A stretch of 64,000 nucleotides of DNA from Profundicola chukchiensis (GTDB lineage: Bacteria > Bacteroidota > Bacteroidia > Flavobacteriales > Weeksellaceae), in contig NZ_JANAIE010000005.1 of NCBI RefSeq assembly GCF_029664245.1, positions 62,001 to 126,000 of the forward strand. The letters are read 5' to 3'. A model generated the notes under the pieces. It was not told the origin of the DNA. It ran no database searches and worked only from the letters and a program-made list of their open reading frames with translations. A program made the position numbers and the translations under genes. Shown piece by piece: positions 1 to 64,000 of this stretch. Positions within the stretch are counted from its first letter, which is position 1, and each line of letters opens with the position of its first letter.

Positions 1-1
1 A

Positions 2-118
2 TTGAAGAAATTCCGTTCTATTAAACGAATTAAGGAGGCTTCTTACGACGAAATTCAAGAGGTGATTGGTAAGAGTAGGGCGGAGAAATTGGTTTCTTAT
101 TTTAAAGCGAATCCATAA
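2..118 (+). CDS. uvrC: UvrC, C-terminal end (partial)
   Basis: The frame is open from the left edge and ends with TAA at 116-118, giving the last 38 residues of a protein. The text (KRIKEAS, then EEIxxVIGKxxAEKL-type residues and a YF near the end) matches the helix-hairpin-helix tail of UvrC, the nucleotide excision repair subunit that makes both incisions around a lesion with UvrB. Only the DNA-binding HhH tail is visible; the GIY-YIG and RNase H-like nuclease domains lie outside the window. Identification rests on a short but characteristic stretch. The gene is separated from the thiamine operon by about 140 bp carrying the operon's promoter, so the two are probably not co-transcribed. Confidence 0.75.
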   Translation: MKKFRSIKRIKEASYDEIQEVIGKSRAEKLVSYFKANP

Positions 119-258
119 TTACTTCAAGATTTTTTAGTTTAAATCATATTTCTTTAGATAGATTGATAATCAATTTATTGACTTTAATTCTATGATGAAT
201 TTTAGGCTTAAAAGTGTTATGCTTAATTAGCTTAATTTATTTCTCGCAGAATATTTTA

Positions 259-266
259 TATGTTTG
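259..266 (+). promoter_or_regulatory. Promoter -7 element of the thiamine operon
   Basis: TATGTTTG fits the Bacteroidota -7 consensus TAnnTTTG. It lies about 9 bp before the predicted first helix of the TPP aptamer, where a transcript start is expected. No clear -33 TTTG is seen upstream, so recognition rests on the -7 box and its position. Confidence 0.5.
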
Positions 267-274
267 TCTCGTAA

Positions 275-356
275 ACTTTAGGGGTGTTCTAAATGTAATT
301 AGAACTGAGAAATACCCTTTGAACCTGATCTGGTTAGTACCAGCGAAGGGAAAAGT
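275..356 (+). promoter_or_regulatory. TPP (THI-box) riboswitch aptamer
   Basis: The region contains the hallmark thi-box segments in order: GGGGTG near 281, CTGAGA near 304, ACCCTTTGAACCTGATCTGG from about 313 and the GTTAGTACCAGCGAAGGGA segment ending near 351. ACTTT (275-279) can pair with AAAGT (352-356) as the closing P1 helix. It lies 120 bp upstream of thiS, the first gene of the thiamine operon, so it should lower expression when thiamine pyrophosphate is abundant. The match to the known consensus is very strong. Confidence 0.96.
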
Positions 357-405
357 GAAATGCGTTTGCGCATTCTTTTCATTTGTGTATGGCGGTTGCC
401 AACAC
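351..405 (+). promoter_or_regulatory. Probable riboswitch expression platform (two hairpins)
   Basis: Directly after the aptamer, AATGCG (359-364) pairs with CGCATT (369-374) around a TTTG loop. The stem can be extended by AAAAG (351-355) with CTTTT (375-379), which would use the same bases as the 3' side of the P1 helix. A second hairpin follows: GTGT-A-TGGC / GCCA-ACAC (385-405). The first hairpin and P1 are therefore mutually exclusive, as expected of a switch. Whether it ends transcription (the T-tract is weak) or acts later is inferred, not seen. Confidence 0.5.
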
Positions 406-475
406 ACTTCAAAAATTGTATTTCCCTCAATAGCCTTTTTAGAGTTTACAGAATATTTAAAAATATTGCTGTACA

Positions 476-679
476 ATGATTAAAATTAAGGTTAACGACA
501 AATCACTCGAAATCGAAAAGGATTTCACCATTCAACAACTTCTTTCAAAAATTGGCTCTCCGCAAGACGGTATTGCTGTGGCCATCAATGATTCCATTGT
601 TTTTAAACATTTGTGGAGCAGTCAGACTTTGGTTGAAAATGATAAAATCTTAATCATTCAAGCAACCCAAGGAGGATAA
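476..679 (+). CDS. thiS: ThiS, sulfur-carrier protein for thiazole synthesis
   Basis: A 67-residue beta-grasp protein ending in Gly-Gly (TQGG). ThiS is adenylylated at the C-terminal Gly by ThiF and then carries sulfur as a thiocarboxylate to ThiG for the thiazole ring of thiamine. The length and the terminal GG are typical. It is the first gene after the TPP riboswitch and precedes thiC by 36 bp, so it is the leading gene of the operon. There is no Shine-Dalgarno sequence before the ATG, as is usual in this phylum. Confidence 0.95.
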   Translation: MIKIKVNDKSLEIEKDFTIQQLLSKIGSPQDGIAVAINDSIVFKHLWSSQTLVENDKILIIQATQGG

Positions 680-682
680 TAA

Positions 683-2575
<1,893 letters not shown>

Positions 2576-2578
2576 TAC

Positions 2579-3166
2579 ATGCTTATCCTAATTTCTCCAG
2601 AGAAAGACTTAAAAAATGAAATAAGTATTCTAAATCAGCTGTTTGAGGCTGGTTTAGAGTGCTTTCATTTGAGAAAACCGACTTATAGCAAAGAGGAAAT
2701 GGTGGCTTATTTACAACAAATAGATGCTAAGTTTCATAACAGAATCGTGCTTCATTCTTTTCATGAATTAGTCAATACGTTTAATGTTAGAGGCATTCAT
2801 TTTTCTGAAAGTTTGAGAGTTCAGTATATCGATCATCCAAGTAAGTATTTTATGGATTTAAACATGTTTGGAAAGTCTATTAGTTCTTCTTTTCATGAAA
2901 TTAAAGACATAGAAAACTGTTATTTTGAGTTCGATTATCACTTTTTAAGTCCTGTTTTCAATTCAATTTCTAAGGAGAATTATCAAGGGAGACATTTTGA
3001 TGTAAATAAAGTTGATAAGGATATTATAGCCTTAGGCGGAATGACATCAGAAAGTATAAACCAAATAAAAGATTTAGGATTTAAAGGAGCAGCAGTTTTA
3101 GGAAGCCTTTGGAACGCTGAAAATCCAGTGGAATATTTTAAAATTTTAAAAACCAATTTTGGATAA
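2579..3166 (+). CDS. ThiE/TenI-family protein (probable thiazole tautomerase-like)
   Basis: A 195-residue TIM-barrel protein related to thiamine phosphate synthase. It keeps family landmarks (HLRKP near residue 31, SPVFNS, ALGGM, AAVLGSLW) but the ThiE-type IINDY and GVHLG region is replaced by LHSFHEL and GIHFSE. A canonical ThiE is encoded two genes downstream, so this copy is more likely a TenI-like protein; TenI aromatises the thiazole carboxylate phosphate in Bacillus. That role is an inference from divergence and operon position. It starts 3 bp after thiC and its last 8 bp overlap thiD. Confidence 0.7.
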   Translation: MLILISPEKDLKNEISILNQLFEAGLECFHLRKPTYSKEEMVAYLQQIDAKFHNRIVLHSFHELVNTFNVRGIHFSESLRVQYIDHPSKYFMDLNMFGKSISSSFHEIKDIENCYFEFDYHFLSPVFNSISKENYQGRHFDVNKVDKDIIALGGMTSESINQIKDLGFKGAAVLGSLWNAENPVEYFKILKTNFG

Positions 3167-3929
3167 GCTAACCTATGTATTAAGTATTGCTGGCCACGAT
3201 CCTAGTGCGGGAGCAGGACTGACTTCAGATCTTAAAACCATGGGAAATCATGGCGTTTATGGTCTTTCAGTTTGCACGGCTCTAACGATTCAAAATGATG
3301 TGGATTTTGTGAAATGTCATTGGATTCCCATCGAGCAGATTTTGGAACAGATAGAAATTGAGTTCAAGCGTTTTGATATTTCTGTTGTTAAAATCGGAAT
3401 CGTAGAATCATTGGAAAACTTAAAGCTCATTCTGCTTAAGTTAAAAGAGTTAAATCCAAACATAAAAGTTGTTCTAGATCCCATTTTAAAAGCTAGTGCT
3501 GGTTTTGATTTTCATAGCAATGAAGTTCAAAAGGCATGGATGGATATTTGGAAACAGTGTTTTATTGTTACGCCCAACTTCGATGAGATTCAACAATTGA
3601 ACTCAAAGGCAGATTGGAAGTCAAATTTGAAGGAAATAAATCAATTCACTCATGTGTATTTAAAAGGTGGGCACAGAAACGACAAGTTAGGCTGGGATGA
3701 GGTTTACTTAAAATCTGGAGAACAAATTTCTATCGCTCCTAAAGTAAATTCAGTTTACCAAAAACACGGTAGCGGATGTGTTTTTTCCTCAGCTTTAGCG
3801 AGCAATTTAGCTTTAGGCTTTGATTTAGAATCAGCATGCAGAAACGCCAAATATTACACAGAACAGTTTTTAAACTCTCATCCATCGTTGTTGGGAGTTC
3901 ATTTAAACATAAAAAAACATGATCAGTAA
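3159..3929 (+). CDS. thiD: ThiD, hydroxymethylpyrimidine (phosphate) kinase
   Basis: A 256-residue ribokinase-fold enzyme that phosphorylates hydroxymethylpyrimidine and its phosphate to the pyrophosphate used by ThiE. The N-terminal SIAGHDPSAGAGL is the family signature, and KHGSGCVFSSALA near the C-terminus is the anion-hole and catalytic region; most homologues have GTGC there. The start is TTG, overlapping the end of the previous gene by 8 bp; the next ATG would remove the substrate-binding signature, so TTG is preferred. The 3' end overlaps thiE by 11 bp, pointing to translational coupling. Confidence 0.94.
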   Translation: MDKLTYVLSIAGHDPSAGAGLTSDLKTMGNHGVYGLSVCTALTIQNDVDFVKCHWIPIEQILEQIEIEFKRFDISVVKIGIVESLENLKLILLKLKELNPNIKVVLDPILKASAGFDFHSNEVQKAWMDIWKQCFIVTPNFDEIQQLNSKADWKSNLKEINQFTHVYLKGGHRNDKLGWDEVYLKSGEQISIAPKVNSVYQKHGSGCVFSSALASNLALGFDLESACRNAKYYTEQFLNSHPSLLGVHLNIKKHDQ

Positions 3930-4566
3930 ATTACATTATATATCTCAGGGGAAAACTCCTCTAGAGCACTTAGAAAATATAGAAAAAGCCTGTCTTCACG
4001 GAGCAGATTGGATTCAACTTAGATTGAAGAATTTGGATGAAGAAAGTATTTTAAGCACAGCAAAAAAAGCTCGTGAAATCACATCAGCTCATCAAGTGAA
4101 GTTAATAATCAATGACTATTGCAAAGTGGCGAAACAAGTAGAAGCGGATGGAGTTCACCTAGGAAAAACGGACACTTGTCCTGCGATGGCTCGTAAAGAA
4201 TTACTTGATTGGCAAATCATCGGTGGAACAGCAAACACACTTGAAGATTGCAAAGCATTGGTGGAAAAGCAAGTCGATTACATCGGGTTAGGACCGTTTC
4301 GATTTACCACGACGAAGGACAATTTAAGTCCCATTTTAGGATTGGAAGGTTACACTCAAATCTTAGACAACTTAAACTCTAATATTCCTGTGATTGCCAT
4401 CGGTGGAATAACCTTAACCGATGTTGTAGATATTTTGAAAACCAAAGTGTATGGCGTCGCTGTTTCAGGTGAAATTACTTCGGACTTTAATACAATTTCA
4501 GCATTTCAAGAGCAATTAAAAACTTCTAAACTGGCTAACCTTTTAAAACAGAACCAACATGTATAA
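3919..4566 (+). CDS. thiE: ThiE, thiamine phosphate synthase
   Basis: A 215-residue TIM-barrel enzyme that joins HMP pyrophosphate to thiazole phosphate to give thiamine phosphate. The canonical ThiE motifs are present in order: [48 protein letters not shown] and AIGGIT. This is the true synthase, in contrast to the divergent paralogue at 2579-3166. It overlaps thiD by 11 bp and thiG by 8 bp inside the thiamine operon. Confidence 0.95.
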
Positions 4567-5341
4567 AGAAAATGATAATCTAACCATTGCTGATAAAACG
4601 TTTAATTCACGACTTTTTACGGGAACTGGAAAATTCAGTAGTTCTAAATTAATGGAAGAGGCAATTTTGGCTTCTGAAAGTGAATTAGTGACCGTCGCGT
4701 TAAAAAGAGTAGAACTTGAAAATGAGTCAGACGATATTTTGGTTCATTTAAAACAGAATCATATTCATTTATTACCGAATACTTCTGGTGTTAGAACCGC
4801 GAAAGAAGCTATTTTTGCCGCTCAATTAGCCCGTGAAGCTTTAGGAACGAATTGGATTAAATTAGAAATTCATCCGGATCCTAAATACTTATTACCCGAT
4901 CCTATTGAAACTTTGAAAGCTGCTGAAGAGCTAGTGAAATTAGGCTTTGTTGTGATGCCATACATTCACGCCGATCCAGTTTTGTGTAAACGATTGGAAG
5001 ATGTCGGAACGCAATGTGTGATGCCTTTGGGAGCACCGATCGGGAGTAATAAAGGAATTAAAACCAAGGAGTTTTTAGAAATAATCATAGAGCAATCTAA
5101 TGTTCCGGTGATTGTAGACGCAGGAATTGGAGCGCCTTCGCATGCGGCTTATGCCATGGAGTTAGGTGCTGATGCCGTTTTGGTGAATACCGCCATTGCT
5201 GTTTCTCAGAATCCTGTGCAAATGGGATTGGCCTTTAAACTCGCTGTAGAAGCAGGGCGAATGGCTTTTCAGTCTAAATTAGCTCCTGTAAGAAAATATG
5301 CCGAAGCTAGTAGTCCTTTAACCGCCTTTCTTCATGAGTAG
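4559..5341 (+). CDS. thiG: ThiG, thiazole synthase
   Basis: The 260-residue TIM-barrel enzyme condenses deoxyxylulose 5-phosphate, dehydroglycine and ThiS-bound sulfur into the thiazole. Visible landmarks are FTGTGKF (residues 20-26), LPNTSG (72-77), the Schiff-base lysine in IKLEIHPD (about Lys101), MPLGAPIGS and [12 protein letters not shown]. Dehydroglycine would come from the ThiH encoded directly downstream, with which it overlaps by 8 bp. Length and motifs are complete. Confidence 0.97.
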
Positions 5342-6443
5342 TTTTCGCAAAACATTTGAGTTGTACAATTGGGACGACATCCAAACTGAGATTTACCAAG
5401 TGACCGAACAGGATGTTGAAAGAGTTTTAGCTAAGGATAAAATCGATTTAGAGGATTTTAAAATCTTAATTTCTCCTGCTGCTAAGCCGTTTTTGGAAGA
5501 AATGGCAAAGCGTAGTTATGCAATCACCAAGAAGCGTTTTGGAAATACAATTCAAATGTATATTCCGATGTATTTATCGAATGAATGTCAGAATATTTGC
5601 ACCTATTGTGGCTTTAGTTTGACGAATTTAATCACTAGAAAAACGCTGTCAGATCAAGAAATTTTGGATGAGGTGGCTTACATCAAAAAACAAGGCTATG
5701 ATCATATTTTATTGGTAACGGGTGAAGCTAATAAAACCGTCGGTGTGGAATATTTAAAGAATGCGATTAAGCTAATTCGTGAGCATTTTTCTAATATTAG
5801 TATTGAAGTTCAACCTTTGAATCAGGAGGAATATGAAGTCTTGATTAAAGAAGGATTGTATGCGGTGTTGGTGTATCAGGAAACTTATCACGAAGCGGCC
5901 TATAAAATGCATCATCCTAAAGGGAAAAAGTCGAATTTCAATTATAGACTAGATACGCCCGATCGATTGGGGAAAGCCGGAATTCATAAAATTGGTTTAG
6001 GTGCTTTATTTGGTTTGGAAGATTGGCGAGTGGATAGTTTTTACACAGCACTTCATTTAAAATATCTTCAAAAAACCTATTGGAAAACCAAGTATTCTAT
6101 CTCCTTTCCGCGCCTGCGACCACATGAAGGTGATGTGCAACCCAAAGTAGAAATGACCGATTCTGATTTAGTGCAATTGATTTGTGCTTATCGTTTATTA
6201 GACGAGGATGTGGAGCTATCAATTTCTACCCGCGAATCTGAAAAGTTCAGAAATAACATCATCAATCTCGGGATTACGTCTATGAGTGCCGCCTCTAAAA
6301 CCAATCCTGGTGGTTATTCCGTGGATGAACAATCATTAGAGCAGTTTGAGATTTCAGATGAAAGAAGCACAGAAGAAATTAAAAAAATGATTCAATCTCA
6401 AGGCTATGAAGTGGTTTGGAAAGATTGGGAGAAATGTTTTTAA
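5334..6443 (+). CDS. thiH: ThiH, tyrosine lyase (radical SAM)
   Basis: A 369-residue radical SAM enzyme that cleaves tyrosine to dehydroglycine and p-cresol, supplying the C-N unit for ThiG. The [4Fe-4S] motif CQNICTYC (Cys85, Cys89, Cys92) is intact, followed by the ThiH-type [11 protein letters not shown] and EVQPL segments. Having ThiH rather than the oxidase ThiO means this pathway does not need oxygen at this step (family knowledge). It overlaps thiG by 8 bp and precedes the thiF fusion by 12 bp. Confidence 0.97.
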
Positions 6444-6455
6444 AATCGATTTAAA

Positions 6456-7538
6456 ATGAATTTAACTGCGGAGGAGAGAAAACAATACAGCCGACATTTA
6501 CTTCTAAATGAAGTGGGTGAAGAAGGTCAAATAAAACTTAAAAAAGCGAAAGTTTTAGTGATTGGAGCTGGTGGTTTGAGCACACCGGTTTTGCAATATC
6601 TAACTGCTGCTGGCGTGGGAAGAATAGGTGTGATTGATGACGATGTGGTGGATGAAACCAATTTGCAACGGCAGGTTTTATTTACACAGCAAGATAAAGG
6701 GAAATCAAAAGTGGAATCAGCTGTACAGAAATTAAAACAACTGAATCCGTTTGTCGGATTTGATGTGTATAAGGAGCGTTTATCAAAAGAAAATGTTTTC
6801 AATGTTTTTGAGCTTTATGGGATTATAGTAGATGGAACCGATAATTTCCCGACACGCTATTTAATCAATGACGCTGCAGTTTTGCTCGATAAAATCGTAG
6901 TTTTTGGTTCAATTTTTAAGTTTGATGGACAAGTGTCTGTTTTTAATTATAAAAATGGACCAACCTATCGCTGTATTTATCCAACACCTCCGAGTCCCAA
7001 CGCTGTTCCGAACTGTTCGGATGTAGGAGTTTTAGGTATTCTTCCAGGAATTATTGGCAGTTTTCAAGCCAATGAAGTTCTTAAAATAATTCTTGGAATA
7101 GGTGAGGTGCTTTCTGGTAAATTACTTCAGTTTGATGCGCTTTCCATGAGACAAAGCATGTTGACTTTTAAGAAAAATCCAAGCATTCAGATTACAGACT
7201 TAAGTGAAGACTATCAAGGATTTTGTGGTTTAGTAGAAATAGCTGAGGTGAATTTTAATGAATTCAAAGCTAATGCTTCAGCTTATCAGGTTTTAGACGT
7301 AAGAACGGCTAAGGAATACCAAGAGTTTTCTATCGCCGGTTTGAATATTCCATTAGATGAATTAACGGAAAGACTTTCAGAAATCCCAACGGATAAAAAA
7401 CTCCTAGTAGTTTGTAAATCCGGGATGAGGAGTAGGAAGGCTATTCAGCTTCTAAAGAAGTCCTCATTTGATTTTCAGTTGTATAATTTAAAAGGTGGAT
7501 TAGACTCAATTAAATCTTATAACCAAATCCCGCTATAA
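6456..7538 (+). CDS. thiF: ThiF/MoeB-like adenylyltransferase fused to rhodanese domain
   Basis: A 360-residue two-domain protein. Residues 1-250 form an E1-like domain: nucleotide motif VIGAGGLS (35-42), DDDVVDETNLQRQ (61-73), VDGTDNFPTRY and a candidate catalytic Cys187. Residues about 265-360 form a rhodanese domain with active-site loop CKSGMRS (Cys320). It should adenylylate the C-terminal glycine of ThiS, and the rhodanese domain can deliver persulfide sulfur. The usual two CxxC zinc pairs are not intact: the first reads TYRC (170-173) and the second region has only GFCG (256-259). Operon position makes ThiS the likely substrate, though a MoeB-type role cannot be excluded. Its 3' end overlaps the convergent dehydrogenase gene by 29 bp. 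Confidence 0.9.
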   Translation: MNLTAEERKQYSRHLLLNEVGEEGQIKLKKAKVLVIGAGGLSTPVLQYLTAAGVGRIGVIDDDVVDETNLQRQVLFTQQDKGKSKVESAVQKLKQLNPFVGFDVYKERLSKENVFNVFELYGIIVDGTDNFPTRYLINDAAVLLDKIVVFGSIFKFDGQVSVFNYKNGPTYRCIYPTPPSPNAVPNCSDVGVLGILPGIIGSFQANEVLKIILGIGEVLSGKLLQFDALSMRQSMLTFKKNPSIQITDLSEDYQGFCGLVEIAEVNFNEFKANASAYQVLDVRTAKEYQEFSIAGLNIPLDELTERLSEIPTDKKLLVVCKSGMRSRKAIQLLKKSSFDFQLYNLKGGLDSIKSYNQIPL

Positions 7539-8454
7539 TTTTATCGGCAATCACCTCGGCTAATTTTACCTTGCTTTCGTGTGTCCAGCCGGCGATATGC
7601 GGTGTTAATATAACATTTTTAGACTCGATTAAATACTGCATTTCATCGGGCATATTTTCTTTATGCAAATTCTCGAAAGAAGCTTTTTCGAATTCTAAAA
7701 CATCTAATCCAGCAGCTTTGATTTTACCTGATTTTAAGGCATCTACTAAATCCACGGTCACCACAGATTTTCCCCGAGCCGTATTTACAAAATAGAAAGG
7801 CTTTTTGAATTTAGAAATATAATCTTTGTTAATCAGTCCAATCGTATCCTCAGTTTGTGGAATATGAAGACTTAAAACATCAGCTTTTTCAAAAACTTCA
7901 CCCATGGTTGTTTGTCGACAATTCTCATCACCCACACCGTCTTTAATGTCATAACAAATTACATTAGCACCAAAGCCTTTTAATCTTAGCGCAAATGCTT
8001 TTCCCATGTTTCCATAGCCAATTAAAGCAACCGTTCTGCCTTTGATTTCTTCGCCACGATTTTCTTCTCTATACCAAAAACCATCGCGCACTTCTTGGTC
8101 AGCAATACCAAATCTATTCATGATAGAAAGCAACATTCCCAAAGCATGTTCTCCCACAGCATCACGGTTTCCTTCAGGGGCATTGTATAATTCAATGCCT
8201 AAAGAATCAGCATATTCTGTGTCTATATTTTCCAGTCCAGCGCCGACACGACCAATGAATTTTAAATTAGTGGCTTTATCCAAAAATTGTTTGTCAATCG
8301 GAAAGCGACTTCTGATCACCATTCCATCGAATTCGTGAATTTTAGTTTCAATTTCATCTTTGGTGGAGGTGTAATCTTCGCTGATTTCAAACCCAGTATC
8401 TTTCAGCTTATTATTAAGGATATCGTGATTTTTATCTATTAAAAGGACTTTCAT
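7510..8454 (-). CDS. D-isomer-specific 2-hydroxyacid dehydrogenase (phosphoglycerate dehydrogenase-like)
   Basis: A 314-residue NAD-dependent dehydrogenase. The Rossmann motif is VALIGYGNMGKAFA (about residues 147-160), and catalytic elements include GRVGAGLENID, NTARGKS with the active arginine, and PHIAGWTHES with the catalytic histidine. It resembles short phosphoglycerate dehydrogenases lacking the C-terminal ACT domain, so a role in serine synthesis is possible, but other 2-hydroxyacid substrates cannot be excluded. It starts 3 bp after the TlpA-like gene, so the two form an operon. Its 3' end overlaps thiF on the other strand. Confidence 0.88.
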   Translation of the reverse strand: MKVLLIDKNHDILNNKLKDTGFEISEDYTSTKDEIETKIHEFDGMVIRSRFPIDKQFLDKATNLKFIGRVGAGLENIDTEYADSLGIELYNAPEGNRDAVGEHALGMLLSIMNRFGIADQEVRDGFWYREENRGEEIKGRTVALIGYGNMGKAFALRLKGFGANVICYDIKDGVGDENCRQTTMGEVFEKADVLSLHIPQTEDTIGLINKDYISKFKKPFYFVNTARGKSVVTVDLVDALKSGKIKAAGLDVLEFEKASFENLHKENMPDEMQYLIESKNVILTPHIAGWTHESKVKLAEVIADKIIAGFGYKI

Positions 8455-8457
8455 GAT

Positions 8458-9018
8458 TTATTCTGCAATTAATTCATCTAATTTTTCTCTAAAGCTGTCA
8501 GCATTCCATTTGGCAACACCAACTTTATCGATTACAATTTTACCTTTTTTGTCAATAACATAAGTGGTCGGTAATTGTCTGTAATTCAAAGATTCGTTAG
8601 GTTCTACTAATCTATAATAAGGTAGGTTGAAATTTCTTTTCTCTTCAAATTTATTAACTAAATCCCACTCATCTTGTGTAATGAAAAAGAAATTAACTTT
8701 ATCCTTATAATCAGCGTGTAATTCTCCAAAATCTGGCATTTCTGCAATACATGGCGGACACCAGGTCGCCCAAAAGTTTAAAATAATCACTTCATTTTCG
8801 TAATCAATCATATTGATTTGTTCACCCTTAGCATTTTCAATTCGGAGATTGTAATTCTCTAAAGTTTGCTGTTTATCCTCATCAATAGTGGTGGGAGAAA
8901 ATGAAATCATTCGTTGAATAAACACTTGAATGGGCTGTCTTGTTTGTGGTAATAACATTAAAAGCAAGAACAATCCAATTAGGATGTCCGACCAACGTTT
9001 TCGTAGGAAATTTTTCAT
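8458..9018 (-). CDS. TlpA/ResA-type membrane-anchored thiol-disulfide oxidoreductase
   Basis: The 186-residue protein has an N-terminal membrane segment (residues about 11-24) followed by a thioredoxin fold with active site WCPPC (86-90) in the usual NFWATWCPPCIAEMP setting, and a cis-proline region LPTTYVI. Such proteins sit on the outer face of the cytoplasmic membrane and reduce disulfides, for example in cytochrome c maturation. The partner is not evident here. It is the first gene of a two-gene operon with the hydroxyacid dehydrogenase; a TAACTTTG promoter element lies about 17 bp upstream. Confidence 0.9.
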   Translation of the reverse strand: MKNFLRKRWSDILIGLFLLLMLLPQTRQPIQVFIQRMISFSPTTIDEDKQQTLENYNLRIENAKGEQINMIDYENEVIILNFWATWCPPCIAEMPDFGELHADYKDKVNFFFITQDEWDLVNKFEEKRNFNLPYYRLVEPNESLNYRQLPTTYVIDKKGKIVIDKVGVAKWNADSFREKLDELIAE

Positions 9019-9034
9019 CTATCTAAGTTAAATA

Positions 9035-9042
9035 CAAAGTTA
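9035..9042 (-). promoter_or_regulatory. Promoter -7 element for the TlpA/dehydrogenase operon
   Basis: On the minus strand the sequence reads TAACTTTG, an exact TAnnTTTG match ending 16 bp before the ATG of the TlpA-like gene. No -33 TTTG was seen at the expected distance. Confidence 0.5.
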
Positions 9043-9196
9043 ATAAACTTTTAAAGCAATTATCGTTCTCAAGTGATATCATGGAATGATTAAAAAATAC
9101 TTAAATGTTTAAAAACACCATCTTAATCTGGATATTACTTCAATGATTTTATATATATTCGCAACTTAAACCAAAAATTATTAACTCATTAATACC

Positions 9197-9694
9197 ATGA
9201 GCGGTACAATTAAATTCTTCCATCCGGAAGAAACTTTCACTTATACTATCGAAAAGTCATTTTGTAAGGTAGTTTATCTAAAAGGACAACATTGTTTAAT
9301 CTTAGAAATTGAATCAACAGAAGACATTGAGCATTTAGAAGAAGATTCTTTGCAGAATGAGTTTCCAAAAGTGATTTTAAATATTGACGACTTCCCAATT
9401 AATGCTCAAGATAGAAAGCATTTGGTAGGGGAAACTGTCGAAATACCAGAGGGAACAGTTGAAATTACGGATGAAGAAGGAGAACTTGATGAAGTTTTTT
9501 ACACCAATCTTATGGTGAATGAAGATGATTTAGAAATTAATAACAACGTTCTAAAGTTTTCTCAAGACAAAAACGGAACTTTAAAAGTTCATTGGACGGG
9601 AGAGGTGATTGATTTCACAGATTATTCAGATGATAATCTTGGCTTCGAAATTGATTGTAGTTTCGTCAATAAAAAAATTATTGTAGCAGACTAA
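9197..9694 (+). CDS. Conserved protein of unknown function
   Basis: A 165-residue soluble, acidic protein that I do not recognise. It has no signal peptide or membrane segment, and predicted strands alternate with acidic stretches (IEIESTEDIEHLEED, TDEEGELDEV). A candidate -7 box of the weaker TAnnTTCG form (TATATTCG) lies near 9154-9161. It precedes dapF by 21 bp and may be co-transcribed with dapF and mltG, but nothing in the sequence ties it to cell-wall synthesis. Codon usage and length support a real gene. Confidence 0.75.
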   Translation: MSGTIKFFHPEETFTYTIEKSFCKVVYLKGQHCLILEIESTEDIEHLEEDSLQNEFPKVILNIDDFPINAQDRKHLVGETVEIPEGTVEITDEEGELDEVFYTNLMVNEDDLEINNNVLKFSQDKNGTLKVHWTGEVIDFTDYSDDNLGFEIDCSFVNKKIIVAD

Positions 9695-9715
9695 TTTCAA
9701 TTTAAAATAAAAATT

Positions 9716-10483
9716 TTGCAGACATTTTATAAGTACCAAGGCACGGGCAACGATTTTATTATGATCGATGACCGCAAACAGAAATTCCCTATAGATCAGG
9801 AAATTATTGAGAAATTATGTGATCGTAGATTTGGAATTGGAGCTGATGGACTGATTTTACTTCAAGAAAAAGACGGAATTTACCAAATGGTTTATTTCAA
9901 CTCCGACGGAAATCGCAGTACTATGTGTGGCAACGGAGGTAGATGCTTTATTAGGTTTATGTCTGATCTTAAGTTAATAAAGGATAAAGTGACTTTTCAA
10001 GCGGTAGATGGTCTGCATAGTGGCGAAATTCTAGATCCCTTTGTTAAACTTCAAATGCAAGATGTAGATGAGGTTAAATTTGAGGATTCTTATACTTTCA
10101 TGGATACTGGTTCTCCTCATCATATTGTTTATTTAGATAGTCTATATGATTTGGATGTAAAGAAAGAAGGAGCAAAAATCCGTTATTCAGAGCTTTATCC
10201 AGAAGGAACGAATGTGAATTTTGTTCAACAACTTTCTCCCAATCGCATCGAGGTGAGAACCTACGAAAGAGGCGTAGAGGATGAGACATTAAGCTGTGGA
10301 ACTGGTGTTACAGCAGCAGCTATTTCGTTGGTAGCACTAGAAAAGTCTCAAATGACCGACATCAACGTTAAAACTAAAGGTGGAAACTTAAAAGTGAATT
10401 TCCTACAGCAAGGAGATAGCTACACCGATATTGAATTAATTGGACCTGCTGACTTTGTTTTCAAAGGGAAAATTAAAATTTAA
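9716..10483 (+). CDS. dapF: DapF, diaminopimelate epimerase
   Basis: A 255-residue enzyme that converts LL- to meso-diaminopimelate for lysine and peptidoglycan synthesis. Both active-site cysteines are present, in CGNGGRC near residue 72 and in ETLSCGTGVTA near residue 196, and the N-terminal KYQGTGNDF is the family signature. The start is TTG, the only start that keeps this N-terminal motif. It is followed 9 bp later by mltG, so two peptidoglycan functions share a transcript. Confidence 0.96.
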   Translation: MQTFYKYQGTGNDFIMIDDRKQKFPIDQEIIEKLCDRRFGIGADGLILLQEKDGIYQMVYFNSDGNRSTMCGNGGRCFIRFMSDLKLIKDKVTFQAVDGLHSGEILDPFVKLQMQDVDEVKFEDSYTFMDTGSPHHIVYLDSLYDLDVKKEGAKIRYSELYPEGTNVNFVQQLSPNRIEVRTYERGVEDETLSCGTGVTAAAISLVALEKSQMTDINVKTKGGNLKVNFLQQGDSYTDIELIGPADFVFKGKIKI

Positions 10484-10492
10484 AAATTATTT

Positions 10493-11509
10493 ATGAGATT
10501 ATTTACCTATACCATAATTAGCCTATTATTTCTTAGCATTGCGTCATGTTCTTATTTTTATGGGGACAAACAAAATGTCGCGAAAGAAGGTCATTTATAT
10601 ATCTATCCTAATGCTACTTATCAGCAAGTTCTAGATTCTTTAAAACCTTTTCTTAAGGATATTGAGCAATTTGATGCTGTAGCTCAAGCAGAGGAATATG
10701 ATCGCTATGTGAAACCAGGTAAATATTTCATAAAGGAAGGTGAAACCAACGAAGAAATTGCTCTTAAACTTAAAAATGGTGATGAGGAGCAGGTGAAAGT
10801 TATGGTTCAAAATTCACCTACAATTTTTCACTTAGCAAGAGGAGCTAGTAAGCATATTTATGCAGACTCGGCTGATATTGTTGAAGCTATTTTAGAGAAT
10901 CCAACTTTCAAAGAAAAAGGTTTAGATTTAGAAACGAGTAAGATGTATTTTATTCCAAATACCTACTTTTTTAAATGGATAACCACAGGTGAAGGTTTTG
11001 TGGAAAGAATGATTACCGAACATGGTAAATTCTGGAATGATGAGAGAAAACAGCTGTTGGCGAATTCGGGGATGACCGAATTAGAGGTTTATACTCTAGC
11101 ATCGATTGTTCAAATGGAAGCTTCTAAGGCTGATGAGCAACCTAAGGTGGCACAGGCTTATTTGAATCGTTTAAAGCAAGGTAGGAAACTAGAAGCAGAC
11201 CCAACTTCGGTGTATGCTTATAAGTTAGAGCATGGTTTTGATGAGAAAATTCAGCGAGTTTATCACAAGCACCTAAAAACAGCTTCGGCTTATAATACGT
11301 ATCAGGTGACAGGTTTACCGCCAGCGCCGATTACATTACCCAATGGAACAGCGATCGATGCGGTGTTAAAACCTGAGAAACATGATTATATTTTCTTCTG
11401 TGCTGATCCAGACCGACCAGGATATCATAGCTTTACCAGCAGTTATGCGGAGCATTTAAAAAATGCGGCTAAGTATAGAAAGTGGTTGAAGGAGAATAAC
11501 ATTAAATAA
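10493..11509 (+). CDS. mltG: MltG, endolytic peptidoglycan transglycosylase
   Basis: The 338-residue protein of the YceG/MltG family cuts nascent glycan strands and so sets where they end. The catalytic region YTLASIVQMEAS contains the conserved glutamate, followed by NRLKQGRKLEADPTSVYA and TGLPPAPI, both family signatures. The N-terminus is a hydrophobic segment ending in SIASC (Cys19), so it looks like a lipoprotein rather than the single-pass form known from E. coli. It lies 9 bp after dapF. Confidence 0.93.
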   Translation: MRLFTYTIISLLFLSIASCSYFYGDKQNVAKEGHLYIYPNATYQQVLDSLKPFLKDIEQFDAVAQAEEYDRYVKPGKYFIKEGETNEEIALKLKNGDEEQVKVMVQNSPTIFHLARGASKHIYADSADIVEAILENPTFKEKGLDLETSKMYFIPNTYFFKWITTGEGFVERMITEHGKFWNDERKQLLANSGMTELEVYTLASIVQMEASKADEQPKVAQAYLNRLKQGRKLEADPTSVYAYKLEHGFDEKIQRVYHKHLKTASAYNTYQVTGLPPAPITLPNGTAIDAVLKPEKHDYIFFCADPDRPGYHSFTSSYAEHLKNAAKYRKWLKENNIK

Positions 11510-11522
11510 GACTATTTAAGCT

Positions 11523-11530
11523 TATCTTTG
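11523..11530 (+). promoter_or_regulatory. Promoter -7 element overlapping the start of the DCC gene
   Basis: TATCTTTG is an exact TAnnTTTG match that ends only 3 bp before the ATG at 11534. A transcript starting 5-7 bp downstream would begin at or just after the start codon, so a leaderless mRNA is likely if this box is used. Confidence 0.5.
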
Positions 11531-11533
11531 CAT

Positions 11534-11929
11534 ATGGATAAGGTGGTTTTGTTTGATGGAGTTTGTAATTTATGTCAGGCGTCGGTGCAAACATTGATTA
11601 AACTTGATAAAAAGAAAAGTTTAAAATTTGCCTCGCTACAATCCAATTTTGGTCAGGAATTATTGAGTGATTTAAATATCGAACAAGATAATTTTAAGAC
11701 CTTTATTTACTTAAGTAATAAACAAGTTTATACACGATCTACAGCGGCAATCCAGGTTTTTTCGGACTTCGGAGGTGCATGGAAACTCGTTAGGATATTT
11801 TATATCGTTCCAAAATTTATTAGAAATGCGGTGTATGATTTTGTTTCCTCTAATCGCTATAAATGGTTCGGCAAAAAGGAAGCATGTTGGATTCCAACTC
11901 CTGAATTGAAATCCAGATTTTTAGATTGA
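11534..11929 (+). CDS. DCC-family thiol-disulfide oxidoreductase-like protein (DUF393)
   Basis: A 131-residue protein with the family-defining DGVCNLC (Asp8, Cys11, Cys14) near the N-terminus, a predicted thioredoxin-like fold and YTRSTAAIQVF in the middle. DCC proteins are thought to be redox proteins, but substrates are unknown. A TTG codon six bases upstream is in frame, but it forms part of the TATCTTTG promoter box, so the ATG at 11534 is preferred. The gene follows mltG by 24 bp and has its own promoter element. Confidence 0.88.
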   Translation: MDKVVLFDGVCNLCQASVQTLIKLDKKKSLKFASLQSNFGQELLSDLNIEQDNFKTFIYLSNKQVYTRSTAAIQVFSDFGGAWKLVRIFYIVPKFIRNAVYDFVSSNRYKWFGKKEACWIPTPELKSRFLD

Positions 11930-12012
11930 TACTTCAGATAGCATTCTATGATTTAAGAAAATTTTAGTTGATTTAGTAGCACCTAGGTTACACAATTCAA
12001 TTTCTTAAATTA

Positions 12013-12020
12013 TATTTTTG
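12013..12020 (+). promoter_or_regulatory. Promoter -7 element for the YeiH-type transporter
   Basis: TATTTTTG matches TAnnTTTG and ends 17 bp before the ATG at 12038. Confidence 0.45.
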
Positions 12021-12037
12021 TATGCTTAATCGAGTGA

Positions 12038-12979
12038 ATGCAATTTTTAAGACATAAACCAATTCCGCATTTAGTCTTTGCAGCCTTTGCGATAGCAGCA
12101 TTGCTGCAATGGGTTTCTACTCCTGTTGCCTTAATTTCAGGTTTTTTAATTACACAAATCTTCGGGAATCCTTTTGACAAAAAACTACAGGCTAAATATG
12201 TAAAACTATTATTACAAATCGCTGTGGTAGGTTTAGGTTTCGGAATGAATTTACACAATGTTCTAGAAGTGGGTAAAGACGGACTTGGTCTGACCATTTT
12301 TAGTATAAGCCTCACTTTAATTGCGGGAATTATAATTGGAAAAGCACTCGGTTTAGATAGAAAAATCACACATTTAGTGTCTTCCGGTACTTCCATTTGT
12401 GGAGGAAGCGCTATTGCTGCAGTTGCACCCGTTATTAAGGCAAACCCAAATCAAATCTCGGTGGCTTTGGGTGTCGTATTTTTATTAAATTCAATTGCGC
12501 TGATTATTTTTCCACCGATTGGCGGATGGTTAAATTTAACCCAAGATCAATTCGGATTGTGGTCAGCGATTGCTATACATGATACGAGCTCTGTAGTGGG
12601 CGCTGCTATGGAATATGGTGAAAGAGCGTTAGAGGTTGCCACCACGGTTAAGTTATCAAGAGCTTTATGGATTATTCCAGTATCGTTTTTGTCGATGTGG
12701 ATGTTCAAAGGTGGAGATAGCAAAGCAAAAGTGCCAAGGTTTATTATCTTGTTTATTGTTGCGATTTTAATTAATACTTTCTTAGCGATTCCTAGCTTTA
12801 TAGGAGATTCAATCGACTTTTTATCTAAATCAATTTTGGTTCTAACTATCTTTTTAGTAGGTGCTGGAATCGATGTGAAAATGATTCGAGAAGCAGGGTC
12901 TAAGCCAATTAGTTTAGGTGTTTCGCTATGGTTGATAATCTCGCTTTCTTCACTTGGGATAATATTATTTTTAAGTTAG
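12038..12979 (+). CDS. YeiH/UPF0324-family putative sulfate exporter
   Basis: A 313-residue integral membrane protein with about 8-10 hydrophobic segments. The conserved stretches GLGFGMN, SSGTSICGGSAIAA and AIHDTSSVVGA are characteristic of the UPF0324 (YeiH) family, annotated as putative sulfate exporters; the substrate is not firmly established. The length is typical. It stands alone between the DCC gene and the AddA-like helicase, with its own candidate promoter. Confidence 0.88.
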   Translation: MQFLRHKPIPHLVFAAFAIAALLQWVSTPVALISGFLITQIFGNPFDKKLQAKYVKLLLQIAVVGLGFGMNLHNVLEVGKDGLGLTIFSISLTLIAGIIIGKALGLDRKITHLVSSGTSICGGSAIAAVAPVIKANPNQISVALGVVFLLNSIALIIFPPIGGWLNLTQDQFGLWSAIAIHDTSSVVGAAMEYGERALEVATTVKLSRALWIIPVSFLSMWMFKGGDSKAKVPRFIILFIVAILINTFLAIPSFIGDSIDFLSKSILVLTIFLVGAGIDVKMIREAGSKPISLGVSLWLIISLSSLGIILFLS

Positions 12980-13064
12980 AAAGTAGCGACCCACTACCAA
13001 TTATTTATAAGTTATAAGGGCTAAATCAGCACTAATTTATTAAATTAGGAGCAGAATTACTTTT

Positions 13065-16000
13065 ATGCTAAAACCTAACAAAATCAAGATTTATAATGCT
13101 TCGGCGGGAGCAGGTAAAACCTATACTTTAGTTAAGGAATTTCTTTCTCTTTTATTCTTAAAGCCGGAGACAGACGCTTTCAAAAAGTTGTTGGCCATTA
13201 CTTTTACCAACAAAGCAGCTAATGAAATGAAAGTGAGAATTGTAGAAAAATTACAAGAGCTTACTGATTTGCCTGATGAGGATTCAGAGATGAAAACAAT
13301 GATGAAAGAAACAGGTTTGTCGCCAGATGCTATCCGCCTTAAATCTAGAAATATCCTAACTTCTATCTTACATAATTATGGTTTGTTTGCTGTAAGTACC
13401 ATCGATAAATTCAACTTAAGATTAATGCGAGCTTTCTCTCAAGATCTTGGAATTTCGGTGAATTTTGATGTGGAAATGGATACCAGACAAATGCTTTCGG
13501 AGTCGGTTGACTTACTTTTTTCTGAACTCCAAGATGAAAAATTGTTGTCGGATATCATGACGGATATTGCCTTAGAGAATCTATCTAACGATCAGCGTTG
13601 GGATATTTCTGATGACATGATTCAGCAGTCTAATGATTTGTTACAAGATAAATTTCTAGAACCATTACAACAGCTTCAGAAGTTGAGCCTAGAGGAGTTT
13701 AATGCTTTTAGGAATATGGTGAATCGTAAATATTTTGCGGCGAAACTTAATATTGACAAAGCGGCTAAAGATGTTTTAGATTACACTAAAAATCAAGGTT
13801 TAAGCATAGAGGATTTTAAGTATAAAAATAGTGGAAGTGTTCTTAAATATTTTTTAGATATAGAAGATGGAAAGTATCTTTTGTTTGGACCAAGAGCTGA
13901 GAAATTATTTGAAAGCGGTGCTTATCTTTCTAATAAAAGTGCAGATATTGATGCTTTAACTTCAGTTATTGCTGATGCTTATGCAGTAATTCAAGAAAAT
14001 TTACGTGATTATAATTTCTGGTCTAAAATTAAAAAGAAAATTAATCCGATTACACTTCTCAACGAGGTGGACAAGCGCCTTAACAAGGTTAAAGAAGAAA
14101 ATAATATTTTATTGATTGGTGATTTTAATAAGATTATCAGTGATAATATTAAAGATCAACCTACGCCATTTATTTATGAAAAAATAGGAAATAGATATCA
14201 TCATTATTTTATTGATGAGTTTCAAGATACATCTGATTTGCAATGGCAAAACTTGCTTCCTTTAGTTTTAAATGCTTTGTCGGATGATATGACGGTAATG
14301 ATTGTAGGAGATCCTAAGCAATCTATTTATCGTTTCCGTGGTGGAAACCCTAATTTGATGATTGGGTTGGCAGATATGGAAGATACAGATGAGCGAATTG
14401 AAGTAGAGAGTCTTCCAACAAACTGGCGAAGTTATCACGAGGTAATTAATTTCAATAATGCTTTATATGAATTCATTGGAGGAGGATTAAATCATCCTGG
14501 TTTTAAGGCTTTATATGAAAGTGCTGGTCAAGAAGAGAATCATAAAAAGGGTGGATATGTACAGTTAAGATTTGAACCTAAACCTCAGAAGGGTTCAGGC
14601 GAAAGTCATTTAGAAAACTGCATGTATAGACTTTTGGAAGATATTCAAAAAGCTGAGGAGAATGGTTTTGCTTGGGAAGAAATGGCGATTTTGGTTCGCA
14701 CGAATTCACAAGGGCAATTAATTGCTGAGTTCTTATCTGAGAAAGGTTATCAGATTATTTCAAATGAATCTTTATTGCTTCAAAATTCAGATCATGTTCA
14801 GTTATTATTGGCGTTTATTCAATTCTTAACCAAGCCGACAAATAGCGAATATAGGATTAATCTAATTTTAAGATTGTATCAAAATCATATTTTAAATGTA
14901 GAGGATAAAACCGAATTTATTGCCAATCATATAGGTCTTAACGAGAATGATTTTATTCAAGTTTTAAAAAAAAGAGATGTTGATTTAGAATTTTTAAAAT
15001 TACCATTTCAATCTTTTTATGACCAAGTTTCGGCAGCGGTACGAGCCTTTAGATTACAGGAAAACGCGAATGCTTATGTTTCCTTTTTTATGGATGAAAT
15101 ATTGAAGTTTCAATATCAGCCAGATCCTACGCCACAAGCATTTTTGGTGTTTTGGGAGCAAAAAGCACATAAATTAAGTATTGTGATTCCAGAGGGACAA
15201 AAAGCAATTCAATTATTGACACTCCATAAGTCTAAAGGATTGCAATTCCCGGTTGTTTTCTTGCCTTATATTACTTGGGAACCAAAGTCTTCAGGAATTT
15301 GGATTCCGGTGGAGGATGAGAAGGTAAAACAAATCTATATTGAAGATTTAAATGATATGGAGCAAATGCCTGCTGAGGTGCAAGAGCGAATTATAGAGGA
15401 AGAAATTCAGGCGGAATTAGATGCGCTGAACATGCTCTATGTGGCAACAACACGAGCGGTAGAACAGTTATATATGGTAGCTGATGTGCCTGGCAAAAGT
15501 GATTTACCAGTAGCTTCTTATTTATTCCATTTTGCTGGAAGACAAGAAGGTTTTGAAGATAATTGTATCAGTTTTGGTTCGCCTGAAAGAGTTTCAACAC
15601 TTAAGGAGAGAAATAACCAAAATCAAATGGTAGTTCCGTTTGTGAGCAGTGATTGGACACAGAAAGTTAAGATCAGTGAGGAACATGCCATGCTGTGGGA
15701 TGATAGTCGTGCAGAGGCCTTAGAATATGGACGAAAAATGCACTCAGTTTTAGAGAAAATTAATCATATTTCCGAAACAGATGATGTGTTGGATCAATTT
15801 GAATTACAAGGTTTTATTACAGCAGAAGAAAAAACTCAACTTTCGGTAGAACTTAAAAAATTATTTGAACATCAAGATTTGTCTGCACTGTTTAATGCAG
15901 AAGAGTTTTATAACGAAAGAGATTTTGTCGCCCCTGATGGAAATTTATTTAGGCCAGATAGATTGGTGAAATTAAATGAGGATTGGATTTTAATGGATTA

Positions 16001-16139
16001 TAAAACGGGTGAGCCTAAAAAGAAATATGAAAAACAGGTGAATGATTATGCTCAATTTCTTACGGATTTAGGTATGCCTGTCAAAAGGAAGTTATTGATT
16101 TTCCTGGATCAAAAAGAAACAGTAGTGGAAGTTGATTAA
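13065..16139 (+). CDS. AddA/RecB-like UvrD-family helicase-nuclease
   Basis: A 1024-residue SF1A helicase with a C-terminal nuclease. Seen in order: Walker A NASAGAGKTYTLV (about residues 10-22), TFTNKAANEM, Walker B FIDEFQDTSD, GDPKQSIYRFRGG, TNWRS, TLHKSKGLQFPVV, LYVATTRAVEQLY, and a PD-(D/E)xK nuclease motif in RPDRLVKL followed by LMDYKTGEP. Such proteins process double-strand breaks for recombination with an AddB/RecC-like partner. No partner gene is adjacent, unlike the usual pairing, so it may be elsewhere. The ATG follows an 85-bp gap without a strong promoter match. Confidence 0.9.
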   Translation: MLKPNKIKIYNASAGAGKTYTLVKEFLSLLFLKPETDAFKKLLAITFTNKAANEMKVRIVEKLQELTDLPDEDSEMKTMMKETGLSPDAIRLKSRNILTSILHNYGLFAVSTIDKFNLRLMRAFSQDLGISVNFDVEMDTRQMLSESVDLLFSELQDEKLLSDIMTDIALENLSNDQRWDISDDMIQQSNDLLQDKFLEPLQQLQKLSLEEFNAFRNMVNRKYFAAKLNIDKAAKDVLDYTKNQGLSIEDFKYKNSGSVLKYFLDIEDGKYLLFGPRAEKLFESGAYLSNKSADIDALTSVIADAYAVIQENLRDYNFWSKIKKKINPITLLNEVDKRLNKVKEENNILLIGDFNKIISDNIKDQPTPFIYEKIGNRYHHYFIDEFQDTSDLQWQNLLPLVLNALSDDMTVMIVGDPKQSIYRFRGGNPNLMIGLADMEDTDERIEVESLPTNWRSYHEVINFNNALYEFIGGGLNHPGFKALYESAGQEENHKKGGYVQLRFEPKPQKGSGESHLENCMYRLLEDIQKAEENGFAWEEMAILVRTNSQGQLIAEFLSEKGYQIISNESLLLQNSDHVQLLLAFIQFLTKPTNSEYRINLILRLYQNHILNVEDKTEFIANHIGLNENDFIQVLKKRDVDLEFLKLPFQSFYDQVSAAVRAFRLQENANAYVSFFMDEILKFQYQPDPTPQAFLVFWEQKAHKLSIVIPEGQKAIQLLTLHKSKGLQFPVVFLPYITWEPKSSGIWIPVEDEKVKQIYIEDLNDMEQMPAEVQERIIEEEIQAELDALNMLYVATTRAVEQLYMVADVPGKSDLPVASYLFHFAGRQEGFEDNCISFGSPERVSTLKERNNQNQMVVPFVSSDWTQKVKISEEHAMLWDDSRAEALEYGRKMHSVLEKINHISETDDVLDQFELQGFITAEEKTQLSVELKKLFEHQDLSALFNAEEFYNERDFVAPDGNLFRPDRLVKLNEDWILMDYKTGEPKKKYEKQVNDYAQFLTDLGMPVKRKLLIFLDQKETVVEVD

Positions 16140-16265
16140 TGAAGAATGAAGAATGAAAAGTGTAGAAAGCTTAAAGTGTATGCGGGTTTTAAAATTATTT
16201 GTCACAAATTTTTGTGTTAGGAGTGGTGAGTAGAATTTAATCTTTTCTCTAAATACAAGTTACAC

Positions 16266-16298
16266 TTTGCCATAATCTATAGCTTTTTCATAACTTTG
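16266..16298 (+). promoter_or_regulatory. Full Bacteroidota-type promoter of argH
   Basis: TTTG at 16266-16269 and TAACTTTG at 16291-16298 are separated by 21 bp, close to the consensus TTTG-N19-TAnnTTTG. The ATG of argH lies 21 bp downstream. Confidence 0.6.
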
Positions 16299-16319
16299 TG
16301 AAACTTCAAAAAATTTTAA

Positions 16320-17615
16320 ATGAAACTCTGGGACAAAGGCTTTACAGTCGACAAAAAAATCGAAAACTTCACGATTGGGAAAGACAGAATTTTAGACATT
16401 TACATTGCAAAACACGACATGCTAGCTTCTAAAGCTCAAGCTAATATGTTGGCAAAAGTGGGTCTTTTATCTGACGAAGAAAATGAACAATTACAAAAAG
16501 GTCTAGATCAGCTTTTACTTGATTTAGAAAACGGAAACTTCGAGATTGATGAACATTTTGAAGATGTTCACAGTAAAATCGAAAGCGAATTGATCAAATT
16601 AACAGGTGACGCTGGAAAGAAAATCCACGTAGCACGTTCACGTAATGATCAAGTTTTAGTAGCGCTACAGTTATTCCAAAAGGAATATTTAGAAGATGTT
16701 ACCAACAAGGTTCTTGAGTTGGTAAACATTATGCTTAAAAAAGCAGAAGAACACAAAAATGACCTTTTACCAGGTTATACACACTTTCAAGCGGCAATGC
16801 CAAATAGCTTTGGAATGTGGTTTACAGCTTATGCTGAAAATTTATTATCAGACTTGGCATTCTTTAAAGCAGCTTACCATGTTGCTGATCAGAATCCACT
16901 AGGCTCTGGTGCAGGATTCGGAACAAGCTTTCCTATCGATAGATTACAAACCACCAAAGAATTAGGATTCTCTGAATTAGCTGTTTCTTCGGTAGGTGCG
17001 CAAATGTTGAGAGGTAAAACCGAGAAGGCAGTAGCTTCAGCATTAGCCATGATTTCTGGAACTTTATCTAAATTATCTTATGATTTAGTAATGTACAATA
17101 GTCAGGATTTAGGATTTGTGAAATTACCTAATGAAATGACAACGGGTTCTAGTATTATGCCACACAAAAAGAATCCAGATGTATTTGAGTTAACAAGAGC
17201 ACATTGTAACCGAATTCAAGGGGTTCCTAATGATATCGCTTTAATCATCAATAACTTGCCAAGTGGTTATCATAGAGATTTCCAAATCTTGAAAGAAGTT
17301 TTATTTGAGCCAATGATGCAATTCGTAGACATCTTAGATATCTTGATTTTTGCTTTACCTCAATTAGAGATTAAATCAGGATACATGGATCAAGAAAAAT
17401 ATGATGGAATCTATACGGTAGAAAACATCAACTACTTAATCCAAAATGGAACTGCATTCCGTGATGCTTACAAAGAAGTAGGATTATCTGTAGAAGATGG
17501 ATCTTATGTTCCTCACAAGGAATTTAAAACAAGTCACGTTGGGTCAATCCATAATTTAGGTATCGACTTAATTCAAGATAAAGTAAAGAGATTTAAATTA
17601 GTAGAAGATAAATAG
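16320..17615 (+). CDS. argH: ArgH, argininosuccinate lyase
   Basis: The 431-residue enzyme of the fumarase/aspartase superfamily cleaves argininosuccinate to arginine and fumarate. The superfamily signature GSSIMPHKKNPD is present (many ArgH proteins have Q in place of H), with VHSKIESELI, ARSRNDQV and GYTHFQAAMP earlier, the last including the catalytic histidine region. No other arginine-synthesis gene is nearby, so argH stands alone under the promoter just upstream. Confidence 0.95.
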   Translation: MKLWDKGFTVDKKIENFTIGKDRILDIYIAKHDMLASKAQANMLAKVGLLSDEENEQLQKGLDQLLLDLENGNFEIDEHFEDVHSKIESELIKLTGDAGKKIHVARSRNDQVLVALQLFQKEYLEDVTNKVLELVNIMLKKAEEHKNDLLPGYTHFQAAMPNSFGMWFTAYAENLLSDLAFFKAAYHVADQNPLGSGAGFGTSFPIDRLQTTKELGFSELAVSSVGAQMLRGKTEKAVASALAMISGTLSKLSYDLVMYNSQDLGFVKLPNEMTTGSSIMPHKKNPDVFELTRAHCNRIQGVPNDIALIINNLPSGYHRDFQILKEVLFEPMMQFVDILDILIFALPQLEIKSGYMDQEKYDGIYTVENINYLIQNGTAFRDAYKEVGLSVEDGSYVPHKEFKTSHVGSIHNLGIDLIQDKVKRFKLVEDK

Positions 17616-17849
17616 TGATAGATTTTAAGTAGACGGTAGTTGGTACTGGGTTAGCAACTGGGAAAGCATTATTTAATGAACATACATGGTTCTTAAATTT
17701 AGCTCAGCCGAAGCTCCATAGAAACGACCTTTCGTGTGCGAGTGGTGAAAAGAAAACCGTGAGCTGAGAACATCATTTTCTATTTACTAATTTCCAAATA
17801 CCATGTACTAATTACCGTCTACTAATCACTAAATTTTTATCTTTGCCGA
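17616..17849 (+). repeat. Intergenic region with nested inverted repeats
   Basis: This 234-bp gap holds no gene. An imperfect inverted pair (AGTAGACGGTAGTTGGTAC near 17629 against GTACTAATTACCGTCTACT near 17805) encloses a second short pair (ACATGGT at 17684-17690, ACCATGT at 17800-17806) and CTCAGC/GCTGAG further in. The words resemble the low-complexity TAGT/ACTA-type filler seen again at 53870-53930. It could be a folded transcript end or a small non-autonomous element. The right end carries the ZIP promoter. Confidence 0.45.
17838..17845 (+). promoter_or_regulatory. Promoter -7 element abutting the ZIP gene
   Basis: TATCTTTG matches the -7 consensus exactly and ends 4 bp before the ATG at 17850, again predicting a leaderless or nearly leaderless transcript. 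Confidence 0.5.
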
Positions 17850-18527
17850 ATGATCTTTATTGCACTCATCGCAAGCGTTCTCATAGGTTCGTTGTTAGGA
17901 TGGTATTTTAGTAAAACTAAGTTAATACCAAGTTTGTTATTAACCTTTAGCGGTGCGTTTTTATTAACGATCACCGTTTTAGAGATATTTCCTAAAATTT
18001 ATGCATCAGATTTTTTAGTCTCCAACGGACTATTTATTCTTTTAGGTGTATTTATTCAAATCATATTAGAGACAATTACCAAAGGAGCAGAGCATGGTCA
18101 TATTCATAAAACCAAGGACAATGAATTTCCTTTAGCCATTTTTGTTGGGTTATTTTTACATGCATTTATAGAAGGTGTTCCATTGCATTCCGACACCGAC
18201 AATCATTTGTTGACAGCAATTGTAATTCATAAAATCCCGGTAGCCTTAATTTTATTTACATTTATTGCGAGCATCACAGATAAATGGCACAAGCAAGCCT
18301 TATTTATGCTGGTTTTTGCTTTAGCTAGTCCCATTGGATATTTGGTAGGTGATTTTATCCCAACCGAGTGGATGATGCCAACGATGGCCATAGTTTCGGG
18401 TATATTTTTACATATTTCTACGGTTATTATCTTCGAGAGTTCGGATAATCATAAACTAAAACAACGTAAAGTAATAAGTTTAGCACTAGGCTTTTTACTT
18501 GCTTACCTTACGTTGCACCAGCATTAA
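17850..18527 (+). CDS. ZIP-family metal transporter
   Basis: A 225-residue membrane protein with about 8 hydrophobic helices. Two ZIP helices with metal-binding histidines are recognisable: FLHAFIEGVPLHSDTD (helix IV type, HxxxEG) and IVIHKIPVALILF (helix V type, HKxP). A His-rich loop EHGHIHKT lies between helices III and IV. ZIP proteins move zinc or other divalent cations into the cytoplasm; the exact metal cannot be told from sequence. It is monocistronic. Confidence 0.9.
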   Translation: MIFIALIASVLIGSLLGWYFSKTKLIPSLLLTFSGAFLLTITVLEIFPKIYASDFLVSNGLFILLGVFIQIILETITKGAEHGHIHKTKDNEFPLAIFVGLFLHAFIEGVPLHSDTDNHLLTAIVIHKIPVALILFTFIASITDKWHKQALFMLVFALASPIGYLVGDFIPTEWMMPTMAIVSGIFLHISTVIIFESSDNHKLKQRKVISLALGFLLAYLTLHQH

Positions 18528-18550
18528 GCTGTAAATGTAATTTGTTGTGT

Positions 18551-18937
18551 TTATTTATACATTCTAATGAAGTAGTATAAAAGCATTCCCCAACCAACTA
18601 ACATAAGCGTTCCTCCCACAGGTGTGATAGGACCTAATACTTTAGACGGAACATTGATTTTCTCAGAAAAAGCTAAGAAATAAATACTTGCAGAGAACAT
18701 AAAACTACCCACCATAATCAATCGAGCAGCGTTTTTCTCTATGCCAGTGGTGAAATCTAAAAAGAACCCTAAAATCAATAAAGTTAGGGCGCTATACATC
18801 ATATAGCGTACGCCAACTTCAAAGCTAGCCAACTTCTCCACAGAGATCATATCTTTGAATGCATGTGCTCCAAATGCTCCTAAAATAATAGAAAGCATCC
18901 CGTAGAAAGCACCAACAATTAAAACAAGTTGTTTCAT
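18551..18937 (-). CDS. DUF423 (YgdD-like) small membrane protein
   Basis: A 128-residue protein with four hydrophobic segments. GAFGAHAFKD near residues 21-30 and GPITPVGGTLMLVGW near the C-terminus are typical of the DUF423 family of inner-membrane proteins with no known activity. It is probably transcribed separately from the upstream outer-membrane protein gene, since a hairpin lies between them. Confidence 0.88.
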   Translation of the reverse strand: MKQLVLIVGAFYGMLSIILGAFGAHAFKDMISVEKLASFEVGVRYMMYSALTLLILGFFLDFTTGIEKNAARLIMVGSFMFSASIYFLAFSEKINVPSKVLGPITPVGGTLMLVGWGMLLYYFIRMYK

Positions 18938-18976
18938 AATTTGTAAAATTTAGTTTTTAGAAACTTATTTAAATAA

Positions 18977-19006
18977 ATAAAGGACCATAAAAATAGTCCT
19001 TTATTA
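18977..19006 (-). terminator. Probable terminator after the beta-barrel protein gene
   Basis: ATAAAGGAC pairs with GTCCTTTAT around an AT-rich loop, followed on the minus strand by TTTATTTATTT. It lies about 25 bp after the stop at 19030 and before the DUF423 start. Confidence 0.5.
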
Positions 19007-19029
19007 TAAATATGTTATTTTAAATCAGA

Positions 19030-19512
19030 TTAAAATCTATAGGTGATTCCAAATTTACCTCCAGATACATTGCTTCCTCCCCCTGCTTGTAAGTTCAAGC
19101 CAAAGTTTTTGCTAAAGAAGTATCTAGCTCCAATTTGAGCTCCTAAATTCAATCCATCATTATCATGATGATCATTGTGATCCCAGCTATAATAGGTTAA
19201 GTTCAACCCAGCATAGATATTCCAGTCGCTTGGTAAAGATAAAACGCGATCAAAATGATAGTTTGCATTACCACCAATTCCCCAAATAGAATAATCGTGT
19301 TTATGTTTTTTGTATTTATCCAAAGAAACATGCGAAACTTCTGCCCCTAAGGTAAAGTCATTCGATACATAGTGATCGAAACCTACATAAATTGGAACTC
19401 CTTTCCAACTATCAAAACCAACTCCAGCATTCAACTGAGTTTGGCCTTTCTGTGCTAATGCAAAAGAGCTAAGCCCAATGATGCAAGCAAATGTTAAAAA
19501 TAATTTTCTCAT
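19030..19512 (-). CDS. Outer-membrane beta-barrel protein, small
   Basis: The 160-residue protein has an N-terminal signal peptide (MRKLFLTFACIIGLSSFALA, cut before QKG) and a mature part of alternating aromatic/polar strands ending in GITYRF, the C-terminal aromatic that outer-membrane barrels use for insertion. It resembles the small OmpX/OprF-N-type barrels common in this phylum. A histidine-rich loop (HDHNDHHDND-type) around residue 115 is unusual and could bind metal, which is speculative. The stop of ffh lies 10 bp upstream, so it may be co-transcribed with ffh. Confidence 0.75.
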   Translation of the reverse strand: MRKLFLTFACIIGLSSFALAQKGQTQLNAGVGFDSWKGVPIYVGFDHYVSNDFTLGAEVSHVSLDKYKKHKHDYSIWGIGGNANYHFDRVLSLPSDWNIYAGLNLTYYSWDHNDHHDNDGLNLGAQIGARYFFSKNFGLNLQAGGGSNVSGGKFGITYRF

Positions 19513-19522
19513 TAATTATAAT

Positions 19523-20863
19523 TTATTTCATTCCAGGCATTTTACTGCCCATCATTTTCATCATATTTTTACCTTGACTCGTCTGCATGAATTTCATCAT
19601 TTTACCCATCTGAGAGAATTGTTTTAATAAGTTGTTTACGTCTTGTACAGAACGTCCCGAACCTTTTGCAATTCTTCTCTTACGACTAGCGTCAATAATA
19701 TCTGGGTTCTCTCTTTCAATAGGAGACATAGAGTAGATGATAGCTTCTACGTGTTTGAACGCATCATCGTCAATGTCGATATCCTTTAATGCTTTACCCG
19801 CACCAGGAATCATACCCAACAAATCTTTCATGTTACCCATACGTTTGATTTGGTTGATTTGTTTCAAGAAATCATTAAAATCAAACTTATTTTTGGCAAT
19901 TTTCTTTTGTAAACGTTTAGCTTCTTCCTCATCGAATTGTTCTTGAGCACGTTCTACTAAAGAGATAACGTCACCCATTCCCAAGATTCTGTCCGCCATA
20001 CGATTCGGGTGGAAAACATCTAATGCTTCCATTTTCTCACCGGTAGAAATAAACTTAATTGGTTTATCAACTACGGTTCTAATCGTAAGCGCAGCACCAC
20101 CTCGTGTATCACCATCTAATTTGGTAAGAACAACACCGTCGTAATCTAAAACATCGTTGAAGGCTTTAGCTGTATTTACAGCATCCTGACCCGTCATAGA
20201 GTCAACTACAAATAATGTTTCAGTAGGCTCTACAGCATCATGCACTTCTCTAATTTCGCGCATCATAAAGTTATCTACCGCCAAACGACCCGCCGTATCG
20301 AATATAATTACGTTGTGTCCATTTGCTTTAGCATAAGCCAATGCATTTTTAGCAATATCAGCTGGTTTTTGATTTCCTTCCTCCGTAAATACCGGAACAC
20401 CAACTTGCTCTCCTAATACTTTTAGCTGATCAATCGCAGCTGGACGATAAACGTCACCTGCAACTAATAAAGGTTTTTTACTTTTTTTAGTTTTAAGATA
20501 GTTCGCTAATTTTCCAGAAAAGGTAGTTTTACCCGAACCTTGTAGTCCCGCAATTAGAATTTTGGTTGGATTTTCAGAGATGTTCAATTCTGAAGTTGTT
20601 CCACCCATTAAGTTGGCCATTTCATCATGAACAATCTTAGTCATTAACTGTCCTGGATTCAATGTAGTTAATACATCTTGACCCAGCGCTTTTTCTCTAA
20701 CGTCGTTGGTGAATTCTTTAGCAACTTTATAGCTAACATCCGCATCTACCAAGGCACGACGGATTTCCTTAACCGTTTCTGCCACGTTAATTTCAGAAAT
20801 CTGACCATGACCTTTAAGCGTATGTAATGCTTTATCTAATTTATCCTGAAGACTTTGAAACAT
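19523..20863 (-). CDS. ffh: Ffh, signal recognition particle GTPase
   Basis: The 446-residue SRP54 protein targets nascent membrane proteins to FtsY and the translocon with the SRP RNA. Order of domains: N helical bundle; G domain with GLQGSGKTTFSGKLA near residue 107, DTAGRL and TKLDGDTRGG; and a methionine-rich M domain (LLGMIPGAGK, then MGKMMKFMQ and MMKMMGSKMPGMK at the end). The length is normal. A promoter element lies 27 bp upstream. Confidence 0.98.
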   Translation of the reverse strand: MFQSLQDKLDKALHTLKGHGQISEINVAETVKEIRRALVDADVSYKVAKEFTNDVREKALGQDVLTTLNPGQLMTKIVHDEMANLMGGTTSELNISENPTKILIAGLQGSGKTTFSGKLANYLKTKKSKKPLLVAGDVYRPAAIDQLKVLGEQVGVPVFTEEGNQKPADIAKNALAYAKANGHNVIIFDTAGRLAVDNFMMREIREVHDAVEPTETLFVVDSMTGQDAVNTAKAFNDVLDYDGVVLTKLDGDTRGGAALTIRTVVDKPIKFISTGEKMEALDVFHPNRMADRILGMGDVISLVERAQEQFDEEEAKRLQKKIAKNKFDFNDFLKQINQIKRMGNMKDLLGMIPGAGKALKDIDIDDDAFKHVEAIIYSMSPIERENPDIIDASRKRRIAKGSGRSVQDVNNLLKQFSQMGKMMKFMQTSQGKNMMKMMGSKMPGMK

Positions 20864-20890
20864 CTATCTTAATTTTAATTTGTAGAAAGG

Positions 20891-20898
20891 CAAAAGTA
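20891..20898 (-). promoter_or_regulatory. Promoter -7 element of ffh
   Basis: On the minus strand TACTTTTG matches TAnnTTTG and ends 27 bp before the ATG of ffh. Confidence 0.45.
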
Positions 20899-20983
20899 CA
20901 AAAATTATAATGTATGTAAAGTTTTTAATATTTCTTATTAATGCAACTCGCCTGGAAATATACTTTGTTATCAATATCTACGA

Positions 20984-21952
20984 CTAAACCACTTTCGCTT
21001 CCAGCTCCGAACTCACAAAATCCTTAATACTTATTCCAGCATGTGTCAGTTGTTGAGGTAAAATACTAGCGGGAGAGAAGCCTGGCAACGTATTCATTTC
21101 TATAAAATGTGGAACGCCATCTACAATGATATATTCACTTCTAGACATGCCCGACATTTTTAAAGTATCATAAACCTTGCTAGCAACCTCATGAACCTTT
21201 TGCATCATTTCATCTGAAATCCGAGCAGGTGTAATTTCCTCTGAAGCTCCGTGGTATTTAGCCTCATAATCAAAAAACTCATTATGAGAAACGATTTCGG
21301 TAACACCACTTACAAATGTTTTTCCACCATATTGAATCACTCCAACTGAAACTTCGGTTCCGTCGAGAAATTCCTCAATCAAAATGTCATTATCCTCTGC
21401 AAATGCTAATTCGAAAGCCTTAGCGAAATCTTCTTTGGTTTTAACTTTAGAAATCCCCAAACTCGAACCCGATTGATTAGGTTTTACGAAACAAGGTAAG
21501 CCTACTTTTTCAACAATCTTGTCTAGATTTATATCATCTCCTTTAGTCAAGTAAAAAGACTTGGCCATAGGGATATCGTATTTATGTAATACGGCTAAGG
21601 TGTCTTTTTTGTTAAAGGTTAAAGCAGAAAGATAGTGCCCACAACCCGTATATGGAATTCCTAAAATATCCCAATAAGCTTGTAAAAAACCGTCTTCACC
21701 TGGTGTACCATGAATAATATTAAAAATAACATCAAACGTTATCTTTTGCTCATTCATATCAAATGAGAAATCACCTTTGTGCAGTTCATAGGTCTGACCC
21801 TCAACCTCTGCATACCAATTGTTTTCTAGAATAATAACTTTATATGGTTCGTATAAATCTCTATCGATACTATCATAAATTAATTGGCCAGATTTCAATG
21901 AAACCTTGTATTCATCGGAGTATCCACCCATCACAACGGCTACTTTTTTCAT
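20984..21952 (-). CDS. ddl: D-alanine--D-alanine ligase
   Basis: A 322-residue ATP-grasp enzyme that makes the D-Ala-D-Ala dipeptide of peptidoglycan. Landmarks are GGYSDEYKVSL near the N-terminus, HGTPGEDG (85-92), FVKPNQSGSSLGISKV, EEFLDGTEVSVG and IEMNTLPGFSPASILPQ, which contains the Mg and D-Ala binding residues. It is divergent from the PASTA-RluD operon across a 100-bp gap, a common arrangement in this phylum. Confidence 0.96.
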   Translation of the reverse strand: MKKVAVVMGGYSDEYKVSLKSGQLIYDSIDRDLYEPYKVIILENNWYAEVEGQTYELHKGDFSFDMNEQKITFDVIFNIIHGTPGEDGFLQAYWDILGIPYTGCGHYLSALTFNKKDTLAVLHKYDIPMAKSFYLTKGDDINLDKIVEKVGLPCFVKPNQSGSSLGISKVKTKEDFAKAFELAFAEDNDILIEEFLDGTEVSVGVIQYGGKTFVSGVTEIVSHNEFFDYEAKYHGASEEITPARISDEMMQKVHEVASKVYDTLKMSGMSRSEYIIVDGVPHFIEMNTLPGFSPASILPQQLTHAGISIKDFVSSELEAKVV

Positions 21953-22025
21953 TCTTCAAAATTTTGATAAAATTAAATAATTCTAGGAGATTTACGTTCA
22001 AACTCATACATATTACATTAATTTT

Positions 22026-22033
22026 TATCTTTG
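22026..22033 (+). promoter_or_regulatory. Promoter -7 element of the PASTA/RluD operon
   Basis: TATCTTTG matches the -7 consensus and ends 19 bp before the ATG at 22053. Confidence 0.55.
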
Positions 22034-22052
22034 TCCAATATTATAATAACCT

Positions 22053-23060
22053 ATGAATTTTTTCAAAGCACTAATTAGTTGGAAATTATGGCTAAGTATT
22101 ATATTAGGAGGAGCACTTCTAATTGGTCTTTGGTTCTATGCTTTCAAGTTTTTAGATAATTATACAAAGCATGGTGTTTCGGTAGAAGTACCCGATTTAT
22201 CTACATTAAATATTAATGAAGCTATTCAAAAATTAGAAGAGCTAGATTTAAGGTATGAAGTCGATAGTGTTAAGTTCACCGAGGATTATCCTCCGTATGC
22301 TATTTTAGATTTTTATCCATTACAAGGTTCAAAAGTTAAGCCGGGTAGACGTATTTTTATTAAGTCCAATCCAAGTACATGGCGTCCGGTTGAATTACCT
22401 GATTTAATCGATAAAAGTAGTCGTTTGGCGATTACGCAGTTGCATTTAAGAGGATTCGTTTTAGGAGATACCATCTACGTTGAAGACCCTGCTAGAGATG
22501 CAGTTTTAGGCGTTATGTTTAATGGTGACACCATACAAGCAGGAAAACTATTACCTAAAGGGGCCAGAGTGGATTTGGTTTTAGGAAGAGGATTCAAAAT
22601 GGACATGCCTGTACCACAAGTTGAAGGTCTAACATTACAAGAGGCTAAGGCAATTCTTAAAGATAAATTTTTCGATATAGGTCAGATTTATTATTTAGGA
22701 GGAACACGTGATACCATAGGCACTAAAGTGGTTTATCAAGATCCACCTCCAAACGATAATTATGATGAAGGATTACCTGTTTCTTTATGGTTATCTAAAA
22801 AGCCAACATCGCAGTTGAGAAAAGAATTAGACTCACTGAACTTGGTATATAGAAGAAAGTTAGACGAAAAAGATTCTTTATTCTATAATTCTATTGAGAG
22901 TTCGCGAACGATAGATATCAAAGACTTGCCAGAGGAAATTAGAAACGCTATTAAATACGACCAAAATACCAATGAGCAAATGCGTCCTAAAGAAGAGCCA
23001 AAAGCTCCAGCGGCAACAGGACCGAAGAAAATTGACACGACAGGTATTTCGATAGACTAA
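22053..23060 (+). CDS. Membrane-anchored PASTA-domain protein
   Basis: The 335-residue protein has one N-terminal membrane helix (about residues 12-32) and three successive PASTA repeats (about 42-110, 112-182 and 186-255), each opening with a V/LPDL-type segment, followed by a charged proline-rich tail. PASTA domains bind peptidoglycan fragments or beta-lactams; here there is no kinase or transpeptidase domain attached. Position next to ddl fits a cell-wall role. Its stop overlaps the RluD-like start (TAATG). Confidence 0.88.
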   Translation: MNFFKALISWKLWLSIILGGALLIGLWFYAFKFLDNYTKHGVSVEVPDLSTLNINEAIQKLEELDLRYEVDSVKFTEDYPPYAILDFYPLQGSKVKPGRRIFIKSNPSTWRPVELPDLIDKSSRLAITQLHLRGFVLGDTIYVEDPARDAVLGVMFNGDTIQAGKLLPKGARVDLVLGRGFKMDMPVPQVEGLTLQEAKAILKDKFFDIGQIYYLGGTRDTIGTKVVYQDPPPNDNYDEGLPVSLWLSKKPTSQLRKELDSLNLVYRRKLDEKDSLFYNSIESSRTIDIKDLPEEIRNAIKYDQNTNEQMRPKEEPKAPAATGPKKIDTTGISID

Positions 23061-24103
23061 TGAGAAACGATCAAGAATCACCCGAAGTAAACGAAGAAGA
23101 GGAGTTATACGAACATTATAGTTTCACCGCAAACAAAGGTCAAAAGCCTTTAAGAGCAGATAAATTCTTATCTAATTTTATAGAAAATTCGTCTCGAAGT
23201 AAAATTCAAAAGGCGGCAGACGCAGGTAACATTTTTGTAAATGGTGAAAAGGTAAAGTCAAATCACAAGGTTAAACCTAATGATGAGGTAAAAGTAGTTT
23301 TAGCTTTTCCGCCACGAACCAATGAAATCCTTGCCGAAGATATACCTTTAGATATTGTCTATGAAGACGATCAGGTTGTTGTGGTAAATAAACCTTCAGG
23401 CATGGTAGTTCATCCAGGGCATGGGAATTATAGTGGTACGTTGGTGAATGCTTTAAAATATCATTTCGATAACTTACCGAATTTAAATGCTGAATTAGAT
23501 CGCCCAGGTCTAGTGCATAGAATCGATAAAGACACAAGTGGACTTTTAGTTGTGGCTAAAACCGAATTTGCCATGAATCATCTGGCAAAACAATTCTTCG
23601 ATCGTAGCACCCAAAGACTTTATCAAGCTGTTGTTTGGGGAGATGTAGAAGAAGACCAAGGTAGGATAGAAGGAAACATTGCTAGACACGTAAGTAACCG
23701 CTTGCAGATGGCTGTATTTCCGGATGGGAGCCAAGGTAAACACGCCGTAACACATTACAAGGTTTTAGAAAGATTGGGTTATGTGAGCGTGGTGGAGTGT
23801 AAGTTAGAAACTGGTAGAACGCACCAAATTCGTGTACACATGAAACATATTGGTCATACATTATTTAATGATGAGCGATATGGTGGCGATAAAATTTTAA
23901 AAGGAACATCTTTCACAAAATACAAACAGTTTGTAGATAACTGTTTTGCAATTTGTCCACGTCAGGCTTTACATGCTAAAACTTTAGGATTTGAGCATCC
24001 AACAACAGGGGAAATGATGCATTTTGAGTGTCCTATTCCTGATGATATTACAGCGCTTTTAGAAAAATGGCGTGTGTACGCCAACGCAACGCGCGAAGAG
24101 TAA
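23060..24103 (+). CDS. RluD-family 23S rRNA pseudouridine synthase
   Basis: A 347-residue RluA/RluD-type enzyme. An S4 RNA-binding domain (about residues 28-95) precedes the catalytic domain with HRIDKDTSGLLVVAKT, whose aspartate is catalytic, and ETGRTHQIRVHMKHIGH. RluD isomerises uridines in helix 69 of 23S rRNA; site specificity cannot be assigned from sequence alone. Its start overlaps the PASTA gene stop by one base. An exceptionally clear terminator follows. Confidence 0.92.
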   Translation: MRNDQESPEVNEEEELYEHYSFTANKGQKPLRADKFLSNFIENSSRSKIQKAADAGNIFVNGEKVKSNHKVKPNDEVKVVLAFPPRTNEILAEDIPLDIVYEDDQVVVVNKPSGMVVHPGHGNYSGTLVNALKYHFDNLPNLNAELDRPGLVHRIDKDTSGLLVVAKTEFAMNHLAKQFFDRSTQRLYQAVVWGDVEEDQGRIEGNIARHVSNRLQMAVFPDGSQGKHAVTHYKVLERLGYVSVVECKLETGRTHQIRVHMKHIGHTLFNDERYGGDKILKGTSFTKYKQFVDNCFAICPRQALHAKTLGFEHPTTGEMMHFECPIPDDITALLEKWRVYANATREE

Positions 24104-24130
24104 TTCGATAAAGATTTATTTAAAAAATAT

Positions 24131-24182
24131 ATAGCTAGAAATGAGGAAAGATAATTCCGCCTCTTTTCTAGCTATTTTTATT
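24131..24182 (+). terminator. Strong intrinsic terminator after the RluD gene
   Basis: ATAGCTAGAA (24131-24140) pairs with TTCTAGCTAT (24166-24175), with GAGG/CCTC continuing the stem inside, followed by TTTTTATT. Confidence 0.9.
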
Positions 24183-24491
24183 CATTTATTATTTTATCTA
24201 AAGTAAACTTTCTTAGTAATTATTGCTCCTATACATTGTTGAGGCCTTGAAGAATTTTTTTGCTTAGATAAAAAAACAAATAACTTTAAATATTAATATT
24301 TAAGGATTCAATTCAATGACAGGTTTTTGTTTGTGTTTTAGCTATGTACATCGTGATGCCAATATTATATGTCTTTGAATATTTAAAATTTATTATTCAC
24401 TTCTATGGAATAAATAAATCTGAGCACAATTAACTATGAAGAGATAGTAGCGAACTGAGAACAGCGAACCGAGAACTGATAACCGAAATCC
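24183..24491. other. Non-coding gap, AT-rich
   Basis: No gene is seen in these roughly 300 bp between the terminator and the convergent beta-helix lipoprotein. The last 60 bp contain repeated GAACTGAGAAC-like words (AGCGAACTGAGAAC, AGCGAACCGAGAACTGATAAC), a low-complexity filler similar to that between argH and the ZIP gene. Confidence 0.4.
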
Positions 24492-25904
24492 CTATTCGTA
24501 AGCTCCAATATTAGGATTTTGACCTCTCAAAACTCCCTTGATGTCTTTAGGTGCTTGACTATTGAAAGCGCTATTTCCAACATTTTTAGCAGGTGATTCT
24601 TCTTGAAGTCTTAAATCTTGCTGACTAAAAATACTCGAAACAAACATTGGATTTCCAGTCAATGGATTAATAAAGCTAGGATGAGTTGCATAATCTATCT
24701 CATCCGTGTTTTCGTTTTTAATAAAGCAATGGTCAAAACTAGTGTTGAATCCAGCATCTTCTTTCTCGTCTAAATAAACCCCATTAGGATAACGACCATA
24801 GAATATACAGTTCCCGAAAATAGCATTGAGCGCTGCATAGCTTTCATTTCCATCCTCATCTTCGGTGTAATTACTTAAATAAGCAGGAACATTAGGTCCA
24901 TTGATGCCCACTAAACCTGTTTTCCAAACATTCGCAAAAGTTGAGAAATAAAACTCATAATTCCCACCTTTTTCAATATTAAGACTAGCATCTCCAGCAT
25001 CTGCAATCACAAGATTCTTTCCTATAATATTAGCATCTTTAGCAAAAATACCACTCGAAGACATATTATAGATTTGAGTATTTTCGATGTTTGCTGAAGA
25101 GTTTTCTAAGTTAAAACCATTCTTACCTCCTTTAATGATGGTGTAATTAGCATTTAAGTTGGCATTCTTTAATTTAACCTCATGCCATTGCTTCGGAAGC
25201 GAATCATATCGGGCATCGTGGCGATCTCCTCTCATCAGAACAGGATTATCAATAGTTCCGTTGAGGTTTAAACTTCCACCGTTTTCTACCAACATTCCAC
25301 TATTGTTGTGAAAATATAATTTTGCCCCTGCCGCAATGTTTAATGCTGCATTATCCACTTTCAGTGTGCCATAAACCACATGAGATTTATTGTTATCCCA
25401 TTCAGTATCTTGATTTATCTGAATAAAATCCTCACCTTCGTTAGGGTAGTGGTAGATCGCATCTTCAATCATGGCTAATAACTTAACTTCTTGTTGACTA
25501 TCAGAGAAAATTAACTCATCCTCCTCAATCATTCTATTGTTTGCTTGGTGCATGGCTACTTCTACAAATACCATCAAACTATCTTTGGCTCTTAATGGAA
25601 CTTCAGAAAATTCAAACCCAGGCATACCATCTACATTAATACGGAAATTTGAATTTTCGCGCTGATTCAAATAGATATTAGAAAGTGAAATATCATCATT
25701 AGACGGGTTATAAACCTTTAATAAATAAGTTTCAGAATTAGATTGAGTGAAAATAGTATCTAAAAAGATTGTATCTTTGCTGAATTGTAAGGCAATATTT
25801 GGATTGCTTTCGAAGTCTAAGTCTTTGCGACAAGACATAGCAGAAGTTAATATTAAAATCGTAATTAAAAATACTAAAGGGTTTGTATAACCAAATTTGG
25901 GCAT
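24492..25904 (-). CDS. Lipoprotein with right-handed beta-helix fold
   Basis: A 470-residue protein with a lipoprotein signal ending in SAMSC (Cys25). The first part is beta-sandwich-like; from about residue 170 onward come repeated short strands with N and I ladders (NNSGMLVENGGSLNL, NFEnSSANIENTQI-type, SSGIFAKDANI), typical of a parallel beta-helix of the pectate-lyase or NosD type. The end, GQNPNIGAYE, is the common terminus of this Bacteroidota family. It is probably a surface or periplasmic protein. No catalytic role is evident. Confidence 0.8.
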   Translation of the reverse strand: MPKFGYTNPLVFLITILILTSAMSCRKDLDFESNPNIALQFSKDTIFLDTIFTQSNSETYLLKVYNPSNDDISLSNIYLNQRENSNFRINVDGMPGFEFSEVPLRAKDSLMVFVEVAMHQANNRMIEEDELIFSDSQQEVKLLAMIEDAIYHYPNEGEDFIQINQDTEWDNNKSHVVYGTLKVDNAALNIAAGAKLYFHNNSGMLVENGGSLNLNGTIDNPVLMRGDRHDARYDSLPKQWHEVKLKNANLNANYTIIKGGKNGFNLENSSANIENTQIYNMSSSGIFAKDANIIGKNLVIADAGDASLNIEKGGNYEFYFSTFANVWKTGLVGINGPNVPAYLSNYTEDEDGNESYAALNAIFGNCIFYGRYPNGVYLDEKEDAGFNTSFDHCFIKNENTDEIDYATHPSFINPLTGNPMFVSSIFSQQDLRLQEESPAKNVGNSAFNSQAPKDIKGVLRGQNPNIGAYE

Positions 25905-25920
25905 AAATTATTAGTTTTTA

Positions 25921-25928
25921 CAAAGATA
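25921..25928 (-). promoter_or_regulatory. Promoter -7 element of the beta-helix lipoprotein
   Basis: On the minus strand TATCTTTG matches the consensus 16 bp before the start. It lies back-to-back with the rpmE2 promoter. Confidence 0.55.
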
Positions 25929-25942
25929 AATTAATTTTAAGA

Positions 25943-25973
25943 TTTGTAGGATTAGAAATTATACTTATATTTG
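25943..25973 (+). promoter_or_regulatory. Full consensus promoter of rpmE2
   Basis: TTTG (25943-25946), 19 bp, then TATATTTG (25966-25973): an exact match to the Bacteroidota consensus TTTG-N19-TAnnTTTG. The ATG is 25 bp downstream. Confidence 0.75.
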
Positions 25974-25998
25974 CAGCCCGAAATAAGAATAAAAGGTC

Positions 25999-26250
25999 AT
26001 GAGAAAAGATATTCATCCAAGCAATTATAGACTAGTAGCGTTCAGAGACATGAGTAATGAGGAGACTTTCATTACAAGATCTACAGCTGAAACGAAAGAA
26101 ACTATCGAAATCGATGGTGTTGAGTATCCATTAGTAAAAATGGAGATTTCATCTACGTCACACCCTTTCTATACAGGTAAGCAGAAATTGATTGATACTG
26201 CTGGACGTGTTGATAAATTCATGAACAAGTACAAGAAATACAAGAAATAA
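25999..26250 (+). CDS. rpmE2: Ribosomal protein L31 type B
   Basis: The 83-residue protein begins [13 protein letters not shown] and contains [13 protein letters not shown], the signature of L31. It lacks the CxxC zinc pairs of type A L31, which places it in the zinc-independent type B group. This is the usual form in this phylum, so it does not by itself imply zinc regulation. It has its own strong promoter and terminator, and the following GlmU-like gene is a common neighbour. Confidence 0.97.
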
Positions 26251-26277
26251 AATCATTTTCATAATAGTATATTTTTT

Positions 26278-26304
26278 AAGTCCCGATTATGTCGGGACTT
26301 TTTT
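26278..26304 (+). terminator. Intrinsic terminator after rpmE2
   Basis: AAGTCCCGA (26278-26286) pairs with TCGGGACTT (26292-26300), followed by a run of T. Confidence 0.92.
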
Positions 26305-26344
26305 ATTTTAGTATTTTGCATAACAATTAATAAACAACAGCTTT

Positions 26345-27502
26345 ATGAACGTTATCCTATTTTGTGAAAAAGAACAAGAACAGTTACTTCCACTTACTTT
26401 CCTAAAACCATGTGGCGAACTGCGCATGGGAATTCTAAGCTTTAAAGATAGATGGGAGAGGTTCCTCGGTAAAAAGATTTCTTATAAGACTTTGCCTTAT
26501 TTGGCAGAGGCCTTTCCTATGAAGGAAGAGGAAGTCAATTTATTCCTAAATCCAACCTATCTCCCAACCGCTGAACTTTTTGATACTTTATTGAACTTAA
26601 AACAAGGAAAAGCAATTCAATATAAAGATGCTATTCTAGCATTTAAAGGTTCGAATGAAGACTTTGAAGCTAAAAAATGGGAAGTTCAATCTTGGGATTC
26701 TGAATTAATTCATATTCAAAGACCTTATGATTTGTTTTCGTACAATGATAAAGTTCTAGCTTTTGACTTCGAGTTATTGACAAAGAATAGAATTTCTCAA
26801 CCTATTTCTGAAACCAACGGCGTTATCAATGAATATAATATCTTCTTAGAAGAAGGAGCAAAAGTAGAGTTTGCGATTTTAAATGCAACCGATGGACCTA
26901 TATATATAGGTAAGGATGCTGAAATTTGCGAAGGTAGTATGGTGCGTGGTGGATTGGCTTTATGCGATCATGCAAAATTAAACTTAGGAACTAAAATCTA
27001 CGGAGCAACAACTATTGGTCCACACTGTAAAGTAGGTGGAGAGGTGAATAATTCTATTTTAACAGGTTATTCCAACAAAGGTCACGATGGTTTCTTAGGT
27101 AATAGTGTGATTGGAGAGTGGTGTAATTTAGGAGCTGACACCAATAATTCTAATCTTAAGAATAACTACGGAGAAGTTAAACTTTGGAATTATGCAGAAA
27201 ATAAATTCGAGAAAACTGGCTTACAATTCTGTGGTTTAATCATGGGTGATCATGCTAAATCTGCTATTAATACCCAATTTAATACTGGTACCGTGGTCGG
27301 GCCATTTGCCAATGTATTCAAATCAGGTTTTCCGCCTAATCGAGTTAAGATGTTTAGTTGGGGTGGAGGAAACGAAGATGACAAATTTAGATTAGATGCA
27401 GCCTATGAAGTTGCAGAAAGAATGATGAGTCGACGAAAAGTTGATTTAACAAATGATATGAAAAATATCATAAAATACTTATTCGAAACACATCAAGAAT
27501 AA
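26345..27502 (+). CDS. GlmU-like sugar-nucleotidyltransferase/hexapeptide protein
   Basis: A 385-residue protein. The N-terminal part (MNVILFCEKEQEQLLPLTFL, then KPCGELRMGI) is a divergent nucleotidyltransferase fold without the usual LAAGxGTR loop. Residues about 170-330 form a left-handed beta-helix with hexapeptide-like repeats (IGKDAEICEGSMVRG, TIGPHCKVGGEVNNSI, GNSVIGEWCNLGAD). It belongs to the Bacteroidota GlmU-like group seen next to rpmE2. Because the N-terminal active loop is not recognisable, calling it a functional uridylyltransferase would be unsafe; an acetyltransferase-like role is possible. Confidence 0.78.
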   Translation: MNVILFCEKEQEQLLPLTFLKPCGELRMGILSFKDRWERFLGKKISYKTLPYLAEAFPMKEEEVNLFLNPTYLPTAELFDTLLNLKQGKAIQYKDAILAFKGSNEDFEAKKWEVQSWDSELIHIQRPYDLFSYNDKVLAFDFELLTKNRISQPISETNGVINEYNIFLEEGAKVEFAILNATDGPIYIGKDAEICEGSMVRGGLALCDHAKLNLGTKIYGATTIGPHCKVGGEVNNSILTGYSNKGHDGFLGNSVIGEWCNLGADTNNSNLKNNYGEVKLWNYAENKFEKTGLQFCGLIMGDHAKSAINTQFNTGTVVGPFANVFKSGFPPNRVKMFSWGGGNEDDKFRLDAAYEVAERMMSRRKVDLTNDMKNIIKYLFETHQE

Positions 27503-27745
27503 AATTAGCATTAAGGAAAAATAAAGCATTTTTTGTAGAAAGGTCATAATTTAAAAGCTCTAAAAGGCCTTTGTATAGAAATATTCGAGCTAATTCGGTG
27601 TCTTTTTTAAGAATGTTATAAACATGGTATATGCTTTGCTATACTATGCTTGAATAGGACAATTCAGCTTGAATACAATTGACTTTTAAACTAAGGATAA
27701 CGGATATGAATTCCAAAAAATCCTCAGAAACTCAATAAATAATTG

Positions 27746-27753
27746 TAAATTTG
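27746..27753 (+). promoter_or_regulatory. Promoter -7 element of the cysteine-synthase-like gene
   Basis: TAAATTTG matches TAnnTTTG. A start about 27760 would place the in-frame TTG at 27758 outside the mRNA, which favours the GTG at 27779 as the translation start. Confidence 0.5.
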
Positions 27754-27778
27754 GCGATTGTTAAGTAAAGTTAAAATT

Positions 27779-28819
27779 GTGAATACGGAAAGCTACAATA
27801 ATATTTTAGAATTAATTGCGAATACGCCTTTAGTAAAACTAAATAAAATAGCTGAGAATATTCCAGGTGATATTTATGCTAAACTTGAAAGTTGGAATCC
27901 TGGTCATTCCACTAAAGATAGAATTGCATTACATATTATAGAAGAGGCTGAAAAAGATGGTCTTTTAAAACCTGGAGCAACCATCGTAGAAACAACCTCA
28001 GGAAACACAGGTTTTTCAATTGCTATGGTAAGTATTGTCAAAGGTTATAAGTGTATTTTGGCAGTTAGCGATAAAACCAAAGGAGAGAAAATAGCCTATC
28101 TTAAGGCTTTAGGGGCAAAAGTTTTTGTTTGTCCAGCGAATGTTCCTGCAGATGATCCTAGATCTTATTACGAGGTCGCAAAAAGGATTCATAAGGAAAC
28201 ACCTAACTCTATATATATCAATCAATATTTCAATCAAAAGAATATTGATGCCCATTATTTAACGACAGGTCCAGAGATTTGGGAACAAACAAAAGGTAAG
28301 ATTACTCACCTTGTTGGATGCTGTGGTACGGGTGGAACTATTTCTGGTTCTGCTAGATATTTGAAAGAGCAAAACCCTGATATCAAAGTTATTGGTGTTG
28401 ATGCTTATGGGTCTATCCTTAAGAAATATCATGAAACAGGAGAGTTAGATAAAAACGAAATTTATCCATACAGAATCGAAGGTTTAGGTAAGAACTTAGT
28501 ACCAAAAGCGACTGATTTTGATATCATCGACGAGTTTGTGAAAGTTACAGACGAGGAGAGTGCTTACACAACCAGAGAGATTGCCTTAAAAGAAGGTATC
28601 ATGGGTGGATATACAAGTGGAGCTGCTTTCCAAGCAGTAAAACAAATCAAGGAATCACTTCCTGAGGATGCAGTTGTTGTAGTTGTTTTCCCAGATCACG
28701 GTTCAAGATATATCACCAAAGTATTCAGCGACGAGTGGATGCAAGAACAAGGATTTGTTCAAAGCAAGCTCAACGGACTCGAGTCTAGAGCAACTGTTCA
28801 CCGAATAGAAGCAGAATAA
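27779..28819 (+). CDS. Cysteine-synthase-family PLP enzyme, candidate cysteate synthase
   Basis: A 346-residue fold-type II PLP enzyme of the CysK/CBS family. Motifs: [11 protein letters not shown] with the PLP lysine (Lys46), TSGNTG (73-78) and GTGGTISG. The residues before the lysine motif differ from the usual NP(A/G)GSVKDR in having His-Ser-Thr, and the protein is longer than typical CysK. Directly downstream are an SDR reductase and an alpha-oxoamine synthase. In Bacteroidota that make sulfonolipids, a CysK-like cysteate synthase (CapA), a cysteate acyltransferase (CapB) and a reductase (CapC) act together, so cysteate synthesis is the favoured role here. Ordinary cysteine synthesis is the alternative. 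The in-frame TTG at 27758 is less likely as a start. Confidence 0.82.
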
Positions 28820-28830
28820 AATAAAAAATT

Positions 28831-28869
28831 AAAAACATCCCGAATTCAATTTGAATTCGGGATGTTTTT
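28831..28869 (+). terminator. Intrinsic terminator after the cysteine-synthase-like gene
   Basis: An 18-bp perfect stem (AAAAACATCCCGAATTCA / TGAATTCGGGATGTTTTT) with a 3-nt loop; T-runs on both strands make it bidirectional. Confidence 0.92.
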
Positions 28870-28908
28870 GTTTATGCCCTACATCCCAAAATAGCTCAGT
28901 TTTTTTCT

Positions 28909-28916
28909 TATCTTTG
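28909..28916 (+). promoter_or_regulatory. Promoter -7 element of the SDR/oxoamine synthase operon
   Basis: TATCTTTG matches the consensus exactly and ends 17 bp before the ATG at 28934. Confidence 0.55.
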
Positions 28917-28933
28917 TTTTTTAATCGCTTTAC

Positions 28934-29779
28934 ATGAAATATGCGTTAGTAACAGGTGTTTCATCTGGTATCGGAAAGGCAACCGCCAAAAAATTTCTAC
29001 AAGAAGGTTTTTACGTTTTCGGAAGCGTTAGAAAACCACAAGACGGAGAAGCATTACAACAAGAATTTGCAGATAATTTTCATCTATTAGTTTTTGATAT
29101 TGCCGATCACGAAGCTGTAGATAAAGCTTTTGCAGAAATAGAACAAGTGGTTGGTGATCATGGACTAGATGTGCTTGTCAATAATGCCGGGGTAGCCAAG
29201 TATGGCCCGATTCAGCATGTAGCTATAGAAGAGTTAAGACAACAATTCGAGATCAATGTTTTTTCTAATGTTTATATAACTCAAAAAGCTTTACCGCTTT
29301 TAGGAGCAAATTATACAACTAAGAAAAAAGGAAAAGTTATCGTGATTAGTTCAACTGGTGGCGTGATGACAAGACCCATGTTAGGACCATATTCAGCATC
29401 TAAACATGCTATAGAAGCAATTTATGATGCACTACGTAGAGAAATGATGTTGTATGGATTGGATGTGATTATTATTCAACCAGGTCCAATTAAAACAGAT
29501 ATTTGGGGTAAAGCCAAAACAGGTGTTAATCCGTATGCGAATACTGATTATGAGAAAATTTTTGATAAATTAGATGAAGCAGTTAATCAGATTGAAGAAA
29601 TCGGATTAGATGTGAAAGAGGTGGCTGATAGAATTTTTAAAGCTTATTCTTCTAGCAAACCTAAATCTCGTTATATCATCACACCCAAAAAATGGATGTT
29701 TATTCTCGCCATGTATATAGTGCCTCCAAAGCTTTTAGATAAGATATTTTTTAAAGATTTAAATAAATTAAACAAGTAA
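28934..29779 (+). CDS. SDR-family reductase, candidate 3-ketolipid-base reductase
   Basis: A 281-residue classical short-chain dehydrogenase. TGVSSGIG (residues 7-14) binds the nucleotide, NNAG is at 83-86, and the catalytic Ser140, Tyr153 and Lys157 (YSASK) are in place. The C-terminus has a hydrophobic stretch (WMFILAMYIVPP, about residues 257-268) that suggests membrane association, as in 3-ketodihydrosphingosine reductases. It is 5 bp upstream of the alpha-oxoamine synthase, so it probably reduces the 3-keto product of that enzyme (dehydrocapnine or 3-ketosphinganine). The substrate is inferred from context. Confidence 0.88.
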   Translation: MKYALVTGVSSGIGKATAKKFLQEGFYVFGSVRKPQDGEALQQEFADNFHLLVFDIADHEAVDKAFAEIEQVVGDHGLDVLVNNAGVAKYGPIQHVAIEELRQQFEINVFSNVYITQKALPLLGANYTTKKKGKVIVISSTGGVMTRPMLGPYSASKHAIEAIYDALRREMMLYGLDVIIIQPGPIKTDIWGKAKTGVNPYANTDYEKIFDKLDEAVNQIEEIGLDVKEVADRIFKAYSSSKPKSRYIITPKKWMFILAMYIVPPKLLDKIFFKDLNKLNK

Positions 29780-29784
29780 ATAGA

Positions 29785-31044
29785 ATGAATATAAAAGAAA
29801 GAATAAAAAAACAGCCTGGTCCTTTGGGACAATTCGCTGATTATGGTGAAGGTTATTTTGTTTTCCCAGAATTAGAAGGTCCAATCGGTCCTAGAATGAA
29901 ATTCCAAGGTAAGGATGTTATCTTTTGGAGTGCTAATGACTATTTAGGATTATGTAATCACCCAGAAGTTAAGAAAGCTGATGCTGAGGCAGCTGCTGAG
30001 TATGGTATGTTCTACCCAATGGGTGCAAGAGCTATGTCTGGTGAGACTGATAAACACAAAGAGCTTGAAAAAAACTTAGCTGAATTTGTTGGTAAAGAAA
30101 ACGCTTACTTATTAAACTTCGGTTACCAAGGTATGGTTTCTATTATCGATGCTTTGGCAGGTAAAGATGATGTTATTGTATATGACATCGATAGCCACGC
30201 TTGTATTGTGGATGGTGTAAGATTACACATGGGTAAACGTTTTACGTTCCAACACAATGATATCGAGAGTTTCGCTAAAATGATGAAACGTGCTGATCGA
30301 ATCGCTAAAGAAAACGGAGGAGGTATTTTAGTTATTACCGAAGGTGTTTTCGGAATGCGTGGACAACAAGGTAAATTAAAAGAAATTGCTGCATTCAAAG
30401 AGCAGTATGACTTTACTTTATTAGTAGACGATGCACACGGTTTTGGTACTTTAGGTGAAACAGGTGCTGGTGCAGGTGAGGCACAAGGAGTTCAAGATAA
30501 AATCGATGTTTATTTCTCTACTTTTGCTAAATCAATGGCTGGTTTCGGTGCTTTCGTAGCAGCTGATAATGAGTATATTCGTTTCTTGAAATACAACATG
30601 CGTTCTCAGATCTTCGCTAAATCTCTAACGATGCCAATGGTAATCGGAGGTTTAAAGCGTCTTGAATTATTGAGAACTCGTCCAGAGATTAAAGCTAAAC
30701 TTTGGGAAAATGTAAATAAACTTCAAACTGGACTTAAAGAAAGAGGATTTAACTTAGGTGATACCAACACTTGTGTTACTCCAGTATTCTTGCCAGGTGA
30801 GGTTTTAGAGGGAACTATTATGGTTAAAGATCTTCGTGAAAACTACGGAATCTTTACATCGATTGTGGTTTATCCTGTAATTCCAAAAGGAATGATTTTA
30901 TTACGTTTAATTCCTACTGCAGCACACACAGATGCTGAAATTGAGGAGACTTTAGATGCATTCGATGCAATTCACGATAAATTAGTGAACGGTGTTTATA
31001 AGAAGCAAGCTGAAGCTTTAAACATGGATTATACACCATTATAA
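29785..31044 (+). CDS. Alpha-oxoamine synthase (serine palmitoyltransferase/cysteate acyltransferase type)
   Basis: A 419-residue fold-type I PLP enzyme. His138 in DIDSHACIVDG stacks on PLP, Asp215 and His218 lie in VDDAHGFG, and the Schiff-base Lys249 lies in STFAKSMAG. The family condenses an amino acid with an acyl thioester and releases CO2. The long N-terminal region and MGARAMSGETDKHKELE resemble Bacteroidota SPT-like proteins rather than 2-amino-3-ketobutyrate CoA ligase. With the neighbouring reductase and CysK-like gene, a cysteate C-acyltransferase making capnine is favoured; serine palmitoyltransferase is the alternative. Its codon use is strongly biased, suggesting high expression. 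Confidence 0.88.
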   Translation: MNIKERIKKQPGPLGQFADYGEGYFVFPELEGPIGPRMKFQGKDVIFWSANDYLGLCNHPEVKKADAEAAAEYGMFYPMGARAMSGETDKHKELEKNLAEFVGKENAYLLNFGYQGMVSIIDALAGKDDVIVYDIDSHACIVDGVRLHMGKRFTFQHNDIESFAKMMKRADRIAKENGGGILVITEGVFGMRGQQGKLKEIAAFKEQYDFTLLVDDAHGFGTLGETGAGAGEAQGVQDKIDVYFSTFAKSMAGFGAFVAADNEYIRFLKYNMRSQIFAKSLTMPMVIGGLKRLELLRTRPEIKAKLWENVNKLQTGLKERGFNLGDTNTCVTPVFLPGEVLEGTIMVKDLRENYGIFTSIVVYPVIPKGMILLRLIPTAAHTDAEIEETLDAFDAIHDKLVNGVYKKQAEALNMDYTPL

Positions 31045-31063
31045 TTTAAGTTTTTATAAAATT

Positions 31064-31103
31064 AAAAATGTCACTCCGAATTTTCAGAGTGACATTTTTT
31101 TAT
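31064..31103. terminator. Bidirectional terminator between convergent genes
   Basis: AAAAATGTCACTC (31064-31076) pairs with GAGTGACATTTTT (31087-31099) with T-runs on both strands, between the oxoamine synthase and the convergent metalloprotease. Confidence 0.92.
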
Positions 31104-31119
31104 GCTTTAATTTTAATTC

Positions 31120-32310
31120 TTATCGAATGATTTTAGCATCAGCTTTTAACTCATAGCCATTGAATTCTGTTCCGTCTAAATAAACGATTTCTCCTCCTTC
31201 TTCAAATATAATTCTAGCGCCTGGATTCAATGTAATTTTAGCATTCGTAGGCATGATGATTTTATTCGCAATGCGTAAGCTTAATCCATTTTGCAAAACA
31301 AAGTCATTATAATATCTTCTTAATTGAATCCAAGTTTGATCTTTATTCAACACTTGGGTTGTACCATAGTGTGAGTCTTCGGTTACAAACTGCATCATGT
31401 TCGTTTTAGAGAGATTTGAATGCATTTTCTGAATCTCGGTCGGCTGTAGATAGTTTCTTGGATCTGAATGCTTTTGGGACATAATAGTCCATTTGCATTT
31501 GTTAGCTCCGTGGTATTTATTAGCATGGCCAAGTCCAAAATTATGTCCTAACTCATGTGTTAATCCTTTAGGATCACCAATCAAATACCAATCTTTAATT
31601 TCCTTATCCCATGATTTCCCAAATTCTTGTGGAGCTCTATTTTTCATATAAAAATATTTAGGATAAACGCCTGGATAATGAATCTGAGAAGATCTTTTTA
31701 AATTAGACGGCGTAGGAAACTGTCCAGCAGCAATACCATGATTCTTTATTTGGTTAGCACCATTGGTTCTCATGTATTCATCATAAGTGTCTCCATCATT
31801 CGTGAAATATACATGAATACTAGGTTGGTCTTTTTCTGTTATGGTCAATGAATCATCCACCGACTTCATATACCATCGCTCGTTGGGAGAGAAACCTTTT
31901 AAAATATTTTTCTCATAAATAGAACCCGTGTTTCGATGGTTCCAAGCATAAGTGTTTTTAACTTCTATAATTTTATCCTCGAATACTAGCATAGCTTTAG
32001 GCCAAAAGTCTAATCCATCATAACAACCTTCTAAATCGCTTGGCTTTTTTAAATCTTGAAAATTATTTAAAGCATTTTGCCAATAGGTTTGGAATATTCC
32101 GAACTCATTAGGGCGGCTTTTAGAATAATTCCCCGAGCCATCTTCGCGTTGAAGTAATACGGCTGTAACACGAACTTTTAAAGGATTTTCATTTCCGGTT
32201 AACTGATATTCTTGATTCTCAAAAGAATTCATATTCTGACTCAATAGAGGAGAAGTCTGTAGGCTGCAAGAAGTTATCAGAAATGCTGAAAGTAATAATA
32301 ATAGTCTCAT
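31120..32310 (-). CDS. Lipoprotein zinc metalloprotease (metzincin-type)
   Basis: A 396-residue protein with a lipoprotein signal (ITSC, Cys15). HELGHNFGLGH (His252, Glu253, His256, His262) is an HExxHxxGxxH metzincin zinc site, followed by IMSQKH with the Met-turn methionine. The C-terminal 80 residues (NPGARIIFEEGGEIVYLDGTEF) look like a beta-rich accessory domain. It probably degrades proteins outside the cytoplasm. The exact peptidase family cannot be fixed by eye; M43-like is most likely. Confidence 0.82.
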   Translation of the reverse strand: MRLLLLLSAFLITSCSLQTSPLLSQNMNSFENQEYQLTGNENPLKVRVTAVLLQREDGSGNYSKSRPNEFGIFQTYWQNALNNFQDLKKPSDLEGCYDGLDFWPKAMLVFEDKIIEVKNTYAWNHRNTGSIYEKNILKGFSPNERWYMKSVDDSLTITEKDQPSIHVYFTNDGDTYDEYMRTNGANQIKNHGIAAGQFPTPSNLKRSSQIHYPGVYPKYFYMKNRAPQEFGKSWDKEIKDWYLIGDPKGLTHELGHNFGLGHANKYHGANKCKWTIMSQKHSDPRNYLQPTEIQKMHSNLSKTNMMQFVTEDSHYGTTQVLNKDQTWIQLRRYYNDFVLQNGLSLRIANKIIMPTNAKITLNPGARIIFEEGGEIVYLDGTEFNGYELKADAKIIR

Positions 32311-32333
32311 AGTTGTATAAAGATACCTATAAA

Positions 32334-32371
32334 AACAAAAACCTTTCCGAAATTCATCGAAAAGGTTTTGT
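32334..32371 (-). terminator. Terminator after the M3 peptidase gene
   Basis: AAACCTTT and AAAGGTTT arms around a CGA/TCG-containing loop, with a T-run on the minus strand, lie between the M3 peptidase stop and the metalloprotease start. Confidence 0.75.
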
Positions 32372-32397
32372 TTAAAATTGTTTTAGGGTTCAGAAAA

Positions 32398-34539
32398 TTA
32401 ATTCAAACCACGCGCCTTAATCATGGCATCTGGTTTTGGATCACTTCCTCTAAACGCTTTATACATTTCTTTGTACTCCTGCGTATTTCCTTGAGATAAA
32501 ATCATATCTCTATATCTCTGACCTAATTCACGCTTTAAACCTCCATTTTCATCAAACCAATTCCCTGTATCTAAAGCTAACATTTCAGTCCATAAATATG
32601 AATAATATCCAGCACCATATCCACCTCCAAATATGTGTGAAAAATAAGATGAACGATATCTTGGTGGAACATTTTCATCCCATAATTTGTCTTCCATCAA
32701 TACTTTCTTTTCGAATTTATTAGGGTCAACAACTTGGTTTGCTTCAGCTAAACTCATAGAATGCCAATTGAAATCTAAATCCGCTGCACTCATTACTTCT
32801 GTCATGCTGAATCCTTGGTTGAAGGTAGCTGCATTTTTAATTTTTGTAATCAACTCTTGTGGAATTACTTCGCCTGTTTTATAATGTTTAGCATAGTTTT
32901 TCAAAACTTCTGGATGCAGTGCCCAATGCTCATTTGCCTGAGAAGGGAATTCAACAAAGTCTCTTGCTACCGAAGTACCAGAAAGTGTTGGATACATTTG
33001 ATCTGCAAATAAACCATGCAATGCATGTCCAAACTCATGGAACATGGTAATAACATTATCAAATGTTAATAAAGCTGGCTCTCCTGCCGCTGGTTTTTGG
33101 TAGTTACATACATTGTAAATAACTGGCTTGGTATCGTATAATTTAGATTGTCCTACAAAGTTGCTCATCCAAGCTCCACCACGTTTGCTTTCTCTTGCAA
33201 AGAAATCTCCGTAGAATAAAGCTAATGGAGTTCCGTCTTCTTCAAAAACTTCATAAACTACCACATCTGGATGATACGTAGGAATATCTGTTCTTTTCTT
33301 AAAAGTAATACCATATAATTTAGTTGCCGAATAGAAAACACCGTCTTCTAAAACTTTATCTAATAAGAAATATGGTTTAAGTTGACTTTCGTCTAAGTCA
33401 TATTTAGCTTTTCTAACTTTTTCTGCGTAGTAGCTCCAATCCCAAGGTTTAAGTTCACCTTCGATTCCGTCTTGCTTCATCATAGCTTGAATATCCGCAG
33501 CCTCTTCAGCACCTTTCTTTCTTACGGCTGGAATCATTCCTGCGAAGAAATCATTTACTGCATCTGTATTTTGTGCCATGGTATTCACCAAGCTCCACTC
33601 TGCGAAATTTTTGAAACCTAATAATTCAGCTTTCTCTGCTCTTAATTGTGCAATCTTAACAATCGTTGCATTGGTATCGAAATATCCTCCATTAGCACGA
33701 TTCCAAGAAGCACTGAATATTTTTTCTCTTAATTTTCTATTCTTCAACGAAGCCATTAATGGTTGTTGGGTCGTATTTTGAATTTTAATCGTCCAACCAC
33801 TACCGTCTGCATTTTCTAGCGCTTTCATTTCAGACTCCGAAAGGCCTTCTAACATAGCTTTGTCCTTAACTTCAATTATAGCATCGTTATTAGCTTTTAG
33901 AAGAGTTTGGTTAAACTGAGTTTGTAAAGTTGCAATCTCAGAGTTGATGTTTTTAAGTTCTGCCTTCTGAGCGTCTGTTAAATTTGCACCTGCCTGAATA
34001 AAAGACTTATAATACTCCTCGGTTAATTTTTTGCTTTCATGGTCTAAGTTCAGTTGATCTAATTGATCATGAATAGCTTTCACTCTGTTGAATAAAGCTG
34101 TATTCAAATAGATTTCATCTGAATGTTGAGCCATTAAAGGAGAAAGAATTTCTTGAGTTTTCTTTATCTCATCATTGGTGTGCGCGCTTGTCATAGCATA
34201 GAAAACGCTACCAACCTGATCTCGTTCTTTTCCTGACTTCTCTAGAGCTAAAATGGTATTGTCAAACGTAGGTGCTTCTTTGCTAGATGCAATTTTGTTA
34301 ACTCTTTCCATTTGTAGGCGCATAGCTTCTTTCATAGCTGGAAGATAATGCTCATCTTTAATTTGAGTAAAATCTGGTGCACCATAAGGCAACGTACTTG
34401 CTTTTAGCAAAGGATTGCTGGTTTCGACATTTGTTTCTGTTGCTTCTGTCATTTCTTGTTGCTGATTTTCTGCTACTTGCGTAGGGTTACAAGCCATAAG
34501 TGCGGCCAATAAACCTAAGCTTAAAACACGATTTTTCAT
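32398..34539 (-). CDS. M3-family peptidyl-dipeptidase (Dcp-like), lipoprotein
   Basis: The 713-residue thimet-oligopeptidase-family enzyme has a lipoprotein signal ending LAALMAC (Cys16), so unlike E. coli Dcp it is predicted to be membrane-anchored outside the cytoplasm. The zinc site FHEFGHALHGLFA (HExxH) and the downstream glutamate region TSVARDFVEFPSQANEHWA are intact, as are the substrate-binding tyrosines near the C-terminus (GGYGAGYYSYLW). It removes dipeptides from peptide C-termini (family knowledge). The length is normal. Confidence 0.94.
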   Translation of the reverse strand: MKNRVLSLGLLAALMACNPTQVAENQQQEMTEATETNVETSNPLLKASTLPYGAPDFTQIKDEHYLPAMKEAMRLQMERVNKIASSKEAPTFDNTILALEKSGKERDQVGSVFYAMTSAHTNDEIKKTQEILSPLMAQHSDEIYLNTALFNRVKAIHDQLDQLNLDHESKKLTEEYYKSFIQAGANLTDAQKAELKNINSEIATLQTQFNQTLLKANNDAIIEVKDKAMLEGLSESEMKALENADGSGWTIKIQNTTQQPLMASLKNRKLREKIFSASWNRANGGYFDTNATIVKIAQLRAEKAELLGFKNFAEWSLVNTMAQNTDAVNDFFAGMIPAVRKKGAEEAADIQAMMKQDGIEGELKPWDWSYYAEKVRKAKYDLDESQLKPYFLLDKVLEDGVFYSATKLYGITFKKRTDIPTYHPDVVVYEVFEEDGTPLALFYGDFFARESKRGGAWMSNFVGQSKLYDTKPVIYNVCNYQKPAAGEPALLTFDNVITMFHEFGHALHGLFADQMYPTLSGTSVARDFVEFPSQANEHWALHPEVLKNYAKHYKTGEVIPQELITKIKNAATFNQGFSMTEVMSAADLDFNWHSMSLAEANQVVDPNKFEKKVLMEDKLWDENVPPRYRSSYFSHIFGGGYGAGYYSYLWTEMLALDTGNWFDENGGLKRELGQRYRDMILSQGNTQEYKEMYKAFRGSDPKPDAMIKARGLN

Positions 34540-34584
34540 ATGATTTTAAATAAAAATTGAAAATACGAAATATTTAAAACAAAA

Positions 34585-34610
34585 ACCGGAACTGTATCAA
34601 CAATTCCGGT
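34585..34610 (-). terminator. Terminator after the 49-residue membrane protein gene
   Basis: AACCGGAA pairs with TTCCGGTT, with a TTTTTG run on the minus strand. It sits between the small gene at 34638-34787 and the M3 gene and supports the small gene being transcribed on its own. Confidence 0.8.
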
Positions 34611-34637
34611 TATAAAATTTAGAGGTTAAACTTCTGA

Positions 34638-34787
34638 TTAAAGAATTAACGCCATGGTTTGACCTACGGCTAAACCAACAATGATAAAAAACAAAAAGCT
34701 AAATATCAGGCCTAGCATCATAAAAGCTTCATGCTCAGTCTCACCCTGCGATAAACTATTCAAAACATTTTGAATTTTTGTTATCAT
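34638..34787 (-). CDS. Small single-pass membrane protein (49 aa)
   Basis: The ORF encodes 49 residues: a charged N-terminal helix (MITKIQNVLNSLSQGETEHE) then one long hydrophobic segment (about residues 25-49, MLGLIFSFLFFIIVGLAVGQ). A clean intrinsic terminator 25 bp after the stop supports it as a real gene. The leader contains repeated TAGTTAGTTTAT words (34788-34830). I do not recognise a family and infer no function. The rest of the gap to 35086 is AT-rich with no further gene. Confidence 0.55.
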   Translation of the reverse strand: MITKIQNVLNSLSQGETEHEAFMMLGLIFSFLFFIIVGLAVGQTMALIL

Positions 34788-35061
34788 AAACTAACTAACT
34801 ATTTAAAACTAATAAACTAACTATGTGATAAATATATGTAAATATTTTTAGGATTTCGATTGTTTTTATCACCATAAAGCGTTAAAGTGATGCTTATTAA
34901 CAGAATGTTGAAAACTATTGGGTTTTTTTGCTATAATTAACAATCTCATATAATTGCTAATTTTTTTGCTAGAAAAGTGGCTTAAAAGAATGGAAATAAG
35001 TTATTTATAGCTTTAATACCTAATTATTGACCTCAAATTATATAAGCCAAATGATTTAGCT

Positions 35062-35069
35062 TATTTTTG
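35062..35069 (+). promoter_or_regulatory. Promoter -7 element of the NADH dehydrogenase gene
   Basis: TATTTTTG matches TAnnTTTG and ends 17 bp before the ATG at 35087. Confidence 0.45.
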
Positions 35070-35086
35070 TTTAAGATTTCAAAGAA

Positions 35087-36394
35087 ATGAATATACCAGA
35101 TAGTAGTTTAACACGAATTGTAATCATCGGAGCTGGTTTTGGTGGTTTAAAATTGGCGCGTTATCTCAATAAAAAGGATAATCAAGTGGTGTTAATTGAT
35201 AAAAACAATTACCACACTTTTCAGCCTTTGCTATACCAAGTTGCTACGGCCGGTTTAGAACCTGATTCCATTGCACATGCGATTCGAACATTATTCAAAA
35301 ATGAGAAAAACTTCCACTTTCGAATTGCTGATGTTGAAACTATAGATACGGCTAAAAATACCATTCATACTAATATCGGCGATCTTAGCTTTGATAAATT
35401 AATTGTTGCTACGGGTTCAACGACCAATTTCTATGGTAATGAGGAAATTGAGCGCAATGCTATGTCAATGAAAACGATTCCAGAAGCTTTGGATTTACGT
35501 TCATTGATTTTGCAGAATTTAGAAAAGGCCTTACTAACCGATGATTTAAAGGAGAGGAAGGAGTTGATGAACTTTGTGATTGTAGGTGGTGGACCTACTG
35601 GTGTAGAGTTAGCCGGTGCTTTAGGGGAGTTGAAAAATCATGTTTTGCATAATGATTATCCAGATTTAGATATCAGAATCATGAATGTTCACTTAGTGCA
35701 ATCTGGCGATCGATTATTACCTGGCTTTTCTGATAAAGCTTCTGCAAAAGCTGAGAAATATCTGCGCGATATGGATGTTCACCTTTGGTTGAATACAAGA
35801 GTTCTCAACTACGATGGTCAGTTTGTGGATACCAATGTCAAAGATTTATATGCCAATACCCTGATTTGGGCAGCGGGTGTAAAAGGAGATTTAATTTACG
35901 GTTTTCCCAAGGATGCGATAGTAGACAATAGATTAAAAGTAAATCAATTTAATCAAGTTGAGGGCTTTGAACATATTTTTGCGATTGGCGATGTGGCTTG
36001 TATGGTTTCAGAGGAATATCCTCATGGTCACCCTATGGTGGCACAGCCAGCGATTCAACAAGGTTTGCGACTAGCAAAAAACTTAAACAATCTTTCGCGT
36101 TCAAAACCCATGAAAGAATTTAAGTATTCAGACAAAGGAGCTATGGCAACAATTGGTAGAAATAAAGCTGTAGCAGATTTAGGGAAATATAGCTTTAGCG
36201 GATGGTTTGCTTGGATGATTTGGATTTTTGTTCACTTGGTTTCTTTGGTAGGATTCAGAAATAAAATGGTAGCACTCGTGAATTGGGTGACGCAATATTT
36301 CTCCTACAACAAAAGTGTTAGACTTATTATTCGTCCATATCATGGTAAGGCAAAAGAGCAGCCTGTGATGAAGGACGTAGAACCAGAAAGTTAA
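35087..36394 (+). CDS. Type II NADH dehydrogenase (NDH-2)
   Basis: A 435-residue two-dinucleotide-binding-domain flavoprotein. The FAD site is IIGAGFGGLKLARYL (about residues 13-27), the NAD(P)H site VGGGPTGVELAGAL (about 165-178), and FAIGDVA with the following AQPAIQQGLRLAKN completes the FAD and quinone region characteristic of NDH-2. A hydrophobic C-terminal region (WFAWMIWIFVHLVSLVGF) fits membrane attachment. It oxidises NADH and reduces quinone without pumping protons. The next gene starts 13 bp later. Confidence 0.93.
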   Translation: MNIPDSSLTRIVIIGAGFGGLKLARYLNKKDNQVVLIDKNNYHTFQPLLYQVATAGLEPDSIAHAIRTLFKNEKNFHFRIADVETIDTAKNTIHTNIGDLSFDKLIVATGSTTNFYGNEEIERNAMSMKTIPEALDLRSLILQNLEKALLTDDLKERKELMNFVIVGGGPTGVELAGALGELKNHVLHNDYPDLDIRIMNVHLVQSGDRLLPGFSDKASAKAEKYLRDMDVHLWLNTRVLNYDGQFVDTNVKDLYANTLIWAAGVKGDLIYGFPKDAIVDNRLKVNQFNQVEGFEHIFAIGDVACMVSEEYPHGHPMVAQPAIQQGLRLAKNLNNLSRSKPMKEFKYSDKGAMATIGRNKAVADLGKYSFSGWFAWMIWIFVHLVSLVGFRNKMVALVNWVTQYFSYNKSVRLIIRPYHGKAKEQPVMKDVEPES

Positions 36395-36407
36395 AATTTA
36401 ATCTTAC

Positions 36408-37049
36408 ATGTGTTATCACACGAAACAGACCAAGAAAGCAACCGAAGTGCAAAAGCGCTTTAATGCAAGTATTGAAAATATAGAACTGTTTCATCCTACT
36501 TCGCATTTTAATGCCTTTGATTTTCCGAAAATGCCCATTATTTGTAATGATGAACCAGAACTTATTAAACATTGGAATTGGGGATTGATTCCGGCATGGA
36601 GTGAAGATGATGATATTAAGAAGTTTACGCTGAATGCAAGAATTGAAAGCATCCACGATAAAAAATCATTTAAGGATTATACTTCCCAAAGATGTTTGAT
36701 TATTGCCAATGGTTTCTATGAATGGAAATGGCATGACACCAAGGGAAAAAACAAGGAGAAATTTGAAATTGGAGTAGGGAAGGATGAATTATTTGCTTTT
36801 GCTGGTTTGTTCTCTGAATGGCAAAGCCCAGTAGATGGAAGCTCTCTATCTACTTTTACGATGCTCACCACCGAGGCGAATGAATTGATGAGTGATATTC
36901 ATAATATTAAAAAACGAATGCCCATCATATTAAAACCTGAAGATGAACACTTGTTTTTGGAGGGTAAAGATTTGGAATATTTCTCTTTTCCCAACTATGA
37001 TATTGATTTGGTGGCTGAAAGTCAAGAATCTCAACTAAGGTTATTTTAG
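36408..37049 (+). CDS. YedK/HMCES-type abasic-site protein (SRAP family)
   Basis: A 213-residue SRAP protein. Cys2 (MCYHTKQ), which becomes the N-terminal residue and forms the thiazolidine crosslink with abasic sites in single-stranded DNA, is present, as are NWGLIPAWS, NARIES, ANGFYEWKW and IHNIKKRMPIIL. These match the conserved active-site residues of the family (Cys2, Asn, Glu, His). It protects abasic sites at replication forks. It follows the NDH-2 gene by 13 bp, probably only by chance of transcription. Confidence 0.93.
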   Translation: MCYHTKQTKKATEVQKRFNASIENIELFHPTSHFNAFDFPKMPIICNDEPELIKHWNWGLIPAWSEDDDIKKFTLNARIESIHDKKSFKDYTSQRCLIIANGFYEWKWHDTKGKNKEKFEIGVGKDELFAFAGLFSEWQSPVDGSSLSTFTMLTTEANELMSDIHNIKKRMPIILKPEDEHLFLEGKDLEYFSFPNYDIDLVAESQESQLRLF

Positions 37050-37347
37050 AAAATAAAACAGTTTATCAACTTAAAAGTTTAAGAATTGGCAATAAATCTG
37101 TAGAATAGTTTCCTTCACATAAAGTTTAACACAAACATAGATTTATTCTCTAAACGTCTGAACCTCCTATGGATTAAGGCTTTTTAAAAATTTATATTTA
37201 AAAATTATAAAACTTTAAAAATAATTTAGTCGAATTTAAAAATAAATTATTCTAATTCAATAAGTTGTTATAGATTCGCATAAGGAATGAAATAGTAGTC
37301 AGAACAGAATTTGCTATGTTTCATTTCATATTATTTTAAATTTTTAT
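37050..37347 (+). other. Long AT-rich leader upstream of the RRM gene
   Basis: This roughly 300-bp gap holds no gene. A weak TAGATTCG box lies near 37271-37278, which would leave a leader of about 60 nt. Genes of cold-induced RRM or Csp proteins often have long structured leaders; none is obvious here. Confidence 0.35.
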
Positions 37348-37662
37348 ATGAATATTTTTGTAACAAAACTCAACAGAGAAACAGACGATTACGGCTTAAA
37401 AGAAGCTTTTGAAAACTATGGTGAAGTAACTTCATCTAAGGTCATTATGGATAGAGAATCCGGACGTTCAAAATGTTTTGGTTTCGTTGAAATGGCAAAT
37501 GACGAGGAAGCTAAAGAAGCAATCGCTCAATTAGACGGTACTGAACTAGATGGTTTTACTATTGTTGTAAAACAAGCAGAACCAAGAGAAAGAAGAGATA
37601 ACAATCGCGGCGGAGGCGGCGGTTTTAGAAGAAATGATAATAACGATCGTAGAAGATATTAA
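37348..37662 (+). CDS. Glycine-rich RRM RNA-binding protein
   Basis: The 104-residue protein consists of one RNA recognition motif (about residues 1-80) with RNP2 IFVTKL and RNP1 KCFGFVEM, followed by an Arg/Gly/Asn-rich tail (RGGGGGFRRNDNNDRRRY). This form is frequent in Bacteroidota and cyanobacteria, and some homologues bind RNA in stress or cold adaptation. Abundant optimal codons and a strong terminator suggest a highly expressed monocistronic gene. Confidence 0.95.
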   Translation: MNIFVTKLNRETDDYGLKEAFENYGEVTSSKVIMDRESGRSKCFGFVEMANDEEAKEAIAQLDGTELDGFTIVVKQAEPRERRDNNRGGGGGFRRNDNNDRRRY

Positions 37663-37685
37663 GAATTAATCTCTTATTGAAATTG

Positions 37686-37716
37686 AAAGACCAGCCTGTG
37701 AGCTGGTCTTTTTATT
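37686..37716. terminator. Terminator after the RRM gene
   Basis: AAAGACCAGC (37686-37695) pairs with GCTGGTCTTT (37702-37711), followed by TTATTTTT on the plus strand. It also lies just beyond the convergent small gene at 37726. Confidence 0.92.
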
Positions 37717-37725
37717 TTTATATAA

Positions 37726-37947
37726 CTATGAAGAAGGATTATCATTTTTGTTAATTCCTCTGAGTGGTAAAATTCCTGTCACAACCGTCATCAAAGTGCA
37801 AAAAGTTCCACTCATTAAAGAAAATATAATTGTGCAATCTCCATGTGTTTCTCCGTCTCCCGTAATCAAATAAAGTATTCCATAAAACAGTCCTGACTGC
37901 AAGGCAACATTCAATAAAGTGATGAGGATGTTTTTAAATAATTGCAT
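37726..37947 (-). CDS. Small two-helix membrane protein (73 aa)
   Basis: A 73-residue protein with two hydrophobic segments (about residues 6-28 and 40-61) joined by an acidic loop GDGETHGD. No family is recognised. It starts 10 bp after the stop of the 59-residue gene upstream on the same strand and probably shares its transcript. Confidence 0.55.
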   Translation of the reverse strand: MQLFKNILITLLNVALQSGLFYGILYLITGDGETHGDCTIIFSLMSGTFCTLMTVVTGILPLRGINKNDNPSS

Positions 37948-37957
37948 ATAAATAAAT

Positions 37958-38137
37958 TTAATTCAATAAATATGTTGTACCCGAGGCCATAGCTGTCCCT
38001 AATCCAAATGAAATTGCGTAAGTAATAGGCGCACCAGGCCCACTAATTCCCGCAATCAAGGCAGATCTAATTAGATTTCCGGCAACAGAACCTACATCAG
38101 ATGCTTTAGGAATTTTTCCTTTGTAATTGTTATCCAT
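37958..38137 (-). CDS. Small Gly/Ala-rich membrane-active-looking protein (59 aa)
   Basis: The ORF encodes 59 residues: a short basic N-terminus (MDNNYKGKIPK) and a long Gly/Ala/Ser-rich hydrophobic region (GNLIRSALIAGISGPGAPIT and on to the end). The composition resembles small pore-forming or bacteriocin-like peptides and holins, but there is no double-glycine leader or other diagnostic motif. The leader contains a 20-bp tandem repeat. It is followed 10 bp later by a small two-helix protein; an effector and partner pair is speculation. Confidence 0.5.
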   Translation of the reverse strand: MDNNYKGKIPKASDVGSVAGNLIRSALIAGISGPGAPITYAISFGLGTAMASGTTYLLN

Positions 38138-38175
38138 GAATAATATTTTTATACTATGAATAATATATTTGTACT
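38136..38175 (-). repeat. Tandem 20-bp direct repeat before the 59-aa gene
   Basis: Two adjacent near-identical units, ATGAATAATATTTTTATACT and ATGAATAATATATTTGTACT (plus strand), sit immediately upstream of and touching the start codon on the minus strand. They could be a two-site operator for the small-protein operon. Confidence 0.6.
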
Positions 38176-38262
38176 ATATAAATCATGAAAGTGCATACCA
38201 TAAAAACATATTAAGAATTTATTAGTTGAAGAAAGAGAGGTTTAAAAATGTAAAATATATTT

Positions 38263-40860
38263 TTAATCTAAGGAAAGTCCTCGCAACCTCAATGCATTCG
38301 CAATCACACTCACCGAACTAAAGCTCATGATCAAGGCAGCAATCATTGGAGATAACAATAATCCAAAGAATGGATATAAAATTCCGGCTGCAACAGGAAC
38401 GCCCAAGGTGTTATAAATTAAAGCAAAGAATAAGTTTTGTTTAATATTCTTCATCACTGAATGACTTAACTTTTTAGCTTTTACGATTCCCTTTAAATCT
38501 CCTTTCACTAAAGTGATTTCCGAAGAATTAATGGCAACGTCTGTTCCGGTACCCATAGCAATTCCAACATTGGATTGAGCCAAAGCTGGAGCATCGTTAA
38601 TCCCATCGCCGGCCATTGCAACGATTTTACCTTGTGCTTGTAATTTTTCAACTTCACTCAATTTATCTTGAGGTAGCATACTCGCTTTAAATTTACTAAG
38701 ACCTGTTTGAGAAGCCACTGCCTGTGCTGTTTTCTCATTATCGCCTGTCATCATGATAACTTCAATCCCTTTATCTTGAAGTGATTTTATGGCCTCAACA
38801 CTGGTCTTTTTAATCTTATCAGCAATCACCATAATTCCGGCTATTTGCTGATCTAAGGCAACATAAGACACGGTCTTTCCTTCTGACTGGTAATGCGTTG
38901 CCTGCTTTCTTAAATCAGTTGGAATTACCACTGAATGATCTTTTAATAAGGCCTCATTACCCAAAATCACGTTCACTTGGTTTACTTTACCAATTACACC
39001 TTTTCCAGTGATGGCATCGAAATTTGTGGCTGGTTTTAATTCAATTTTCTTTTCCTTGGCATATTTAACCGTGGCTGAAGCTAATGGATGTTCACTCTGT
39101 TGATTCAATGAGGCAATCATGCTCGTTAAATAATCATGCTCCATTTCGGGATCGAAATTAATAATTCGCTCTACCGATGGTTTACCCTCAGTAATGGTTC
39201 CCGTTTTGTCGATGATGAGCGTATCTACTTTATCTAAAATTTCAATAGCTTCTGCATTTCTCACCAATACGCCATTTTGTGCTCCTTTTCCAATTCCTAC
39301 CATAACACTCATAGGCGTGGCCAAACCAAGCGCACAAGGGCAGGCAATAATAAGAACAGCAATGGCATTAATAAACGCATACTCTATTCCAGGACCAAAA
39401 ATAGCCCAAACTATAAAAGTAATTACCGATACTGCAACCACAATGGGTACAAAATAAGCAGAAATCTTATCCGCCAAATTTTGAATCGGAGCTCTACTTC
39501 TTGTCGCTCCATTCACCATTTCAATAATTTGAGATAGCAAAGTATCTGTACCCACTTTTTCGGCTTTCATCAAGAAGCTCTGATTACCATTGATGGTTCC
39601 CGAAGAGACTTGATCTTCAACTTGCTTGTCCACAGGAATAGGTTCTCCGGTAATCATAGATTCGTCTACAGAACTGCTTCCTTCTATTATTACACCATCT
39701 ACCGGAACTTTCTCACCTGGTTTTACGCGCAGTGTATCACCTACCTCAATTTCATTGATAGATACTACTACCTCTTGACCGTCCACCACCTTAGTAGCTT
39801 CATTCGGGGCTAATTTTAATAAATCTTGAATTGCTGATTGTGTCTTTCCATGCGCTCTGGCTTCTAGCACTTGCCCAAGCAGCACCAAGGTCAGAATCAC
39901 CGTAGCAGCTTCAAAATAAACGTGAACACTGCCATGGGTTTTGAACTCATCTGGCATCAAATCTGGAAAAATAATCGCGATCGTACTAAATATCCAAGCC
40001 ATTCCAGCACCAATACCAATCAAGGTAAACATGTTTAGATTCCAAGTTTTGATACTGTTGTAGGCCCTTTCAAAAAACATCCAACAGAAATAGAACACAA
40101 CAGGTATGGACAATGCAAATTGAACCCAATTCCAATATTTTTGATCTAGTATATCAAACAATGGATTGTTAGGAATCATTTCACTCATGGCGATAATGAA
40201 AATCGGCAAGGTGAATGCTATCGACCACCAAAGTTTATTTAATAACTTCTTGTAGGTACTGTCATCACCGCTAGAATCGGCGCTTTGCACAGGAACTAAA
40301 TCCATTCCACAAACTGGACAGCCCACATTTTCTGGATAGGTTTTGTCGCCCTCACACATCATTGGGCAGTACCATTCTTGCACTTTGCTTTCATCTATTA
40401 CAGGCTCGCCAGATTCAGCTTTTTCTAAATCTTCTTTGGATTTATGCAAAGTATAATGTGTGCTCGATAAGGCTTTTTTAAGTCTGAAAAATGGAATGTA
40501 CTTGTTAGTTCTAATAACAGCAGTCTGTTGATTCAGATCAACTGTTACTTTATCTACACCATCCACAGATTTTAAACTATCTGTCACAGTTTCTCCACAT
40601 CCAGCGCAAGTCATCCCCTGAATGTAGTAGGTATAGGTTTGTGCTTCTTCTAAAGTCTTGAATACGTCGTAATCGGTAGACGCAAGTTGCTTTTCCACTT
40701 GTTCAAATGGAATTTCTTGCTCCGAATTTAAAACAGCAGTCTGCGTATCTAAATCAACCTCAACATGGTCAACTCCCTTCAGTTTAGATAGCTCCTCCTG
40801 AACGCTTTTCACACAACCATCGCAGGTCATTCCCTGTATATAATAAGTATTTTGTGACAT
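38263..40860 (-). CDS. copA: CopA-type copper-exporting P1B ATPase
   Basis: An 865-residue heavy-metal ATPase. It begins with two HMA domains (GMTCDGC near residue 10 and GMTCAGC near residue 85), then a heavy-metal-binding insertion with [10 protein letters not shown] (about 185), eight transmembrane helices, the metal-gating ACPCALG in helix 6, the phosphorylation site DKTGTITEG, the HPLA motif and [13 protein letters not shown]. The CPC motif points to Cu(I) transport out of the cytoplasm. A CopZ-like chaperone is encoded just upstream, which fits copper detoxification. Confidence 0.95.
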
Positions 40861-40966
40861 ATGTATAATCTATCAATATCTGTACTAAAGATAATCAAAT
40901 CCTATTGAATAAAAGGATAAGAGCATACTTTAATGTTATAGTCTTCGAGTTTGACTTAAGTTAAAT

Positions 40967-41015
40967 CTAATAAAAAATCGCCTATGTCAATTTAGTTCAC
41001 ACAGGCGATTCTCGT
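40967..41015 (-). terminator. Terminator after the copZ-like gene
   Basis: AATCGCCT and AGGCGATT arms extended by imperfect TGT/ACA pairing, followed on the minus strand by TTTTTTATT. It separates the chaperone gene from copA, so the two are probably transcribed separately or by partial read-through. Confidence 0.75.
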
Positions 41016-41037
41016 AATATAATTGTTAAGCTAAAAA

Positions 41038-41250
41038 CTAGCCTTCACTTACTTCGTAGTTTCCACCTTTGGCGTCAATAGCATCTTGTAATTGTTGCAT
41101 CGTAATATCGTTGTTTGCTTCAATATCAGCTGTTGCATCTTTCAAACTTACTTTTACTGTTTGAACGCCTTCTATTTCTGAAAAGGTATCTTGTACTTTT
41201 TGTACACAGCCTTCACACGTCATTCCATCTATTTTAAATGATTTTTTCAT
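41038..41250 (-). CDS. CopZ-like copper chaperone (single HMA domain)
   Basis: The 70-residue protein is one HMA domain with the metal-binding GMTCEGC (Cys12 and Cys15). It is the size of a free copper chaperone and lies 178 bp upstream of the copper ATPase on the same strand; it probably passes Cu(I) to the HMA domains of that pump. Confidence 0.92.
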   Translation of the reverse strand: MKKSFKIDGMTCEGCVQKVQDTFSEIEGVQTVKVSLKDATADIEANNDITMQQLQDAIDAKGGNYEVSEG

Positions 41251-41386
41251 AATATATTTCTTTTTAGTTCTATCTTAAGGCTGCAAGACTTATGCCACTG
41301 CCAATCCTTATCTAAATAATGTAATTTAAAAAATGACTAACAAAATTAGGTAATTTTAAGCTATATAAAATGTGGACGTCTTAAAA

Positions 41387-42052
41387 TTAATCTTTATGAT
41401 TAGACCCCGAAATAAAGTTTTCAATCATAGAGATATCGTCTTCTCTATATTTTAAATAAATATTGTGTTGTAGGACATTCATCTTTTTAACAATCTTGAA
41501 AAGCATTTCTTTTTCTTCTATGCTCAATCTTGCAGTGATGATATTAGAAATAAGATTAACTTCCTGTGTCGTTTCTTTAAACAATTCTTTCCCTTTTTCG
41601 GTCACCATGATGCGTTTGCTTCTTCCATCATTTGGATCAGGGAACTCTGTTACTAAGCCGTATTTAATTAAACGTTTAATAACCTCTAAGCCGCTTTGCT
41701 TTTCATGGGCATTCTTCTCAATCAGTTGAATTTTAGTCAAAGACTCATAATCCAATAAACGATATAAATAAGTAAAGTCTTCATTCACCAATTCTGGATA
41801 TTTCTCCATTCCTTTTTTGATGATGATTTTATTATAACGATTCAAGAGCATCAACTGCTTAACGATTTCATAGTTAAGACCTAAAGGTGAATCAACTTCA
41901 ACTTTCTCCATTAAATTCAAAGGAGATTCCTGCTGATAAAAGCGCTCATTCAACCATCTTCTAAAGGAGTCTAAAGAAATTTGGGAGTCACTTTTATGCT
42001 TCTCAAACTCCTCTAGCTCAGAGATAACAGCATGTAAGGTTTCGTATTTCAT
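41387..42052 (-). CDS. MarR-family transcriptional regulator
   Basis: A 221-residue winged-helix regulator. The C-terminal 140 residues carry the MarR fold: TYLYRLLDYESLTKIQLIEK, the recognition region EVIKRLIKYGLVTEFPDPND and the wing with DGRSKRIMVTEKGKELF. The N-terminal 80 residues are longer than usual and charged. The gene lies between the copper module and the serine hydrolase; which genes it controls is not shown by the sequence, and no effector site is obvious. Confidence 0.88.
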   Translation of the reverse strand: MKYETLHAVISELEEFEKHKSDSQISLDSFRRWLNERFYQQESPLNLMEKVEVDSPLGLNYEIVKQLMLLNRYNKIIIKKGMEKYPELVNEDFTYLYRLLDYESLTKIQLIEKNAHEKQSGLEVIKRLIKYGLVTEFPDPNDGRSKRIMVTEKGKELFKETTQEVNLISNIITARLSIEEKEMLFKIVKKMNVLQHNIYLKYREDDISMIENFISGSNHKD

Positions 42053-42122
42053 ACAGGTTTAATTAGTTAAATATAAGCCTTTATATTGATAGGCTTCAAA
42101 TCTTTGAACAACAAAAATTAAC

Positions 42123-43232
42123 CTACCAAGCTTCGCCAATTTTAGATAAAATAGTTTCCCAATCTTGATCGTCTTTGTCTTTTCCTAATCTTACAATGAT
42201 GAGGTCTTTTGTAGGGTGCACATAAATATATTGACCTAAAATCCCTTTGGCCATATAGTCACCATTTTCCGTGGGTAACCACCATTGATATTGATAGTTT
42301 TTGGAACTTCCTTGTGTAGAATCTATTTTGGTGGATTGTTCTACCCAAGATTTGGATACGATTTGTTTTCCATTCCAGTTTCCTTGGTGGAGAAAGAGTC
42401 TTCCGATTTTAGCATAATCTCTTGCGCTAGCATTTACACAGCAAAAGGTTTTTTCTAAACCATCTTTTCTACGGTCTATACTCCAGCTAGCATCAAATTC
42501 CATCTCTAATGGTTGCCATAGTTTTTCTTCTAAATAAGATGAAACTGTTCTTCCTTTTAGAGCTCTTTCTAACACCAAGCCTAGAAGTTGAGTGTTGCCA
42601 CTCACGTACTCCATTTCGAGACCGGGTTCTCTTTTTAATTTTAGCTTAGCAATGGATTTTCTCAAGTTAGTACCGTAATAAAAAGTCGCCACCTCGCCAA
42701 AAGGATTAAAATAACCTTCATTAAAATCTAATCCAGAAGTCATTTGAAGTAAATGCTCAATCTTAACTTTTTCAAATCCATTTTTCTTTAATTCGGGAAT
42801 GTAATTCGTAATGGGTTCATCAACCGATTGAATTAAACCTTCGTCTATAGCGATTCCAATTAAAATTGATGTAATCGACTTGGCCATGGAAAAACTCGGC
42901 ACAATCGATTCATCATTATATTTATTAAAATATCGTTCAAAGACAATGCTGTCATTTTCTATCATCACAAAAGCTACGCTTTTATGCTCTCTCAAAAAGC
43001 TTTCAAAATCATAGGATTTGTTGTCAATCTTAATGCTTTTTGGCTTTCTTTCTAGATCGGCATAAGGAAACATAAAACTAGTTTCTCCTTTGGCTATAAC
43101 GCGTGCAGGAAATATTTTGTGATCATTTATGTCAGCAAAATTGTGATAGACAAAGCGTGATAGTTTACAAGAACTCAAACATGAAACTAAAATGATGAAG
43201 ACGATAAAGTAGGAGAGGGAACGTAACTGCAT
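42123..43232 (-). CDS. Beta-lactamase-fold serine hydrolase, lipoprotein
   Basis: A 369-residue protein of the class C beta-lactamase/PBP4-like (S12) family. The lipoprotein signal ends LSSC (about Cys21). SMAKS is the SxxK active-site motif and YVSGNTQ is the YxN-type motif; a third motif near KGILGQYIYV fits the HxG/KTG position loosely. Such enzymes hydrolyse esters, D-amino peptides or beta-lactams; the substrate is unknown. The start codon directly abuts the poly-T end of the terminator of the upstream transport operon. Confidence 0.88.
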   Translation of the reverse strand: MQLRSLSYFIVFIILVSCLSSCKLSRFVYHNFADINDHKIFPARVIAKGETSFMFPYADLERKPKSIKIDNKSYDFESFLREHKSVAFVMIENDSIVFERYFNKYNDESIVPSFSMAKSITSILIGIAIDEGLIQSVDEPITNYIPELKKNGFEKVKIEHLLQMTSGLDFNEGYFNPFGEVATFYYGTNLRKSIAKLKLKREPGLEMEYVSGNTQLLGLVLERALKGRTVSSYLEEKLWQPLEMEFDASWSIDRRKDGLEKTFCCVNASARDYAKIGRLFLHQGNWNGKQIVSKSWVEQSTKIDSTQGSSKNYQYQWWLPTENGDYMAKGILGQYIYVHPTKDLIIVRLGKDKDDQDWETILSKIGEAW

Positions 43233-43319
43233 AAAAAAAGCGTTTTCAAGATTAAGTTTTATGCTATGAATTTACGCTAAACGCAAGGATTTGCATAATT
43301 AATCTTAAAAACGCTTCTG
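43233..43319 (-). terminator. Long hairpin terminator abutting the serine hydrolase start
   Basis: AGCGTTTTCAAGATTAA (43239-43255) pairs with TTAATCTTAAAAACGCT (43299-43315) with one mismatch; on the minus strand a seven-T run follows and runs directly into the hydrolase ATG at 43232. It ends the TolC/HlyD/permease operon. Confidence 0.8.
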
Positions 43320-43334
43320 AATAATTTTAAATAA

Positions 43335-44510
43335 TTATTGCGCTTGTTGTTTCTTAAGCTTCTTTCGGGTTAAATAGATTTTAAGTTGTAATAACAACAG
43401 CATTAAAACAAAACAAACCACGCAAATAATGACTAACATATTGACTTCTTTGCTAATAGAGGACATGTCTCCGCCATAGAAAGCCACTTTTCTAAATCCT
43501 TCTAAGAACTGAGTCAATGGAATAAACTGCGCTAGTTTTGTAATTAAAGGAGGGAAGGCAATACTCGGCCATGTAAATCCACTCAAGATAAAGGCGGGTG
43601 TAGAAATCACCATCAATAATTCGGTTGCCTTCAACTGACTTGGTATGGCGATCGAAAATAACATTCCAATGAACATACTTGCCAAAGTGAGAAGCGCTAC
43701 CAATACAAACATCGGTTGATTGTAAATATCACCATCGATTTGGAAGTAATTGAAGAATAAACTTACACCTAACCAAAGGATAGGAAGCATAAGTAAGAAT
43801 GGAATAGCTTTAACGATAATCAAATACAAAGATGAGTTGGTTTGCCCTACCAAAGTCTTGAAATATCCATCTTCAAAATCTCTCGAGAAAACCAATGCCA
43901 TCGCCAAGAAAATAATCTGTTGCATAATCCCACCTAACAGACCTGGCAACATAAATGTTACATAGTTTCCTGTGGAGTTGTAGAGTTTATTAAAGTTAAT
44001 TTTAAAACTTTCATAAGACGTCATCGCTTGATCAGGATGCATTCCTTGCTTTTTTAAGCCTTCGATTTCGATACCTGCGTTCATGGTCATTAAAACCTCT
44101 TGAATACTTTTACTCGCAGTATTAGCATTTAAAATATTGACCATATTCAAATCCACACGAACTTCTGGTCGTCTCTTTTGTAAGGCTTTAGCTTCAAAAT
44201 CACTTGGGAAAGTAATCACAGCTGTATATTCCTGAAAAGGCATTTCGTCTACTAAGTTTCCTGCCGTAGAACGAACATCGGTCACCCACAAAGTTTCATT
44301 GTCCTGGAAAGCATCAATAATTTTATCGGTCATCGGGCTTTGGTCTTGATCGATAATCAGAATGGGTAAGTCAACTACTTTGGCTTGCTGGTAAACATAT
44401 CCAAATAAAAATCCATACAAGATAGGCGCACCAAAAAATATGGCGAGCAACACATCATTAGAAAAGATGCGCTTGAATTCTATCTGAACTAATTTCAAGA
44501 ATTTTTTCAT
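43335..44510 (-). CDS. ABC-2-type transporter permease
   Basis: A 391-residue membrane protein of the YhhJ/YbhR type: one N-terminal helix, a large periplasmic domain (about residues 45-180), then five C-terminal helices with the ABC-2 signature region STPAFILSGFTWPSIAFPP. It follows the HlyD-like adaptor by 3 bp. There is no second permease and no ATP-binding subunit in the operon, so the ATPase must be encoded elsewhere. The cargo is unknown; YbhFSR-like drug or chloramphenicol export is one known role of the family. Confidence 0.88.
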   Translation of the reverse strand: MKKFLKLVQIEFKRIFSNDVLLAIFFGAPILYGFLFGYVYQQAKVVDLPILIIDQDQSPMTDKIIDAFQDNETLWVTDVRSTAGNLVDEMPFQEYTAVITFPSDFEAKALQKRRPEVRVDLNMVNILNANTASKSIQEVLMTMNAGIEIEGLKKQGMHPDQAMTSYESFKINFNKLYNSTGNYVTFMLPGLLGGIMQQIIFLAMALVFSRDFEDGYFKTLVGQTNSSLYLIIVKAIPFLLMLPILWLGVSLFFNYFQIDGDIYNQPMFVLVALLTLASMFIGMLFSIAIPSQLKATELLMVISTPAFILSGFTWPSIAFPPLITKLAQFIPLTQFLEGFRKVAFYGGDMSSISKEVNMLVIICVVCFVLMLLLLQLKIYLTRKKLKKQQAQ

Positions 44511-44513
44511 GAC

Positions 44514-45476
44514 TTAGTCCTTAAGAATTACCGTTGAATTCAAATAAAATGGAGTTTCACCTACATTAGACTTAGGCTCAATCTTTAATTCATAAATAGA
44601 TTCATCTAAATGATATATTGGCGATGTACTCGTAATATCAGCATATTGAGCCAACTGGTTGATGGTTTTAATCTCTGCCTTAATTTCATCTTTGGTGTAA
44701 GGATTAACCACGATTATTTCATCACCTTTTTTGAAATTATAAATTTCCGACTCTGGAATGGTAAATCTAAAGAATAATGAATTTGTGATATAACCATTAA
44801 ATAGGGCATATCCTGGCGTTAGCAATTCACCTTCTTTTAAGCTGATGGTTTCAATCGACATATCCGCAGGCGCAATAATATATTTCTCACTCTCGGCGGT
44901 TAAAGCTTCTTCTTTAGCACCTTTAGCTCGGTCTAGCTGACCTTTAGCTTGTGTCAACTGCTCAGATCTAGCACCTTTTCTAATCTCCTGACGTTTTGCT
45001 CCAATGGCTTCCACTTGAGCTTTCGCCATATCACGCTTCATTTTCACTTCGTCGAATTGTTGTTGACTGATTAAAGAGTCTTTCAACATATTAGACATTC
45101 TCTTATAAGATTCTTCTGCAAATTCTAATTGCGCCACACTCGAGTTATACTGCTCGTTGATTTGGTTTAATTGATCCACCGTAGCACCGTTAGCAGCCAT
45201 ATCTAACTGACCTCTTGCAGATGTGATAGCTCCTTCGGCTTGCATAATCTTAGCAGATACTTCTGGAATATCAATAAAAGCAAGGGTGTCACCTTTTTTC
45301 ACATCCTGACCTTCTTCTACATAAATGTGCGCCACGCGACCTGCTAATTTACTGCTGATCGATAAGGTTTCGAATTTAACTTTCCCTCTGTGTTGTGTTA
45401 TTTTTGGTTCACTTTTACAAGCACCTAAGGCGATGCTCAACACGATTAAAAAAGATATATTTTGAATGAATTTCAT
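44514..45476 (-). CDS. HlyD/EmrA-family membrane-fusion lipoprotein
   Basis: A 320-residue periplasmic adaptor. The signal is lipoprotein-like (LSIALGAC, Cys20). The biotinyl-lipoyl half-motif GRVAHIYVEEGQDVKKGDTL (about 47-66) precedes a long coiled coil (about 75-180) and a second lipoyl/beta-barrel part. It connects the ABC permease to the TolC-like channel encoded upstream. The spacing to both neighbours is short, indicating one operon. Confidence 0.92.
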   Translation of the reverse strand: MKFIQNISFLIVLSIALGACKSEPKITQHRGKVKFETLSISSKLAGRVAHIYVEEGQDVKKGDTLAFIDIPEVSAKIMQAEGAITSARGQLDMAANGATVDQLNQINEQYNSSVAQLEFAEESYKRMSNMLKDSLISQQQFDEVKMKRDMAKAQVEAIGAKRQEIRKGARSEQLTQAKGQLDRAKGAKEEALTAESEKYIIAPADMSIETISLKEGELLTPGYALFNGYITNSLFFRFTIPESEIYNFKKGDEIIVVNPYTKDEIKAEIKTINQLAQYADITSTSPIYHLDESIYELKIEPKSNVGETPFYLNSTVILKD

Positions 45477-45506
45477 TTTCTTGAATGTTTTTAAGCTTAG
45501 ATTAAA

Positions 45507-46880
45507 TTAATAGTTTAAGATTCCTTTGGCGTGTAACAAGGCTGTTACGGCTCTTCTTTGGTTAAACAATGATTCTTGCATTTTGAATTTAGCTTTTTCT
45601 AAATCCGTTAGCGTATCCAATACATCGTTGATGGTGGCTAAATCATTACGATATTGTTTGTTGGTCATATCATAAGTCTCTTCTGCCAGCTCAATTTCTT
45701 TTTCAATGATTTTGGTGTTTTGTAGCGTCGACTCATAATTTAACTCCGCCTGAACAATACTTAGCGCAATCATTTCTTCAGCCTCTTGCATTTGCTCTTG
45801 GTACTTAAGGCTCTCTAGAGAAGTCTTTTCTGCTTTTAATCTAGATTGATTTCCATCAAAAATATTCCACTGTACGCCAAGACCTACATACCATTTTGGA
45901 TCTAATAAAGATAAATCATCCTCAATAAATTCATAATGACCTTTCATAGCAACCTTTGGGATAAAGTTACTTTTCTCCATTTTAGCTTTGTAGAAAGTAG
46001 CTTTTTCGGCTTCTTCTAAAGCTTTGATTTCATTTCTCTTAACTTGTTCTGCTGAAGTCACAGCTCCAAAATCTTCTAACTTAGGTTCTAACATCGCTAA
46101 CTTAGCTTTGTCTTCGCCGGTAAGTTGGTGCAAAAGCTCTATTAATAAAGTTTTATTCTGGCTGAACTCTAATTTTTTTCCCTCTAATTGTTGTTGAGCT
46201 AATTCCACTTTTTTGCGACTGATGGGCGTAGCTAAACCATTTTCAATGGCTTTTTTAACATAGAAAGATTGCTCTTCTAGATATTCCTCGGTGGTTTTTA
46301 GGACATGTTCAGAAGCGTACACCAAAGCTAATTTATCATAAGCTTCAATAATTTTTAATGCGACCTTATCTTTTTCAGCCAAACCTAAATAAGTAAGCGA
46401 CTCTGCTTTGTGTTCACTTGCTTTAATCGCGTTGCTAGCCTCCAATCCACTGAATAAAACCCAATCAACATCCACAGCTGTTTTGAAAATATCTTTTTCC
46501 TGTAGTGCAGGAACCGGCTGCAATGGAACACCTTCTGGCAATGGAGAATTAAACGGAATCCCAATGGCTTCTTTGATCAAAAGCTTTTGCGTTGAAATCA
46601 ATAAATTCTGGGTATCATCATCAAAAGTGATGTCATCGTCTAAACGTGTATAACTACCTGTAAGTGTAACTTTGGGTAGGAATACAGATTTAGCCAATCT
46701 TTGATCGATTCTCGCTTGATCGGCTTCAATTTTCTTGATGTTAATTGTTTGACTCTTCTCAACGCCTTTAGATATAAGTTCTTGTAACGCAGGATCTAGC
46801 TGTTGAGCACTACTGACTGAAGTCAGCATCCCAAAGCCTAAAGCCATGAAAAAATGTAATAACTTTATATTCAATCGCAT
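45507..46880 (-). CDS. TolC-family outer-membrane efflux channel
   Basis: The 457-residue protein has a signal peptide (start MRLNIKLLHFFMALG, cleavage after SSAQ or near it) and two tandem OEP repeats of long helices with NGLATPISRKKVELAQ and NDLATINDVLDTLTDLEKA. It forms the outer-membrane part of a tripartite exporter with the HlyD-like adaptor and ABC permease. An in-frame start 48 bp upstream would add sixteen residues before the signal peptide, so the ATG at 46880 is preferred. Confidence 0.93.
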   Translation of the reverse strand: MRLNIKLLHFFMALGFGMLTSVSSAQQLDPALQELISKGVEKSQTINIKKIEADQARIDQRLAKSVFLPKVTLTGSYTRLDDDITFDDDTQNLLISTQKLLIKEAIGIPFNSPLPEGVPLQPVPALQEKDIFKTAVDVDWVLFSGLEASNAIKASEHKAESLTYLGLAEKDKVALKIIEAYDKLALVYASEHVLKTTEEYLEEQSFYVKKAIENGLATPISRKKVELAQQQLEGKKLEFSQNKTLLIELLHQLTGEDKAKLAMLEPKLEDFGAVTSAEQVKRNEIKALEEAEKATFYKAKMEKSNFIPKVAMKGHYEFIEDDLSLLDPKWYVGLGVQWNIFDGNQSRLKAEKTSLESLKYQEQMQEAEEMIALSIVQAELNYESTLQNTKIIEKEIELAEETYDMTNKQYRNDLATINDVLDTLTDLEKAKFKMQESLFNQRRAVTALLHAKGILNY

Positions 46881-46969
46881 TTTTTTAGTTTTAAATCTGA
46901 TACAAAGGTCGTGAAATGTTAAATGCATTCCTTTGACTTAAATCAAAATCGACTAAAAAATACGAAAAA

Positions 46970-47530
46970 TTATCCTTTTCTTATTCTACTAAGTGTTTCT
47001 TGAGACATCCCAAGGTAGGAGGCAATATGCCCTAAAGCTACTTGATGTACAATATCAGGGAATTCGGCCAACATATAATCATAGCGTTCTCTAGCCGTTT
47101 GAAATTGAATGGCGTTTAACTTATCTACTACTTTCGTTAACATTTCAATCGAAACCAAGCGCCCCAATTGTTCCATTTTGTGATACTTAGCAAACAGCAT
47201 ATCCAAATCTGGCTTGGTGATGGAATAAATCTTACAATCTTCTAAGGTTTCAAGAAAATAGAGACTTGGCGTTTGTTGAAAGAAACTATCTAAACTCGCC
47301 ATAAATCTCCCGTCATTAAAAAACCACTGGGTAACTTCTTTGCCATCTTCTTTCAGGTAATAACTTCTGCCAATCCCTTCTGATAAAAAATAAAGCTTGT
47401 TGCTAATGTCACCTTGATGGATTAATAGGGTGTTTTTCTTAACCTTCTCTTCTTCAAAATAAGAAACTACATCTTCTAGTTCTTCTGTTGTAAAGGGGAT
47501 AAGAAATTGCAGAAAATCGGAGATGTGCAT
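46970..47530 (-). CDS. Crp/Fnr-family transcriptional regulator
   Basis: A 186-residue protein with an N-terminal cyclic-nucleotide-binding-type beta-roll (about residues 10-115) and a short C-terminal helix-turn-helix (HIASYLGMSQETLSRIRKG at the end). The cNMP-binding arginine/glutamate signature is not conserved, as in most Bacteroidota members of this group, so the ligand is unknown. It lies 90 bp upstream of the TolC gene on the same strand and may regulate that exporter. Confidence 0.9.
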   Translation of the reverse strand: MHISDFLQFLIPFTTEELEDVVSYFEEEKVKKNTLLIHQGDISNKLYFLSEGIGRSYYLKEDGKEVTQWFFNDGRFMASLDSFFQQTPSLYFLETLEDCKIYSITKPDLDMLFAKYHKMEQLGRLVSIEMLTKVVDKLNAIQFQTARERYDYMLAEFPDIVHQVALGHIASYLGMSQETLSRIRKG

Positions 47531-47605
47531 TAGGTGAATTTAGATTATACCTTCAAATATACTCAATTTGAGTAGAATTTAATTAGCAGAAATTTCAGTT
47601 TGCTT

Positions 47606-47992
47606 TTAGACTTCTCTTAGCCCTAAATTATCTAAAACTTGATTTAATTCCTTTAAAGATTCTTCTTCAATAATATGAGAATTGATAATGAGTTTTTTGT
47701 CTTCTGTCTTTAACGTATAATTACCTGCGTGCTTCTTTAACTGACGAACTTTATCTAATTCAATAGATTTAGGAAAGAAGCTATTCTTGGTTAGAACACC
47801 ATTTTCAATACTTAGGTATTGTTTCGTTTTAAAAAATGCAAATTGTCCCAGATACATCAATCCAAATACAAAAAAACCATATCTAAACCAGCCTGTGGGT
47901 TGGTAGATCATTGACAAAGTTCCCATCACCAACCAAAGTACACCAAACACGAGGTAAGATAGAAGGCGACGATTTTTGTATTTAATTTTCAT
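47606..47992 (-). CDS. Small membrane protein of unknown function (PH-like)
   Basis: The 128-residue protein has two hydrophobic helices (about residues 9-30 and 33-52) and a soluble C-terminal part with strands reminiscent of bacterial PH-like domains (KQYLSIENGVLTKNSFFPKS). The open frame continues upstream to 48109, but that extra part is encoded by a dispersed hairpin repeat (MLNQVQND), so the start at 47992 (MKIKYKNRR) is preferred. Confidence 0.65.
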   Translation of the reverse strand: MKIKYKNRRLLSYLVFGVLWLVMGTLSMIYQPTGWFRYGFFVFGLMYLGQFAFFKTKQYLSIENGVLTKNSFFPKSIELDKVRQLKKHAGNYTLKTEDKKLIINSHIIEEESLKELNQVLDNLGLREV

Positions 47993-48080
47993 GAGCAATT
48001 TGTTATTTGGACCACGAAAATACGGAAAAAAATGTTGGTTTTTGGTGGAGAGTGATTGGTGTAGGGTGTAGGGTGTCAGC

Positions 48081-48226
48081 CACATGTCATTCTGAACTTG
48101 ATTCAGCATCTAGCGTAATGAATGGATTAGTTAAAAAAGATTCCGCATCAAGTGCGGAATGACGCTCCGGGTTTAGGTTTAGCGGTTATAATCAGGCACA
48201 CGTCGTGCTGAACTTGATTCATCACC
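48081..48226 (+). repeat. Dispersed hairpin repeats, western copy
   Basis: Three hairpin units: TTCTGAACTTGATTCAGCA-type near 48089, TTCCGCATCAAGTGCGGAA near 48140 and a degraded TGCTGAACTTGATTCATCA near 48206. They belong to the family that is dense at 53.9-58.3 kb. Confidence 0.85.
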
Positions 48227-48629
48227 TTGTGGCATGCCGGGTCAAAATATCATTTAACTTCTCTTGATCTTGTTTTCTGAAGTCTTTAAGATCAAAAGCT
48301 ATACTTTTTCCTCCTAAATTGTTAATTCGTAATTCCTCCTCCGTTTGCTCCCAAGACAGAATTTTATCGAATTTAAAATTTTTCCCTTTCCAGTTGTTGA
48401 GCCTAATATAAATGGCTTTGTTATTCCAGCGGACATAATTCTTGAAAACAATGTCTTTTACCCAGAAAAGCATAATGAGTACAAAACCGAACGCACGCAT
48501 GTAGATATAATACTTCGGGTTTTCTAAAGGAATCATCTCAAAAGTAGCCAATATAATTAGCGCCAAAGCAAGTATCAATATCGCCAACCAATAATAATTA
48601 GTCATGTTGGTAAAGTGAATTTTTTTCAT
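48222..48629 (-). CDS. Small membrane protein of unknown function
   Basis: A 135-residue protein with two hydrophobic helices (about residues 12-30 and 40-57) and a PH-like soluble tail (WNNKAIYIRLNN, INNLGGKSIAFDLKDF), similar in layout to the gene just downstream. Its last codons and stop (HATR-stop) lie in a dispersed hairpin repeat, so the natural C-terminus may have been altered by repeat insertion. The two neighbours may be old duplicates. Confidence 0.65.
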   Translation of the reverse strand: MKKIHFTNMTNYYWLAILILALALIILATFEMIPLENPKYYIYMRAFGFVLIMLFWVKDIVFKNYVRWNNKAIYIRLNNWKGKNFKFDKILSWEQTEEELRINNLGGKSIAFDLKDFRKQDQEKLNDILTRHATR

Positions 48630-48805
48630 TTTTATTGGTTTTAATTCTGGGCGCTAAGCTGATTAAGTACCTCCAAAGCTAAAGATTTTACACGGATTTA
48701 GTGAAACCAAGCTTAGGATTTGAATAATAAAATGGAGAACTAACAAACTATCAAAATTTAAAATCTTCATCCTACCAGAGAAGGAGGTTTTCTGTTGTTA
48801 ATGTC

Positions 48806-48937
48806 TCACGGCAAGACCTTTTTAGCATTGACCAATAATTCCTTCATGTCGAAGACTTTAGTATAAGGCTCGATGTGAACTCCAATTCTATCGCTGAGGT
48901 AATTGTTGCAAACTAGCGTGAAAAGTTTTGTTTTCCT
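48806..48937 (-). pseudogene. Gene remnant, C-terminal fragment
   Basis: A 43-codon open stretch without any start codon ends at TGA. Its text (KLFTLVCNNYLSDRIGVHIE, then PYTKVFDMKELLVNAKKVLP) looks like genuine protein, not random translation. It is cut off by TAA at its upstream end, next to the terminator of the helicase gene. It is probably the tail of a gene lost from this locus. The family is not recognised. Nothing else was seen in 48630-49014. Confidence 0.4.
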
Positions 48938-48945
48938 TTAATAAA

Positions 48946-48984
48946 AATAACCTGAGCTAACAATGTAATATTAGTCCAGGTTAT
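48946..48984 (-). terminator. Terminator after the PLD-helicase gene
   Basis: ATAACCTGG and CAGGTTAT arms with an AT-rich loop, then TTTTTATT on the minus strand, about 30 bp after the stop at 49015. Confidence 0.75.
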
Positions 48985-49014
48985 GTTTGTATTATTTATA
49001 ACTGTTAAGAATTC

Positions 49015-52000
49015 TTATCCTGCAACTAATTTCGCAGCATCGTTCCAAAGATAATGTGGCATAGGTTCTTTCAATTCCCATTTTATACTCATTGGTTTGG
49101 AACCTTCATGTTCTATATACTTAGCAGGACCAATAAATACATATCCCTGAGTAAAGCCATCAGCATCCTTTTTACTTTCACGAATAAATAAAAGTATTGT
49201 TTTACCATTTGTTTCCTGGTTTATATAAGAAAGTCCAACGGAGCTATTTGGTGATGTCTTATTTTGGGATTGCCAATGGAATAAAGTTTCATTGATGGCA
49301 TAATCATCATACATTGTTGTGGGAGAAAAATCCTCTTCTGATTTCTTTAAGTTTATAAATAAAGCTTCAATATTCTGCTCCCTGTTTAAAGCAACACCCT
49401 CTCGATTTGTGCTTAGCTTTGTAATTGTAGATAAACCTATTGCTACAAGTATTTGATCTCTAGTATAACGAGAGTGTATCTTTAATGGAAAAGAATCGCT
49501 TACCTCTGTGAATGGAATCTCTTCATATCCAATTTGATTTATCTTGACATTTAGAAAAGATTGCATTTCAGCTACCATTTCTTTGTTTTCTCCAATCTGT
49601 TTAATTCCATCGATTAAAGTTAAGCCAGGAACAACATCTTGATAAAAGTCGTAATAAAGCATTAAGACCATTAAATTGTTTTCTGATTTTTTAGGAAGTT
49701 TATTTAAATCAAACTCTTCCTCAATTAAATTAAGAATAAACTTGAAATAACTGATAGACTCTGTTACCATCCATTTTTTGCTAATCATGGATTTGTATCT
49801 ATCGAAGTTTATTTGTTCAAACTTTAAAGCAAAAGCTTCGCTTTTTAAGAAGGTGAAAGTGTGATTTTTATAAATATGCTTTAGTTCAAGATTATAAATT
49901 TTTAAAAAGTTTTCTAGTGTTAAAGCCAATGTTGTGTGGTTAGTAAAGTTATTCATTAATCTTATTAACCTTCTCTTATTCATATCAGTCGCTTGACGAA
50001 TATTGTTAAGAATATGTTCTTTAGCTTGTTTTTCTAATACAATTGAACTACCTAATGGAAGGTGAGGGAAGTCTTTTTCAATTTCGTGCTTAACCGTGGT
50101 GTTCGTTTTTCCAATAAGTGCTCTAAATTTATTTTCATAATCATATTCTTTGCGAGCATGACCAACAAAATCCAAAACTGTAAGCACATCTTTTCCTTCC
50201 TGTAATCTTAAGCCACGCCCAAGTTGTTGAAGAAAAATAGTCAAACTTTCAGTTGGTCGTAAAAATAAAACTGTATCAATTTCAGGAATATCTATTCCTT
50301 CATTAAATATATCAACAACAAACAAATAGTTTATCTCGCCAGCTTTAAAGTTATGAATGATATCCATTCGATCTTGACTATTTTCAGAAGTAAGATATTC
50401 CGCTTTTAAACCATTCTTCTCAAACTTTTTCTTCATGAATTTAGCATGTTCTATACTGGCGCAGAACCCTATGGCTTTAACTTCTCTTATGTCTTTGGTG
50501 TATTTATTTAAATTGTCAATTATGTTTCCTACTCTTATATCATTTGCAGTTAAAACTTTGGTTAACTCTTGTGTGTCATATCTCCCGTTATTCCATTTTA
50601 TTTTTGAATAATCAATTGAATCTGAAATTCCAAAGTATTGAAAAGGACACAAGATTTTATGATTAAGAGCATCCGGAAGGCGAATTTCAGCTGCCGTTCT
50701 ATAATTGAAATCTTTTAGAATATCTTTCCCATCCATTCTTTCTGGAGTAGCTGTTAATCCAAGCAAAATCTTTGGTTGAAAGTAATCAATTACTTTTTGG
50801 TAGGTTTTTGCAGATGAATGGTGTACCTCGTCTAGAATAATGTAATCGTAATAATTTGGACTGGAGAATGATTCTAATTGATTTGTTAGCGTTTGAATAG
50901 TTGCGAAAATTGCATTTTTCTGAGTTGGCATATACCCATCTCCGAAAAGTTCACCGAAATTTTGATCTTTCAATACATTTCTGAATGTATGTAATGATTG
51001 TCGTAAAATTTCAATCCGATGAGCAATAAATAAAAACTTTGCTGTAGGATTATTTTGTCTATAATTTTTAAAATCAAAGGCTGAGATCATGGTTTTACCA
51101 GTTCCTGTAGCAGCGACAACTAGGTTTCTCCACGAATTATGAACCTCTCGTTCGATTTTTAGTTTTTCTAGAATTTCTGATTGATAATGGTAGGGTTTTA
51201 AATCAAAGAAATTGACAATCTCTTGGGTTGATTTTCCAAATTTACTTTGCAAAAGGGATTTTCCTAAATCATCAAATTTGCTAGAATCATATAATTCAAA
51301 CTCCGCATCATTCCAATAACTCTCAAATGTCTTTTTAAACTTATCAATTATATGTGGAATTTCTTTGGTCGTAACTTTTACATTCCATTCCAGTCCATCT
51401 GTAAGAGCAGATCTCGAAAAGTTCGATGAACCAATGTAACCTGTATGAAAACCGGAATTTCTATAAAACAAATAAGCCTTAGCGTGTAAGCGCTCGTTTG
51501 AATTGTTGTAAGAAATTTTTATTTCAGTATTTGGAAGTTTGTTTAGTTCTTCGATGGCTTTTGCATCTGTTGCGCCCATATAAGTGGTAGTAATAACACG
51601 TAATTTGCCACCTCGAGAAGTAAATTCCTTAAAAGCTTCTCGTAGAATCACAATGGCTTTCCATTTTATAAAAGAAACTAGTAAGTCAACTCTGTCAGCT
51701 GATAAAATTTCTTTCTTTAATTCACTTTCAAGTGAGATACCGACATTACCACCAGTGAATAATTCACTATGCGTTAGACGTGTCGATGGCATAATCTCCT
51801 TTAGCTTTAAATCAAAGTTTACAAAATGACTATCAGCTTTTGAGAAGACTGCATTCAGGATTTCTCCCTCTACGACTACTAAGTCATCTTCAAAGTTCTC
51901 ACTTTCAATCTCATCCTTTAATAAAGTAATTATTTTATTAGCTATAGCAATTTGCTGTTCAATTAAATTCTTTTTCTTCAACAAATCAAAAGCCCTTTTG

Positions 52001-52149
52001 ATAGTGTTGTGTAGATGTTGAGACAGAAGTTTTGAAGCCTCAGCTTTGTCAATCGAAGTTTTATTAATATAAAAGTCCTTTTTCCCTAGTTCCTCAATCT
52101 TTTGAGAAACTATTTGAGTAATTAACTCTTCATAAATGCCATTTTTCAT
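49015..52149 (-). CDS. PLD nuclease - SF2 helicase - DUF3427-like fusion protein
   Basis: A 1044-residue protein. Residues 1-120 are helical and charged. Residues about 140-290 form a phospholipase D-like nuclease domain with one HKD motif (HAKAYLF, His222 and Lys224; GSSNFSRSAL about 240-249), so it would act as a dimer. Residues about 315-690 form an SF2 helicase: Walker A AATGTGKT (346-353), LDEVHHSS (439-446), LTATPERMDG and QQLGRGLRLQ (641-650). The remaining 350 residues resemble DUF3427. The domain order matches a widespread group of restriction/defence-type helicases whose function is not established as far as I know. Its start overlaps the NUDIX gene stop by 4 bp. Confidence 0.9.
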   Translation of the reverse strand: MKNGIYEELITQIVSQKIEELGKKDFYINKTSIDKAEASKLLSQHLHNTIKRAFDLLKKKNLIEQQIAIANKIITLLKDEIESENFEDDLVVVEGEILNAVFSKADSHFVNFDLKLKEIMPSTRLTHSELFTGGNVGISLESELKKEILSADRVDLLVSFIKWKAIVILREAFKEFTSRGGKLRVITTTYMGATDAKAIEELNKLPNTEIKISYNNSNERLHAKAYLFYRNSGFHTGYIGSSNFSRSALTDGLEWNVKVTTKEIPHIIDKFKKTFESYWNDAEFELYDSSKFDDLGKSLLQSKFGKSTQEIVNFFDLKPYHYQSEILEKLKIEREVHNSWRNLVVAATGTGKTMISAFDFKNYRQNNPTAKFLFIAHRIEILRQSLHTFRNVLKDQNFGELFGDGYMPTQKNAIFATIQTLTNQLESFSSPNYYDYIILDEVHHSSAKTYQKVIDYFQPKILLGLTATPERMDGKDILKDFNYRTAAEIRLPDALNHKILCPFQYFGISDSIDYSKIKWNNGRYDTQELTKVLTANDIRVGNIIDNLNKYTKDIREVKAIGFCASIEHAKFMKKKFEKNGLKAEYLTSENSQDRMDIIHNFKAGEINYLFVVDIFNEGIDIPEIDTVLFLRPTESLTIFLQQLGRGLRLQEGKDVLTVLDFVGHARKEYDYENKFRALIGKTNTTVKHEIEKDFPHLPLGSSIVLEKQAKEHILNNIRQATDMNKRRLIRLMNNFTNHTTLALTLENFLKIYNLELKHIYKNHTFTFLKSEAFALKFEQINFDRYKSMISKKWMVTESISYFKFILNLIEEEFDLNKLPKKSENNLMVLMLYYDFYQDVVPGLTLIDGIKQIGENKEMVAEMQSFLNVKINQIGYEEIPFTEVSDSFPLKIHSRYTRDQILVAIGLSTITKLSTNREGVALNREQNIEALFINLKKSEEDFSPTTMYDDYAINETLFHWQSQNKTSPNSSVGLSYINQETNGKTILLFIRESKKDADGFTQGYVFIGPAKYIEHEGSKPMSIKWELKEPMPHYLWNDAAKLVAG

Positions 52150-52535
52150 AAAGTAATGAATTCATTAACTATCGGCACATCTGCCTCGGCCCAGTCGAGT
52201 TCTTGTAATTCGTGTTTATCGAGTAGGCGATGCTGTGCGTGTTCTTTAAGCTTTAATTCTCCTCCAACATATTTGGCAGTGTAGGGAATCAACTCAATAC
52301 TAAAGTCAGGATAATCATGCAATACAGGGTTGAGTCGCTGTAGCACCTCGATATCGATATCCAATTCTTCTTTAATTTCACGTTGAATACATTGCTGCTC
52401 AGATTCATTCGGCTCAATCTTTCCGCCTGGAAACTCCCACTTAAGCGGTAGCTTCATGTTCTCACTTCGTTGAACAGCTAAAATCTTGTCTTGTTGGTGA
52501 ATAATCGCACAAACAACTCTATAATGTGGAATCAT
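52146..52535 (-). CDS. NUDIX hydrolase, MutT-like
   Basis: The 129-residue protein has a complete NUDIX box: GGK at 38-40, then the glutamates of REIKEEL (52-58) followed by a hydrophobic residue at the expected spacing. The core WEFPGGK and the length are those of MutT/8-oxo-dGTP-type (deoxy)nucleoside triphosphate pyrophosphohydrolases. It overlaps the PLD-helicase start by 4 bp (ATGA), so the pair is translationally coupled. A role together with the helicase, rather than general housekeeping, is inferred from this coupling. Confidence 0.92.
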   Translation of the reverse strand: MIPHYRVVCAIIHQQDKILAVQRSENMKLPLKWEFPGGKIEPNESEQQCIQREIKEELDIDIEVLQRLNPVLHDYPDFSIELIPYTAKYVGGELKLKEHAQHRLLDKHELQELDWAEADVPIVNEFITL

Positions 52536-52537
52536 AG

Positions 52538-52864
52538 TTATTCAGAAAATTTATAAGTTTTGATGAATTTATCCAATTCTAAATCATTTTCAAAAGAATA
52601 TTGAGATTCTTTGCCGAATTCAAAGAATTGAACTAAATCTAATATATTGTCAAATACACGAAAGTGTTGCCCCTGATAATTATACACATACATCAGCGCA
52701 TCAGTATTTTTAAAACTGATGATTTCTATGCTTCTGTTAGCTCTCAGATATTTAATCCTAGAATTATTTATAATATTCATGAGGTAGTTTAAGGCAATAA
52801 ATTGGTTGACCAGTTTTTCGAATTGTTGAGTGTAAATCCAATCAATTTTTGGTTTATAGATCAA
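52538..52864 (-). CDS. Unknown 108-aa protein heading the NUDIX/helicase operon
   Basis: A soluble 108-residue protein with no recognised domain, rich in aromatic and Asn residues (YLMNIINNSR, YVYNYQGQHFRVF). Its stop is 2 bp from the NUDIX start, so the three genes form a tight operon. It could be a regulator, an inhibitor or a third functional subunit. No signal peptide or membrane segment is seen. The start ATG is at 52864; the upstream 200 bp are AT-rich and gene-free. Confidence 0.7.
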   Translation of the reverse strand: MIYKPKIDWIYTQQFEKLVNQFIALNYLMNIINNSRIKYLRANRSIEIISFKNTDALMYVYNYQGQHFRVFDNILDLVQFFEFGKESQYSFENDLELDKFIKTYKFSE

Positions 52865-53072
52865 CTTGAAAGTTACAAAATTTAACTTAAGTTTTTTAGG
52901 TTTATAAAATAAGGTTGATAATCTATTAATTGTTTGTATTTAAAATAAACTAAGTCTAAAGTTTAATCACTTTTAACATCTTGATTAAAAATTTTACCAA
53001 ATGATTAATAAAGTTTTTATATGATTTCCAAGATTAGCTGCGTTATTAAGGCATAATCAAAAAAAATAAAGC

Positions 53073-53807
53073 ATGAAGATCACGCAAAAATTAAAAACAT
53101 CTTTCCTAGCCTTTGGCGTTTTGGGATTATTGGTTTCTTGTTCAGATGACGACACAAGCGACAGTCTTAGTCCCGACCAAGGTAGATTGAGCATAGCTGC
53201 TATGGCGACTTATCAGCCAGGAGTTGCCGACAAAACCAGTAGAAACGGAAGTTTAGAGCTAAGTAGTTTCAAGGTTAATTTCACCGAGATTGAGTTAGAA
53301 TTTGATGACATTATAGATGATGATAATTTCTACGATAGCGACGACGATGTAGAGTTAGAAGGACCTTTTGAGATGGACTTGCTTTCTGGTACACCTATGG
53401 AGTTTGTGAATTTGGAGCTGCCTAATGGAAGGTTAGAAGAGATTGAGTTTGAATTCGATAAGAGTATAGATACCGAGAGCTTGATGCATAACAAGAGTAT
53501 GATGATGGAAGGAAGTATCAATGGTACACCTTTCGTATTTTGGCATGACTTCGAAGAGGAGATTGAGCTTGAATTTGAGGCAGGTGATGAGAATTCTATT
53601 ATTTCGCATGATCATAATTCAGTGGTAATAAATTTTGATTTAAACGCAGTATTTAACTTAGACTCTAGTGTAGATTTATCTACAGCTGTAGATGGCAACG
53701 GAGATGGTTTGATTGAGATCAGCCCAGAAGACGAAGATGGAAATCAGGATTTAGCAGAAGAGATTAAAGAAGCTATTAAAGATCAGATTGATCTACTTGA
53801 GGACTAA
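53073..53807 (+). CDS. Acidic lipoprotein, possibly DUF4382-like
   Basis: The 244-residue protein has a lipoprotein signal ending LLVSC (Cys23), followed by an exceptionally acidic mature part (runs such as DDIIDDDNFYDSDDD) and a DGNGDGLIEISPEDEDGN segment that looks like a calcium-binding EF-hand or dockerin-like loop. The arrangement of strands with ELSSFKVNFTEIEL resembles DUF4382 lipoproteins, but that is uncertain. It is monocistronic with its own terminator. Confidence 0.7.
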   Translation: MKITQKLKTSFLAFGVLGLLVSCSDDDTSDSLSPDQGRLSIAAMATYQPGVADKTSRNGSLELSSFKVNFTEIELEFDDIIDDDNFYDSDDDVELEGPFEMDLLSGTPMEFVNLELPNGRLEEIEFEFDKSIDTESLMHNKSMMMEGSINGTPFVFWHDFEEEIELEFEAGDENSIISHDHNSVVINFDLNAVFNLDSSVDLSTAVDGNGDGLIEISPEDEDGNQDLAEEIKEAIKDQIDLLED

Positions 53808-53833
53808 ATTATATTCAATTTAGATTTTAGATT

Positions 53834-53868
53834 CCCTGATGGATTATTTCGTCAGGGTTTTTTTTGTT
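53834..53868 (+). terminator. Terminator after the acidic lipoprotein gene
   Basis: CCCTGATG and CGTCAGGG arms with a run of eight T. Confidence 0.88.
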
Positions 53869-53965
53869 TAGTAGGTGGTAATCAGTAGTTAGTAGGTGGT
53901 AGACAGTAGTCAGTAGTTCGTGTAGGGTGTAGAGTTTTTCTGATTTATGTATTTAAAGTTTTTAT
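53869..53965 (+). repeat. Low-complexity TAGTAGGTGGTA/GTAGGGTGTAG tract
   Basis: Iterated words (TAGTAGGTGGTAATCAGTAGTT, TAGTCAGTAGTT, GTAGGGTGTAGAG) with no coding potential. Related GTTTAGGGTGTAGAG words return at 54070-54100, 55640-55675 and 56200-56235. Confidence 0.55.
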
Positions 53966-53967
53966 TC

Positions 53968-54062
53968 TAGCACCTGTCATGCTGAACTTGATTCAGCATC
54001 TTTTGAAATGAATGGGTTAGTTTTAAGAGATTCCGCATCAAGTGCGGAATGACACTTCGGGT
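53968..54062 (+). repeat. Paired hairpin element (A-B unit)
   Basis: Hairpin A (TGCTGAACTTGATTCAGCA near 53980) and hairpin B (ATTCCGCATCAAGTGCGGAAT near 54032) separated by a conserved spacer. Confidence 0.88.
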
Positions 54063-54106
54063 ATGTTTGGTTAAGGGTGTAGAGTATAAGGTGTAGAGTT
54101 TATCTG

Positions 54107-54252
54107 TCACATTGAGTGAATTTTTCCTTAGAAAAATTTGTATCGAAATGTCGACAGAAAGGAGGTTAGTGTACTTTTCAATTCTTTTCTTTATTCTCTT
54201 TTCTAAGTCTTCAATACAATTTTGTTGCACAAAATCACTCAGTCTGACAAGA
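54107..54252. repeat. CACATTGAGTG repeat, inverted pair
   Basis: A forward copy (GTCACATTGAGTG, TTTTTCCTTAGAAAAA, TGTATCGAAATGTCGACAGA) is followed by an inverted relative (TCAATACAATTTTGTTGCAC, AAAATCACTCAGTCTGAC). Further copies lie at 55679-55735 and, inverted, at 56293-56352. Confidence 0.6.
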
Positions 54253-54330
54253 GGCTTTACGACCTTAAATTTTAGGCCAATTGAACAATATTAAACTACT
54301 TTTAAACAACCTTTAAACCACTTGAATATG

Positions 54331-54545
54331 AGATTCCGCATCAAGTGCGGAATGACGCTTCGGGTTTAGATTTAGCGGTTGTATTTAAGCATCGCCTGTC
54401 ATGCTGAACTTGATTCAGCATCTTTTGGAATGAATGGGTTAGTTTTAAGAGATTCCGCATCAAGTGCGGAATGACGCTTCGGGCTTGGATTTGGCGGTTG
54501 TATTTAAGCATCACCTGTCATGCTGAACTTGATTCAGCATCTCTT
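54331..54545 (+). repeat. Two tandem paired-hairpin units
   Basis: Order B-A-B-A (B near 54332 and 54451, exactly 119 bp apart; A near 54398 and 54518). Confidence 0.9.
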
Positions 54546-54678
54546 TTTCTTCTAAACCCAAATTAAATCATTGAAAATCAATAACTAGGAAAAACGACGA
54601 GTAAACTCATTGGTTTCGCTTAGTAGATTTAATGTTAAAGGCGTAAATTAGTGGTGTAGCAATTAGTTAATTAAGATA

Positions 54679-54948
54679 ATGGAACTTAGTTATGTATTAA
54701 ATCGAAATTCTTCTCCAGCATGGGATGTTATATCCTTTGTTGAGATTTTATTTATCTCTCTCCTAAACTTACTTTTTAAGTTTACTCTTGAAGCACCTGA
54801 AAACGTATTAAAATTCCAGGAGGAAATTAATTCTATGGGAATTATTTCGTCTGTGAAAATCTTCTCAATTTTTGACCATGAAAATGGAGTGCAAAATCAT
54901 TTTTGTAAAGCTGAAATTAACTCTTATCGAAGGGGTGTTGTGACTTAA
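54679..54948 (+). CDS. Possible small protein (89 aa), uncertain
   Basis: An 89-codon ORF with one hydrophobic segment (about residues 17-35, VISFVEILFISLLNLLF). No family is recognised and the codon use is not decisive. Its best support is a strong intrinsic terminator 30 bp after the stop on the same strand. It could be a fragment of an older gene in this repeat-rich stretch. Confidence 0.35.
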   Translation: MELSYVLNRNSSPAWDVISFVEILFISLLNLLFKFTLEAPENVLKFQEEINSMGIISSVKIFSIFDHENGVQNHFCKAEINSYRRGVVT

Positions 54949-54974
54949 AACAACGTATAAAAGACATATATCGA

Positions 54975-55010
54975 ATAGCCTGAAATTTTGTTTCAGGCTA
55001 TTTTTTTGCT
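54975..55010 (+). terminator. Strong intrinsic terminator
   Basis: ATAGCCTGAAA and TTTCAGGCTAT (11-bp perfect stem, loop TTTTG), then seven T. Confidence 0.9.
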
Positions 55011-55015
55011 AAAAA

Positions 55016-55166
55016 CATCCGCATTTTCAGTCGCTTTCATCCGCATCTTTTGCAAATTTCATCCGCATAAAGTTGTTACATCATGCGCATAAAGTGTTTT
55101 CATCATCTAGATGAAATAAAATATCATGCAGATGAACTGAAATTTGGTGAAATTCATCTATTTCCA
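55016..55166. repeat. Phased 22-bp array of CATCCGCAT-like motifs
   Basis: CATCCGCAT starts at 55016, 55038 and 55060, CATGCGCAT at 55082, the palindrome CATCTAGATG at 55104 and CATGCAGATG at 55125: four intervals of exactly 22 bp and one of 21 bp. Only the 9-10-bp core is conserved; the filler differs. The array lies just after a terminator and has no gene of its own. The remainder to about 55330 is AT-rich without recognisable features. Confidence 0.75.
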
Positions 55167-55359
55167 ACCTCTAATAGTGCAAATTTTGTTGCAAATATAT
55201 CTCATTTTGGGTCTGTTTTGAGACTAAAAATGGCGTAATTTTACATCATTTTTTGATGATTTTATAGTAAAATACACTTGAATTCAGCAAGATTATAAAT
55301 CAATTTTAACTTGAAAAAATAGTGAGGTTTAGGGTGTAGCGTGTTGGGTTTTCAGTCAC

Positions 55360-55630
55360 TTGGAGGAGATATTAAAAGCTACAAACATTAATCTTTCTTG
55401 TTCATTTTTGCTTGATCAAAAACGAACCAAAAAATCAATCAGAAATAATGTTTTCCCGCCTACCAACTTTTTTATCTTTCTTTATGTTATTTACGTGGCG
55501 GGAACATGGATGATCATCGGCTTGCCTTCCCAGGGCCCAACGGCTATAGGCCGCGGACGCGCACGCTGAACACCATTAAACATGGATTTCTGAAGGGCTC
55601 CGGCTCAAAACTCAAGTCGATAGTAGAATG
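55360..55630 (+). repeat. Dispersed intergenic element with GC-rich segment
   Basis: This stretch (CTTGATCAAAAACGAACCAA near 55410; GGGCCCAACGGCTATAGGCC near 55533; then GAAGGGCTCCGGCTC near 55593) is locally far richer in GC than its surroundings. An ORF can be read through part of it, but its text looks like translated non-coding repeat. From memory it resembles widespread Bacteroidota intergenic repeats; this was not checked. Confidence 0.45.
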
Positions 55631-55678
55631 TAAATGCTTGTTTAGTTTAGGGTGTAGAGTATAAGGTGTAGAGTTTTT

Positions 55679-55735
55679 CTGTCACATTGAGTGTTTTTCT
55701 CGATAGAGAAAAATGTATCGAAATGTCGACAGAAA
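55679..55735 (+). repeat. CACATTGAGTG repeat, forward copy
   Basis: Contains GTCACATTGAGTG, TTTTTCTCGATAGAGAAAAA-like hairpin and TGTATCGAAATGTCGACAGA; same family as 54107-54252. Confidence 0.6.
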
Positions 55736-55837
55736 AGGAGATTGACGTGCTTCGCTTTTCTCTTATATGAGGCTTCGAGTTAAACAACCTTTAAACTATC
55801 TAAACTACTTTTGAACCACCTTTAACCCACTTGAGAA

Positions 55838-56046
55838 TGAGATTCCGCATCAAGTGCGGAATGACGCTACGGGTATGTATTTAGCGGTTGTAGTTAAGCA
55901 CCACGCGTCATGCTGAACTTGATTCAGCATCTTTTGGATTGAATGGGTTAGTTTTAGAGATTCCGCATCGAGTGTGGAATGACGCTTCGGGGTTTCATTT
56001 AACGGAAAGCCAAGGCGCTTGTCATTCCGGGCTAGACCCGGAATAT
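55838..56046 (+). repeat. Paired hairpins with a variant third type
   Basis: B (near 55842), A (near 55910), a B variant (ATTCCGCATCGAGTGTGGAAT near 55961) and a hairpin with different arms (ATTCCGGGCTAGACCCGGAAT near 56025). Confidence 0.85.
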
Positions 56047-56095
56047 AGTTTTAGCTATTCGAAGAAAACTTTTATATCTTATCTCGAAAGTTTGG

Positions 56096-56150
56096 AGCGA
56101 AGAAACTGCTCCTCTTTTAAGGGGAGCTGTCCGTAGGACTGAGGGGTTCT
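56096..56150 (+). repeat. AGGGGAG short repeat element
   Basis: CTCCTCTTTTAAGGGGAG followed by CTGTCCGTAGGACTGAGGGG forms hairpins (CTCC/GGAG, GTCC/GGAC). It resembles a short intergenic element common in this phylum (recollection only). Confidence 0.45.
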
Positions 56151-56292
56151 ACATTAGTATGAAGTAACGAATAGTTAGTGCTTCGTAGTCAGTAATTAGT
56201 TTAGGGTGTAGAGTGTAAGGTTTAGGGTTTAGAGGTTCACAGTGTTGCAGTATGAGGAATAATTCAAAATTTAGAATTCAAAATTTAACAAT

Positions 56293-56352
56293 TCATACTT
56301 GTCTTAGTCTTCGATACAATTTTGTTTCACAAAATCACTCAAACTGAAAAGA
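56293..56352 (-). repeat. CACATTGAGTG repeat, inverted copy
   Basis: TCTTCGATACAATTTTGTTT and CACAAAATCACTCAAACTGA are the reverse-complement form of the family at 54107-54252. Confidence 0.55.
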
Positions 56353-56429
56353 GAGTTTCTACATCGCTTTTTGCTCGGATTTAAAAAATTCCTAAATTGT
56401 AGATTGATTACCAATTAAATAACTCAACT

Positions 56430-57032
56430 ATGAAAACTTTACAACATATCTTGATAGCCTTTTGTCTTTTCAGCATACTTCCGATAAATGGTCAGGAAAT
56501 AAAATCAAGTTCAGAGTCTGCTAATATAAATGTCGAAACAAGTCAAGCTCTTAGAGGGGAAGCAGCTCTTACAAAATCTATTGTTAGAGATTATATTGTT
56601 ACGCGTATAGAGGACTTTAAATTACACAAGGAAATTCGTTCGCAGGGGAATGTAGATGATAAAGCCATTCGTAAGTACTATTCTCAGCGTGAGGTTTTAA
56701 TAGTCCAAATGGGTTGGGAGGTTGAAGAATTTGAAAACACAGAAAATAGAATAAATCAAGTTCTCGCTGGTTTGAAAATAGAGTCCCATATTAGTTCGGA
56801 TGCAGATTTTCAGAATGAAATTAAAGAAATTAATAGCAATCCTTACTTGACGGAAAAGCAGAAAAAGGCTACCATAGAGCTATTAGAATTAGATCGAGAA
56901 AATCGTCGAGCTACTTTCGTAGATCCGATCCAGAAGGATAGACCTGCAGTGATGGCTTATATAAAGGAGTTGCGTCATTTGAAAGATTATTTAGCTGAAA
57001 ATCGTTCAGACCCACCTGTGCTGAGGGACTAA
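56430..57032 (+). CDS. Exported protein of unknown function
   Basis: The 200-residue protein has a signal peptide (about residues 1-21, cleavage after NGQ or near it) and a mostly helical, highly charged mature part (EKQKKATIELLELDRENRRA). No family is recognised. It stands alone in the repeat-rich stretch between two hairpin clusters, with no evident terminator; it could be a strain-specific gene. Confidence 0.65.
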   Translation: MKTLQHILIAFCLFSILPINGQEIKSSSESANINVETSQALRGEAALTKSIVRDYIVTRIEDFKLHKEIRSQGNVDDKAIRKYYSQREVLIVQMGWEVEEFENTENRINQVLAGLKIESHISSDADFQNEIKEINSNPYLTEKQKKATIELLELDRENRRATFVDPIQKDRPAVMAYIKELRHLKDYLAENRSDPPVLRD

Positions 57033-57081
57033 GTTTAGGTTTGTTTTATTATTTATTAATATGATTTTTTAAACTATATCA

Positions 57082-57586
57082 ATGGCTTGCTGGATTTGGT
57101 TTAGTATCTAGCGGTATGGTTGGGGTTGATTAAAAAGATTTCGCATCAAGTGCGGAATGGCGCTACGGGTTTAGATTTAGCAGTTGTAGTTGAGCGCCAC
57201 ACGTCATGCTGAACTTGATTCAGCATCTAGCGGTGTGATTCGGGTGAATTAAAAAGATTCCGCATCAAGTGCGGAATGACACTTCGGGTTTAGATTTAGC
57301 GGTTGTATTTAAGCATCACCTGTCATGCTGAACTTGATTCAGCATCTTTTGAAATGAATAGGTTAGTTTTAAGAGATTCCGCATCAAGTGCGGAATGACG
57401 TTACGGATTTAGATTTAGCAGTTGTATTTAAGCATAACTTGTCATGCTGAACTTGATTCAGCATCTTTTGGAATGAATGGGTTAGTTTTAAGAGATTCCG
57501 CATCAAGTGCGGAATGACGCTTCGGGTATACATTAAGCGGTTGTAGTTAAGCATCACCTGTCATGCTGAACTTGATTCAGCATCTC
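57082..57586 (+). repeat. Tandem array of paired hairpins, exact 119-bp period
   Basis: Hairpin A starts at 57203, 57322, 57441 and 57560 and hairpin B at 57137, 57256, 57375 and 57494, all 119 bp apart; a degenerate A (TGCTGGATTTGGTTTAGTA) opens the array near 57085. Both the hairpins and the spacers (TTTTGAAATGAATGGGTTAG and GGTTTAGATTTAGCGGTTGT types) repeat, so this is a tandem duplication rather than separate insertions. Confidence 0.93.
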
Positions 57587-57627
57587 ATCAATTATTTGCA
57601 ATTAAATTCCTTAATGGCATCAAGAAA

Positions 57628-57909
57628 TTATATAATCTCCAAAGTTTCTAAATTTGGGTTGATTGTTTTTATCAAATCTATTTTCCACTTTCGCTTCCAA
57701 TTCTTCAATTGTTTCTCCCGTAAAATAGCTTGATTAATATCAAGAAACTCTTCGTAATATACTAAATCGGTTAATTGATATTTTTTAGTAAAAACACTAC
57801 CTTGATTATTAGCATGATCTAATATTCTTTTTGTGAGATGATGAGTAACCCCGATATAAAATGTGGTTCTGTTTTTATTGCTTAAAATGTAAATGTAGTA
57901 GTTGTTCAT
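57628..57909 (-). CDS. GIY-YIG nuclease-family protein
   Basis: A 93-residue single-domain GIY-YIG protein of the UPF0213/YhbQ-like group. The YIYILSN (residues 5-11) and YIGVT (18-22) strands supply the GIY and YIG elements, with the catalytic-type arginine in TKRILDH and the glutamate in VYYEEF, followed by AILREKQLKNWKRKWK. The gene lies directly between the 119-bp hairpin array and the next hairpin cluster. Small GIY-YIG genes are often close to such repeats; whether it moves or processes them is inference. Confidence 0.88.
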   Translation of the reverse strand: MNNYYIYILSNKNRTTFYIGVTHHLTKRILDHANNQGSVFTKKYQLTDLVYYEEFLDINQAILREKQLKNWKRKWKIDLIKTINPNLETLEII

Positions 57910-57974
57910 TTTTAGTTATTTAAGCTCAAACAAGATAAAGATTTCCTTTTAATAATTGAAAAAATATATTTCTC

Positions 57975-58320
57975 ATGCGGGATCTGGTTTAGCATCTAGC
58001 CTAATATTCGTTTAATTTTAAAAGACTCTGAATCAAGTTCAGAGTGACGCTACGGGTTTAGATTTAGCAGTTGTAGTTAAGCGCATGTCATGCTGAACTT
58101 GATTCAGCATCTAGTGGAATGGTTGGGTTTGATTAAAAAGATTCCGCATCAAGTGCGGAATGACGCTTCGGGTTTAGATTGAGCGGTTGTAGTTAAGCAC
58201 CATACGTCATGCTGGATTTGGTTTAGCATCTGGCTTAATATTCGTTTAATTTTAAAAGACTCTGAATCAAGTTCAGAGTGACGCTACGGGTTTAATATTA
58301 AATGACGCTTCTGGTTTAGA
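57975..58320 (+). repeat. Hairpin cluster with covarying arms
   Basis: Includes hairpins with the arms CTCTGAA/TTCAGAG (near 58020 and 58260), CCGCA/TGCGG (near 58143) and TGCTGAA/TTCAGCA (near 58089), plus GGA/TTT-paired A variants (near 58213). The remainder up to 58789 holds TTTAAACCAC-type low-complexity words (58355-58435) and no gene. Confidence 0.85.
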
Positions 58321-58789
58321 ATTATAAGTGAAAATTAAATAAGCTTGAGACGAATTAAACCATATTAAACTATTTTTAAACCTATTAAACCACTTTAAAC
58401 TACTATCAAACACCTTTAAACCACTTCATCTCATGCTCCTTTGATACTTATTTAGGCGGAATTTGAAAAAGTTTGAAATAAGTTGCATTCGTGAGTTTTC
58501 AGTAGAATGGGAGGGAAACTAAATTTTTAAGAGCAAAATCAGTCATTAGGTATGTTATTACACAAAATTTAGGATAAATTATTATTGAATAATCATTAAA
58601 AATATAATACTATTTATGAATAGTATATTGAATCTATAGGTTTATTGTGTGAAATATCAAAAATTTAGCTGTATTTTTACTGAATTAAGAACAAATAATA
58701 AGTACCGGGAAGGATGAAAGAAACTCAGTTTTCTAGATTTCAATCAGTTTTGAAATAACTACAAATTTCTTCCTTAGCCAAAAAACAAG

Positions 58790-60601
58790 ATGATGACAGC
58801 CTCAAAAACAATTCATAATTTTCATATCCCTGTGATGGGATTAGCTTTTACTATAGACAGCCCCATTAGAGTGGCACAATATGGTATTTCTTCTGTGATT
58901 TCGATCATTGACGATGAACTTGCTGAAAAAATGAATTCATTCTACAGTAAGAAGTTTAACCTTCCGTATGTAGAAACACCCAAAAAAGAACAAGACCATA
59001 GAGCACAACGAATTACCAATTACCTGAATTTAGTAGATCTAATTGTAAAGGAAAAGTTTGAAAAATTCAAGTGTGAGTTAGCTGAGAATAAAGCAGCTTT
59101 AGACAACTTTATTGAAATGTTACCTAATTCATCAGACCTTAGACAAGGTTTGTCTAATATGATGGACGAGGGAACGCTAATGAAGGAAAATATCCTTAAT
59201 TATTTAGAAACACATTTAAAGCCAGGCGAGATTGATGTGAATATCATGACCAAAATCGACAAGGATAATTATGTGAAAGGTGAGAAACTACCGATTGAAT
59301 TTAATGACGCGCATGCTTCTTTGAGAGGTTTTGCGAAGAGTAATCTGAGTTCATCTTTGGTATTATCTGCTGGAATGAACCCAAGATTGTATAGTTATTT
59401 TGAGCAGTTTGAGGATTTCTTCCCGAACGAGAAAAACGAATTGAAAAAGAAAATTATTCTTAAGGTGAGTGATTATCGTTCAGCGATTATTCAAGGTAAA
59501 TTCTTGGCCAAGAAAGGCCTTTGGGTTTCTGAGTATCGCGTGGAGTCTGGATTAAACTGTGGTGGGCATGCTTTTGCTACCAATGGATTTTTATTAGGTC
59601 CGATCTTAGAAGAGTTTAAAAACAAGAAAGAAGATTTAATTGCAGAAACGCATGAGATCTTGGTGAAGGCTTTAGAACAAAAAGAGTTGCCTATTCCACA
59701 AGAACCTTTAGAATTGAAAATCACCGTTCAGGGTGGAGTTGGAACTTCAGATGAGCACGAATTTTTAATCAATCATTATAAGGTTGATTCAGTAGGATGG
59801 GGTTCACCATTTTTAATGGTTCCTGAAGCTACTTCTGTGGATAAGGAAACCCGAACTTTATTAGGGAAAGCCAAAGAGGAAGATTTATATTTAAGTGGGA
59901 TTTCACCTTTAGGTGTTCCGTTTAATACTGTGAAAGGAACTTCTAATGAATTCTTCAAGAACAAAAGAATTGCAGAAGGTAAGGCAGGAAGCTCTTGTCC
60001 GAAGAAATTCTTAACCTTGAATCAAGAGTTTGGGAAAGAAGGTATCTGTACAGCAGCTAAGAAATTTCAAGATATAAAATTGAAAGATTTAGAAGCTCAA
60101 AAAGAGGATATATCGACGAAAGCTTATAATGATACCAAGTTTAAGATTACCGAGAAAGCATGTTTGTGTGTTGGTTTAGCCAATGCAGCTTTAATGGATC
60201 ATGAGATTCCGATTAAAGGACAAGATCAAGGTGTGGTAATTTGTCCAGGACCGAATATCGCTTATTTTGACAAGGAGGTTTCTCTTAAGCAAATGTTGAA
60301 GCATATTTATGGTAAGATTTCAATCATGAAAGATGAAAACCGTCCGAATATGTTTGTGAAGGAATTGAATATGTATGTAGATTATCTTCAAAAAGAAATT
60401 GAATCTTATACAGAAGAAGTTAGCACGAAACAAATTAAAAAATGGGATGCCTTTAAAGCGAATATCGCTGATGGTATTGCATATTACCAAGAGCTTTTCT
60501 CTACACCAAAAACGGTTGAGAACTTAACGATTCAACAACAATTGTTGGAAGCTAAAGAGGCCTTGATGCAAGTTATGTATGACGAAGAATATGCAATTTA
60601 A
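58790..60601 (+). CDS. Large conserved protein of unknown function
   Basis: A 603-residue soluble protein that I recognise only as a conserved hypothetical type. Segments that look functional: VMGLAFTIDSPIRVAQYGIS near the N-terminus, SGLNCGGHAFATNGFLLGP (about 262), VGTSDEHEFLINHYKVDSVG (about 320), SVGWGSPFLMVPEATSVD, GKAGSSCPKKFL and ACLCVGLANAAL with closely spaced cysteines, and GVVICPGPNIAYF. The cysteines and His residues suggest metal or flavin/iron-sulfur chemistry, which is inference. The first two codons are both Met; either may be used. A bidirectional terminator follows. Confidence 0.8.
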   Translation: MMTASKTIHNFHIPVMGLAFTIDSPIRVAQYGISSVISIIDDELAEKMNSFYSKKFNLPYVETPKKEQDHRAQRITNYLNLVDLIVKEKFEKFKCELAENKAALDNFIEMLPNSSDLRQGLSNMMDEGTLMKENILNYLETHLKPGEIDVNIMTKIDKDNYVKGEKLPIEFNDAHASLRGFAKSNLSSSLVLSAGMNPRLYSYFEQFEDFFPNEKNELKKKIILKVSDYRSAIIQGKFLAKKGLWVSEYRVESGLNCGGHAFATNGFLLGPILEEFKNKKEDLIAETHEILVKALEQKELPIPQEPLELKITVQGGVGTSDEHEFLINHYKVDSVGWGSPFLMVPEATSVDKETRTLLGKAKEEDLYLSGISPLGVPFNTVKGTSNEFFKNKRIAEGKAGSSCPKKFLTLNQEFGKEGICTAAKKFQDIKLKDLEAQKEDISTKAYNDTKFKITEKACLCVGLANAALMDHEIPIKGQDQGVVICPGPNIAYFDKEVSLKQMLKHIYGKISIMKDENRPNMFVKELNMYVDYLQKEIESYTEEVSTKQIKKWDAFKANIADGIAYYQELFSTPKTVENLTIQQQLLEAKEALMQVMYDEEYAI

Positions 60602-60659
60602 TAAGTTTTAAATTTAATGATTGAAACATATTAAATAGCTACAGTTATAAAATTTAAAA

Positions 60660-60698
60660 GAAAAGCCTTAAAGATCAATCGATTTTTAAGGCTTTTTA
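60660..60698. terminator. Bidirectional terminator between convergent genes
   Basis: AAAAGCCTTAAA and TTTTAAGGCTTTTT arms around an AT-rich loop, with T-runs both ways. Confidence 0.88.
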
Positions 60699-60700
60699 GA

Positions 60701-61189
60701 TTATTTATCTTTTTTGGATTGAAAAGATCTAATATGTAATGCTTTGATTTTCTCTGCAAGTTCGGGAACAGGACCTTCTACTTGTAGTTGTGGAGCAACC
60801 TCTTGAATGGATAAAGCTTTGATGGGAGAGTAAGCATTTCCCATTTCTTGTTTCCACTCGCTTAACTGCTTAGACGAACTAGCGTATACAATGCGTCCGA
60901 GGCCATTCCAGGCGTGTGCAGCCGAACACATAGGGCAATGTTCACCCGAAGTGTAGACAGTAGCTTTAGAGCGCTCCTCAGCGGTCATGTGGAGAGCAGC
61001 CCATCGTGCAATGGCAAATTCTGGATGCTGTGTATTGTCGCCGGTTGTGGCAACATGATTATGATCCTTAAACAATACCTCTCCATCTGCCGAAACGAGT
61101 ACCGAACCAAAAGGTTCGTCGCCATGTTCTAAGGCTTTTTCAGCTAATTCTACACAGTGCTCTAAATGTTTTAAATCGATTTCATTCAT
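60701..61189 (-). CDS. Nucleoside/tRNA-type deaminase (CDA superfamily)
   Basis: A 162-residue zinc deaminase. The active-site pair is HPEFA (His55, Glu57; the usual motif is HAE, so a proline replaces the alanine) and HCPMC (Cys85, Cys88). The substrate group is probably guanine or a free nucleoside, or a tRNA adenosine as in TadA; the variant motif and length fit guanine/nucleoside deaminases better than TadA. It is expected to be cytoplasmic. It is on its own, with a convergent neighbour. Confidence 0.88.
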   Translation of the reverse strand: MNEIDLKHLEHCVELAEKALEHGDEPFGSVLVSADGEVLFKDHNHVATTGDNTQHPEFAIARWAALHMTAEERSKATVYTSGEHCPMCSAAHAWNGLGRIVYASSSKQLSEWKQEMGNAYSPIKALSIQEVAPQLQVEGPVPELAEKIKALHIRSFQSKKDK

Positions 61190-61235
61190 TTTTATAAATT
61201 CAAATGTTTTAATGCATTTATTTCAAAAATAAAAG

Positions 61236-61724
61236 TTATTTGTTTTCAAGGTCTAGGTCTTTTAAAAACTCTTTCAGTTCTTCCTCCCTTTGAGTTCCTA
61301 CGAGGAATTTATCTCCATTTTTAAACTCTAGGGCCAATCCAATATTCCCACCAGTATTATAAACCGTACCATGAGCCGTCCAAAAACGTAGTCCCCAACC
61401 ACCAACAAAACCATAATCAATCACTTTAGCGCTTTTGATGTCTTTCCAATAAAAGTGCTTCTTGCTAAAAGGAATAAAACTGATTTTAAGCTCTTGTTGA
61501 TTGAGTTCGGTTTTAAGTTTCATCATTCCAAAAATGACAATCAAGCCGATGAGTAAAATGGTTAGAACCACCAATGCCTCATTCGAGATTGGAATATTCC
61601 CATCTTGCACTTCAAGGAAAATATGTTGATAGGTTTTGAAAATCATGAAACCAGCACTGGTCAATAATACCAACCAAAGCCACCACTGACTTAGTTTTTG
61701 AGTTTCTTTAAATTCTAGTTTCAT
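61236..61724 (-). CDS. Small membrane protein of unknown function
   Basis: The 162-residue protein has two hydrophobic helices (about residues 12-30 and 40-62) and a soluble tail with PH-like strands (KISFIPFSKKHFYWKDI, GNIGLALEFKNGDKFLVGT). The frame is open to a TTG at 61781, which would overlap the upstream gene by 34 bp; the ATG at 61724 (MKLEFKETQ) removes the overlap and is preferred. Layout resembles the two proteins at 47606-48629. Confidence 0.65.
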   Translation of the reverse strand: MKLEFKETQKLSQWWLWLVLLTSAGFMIFKTYQHIFLEVQDGNIPISNEALVVLTILLIGLIVIFGMMKLKTELNQQELKISFIPFSKKHFYWKDIKSAKVIDYGFVGGWGLRFWTAHGTVYNTGGNIGLALEFKNGDKFLVGTQREEELKEFLKDLDLENK

Positions 61725-61747
61725 GTTTTGAATGTTTTTTGGATAAT

Positions 61748-64000
61748 TTAATACAGCATGTAATAGCTGAAATACGAACAAGATTGAAGCAATTGATTGG
61801 CCGTATGTGTGTTGGCATAATCGCGCTTTAAAATCGCGAAATAGTTTCTATAATTTTCGCGCTTGGTTTTTAGCTGAAAGTCTTCTTGTTCAAATTGCTT
61901 TTGTCGATAATTTGGATCGTTCCAGTCAATATACCAATTTTGGCTGCCTTTCCAAATATAGTACTTTCCTTGCTCGGCCTTCGCCATTTGAAAGAGAATG
62001 TTAGCACTCTTCTCGCGATCATTGCTTAAAGTTAGGGCTTTCTGATAATATTGAATCGATAAATCATAATTATCATCTTCGATATGACTATAATCGGTGA
62101 AGTATTTATAATAAAGCTGATTTTTCTGTGCCCGACTATTGAATTCAAACTTAGGACCATTGGCATTGTTGAGGTCCATGACTAACACATGTCTGAAATA
62201 GCCCAGCTTAGAAGTATTGAATAATGCATTCCCAATGAGTTCATTGGCCTTCATGGCTTTTGCATCCTTGCCTTTTCCGATTTTTTCTAGTGCTTGAAGT
62301 GCTTGTGCCAATTCAAGTTTATTCATTTTATCTTTTAAGAATGGAAAATCCTTTAAGTTGTTCACTTTTAGTGAAATATGCTCTGGACTTTGATAGCTCA
62401 CCCATTTTTCTTGTCCGAAGATGTACTTCGAAATATTATTGAATCCATTATATGCGGTTTTAGGTAACTTATCCACCGTTTCCCAAGTTTGACGGTCGAG
62501 TAGGTAATAATCTCGCTGAATTCCATTGAACTTTTGTGCCTTTTGATAATATGCTACAGCTTTATCAAAATCAGCATTTCGCATCGCATGATCTCCATAA
62601 ATCAACGCAAAGAACGATTGAATATCTCCCATATCGTTTTGATTGGAAACCAACCATTGCTCAAAAGCGTTTTTATTTGATTTTTGAATAAAGGCATCGA
62701 GTTGTTGCGTAAGTTTTAAATTAGGGTTGTATTGCAACGCCGAAAGTTGATTGCTCATTAAAAACGACTTAGCTAAATCATTTTGTAAGAAATAGCGATT
62801 GGCCAAAATATCTCGAATGAAATCTTTTGCGTCATCGGTGAACTGGCTATTTCCTTTTGGCTTAAATAAATCTGGGTAAGTACTAAAAGTTTTAGCCTCA
62901 AAAGTGGCATCAATCTTTGGTTGAGCGACAATGTTGTTTAATACCAACATTTGGTTGATTTGCTTCTGATATAATGAATTCTTGGTTTTAATATTTTTTA
63001 AAATCGAAGTGCTAGAATCATAATCCTTTTCTAGGAAATAAATATGCGCTAAACTTAAGCTCCAAAACTCATCCTTTGAGGCTTTTTGAGCTGTTTTAAT
63101 AATATTTTTTAAGTCATTGAGTTGTCGAAACGTGTTGGAATAGAAGTCATCACCAGCTTTCAAGGGTAATCTTTTGCTGTGTGCGCATTGGTCATCATTG
63201 CACTGGAAATAAACCGGCAAATGATTTCTTTCTAATTGATCTAAAGCTCTTACGGTCAATACTTTTAAAATATCAGAATTCGCATCTATTTTCAGCATTT
63301 CATTCATGAAATACACCGGATTTGAGAAGTCATTATAAGCTAAAAGGAAATAGGCCATGTTTTTCTCTTCCTTAGTTTTAGCACTTTTTAAAAGCATTTC
63401 AAACTCATCCCATTCATTTAATCGCATAGAGGCATGAGCGCTTTTTTTCTTGTTTCTAGAGTGAATAAAAACTTGAAAGAAATTTTGATTCGCTTTTTCT
63501 AACATGCCCAAACCTCTTTGTGCTCCCGCCATCTGATCGAGTGCATACCAATACATAGGCGTATCTTTTTTCAGTGGCTCAACATATGTATTAAAAGCTG
63601 CAATGGCTTCATTATACTTTCGGGAATAGTGGTTTAATCTTACGATTTGATAAGCATATCTAAGTTTAATGTCTTGATTATCTGTTAGGTCGTAGCTTTT
63701 TGTTAAAACCTTTAAAACTTCATTATAATCAAGCTTGCTAACATCTAAATCATCTTCAGATCGCTCTGAATACCAATTATTGCTCGGAACATAGGTTATC
63801 ATCATATAAGGAGCTAGGTATTTAGCATAGGCCAAATAGGCTAGACCTTCTTGATATTTGTGATAGAAATCGGCGCCCATTTTTTTGCTCAATTCATGAC
63901 TAAGATTTCCTTTCTTCCAATTGTATAAATGTTTCCTGTCTATGATTTTAACCAGTGCATTGGTTTCCTCATAGCTAAGTTCATGTTGAAAATAAGAAAC
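61748..64000 (-). CDS. TPR-like helical-repeat protein, 5' end beyond the window
   Basis: At least 750 residues are encoded; the frame stays open past the TTG at 63892 to the window edge (text upstream includes VSYFQHELSYEETNALVKII), so the start is outside. The protein is built of repeated helical pairs (AKSFLMSNQLSALQYNPNLK, DFDKAVAYYQKAQKFNG, YDLSIQYYQKALTLSNDREK) typical of TPR proteins, several with Y-x-KA signatures. No catalytic domain is seen. Such large TPR proteins are common in this phylum and often secreted or membrane-associated; the missing N-terminus hides any signal. Confidence 0.75.
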   Translation of the reverse strand, partial: VSYFQHELSYEETNALVKIIDRKHLYNWKKGNLSHELSKKMGADFYHKYQEGLAYLAYAKYLAPYMMITYVPSNNWYSERSEDDLDVSKLDYNEVLKVLTKSYDLTDNQDIKLRYAYQIVRLNHYSRKYNEAIAAFNTYVEPLKKDTPMYWYALDQMAGAQRGLGMLEKANQNFFQVFIHSRNKKKSAHASMRLNEWDEFEMLLKSAKTKEEKNMAYFLLAYNDFSNPVYFMNEMLKIDANSDILKVLTVRALDQLERNHLPVYFQCNDDQCAHSKRLPLKAGDDFYSNTFRQLNDLKNIIKTAQKASKDEFWSLSLAHIYFLEKDYDSSTSILKNIKTKNSLYQKQINQMLVLNNIVAQPKIDATFEAKTFSTYPDLFKPKGNSQFTDDAKDFIRDILANRYFLQNDLAKSFLMSNQLSALQYNPNLKLTQQLDAFIQKSNKNAFEQWLVSNQNDMGDIQSFFALIYGDHAMRNADFDKAVAYYQKAQKFNGIQRDYYLLDRQTWETVDKLPKTAYNGFNNISKYIFGQEKWVSYQSPEHISLKVNNLKDFPFLKDKMNKLELAQALQALEKIGKGKDAKAMKANELIGNALFNTSKLGYFRHVLVMDLNNANGPKFEFNSRAQKNQLYYKYFTDYSHIEDDNYDLSIQYYQKALTLSNDREKSANILFQMAKAEQGKYYIWKGSQNWYIDWNDPNYRQKQFEQEDFQLKTKRENYRNYFAILKRDYANTHTANQLLQSCSYFSYYMLY

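What the first reader, a model, noticed from the sequence alone, without database searches (positions are those of the whole stretch)
49015..52864. Three-gene operon: unknown 108-aa protein, NUDIX hydrolase and PLD-helicase-DUF3427 protein
Seen: genes separated by 2 bp and overlapping by 4 bp on one strand, with an HKD nuclease motif, complete SF2 helicase motifs and a complete NUDIX box. Known: PLD and SF2 modules recur in restriction and anti-phage proteins, and NUDIX enzymes cleave nucleotides or signalling molecules. Inference: the three may form a defence or DNA quality-control system in which the NUDIX and small protein control or supply the nuclease-helicase. The neighbourhood (gene remnant on one side, repeat island on the other) fits accessory content.
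Basis: partly seen in the sequence, partly recalled or inferred. Interest (0 to 1): 0.68.

Follow-up and report, generated by a model that had tools for sequence, protein, structure and literature searches.

The report
Restriction enzyme paired with nucleotide cleaner
The helicase gene encodes a relative of SauUSI, a bacterial enzyme that shreds DNA carrying methylated or hydroxymethylated cytosine, and it is repeatedly found next to a small enzyme with a studied relative that destroys the matching free building blocks (5-methyl- and 5-hydroxymethyl-dCTP), which suggests a two-part defence that polices both the DNA and the nucleotide pool.

Summary
The three ORFs exist as described. The 1044-aa protein is a SauUSI-type (Type IV, modified-cytosine-dependent) restriction enzyme: PLD nuclease, SF2 motor, and a C-terminus that models like SauUSI's coupler and SRA reader (Z 12.3). 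The NUDIX is a real partner: one lies directly beside the helicase in 48 of 100 window-like loci with readable flanks, in 8 of 8 SauUSI-clade loci in Bacteroidota, in 10 of 12 in Bacillota, and at S. aureus SauUSI itself. It sits upstream (often a 4-bp overlap), downstream or tail-to-tail, changes presence at least 23 times on the tree, and is absent beside a third DUF3427 helicase clade (0 of 9). Its second-best solved relative (46% identity) is a B. fragilis enzyme shown by others to hydrolyse 5-methyl-dCTP and 5-hydroxymethyl-dCTP, the free forms of the bases SauUSI attacks. I propose a matched pair: nuclease for modified DNA, NUDIX for modified dCTP, most likely keeping modified cytosine out of self DNA. 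Shown: anatomy, association, fold. Inferred: the NUDIX substrate and guard role. The '108-aa' gene probably starts at an internal ATG (80 aa) and has few relatives. The adjacency is in print for Streptococcus; I found no printed explanation.

The parts
49015..52149 (-). SauUSI-type Type IV restriction enzyme: PLD nuclease, SF2 ATPase, helical coupler, SRA-like reader (1044 aa)
   Evidence: Pfam PLDc_2/ResIII/Helicase_C/DUF3427; PADLOC mREase_IV E 1.6e-222; PDB 7clg SauUSI E 4.7e-85 over residues 147-1014
51313..51696 (-). PLD nuclease domain, residues 152-279 (H222, K224, GSSN240)
50146..51201 (-). SF2 helicase-like motor, residues about 317-668
49042..49509 (-). SRA-like modified-cytosine reader, residues about 881-1036 (pocket F931, I932, D949, W959)
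   Evidence: AlphaFold model of residues 690-1044, mean pLDDT 85.9; VIA-align: SauUSI Z 12.3, then mostly SRA domains at Z under 8; pocket columns
52146..52535 (-). NUDIX hydrolase (129 aa), PADLOC PDC-S07; predicted 5-substituted-dCTP pyrophosphatase
   Evidence: partner of the helicase in many genomes
52356..52424 (-). NUDIX box GKIEPNESEQQCIQREIKEELDI (final Gly replaced by Asp)
52538..52780 (-). small protein, probably 80 aa from the ATG at 52780 (listed as 108 aa from a TTG at 52864); function unknown, doubtful member
   Evidence: three Gelidibacter relatives, 39-41% identical, align from this ATG, upstream of the same cassette; apart from a 50-aa fragment no others found

Best explanation
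This is a two-gene, two-level restriction module. The large protein is a Type IV restriction enzyme: its SRA-like C-terminus binds DNA with 5-substituted cytosine, its SF2 motor translocates, and its PLD domain cuts. The NUDIX cleaves the matching free nucleotides (5-methyl-dCTP, 5-hydroxymethyl-dCTP) to monophosphates. The likeliest reason for the pairing is self-protection: modified cytidine nucleotides released from shredded foreign DNA or from RNA turnover would otherwise be rephosphorylated, built into the chromosome and turned into targets of the cell's own enzyme. Shown here: domain anatomy, SRA-like fold, recurrent adjacency, partner exchange. Established by others: SauUSI cuts 5mC/5hmC DNA; the B. 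fragilis relative of the NUDIX hydrolyses 5-Me-dCTP and 5-hm-dCTP. Inferred: that the window proteins keep these activities, and the guard role.
For: Helicase identity: PADLOC mREase_IV E 1.6e-222; SauUSI 7clg E 4.7e-85. Reader: the modelled C-terminus matches SauUSI at Z 12.3 and then mostly SRA domains; pocket residues F, I, D and W are kept. Association: 8 of 8 SauUSI-clade loci in Bacteroidota, 10 of 12 in Bacillota in three arrangements, 48 of 100 window-like loci, S. aureus SauUSI itself with a 1-bp gap (identities confirmed), 0 of 9 of a third DUF3427 helicase clade. At least 23 changes of NUDIX presence on the helicase tree. Partner exchange: the window NUDIX does not group with those of its four nearest helicase kin (AU p 0.0027). 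Substrate: B. fragilis Q5LBB1/3GWY, 46% identical to the window NUDIX, has kcat/Km 4.8e6 for 5-Me-dCTP and 4.4e6 for 5-MeOH-dCTP (PMC5158307, passages). Among 107 session ORFs that match 3GWY, the 32 best distinct ones are all NUDIXes beside such restriction genes (the set is rich in such loci, so this is a lean, not a proof). The own genome has no C5-cytosine methyltransferase match at E 1e-20.
Against: Half of the window-like helicases lack the NUDIX: 52 of 100, and 15 of 21 in Bacillota. The related genome G281 has the helicase, no adjacent NUDIX and no PDC-S07 match anywhere at E 1e-28, and it also carries a C5-methyltransferase, so a guard is not strictly essential. L110 has a truncated NUDIX beside an intact helicase. 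In window-like proteins the residue matching SauUSI Tyr831, proposed to contact the methyl group, is Val/Ala/Thr/Ile, so modification preference may differ. The window NUDIX is not in the same subclade as 3GWY, and seven Bacillota partner NUDIXes (L136, L139, L140, L178, L186, L190, L196) fall nearer NudG, MutT and RppH than 3GWY (weakly resolved), so not every partner need share its substrate. No substrate was tested. I could not see what lies beside 3GWY in B. fragilis.
Confidence: 0.5

Rival explanations
1. Phage starvation arm: the NUDIX drains 5-hydroxymethyl-dCTP (or 5-methyl-dCTP) that phages make to replace cytosine, so a phage either loses its modification or is cut by the nuclease. 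Same enzymes, offensive rather than protective.
For: 3GWY is about as fast on 5-MeOH-dCTP as on 5-Me-dCTP; PADLOC lists the family as a phage-defence candidate, PDC-S07; PDC-S07 and RM type IV were the only consistently co-localised pair of 24 in S. suis, 23/23 (PMC12813430, passages).
Against: 5-hm-dCTP is not, to my knowledge, an ordinary host metabolite, yet the pairing recurs in many lineages; removing the modification also removes the nuclease's target; in the passages I saw, no phage test of PDC-S07 alone.
Confidence: 0.25
2. General housecleaning: the NUDIX is a MutT-like enzyme (8-oxo-dGTP or other damaged nucleotides) that travels with restriction genes because it reduces mutation or replication stress during attack, with no link to modified cytosine.
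For: NCBIfam does not decide: PRK08999 86.5, NudG-type PRK10546 83.2, MutT 72.6 bits, none at its cut-off; PDC-S07 also hits many NUDIXes away from restriction genes; seven Bacillota partners fall nearer MutT, RppH and NudG.
Against: The window NUDIX is 46% identical to 3GWY and to the S. aureus SauUSI neighbour, against 33% to NudG, 36% to Bdellovibrio RppH and 32% to Bartonella MutT; the pairing was seen with the SRA-bearing restriction clades and not with the third clade.
Confidence: 0.15
3. The NUDIX is a regulator or passenger: adjacency comes from operon inheritance and co-mobilisation, or the NUDIX senses a signal that licenses the nuclease.
For: Possible translational coupling (4-bp overlap in 29 of 56 upstream cases); about half of the window-like loci do without it.
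Against: Upstream, downstream and tail-to-tail arrangements and at least 23 changes on the tree are hard to explain without selection for the pair; partner swap in the window lineage.
Confidence: 0.1

Closest known systems
SauUSI (S. aureus Type IV restriction enzyme, PDB 7clg)
   Same: PLD - SF2 - coupler - SRA-like layout; H and K of the PLD site and F, I, D, W of the modified-base pocket; a NUDIX directly beside it, in S. aureus too
   Different: The window protein belongs to a separate, fully supported clade, has about 100 extra N-terminal residues, and has Val in place of the proposed methyl-contact Tyr831
B. fragilis Q5LBB1 / PDB 3GWY, 5-Me-dCTP and 5-hm-dCTP pyrophosphatase
   Same: 46% identity, NUDIX core, Asp in place of the last Gly of the box
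   Different: Different subclade of the NUDIX tree; genomic neighbours of 3GWY not seen; substrate of the window enzyme untested
PADLOC candidates PDC-S07 and mREase_IV
   Same: Both window proteins match these models
   Different: As seen here they are separate entries, a phage-defence candidate and a Type IV enzyme; the pairing and substrate link are not part of that
E. coli NudG (PDB 2RRK), 5-methyl-dCTP pyrophosphatase
   Same: NUDIX family and core, reported preference for 5-methyl-dCTP over CTP (PMC5158307, passages)
   Different: 33% identity; not known to me as a restriction partner

Membership tests
SauUSI-type Type IV restriction enzyme | PLD nuclease domain at the N-terminal side (HxK, GSSN) | tested here: met
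   PLDc_2 at residues 152-279; H222, K224, GSSN240; the acidic residue is not conserved
SauUSI-type Type IV restriction enzyme | SF2 helicase-like ATPase | tested here: met
   ResIII and Helicase_C, motifs
SauUSI-type Type IV restriction enzyme | coupler plus SRA-fold reader at the C-terminus | tested here: met
   model matches 7clg 617-953 at Z 12.3, rmsd 4.6, 271 aligned; next rows mostly SRA domains at Z under 8
SauUSI-type Type IV restriction enzyme | 5mC pocket residues of SauUSI (M829, Y831, F841, I842, D858, W868) | tested here: inconclusive
   F, I, D, W kept; Y831 is Val and M829 is Glu in the window
SauUSI-type Type IV restriction enzyme | ATP-dependent cleavage of 5mC/5hmC DNA and not of unmodified DNA | not testable with these tools
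   biochemistry needed
5-substituted-dCTP pyrophosphatase (3GWY / NudG type NUDIX) | NUDIX core GX5EX7REUXEE | tested here: met
   residues 38-57
5-substituted-dCTP pyrophosphatase (3GWY / NudG type NUDIX) | groups with the characterised enzyme rather than with MutT/RppH | tested here: inconclusive
   46% to 3GWY against 32-36% to MutT, NudG and RppH, but a different subclade
5-substituted-dCTP pyrophosphatase (3GWY / NudG type NUDIX) | kcat/Km above 1e6 on 5-Me-dCTP or 5-hm-dCTP | not testable with these tools
   enzyme assay needed
PADLOC PDC-S07 | profile match over the full length | tested here: met
   E 7.3e-51, positions 4-129 of 135; the model also hits many NUDIXes away from restriction genes
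PADLOC PDC-M30A (small protein) | profile match over most of its 284 positions | tested here: not met
   E 4.1e-05 over positions 44-108 only; a Gelidibacter relative gives no match at 0.01

The most novel reading that the evidence does not exclude
Type IV restriction has an unexplained second arm: SauUSI-type enzymes, including S. aureus SauUSI itself, work with a dedicated NUDIX that destroys the free dCTP form of the very base they attack in DNA, so immunity is enforced on both polymer and precursor pool. It either prevents self-restriction or denies phages their modified nucleotide.
Probability: 0.5. Interest if true: 0.82.

Novelty: new variant of a known kind. Interest (0 to 1): 0.66.

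Why it matters
How a cell carrying a nuclease against modified cytosine avoids damage from modified nucleotides in its own pool is, to my knowledge, rarely asked. A matched nucleotide hydrolase gives that question a concrete, testable answer. It would also give a substrate-level function to PDC-S07 where it sits beside RM type IV, and mean that SauUSI, a major barrier to gene transfer in staphylococci, has a natural partner that the SauUSI papers I could see do not discuss.

Tried and rejected
Dense defence island: 54 neighbour proteins from 19 loci (a hand-picked part of the 120 from 20 loci listed). 47 PADLOC models match at 1e-20; of the 25 shown all but one match a single protein. Of 84 Pfam families at 1e-5 the 25 shown are largely housekeeping. 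Not supported as a rule.

Small protein as a conserved third component: relatives only beside the window cassette and three Gelidibacter cassettes, plus a 50-aa fragment in L155. The fold model (mean pLDDT 72.8, 4 sequences) has no PDB match at E 0.001 (best E 0.52); no plasmid match. Left unexplained.

Phage-borne cassette: three relatives of the helicase C-terminal region in viral contigs. Eight phage records hold a NUDIX of this kind; the one opened, a staphylococcal record, holds S. aureus SauUSI beside it and looks like chromosome. Not supported.

Is 3GWY itself a SauUSI neighbour? Searches (8 genomes; 92 genomes) found nothing nearer than 52% identity; open.

All NUDIXes of window-like Bacteroidota helicases as one clade: not rejected (AU p 0.089, 26 of 43 rows). 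The group in the other AU test was chosen after seeing a tree, so its p is optimistic.

C5-methyltransferase avoidance: 11 of 30 helicase-bearing genomes against 20 of 30 without have PF00145 at 1e-20 (Fisher p 0.038). The genomes were picked by hand from earlier lists, so this is weak.

Rows dropped: the table leaves out rows under 600 aa (L069, L071, L148, L151, L159, L161, L193) and duplicates (L163-L165, L167-L170, L188), and sets aside 22 'edge' rows. L134, a helicase broken in two with an NUDIX before the first piece, counts as 'none' there; L110, with a truncated NUDIX, counts as having one. The tree further drops edge rows, rows under 750 or over 1299 aa, L160 and L210.
Full report
What is there. 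Three minus-strand ORFs lie at 49015-52149, 52146-52535 and 52538-52864. The large protein carries PLDc_2, ResIII, Helicase_C and DUF3427. PADLOC scores it as a Type IV modified-DNA restriction enzyme (E 1.6e-222), and its best solved relative is PDB 7clg (E 4.7e-85 over residues 147-1014), the SauUSI structure (title). Published work, of which I saw the abstract of one paper and passages of both, says that SauUSI cuts DNA with 5mC or 5hmC, needs ATP or dATP, and reads the base with a C-terminal SRA-fold domain (PMC3874153; PMC7913695). AlphaFold of the window residues 690-1044 (mean pLDDT 85.9) matches SauUSI best (Z 12.3), followed mostly by SRA domains of KRYPTONITE, AspBHI, SUVH5, MspJI, LpnPI, AbaSI, PvuRts1I, UHRF1 and TagI. 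Those rows have Z under 8, a level that the tool warns may reflect only a common arrangement, so the SauUSI match is the one that counts. The pocket residues matching SauUSI F841, I842, D858 and W868 are kept in the window; Y831 is Val and M829 is Glu.

The NUDIX. It matches PADLOC PDC-S07 (E 7.3e-51). Its best solved relatives are 5x1x ('Mutator mutT protein') and 3gwy, both at about 93 bits and both 46% identical, against 32-36% for MutT of Bartonella, E. coli NudG and RppH of Bdellovibrio. The organisms of 3gwy and 2rrk come from PMC5389931 and PMC5158307 (passages); those of 3hhj, and that of 3ees is recalled. The B. fragilis enzyme 3gwy was assayed by others: kcat/Km 4.8e6 for 5-Me-dCTP, 4.4e6 for 5-MeOH-dCTP, 6.7e6 for 5-Me-CTP, 8.5e4 for 5-OH-dCTP, and much lower activity on canonical NTPs (PMC5158307, passages). 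I read 5-MeOH-dCTP as 5-hydroxymethyl-dCTP. These are the free forms of the bases that SauUSI attacks in DNA. In S. aureus sequence the NUDIX stops one base before SauUSI starts, in both records opened. The restriction protein there matches 7clg over all 953 residues (2065.7 bits), and the NUDIX of the plasmid record is identical to 5x1x over all 130 residues.

The association. I call an NUDIX adjacent if it scores over 50 bits against the window, S. aureus or B. fragilis NUDIX and lies within 150 bp. Helicase-first searches give these counts. Bacteroidota, SauUSI-clade model: 8 of 395 genomes have it, and all 8 loci have the NUDIX, from a 55-bp overlap to a 4-bp gap. Bacillota: 62 of 338 genomes match the window-type model. 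I took all 12 hits with open frames of 930 aa or more that were not among the 30 loci returned, plus 8 shorter ones, in 20 stretches. All 12 are in the SauUSI clade and 10 have the NUDIX: four upstream on the same strand, two downstream on the same strand, four tail-to-tail. SauUSI-clade members too far from that model would have been missed. Window-like clade, all searches together: 48 of 100 loci with readable flanks, 41 upstream and 7 downstream; 19 further rows end at a contig edge. By source: 11 of 25 in the Bacteroidota sample, 31 of 53 among named loci, 6 of 21 in the Bacillota top 30, 0 of 1 plasmid. Helicases of a third DUF3427 clade, all under 905 aa: 0 of 9 on the tree. L203, sister to the SauUSI clade, has a tail-to-tail NUDIX. 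Five of the SauUSI-clade rows were fetched through the NUDIX; the rates above do not rest on them, since the same genomes came up in the helicase-first search.

Not just inheritance. On a FastTree tree of 127 helicases the window-like clade (95) and the SauUSI clade (22) each lie on one side of a fully supported branch; NUDIX presence needs at least 23 changes and arrangement at least 27. Of 56 upstream same-strand cases, 29 overlap by exactly 4 bp. NUDIXes and helicases have exchanged partners. The window NUDIX groups with L154 and not with those of its four nearest helicase kin (AU p 0.0027, group chosen after seeing a tree). L100 and L124, window-like helicases, carry NUDIXes inside a supported set with four SauUSI-clade partners. 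Among 107 session ORFs that match 3GWY, the 32 best distinct ones are all NUDIXes beside such restriction genes. In the tree that also holds stand-alone NUDIXes, 3GWY falls inside a set whose other 15 members are all such partners (support 96). Both results lean on a session set that is rich in partner loci: 69 of the 93 rows are labelled as partners.

A hint on specificity. The only two SauUSI-clade loci without an NUDIX, L216 and L218, are sisters and are also the only ones with D858 changed (to Asn); their W868 is Ile and Ala. All 20 with an NUDIX keep D858 and 18 keep W868. This is one evolutionary event, so it is a lead only.

Mechanism. Most likely, in my view: the nuclease destroys DNA with 5-substituted cytosine; the NUDIX hydrolyses the corresponding triphosphates, so that nucleotides from degraded foreign DNA or from RNA turnover do not enter the chromosome and create self targets. 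Recycling through kinases is general biochemistry (recalled), not shown here. The rival with the same parts is offensive: draining a phage's 5-hm-dCTP. The own genome has no PF00145 match at 1e-20, as expected for a cell with such a nuclease.

Against. Many window-like helicases have no NUDIX, and the related genome G281 has the helicase, a C5-methyltransferase and no PDC-S07 match. L110 has a truncated NUDIX with an intact helicase. So the NUDIX is helpful, not obligatory. Seven Bacillota partners of window-like helicases fall nearer NudG, MutT and RppH than 3GWY in a weakly resolved tree. The substrate of the window NUDIX is inferred from a 46% relative in another subclade.

The small gene. 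Its three Gelidibacter relatives (39-41% identity) align from an internal ATG, so the gene is probably 80 aa from 52780. They lie 463-494 bp upstream of the NUDIX of the same cassette. No relative outside the window's own genome was found in 100 genomes of the family, 158 of the order or in plasmids; a search of 235 short ORFs near NUDIXes added a 50-aa fragment in L155 (E 1e-8). A PDC-M30A match is weak and partial. I do not count it as an established part.

What is in print. Bell et al. 2020 (PMC7641849, section 11 read whole, other passages; authors recalled) note in a figure legend that small proteins beside SauUSI homologues in Streptococcus are MutT homologues, without proposing a role there. 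A 2026 S. suis survey (PMC12813430, passages) reports PDC-S07 and RM type IV as the only consistently co-localised pair of 24, 23 of 23, without naming the NUDIX function in the passages seen. Searches for SauUSI with Nudix, SauUSI with MutT, Nudix/restriction/5-methyl-dCTP/type IV (15 of 70 listed), pyrophosphohydrolase/type IV restriction/5-hydroxymethylcytosine/nucleotide pool and PDC-S07 with NUDIX showed me no paper that links the pair to 5-methyl- or 5-hydroxymethyl-dCTP; I judged most hits by listing only. A 2025 review describes SauUSI without a partner in the passages seen (PMC12707154). The library holds open-licence papers only, and the original SauUSI paper of 2011 is not in it. 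In Enterobacter PDC-S07 is in 99% of genomes (PMC12851794, passages), which I take for a housekeeping NUDIX; the model alone is no sign of defence.

Verdict.

Noticed in passing
L106, L107, L157 directly upstream of the NUDIX: N-terminal remnants of about 35-45 aa of a C5-cytosine methyltransferase (motif FIDLFAGAGGLSEGF or a variant) stand just before the NUDIX, as if the cassette replaced an m5C restriction-modification locus; only the L157 piece was scanned, and it matches methyltransferase models over residues 2-36 or so.
   Followed up: partly
L120 and L121, upstream of the NUDIX: A Vsr mismatch endonuclease gene (PF03852 in L120) ends 5 bp before the NUDIX in two Cyclobacterium genomes; Vsr normally accompanies m5C methyltransferases (recalled).
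   Followed up: partly
L076:4015-6387: A PDC-S07 NUDIX is fused to a Schlafen-group-3 helicase protein that matches PADLOC PDC-S41, in one 790-aa ORF.
   Followed up: no
L075:2601-6008 (and the longer L080, L081, L087, L089): A SauUSI-clade helicase of 1135 aa carries a C-terminal Peptidase_S24 domain; four others have similar extra length but were not scanned.
   Followed up: no
L112 and L114, upstream of the helicase: Where the NUDIX is missing, an HNH-HIT protein sits upstream; HIT is another nucleotide-hydrolase fold (role recalled).
   Followed up: no
L216 and L218: The two SauUSI-clade loci without a NUDIX are also the two with the pocket Asp changed.
   Followed up: no
window 53800-56500: Cluster of dispersed direct repeats (156, 97 and 89 nt among them) with a CATGCTGAACTTGATTCAGCATCT core.
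   Followed up: no
L207 (Pseudoalteromonas plasmid): The window-like helicase occurs on four large Pseudoalteromonas plasmids; in the one opened there is no NUDIX beside it and an HNH endonuclease gene follows.
   Followed up: no
search results: The PADLOC PDC-S07 model also hits NUDIX domains in long ORFs (about 350-430 aa), possibly MutY by their length (not scanned), so counts based on it alone overstate defence.
   Followed up: no
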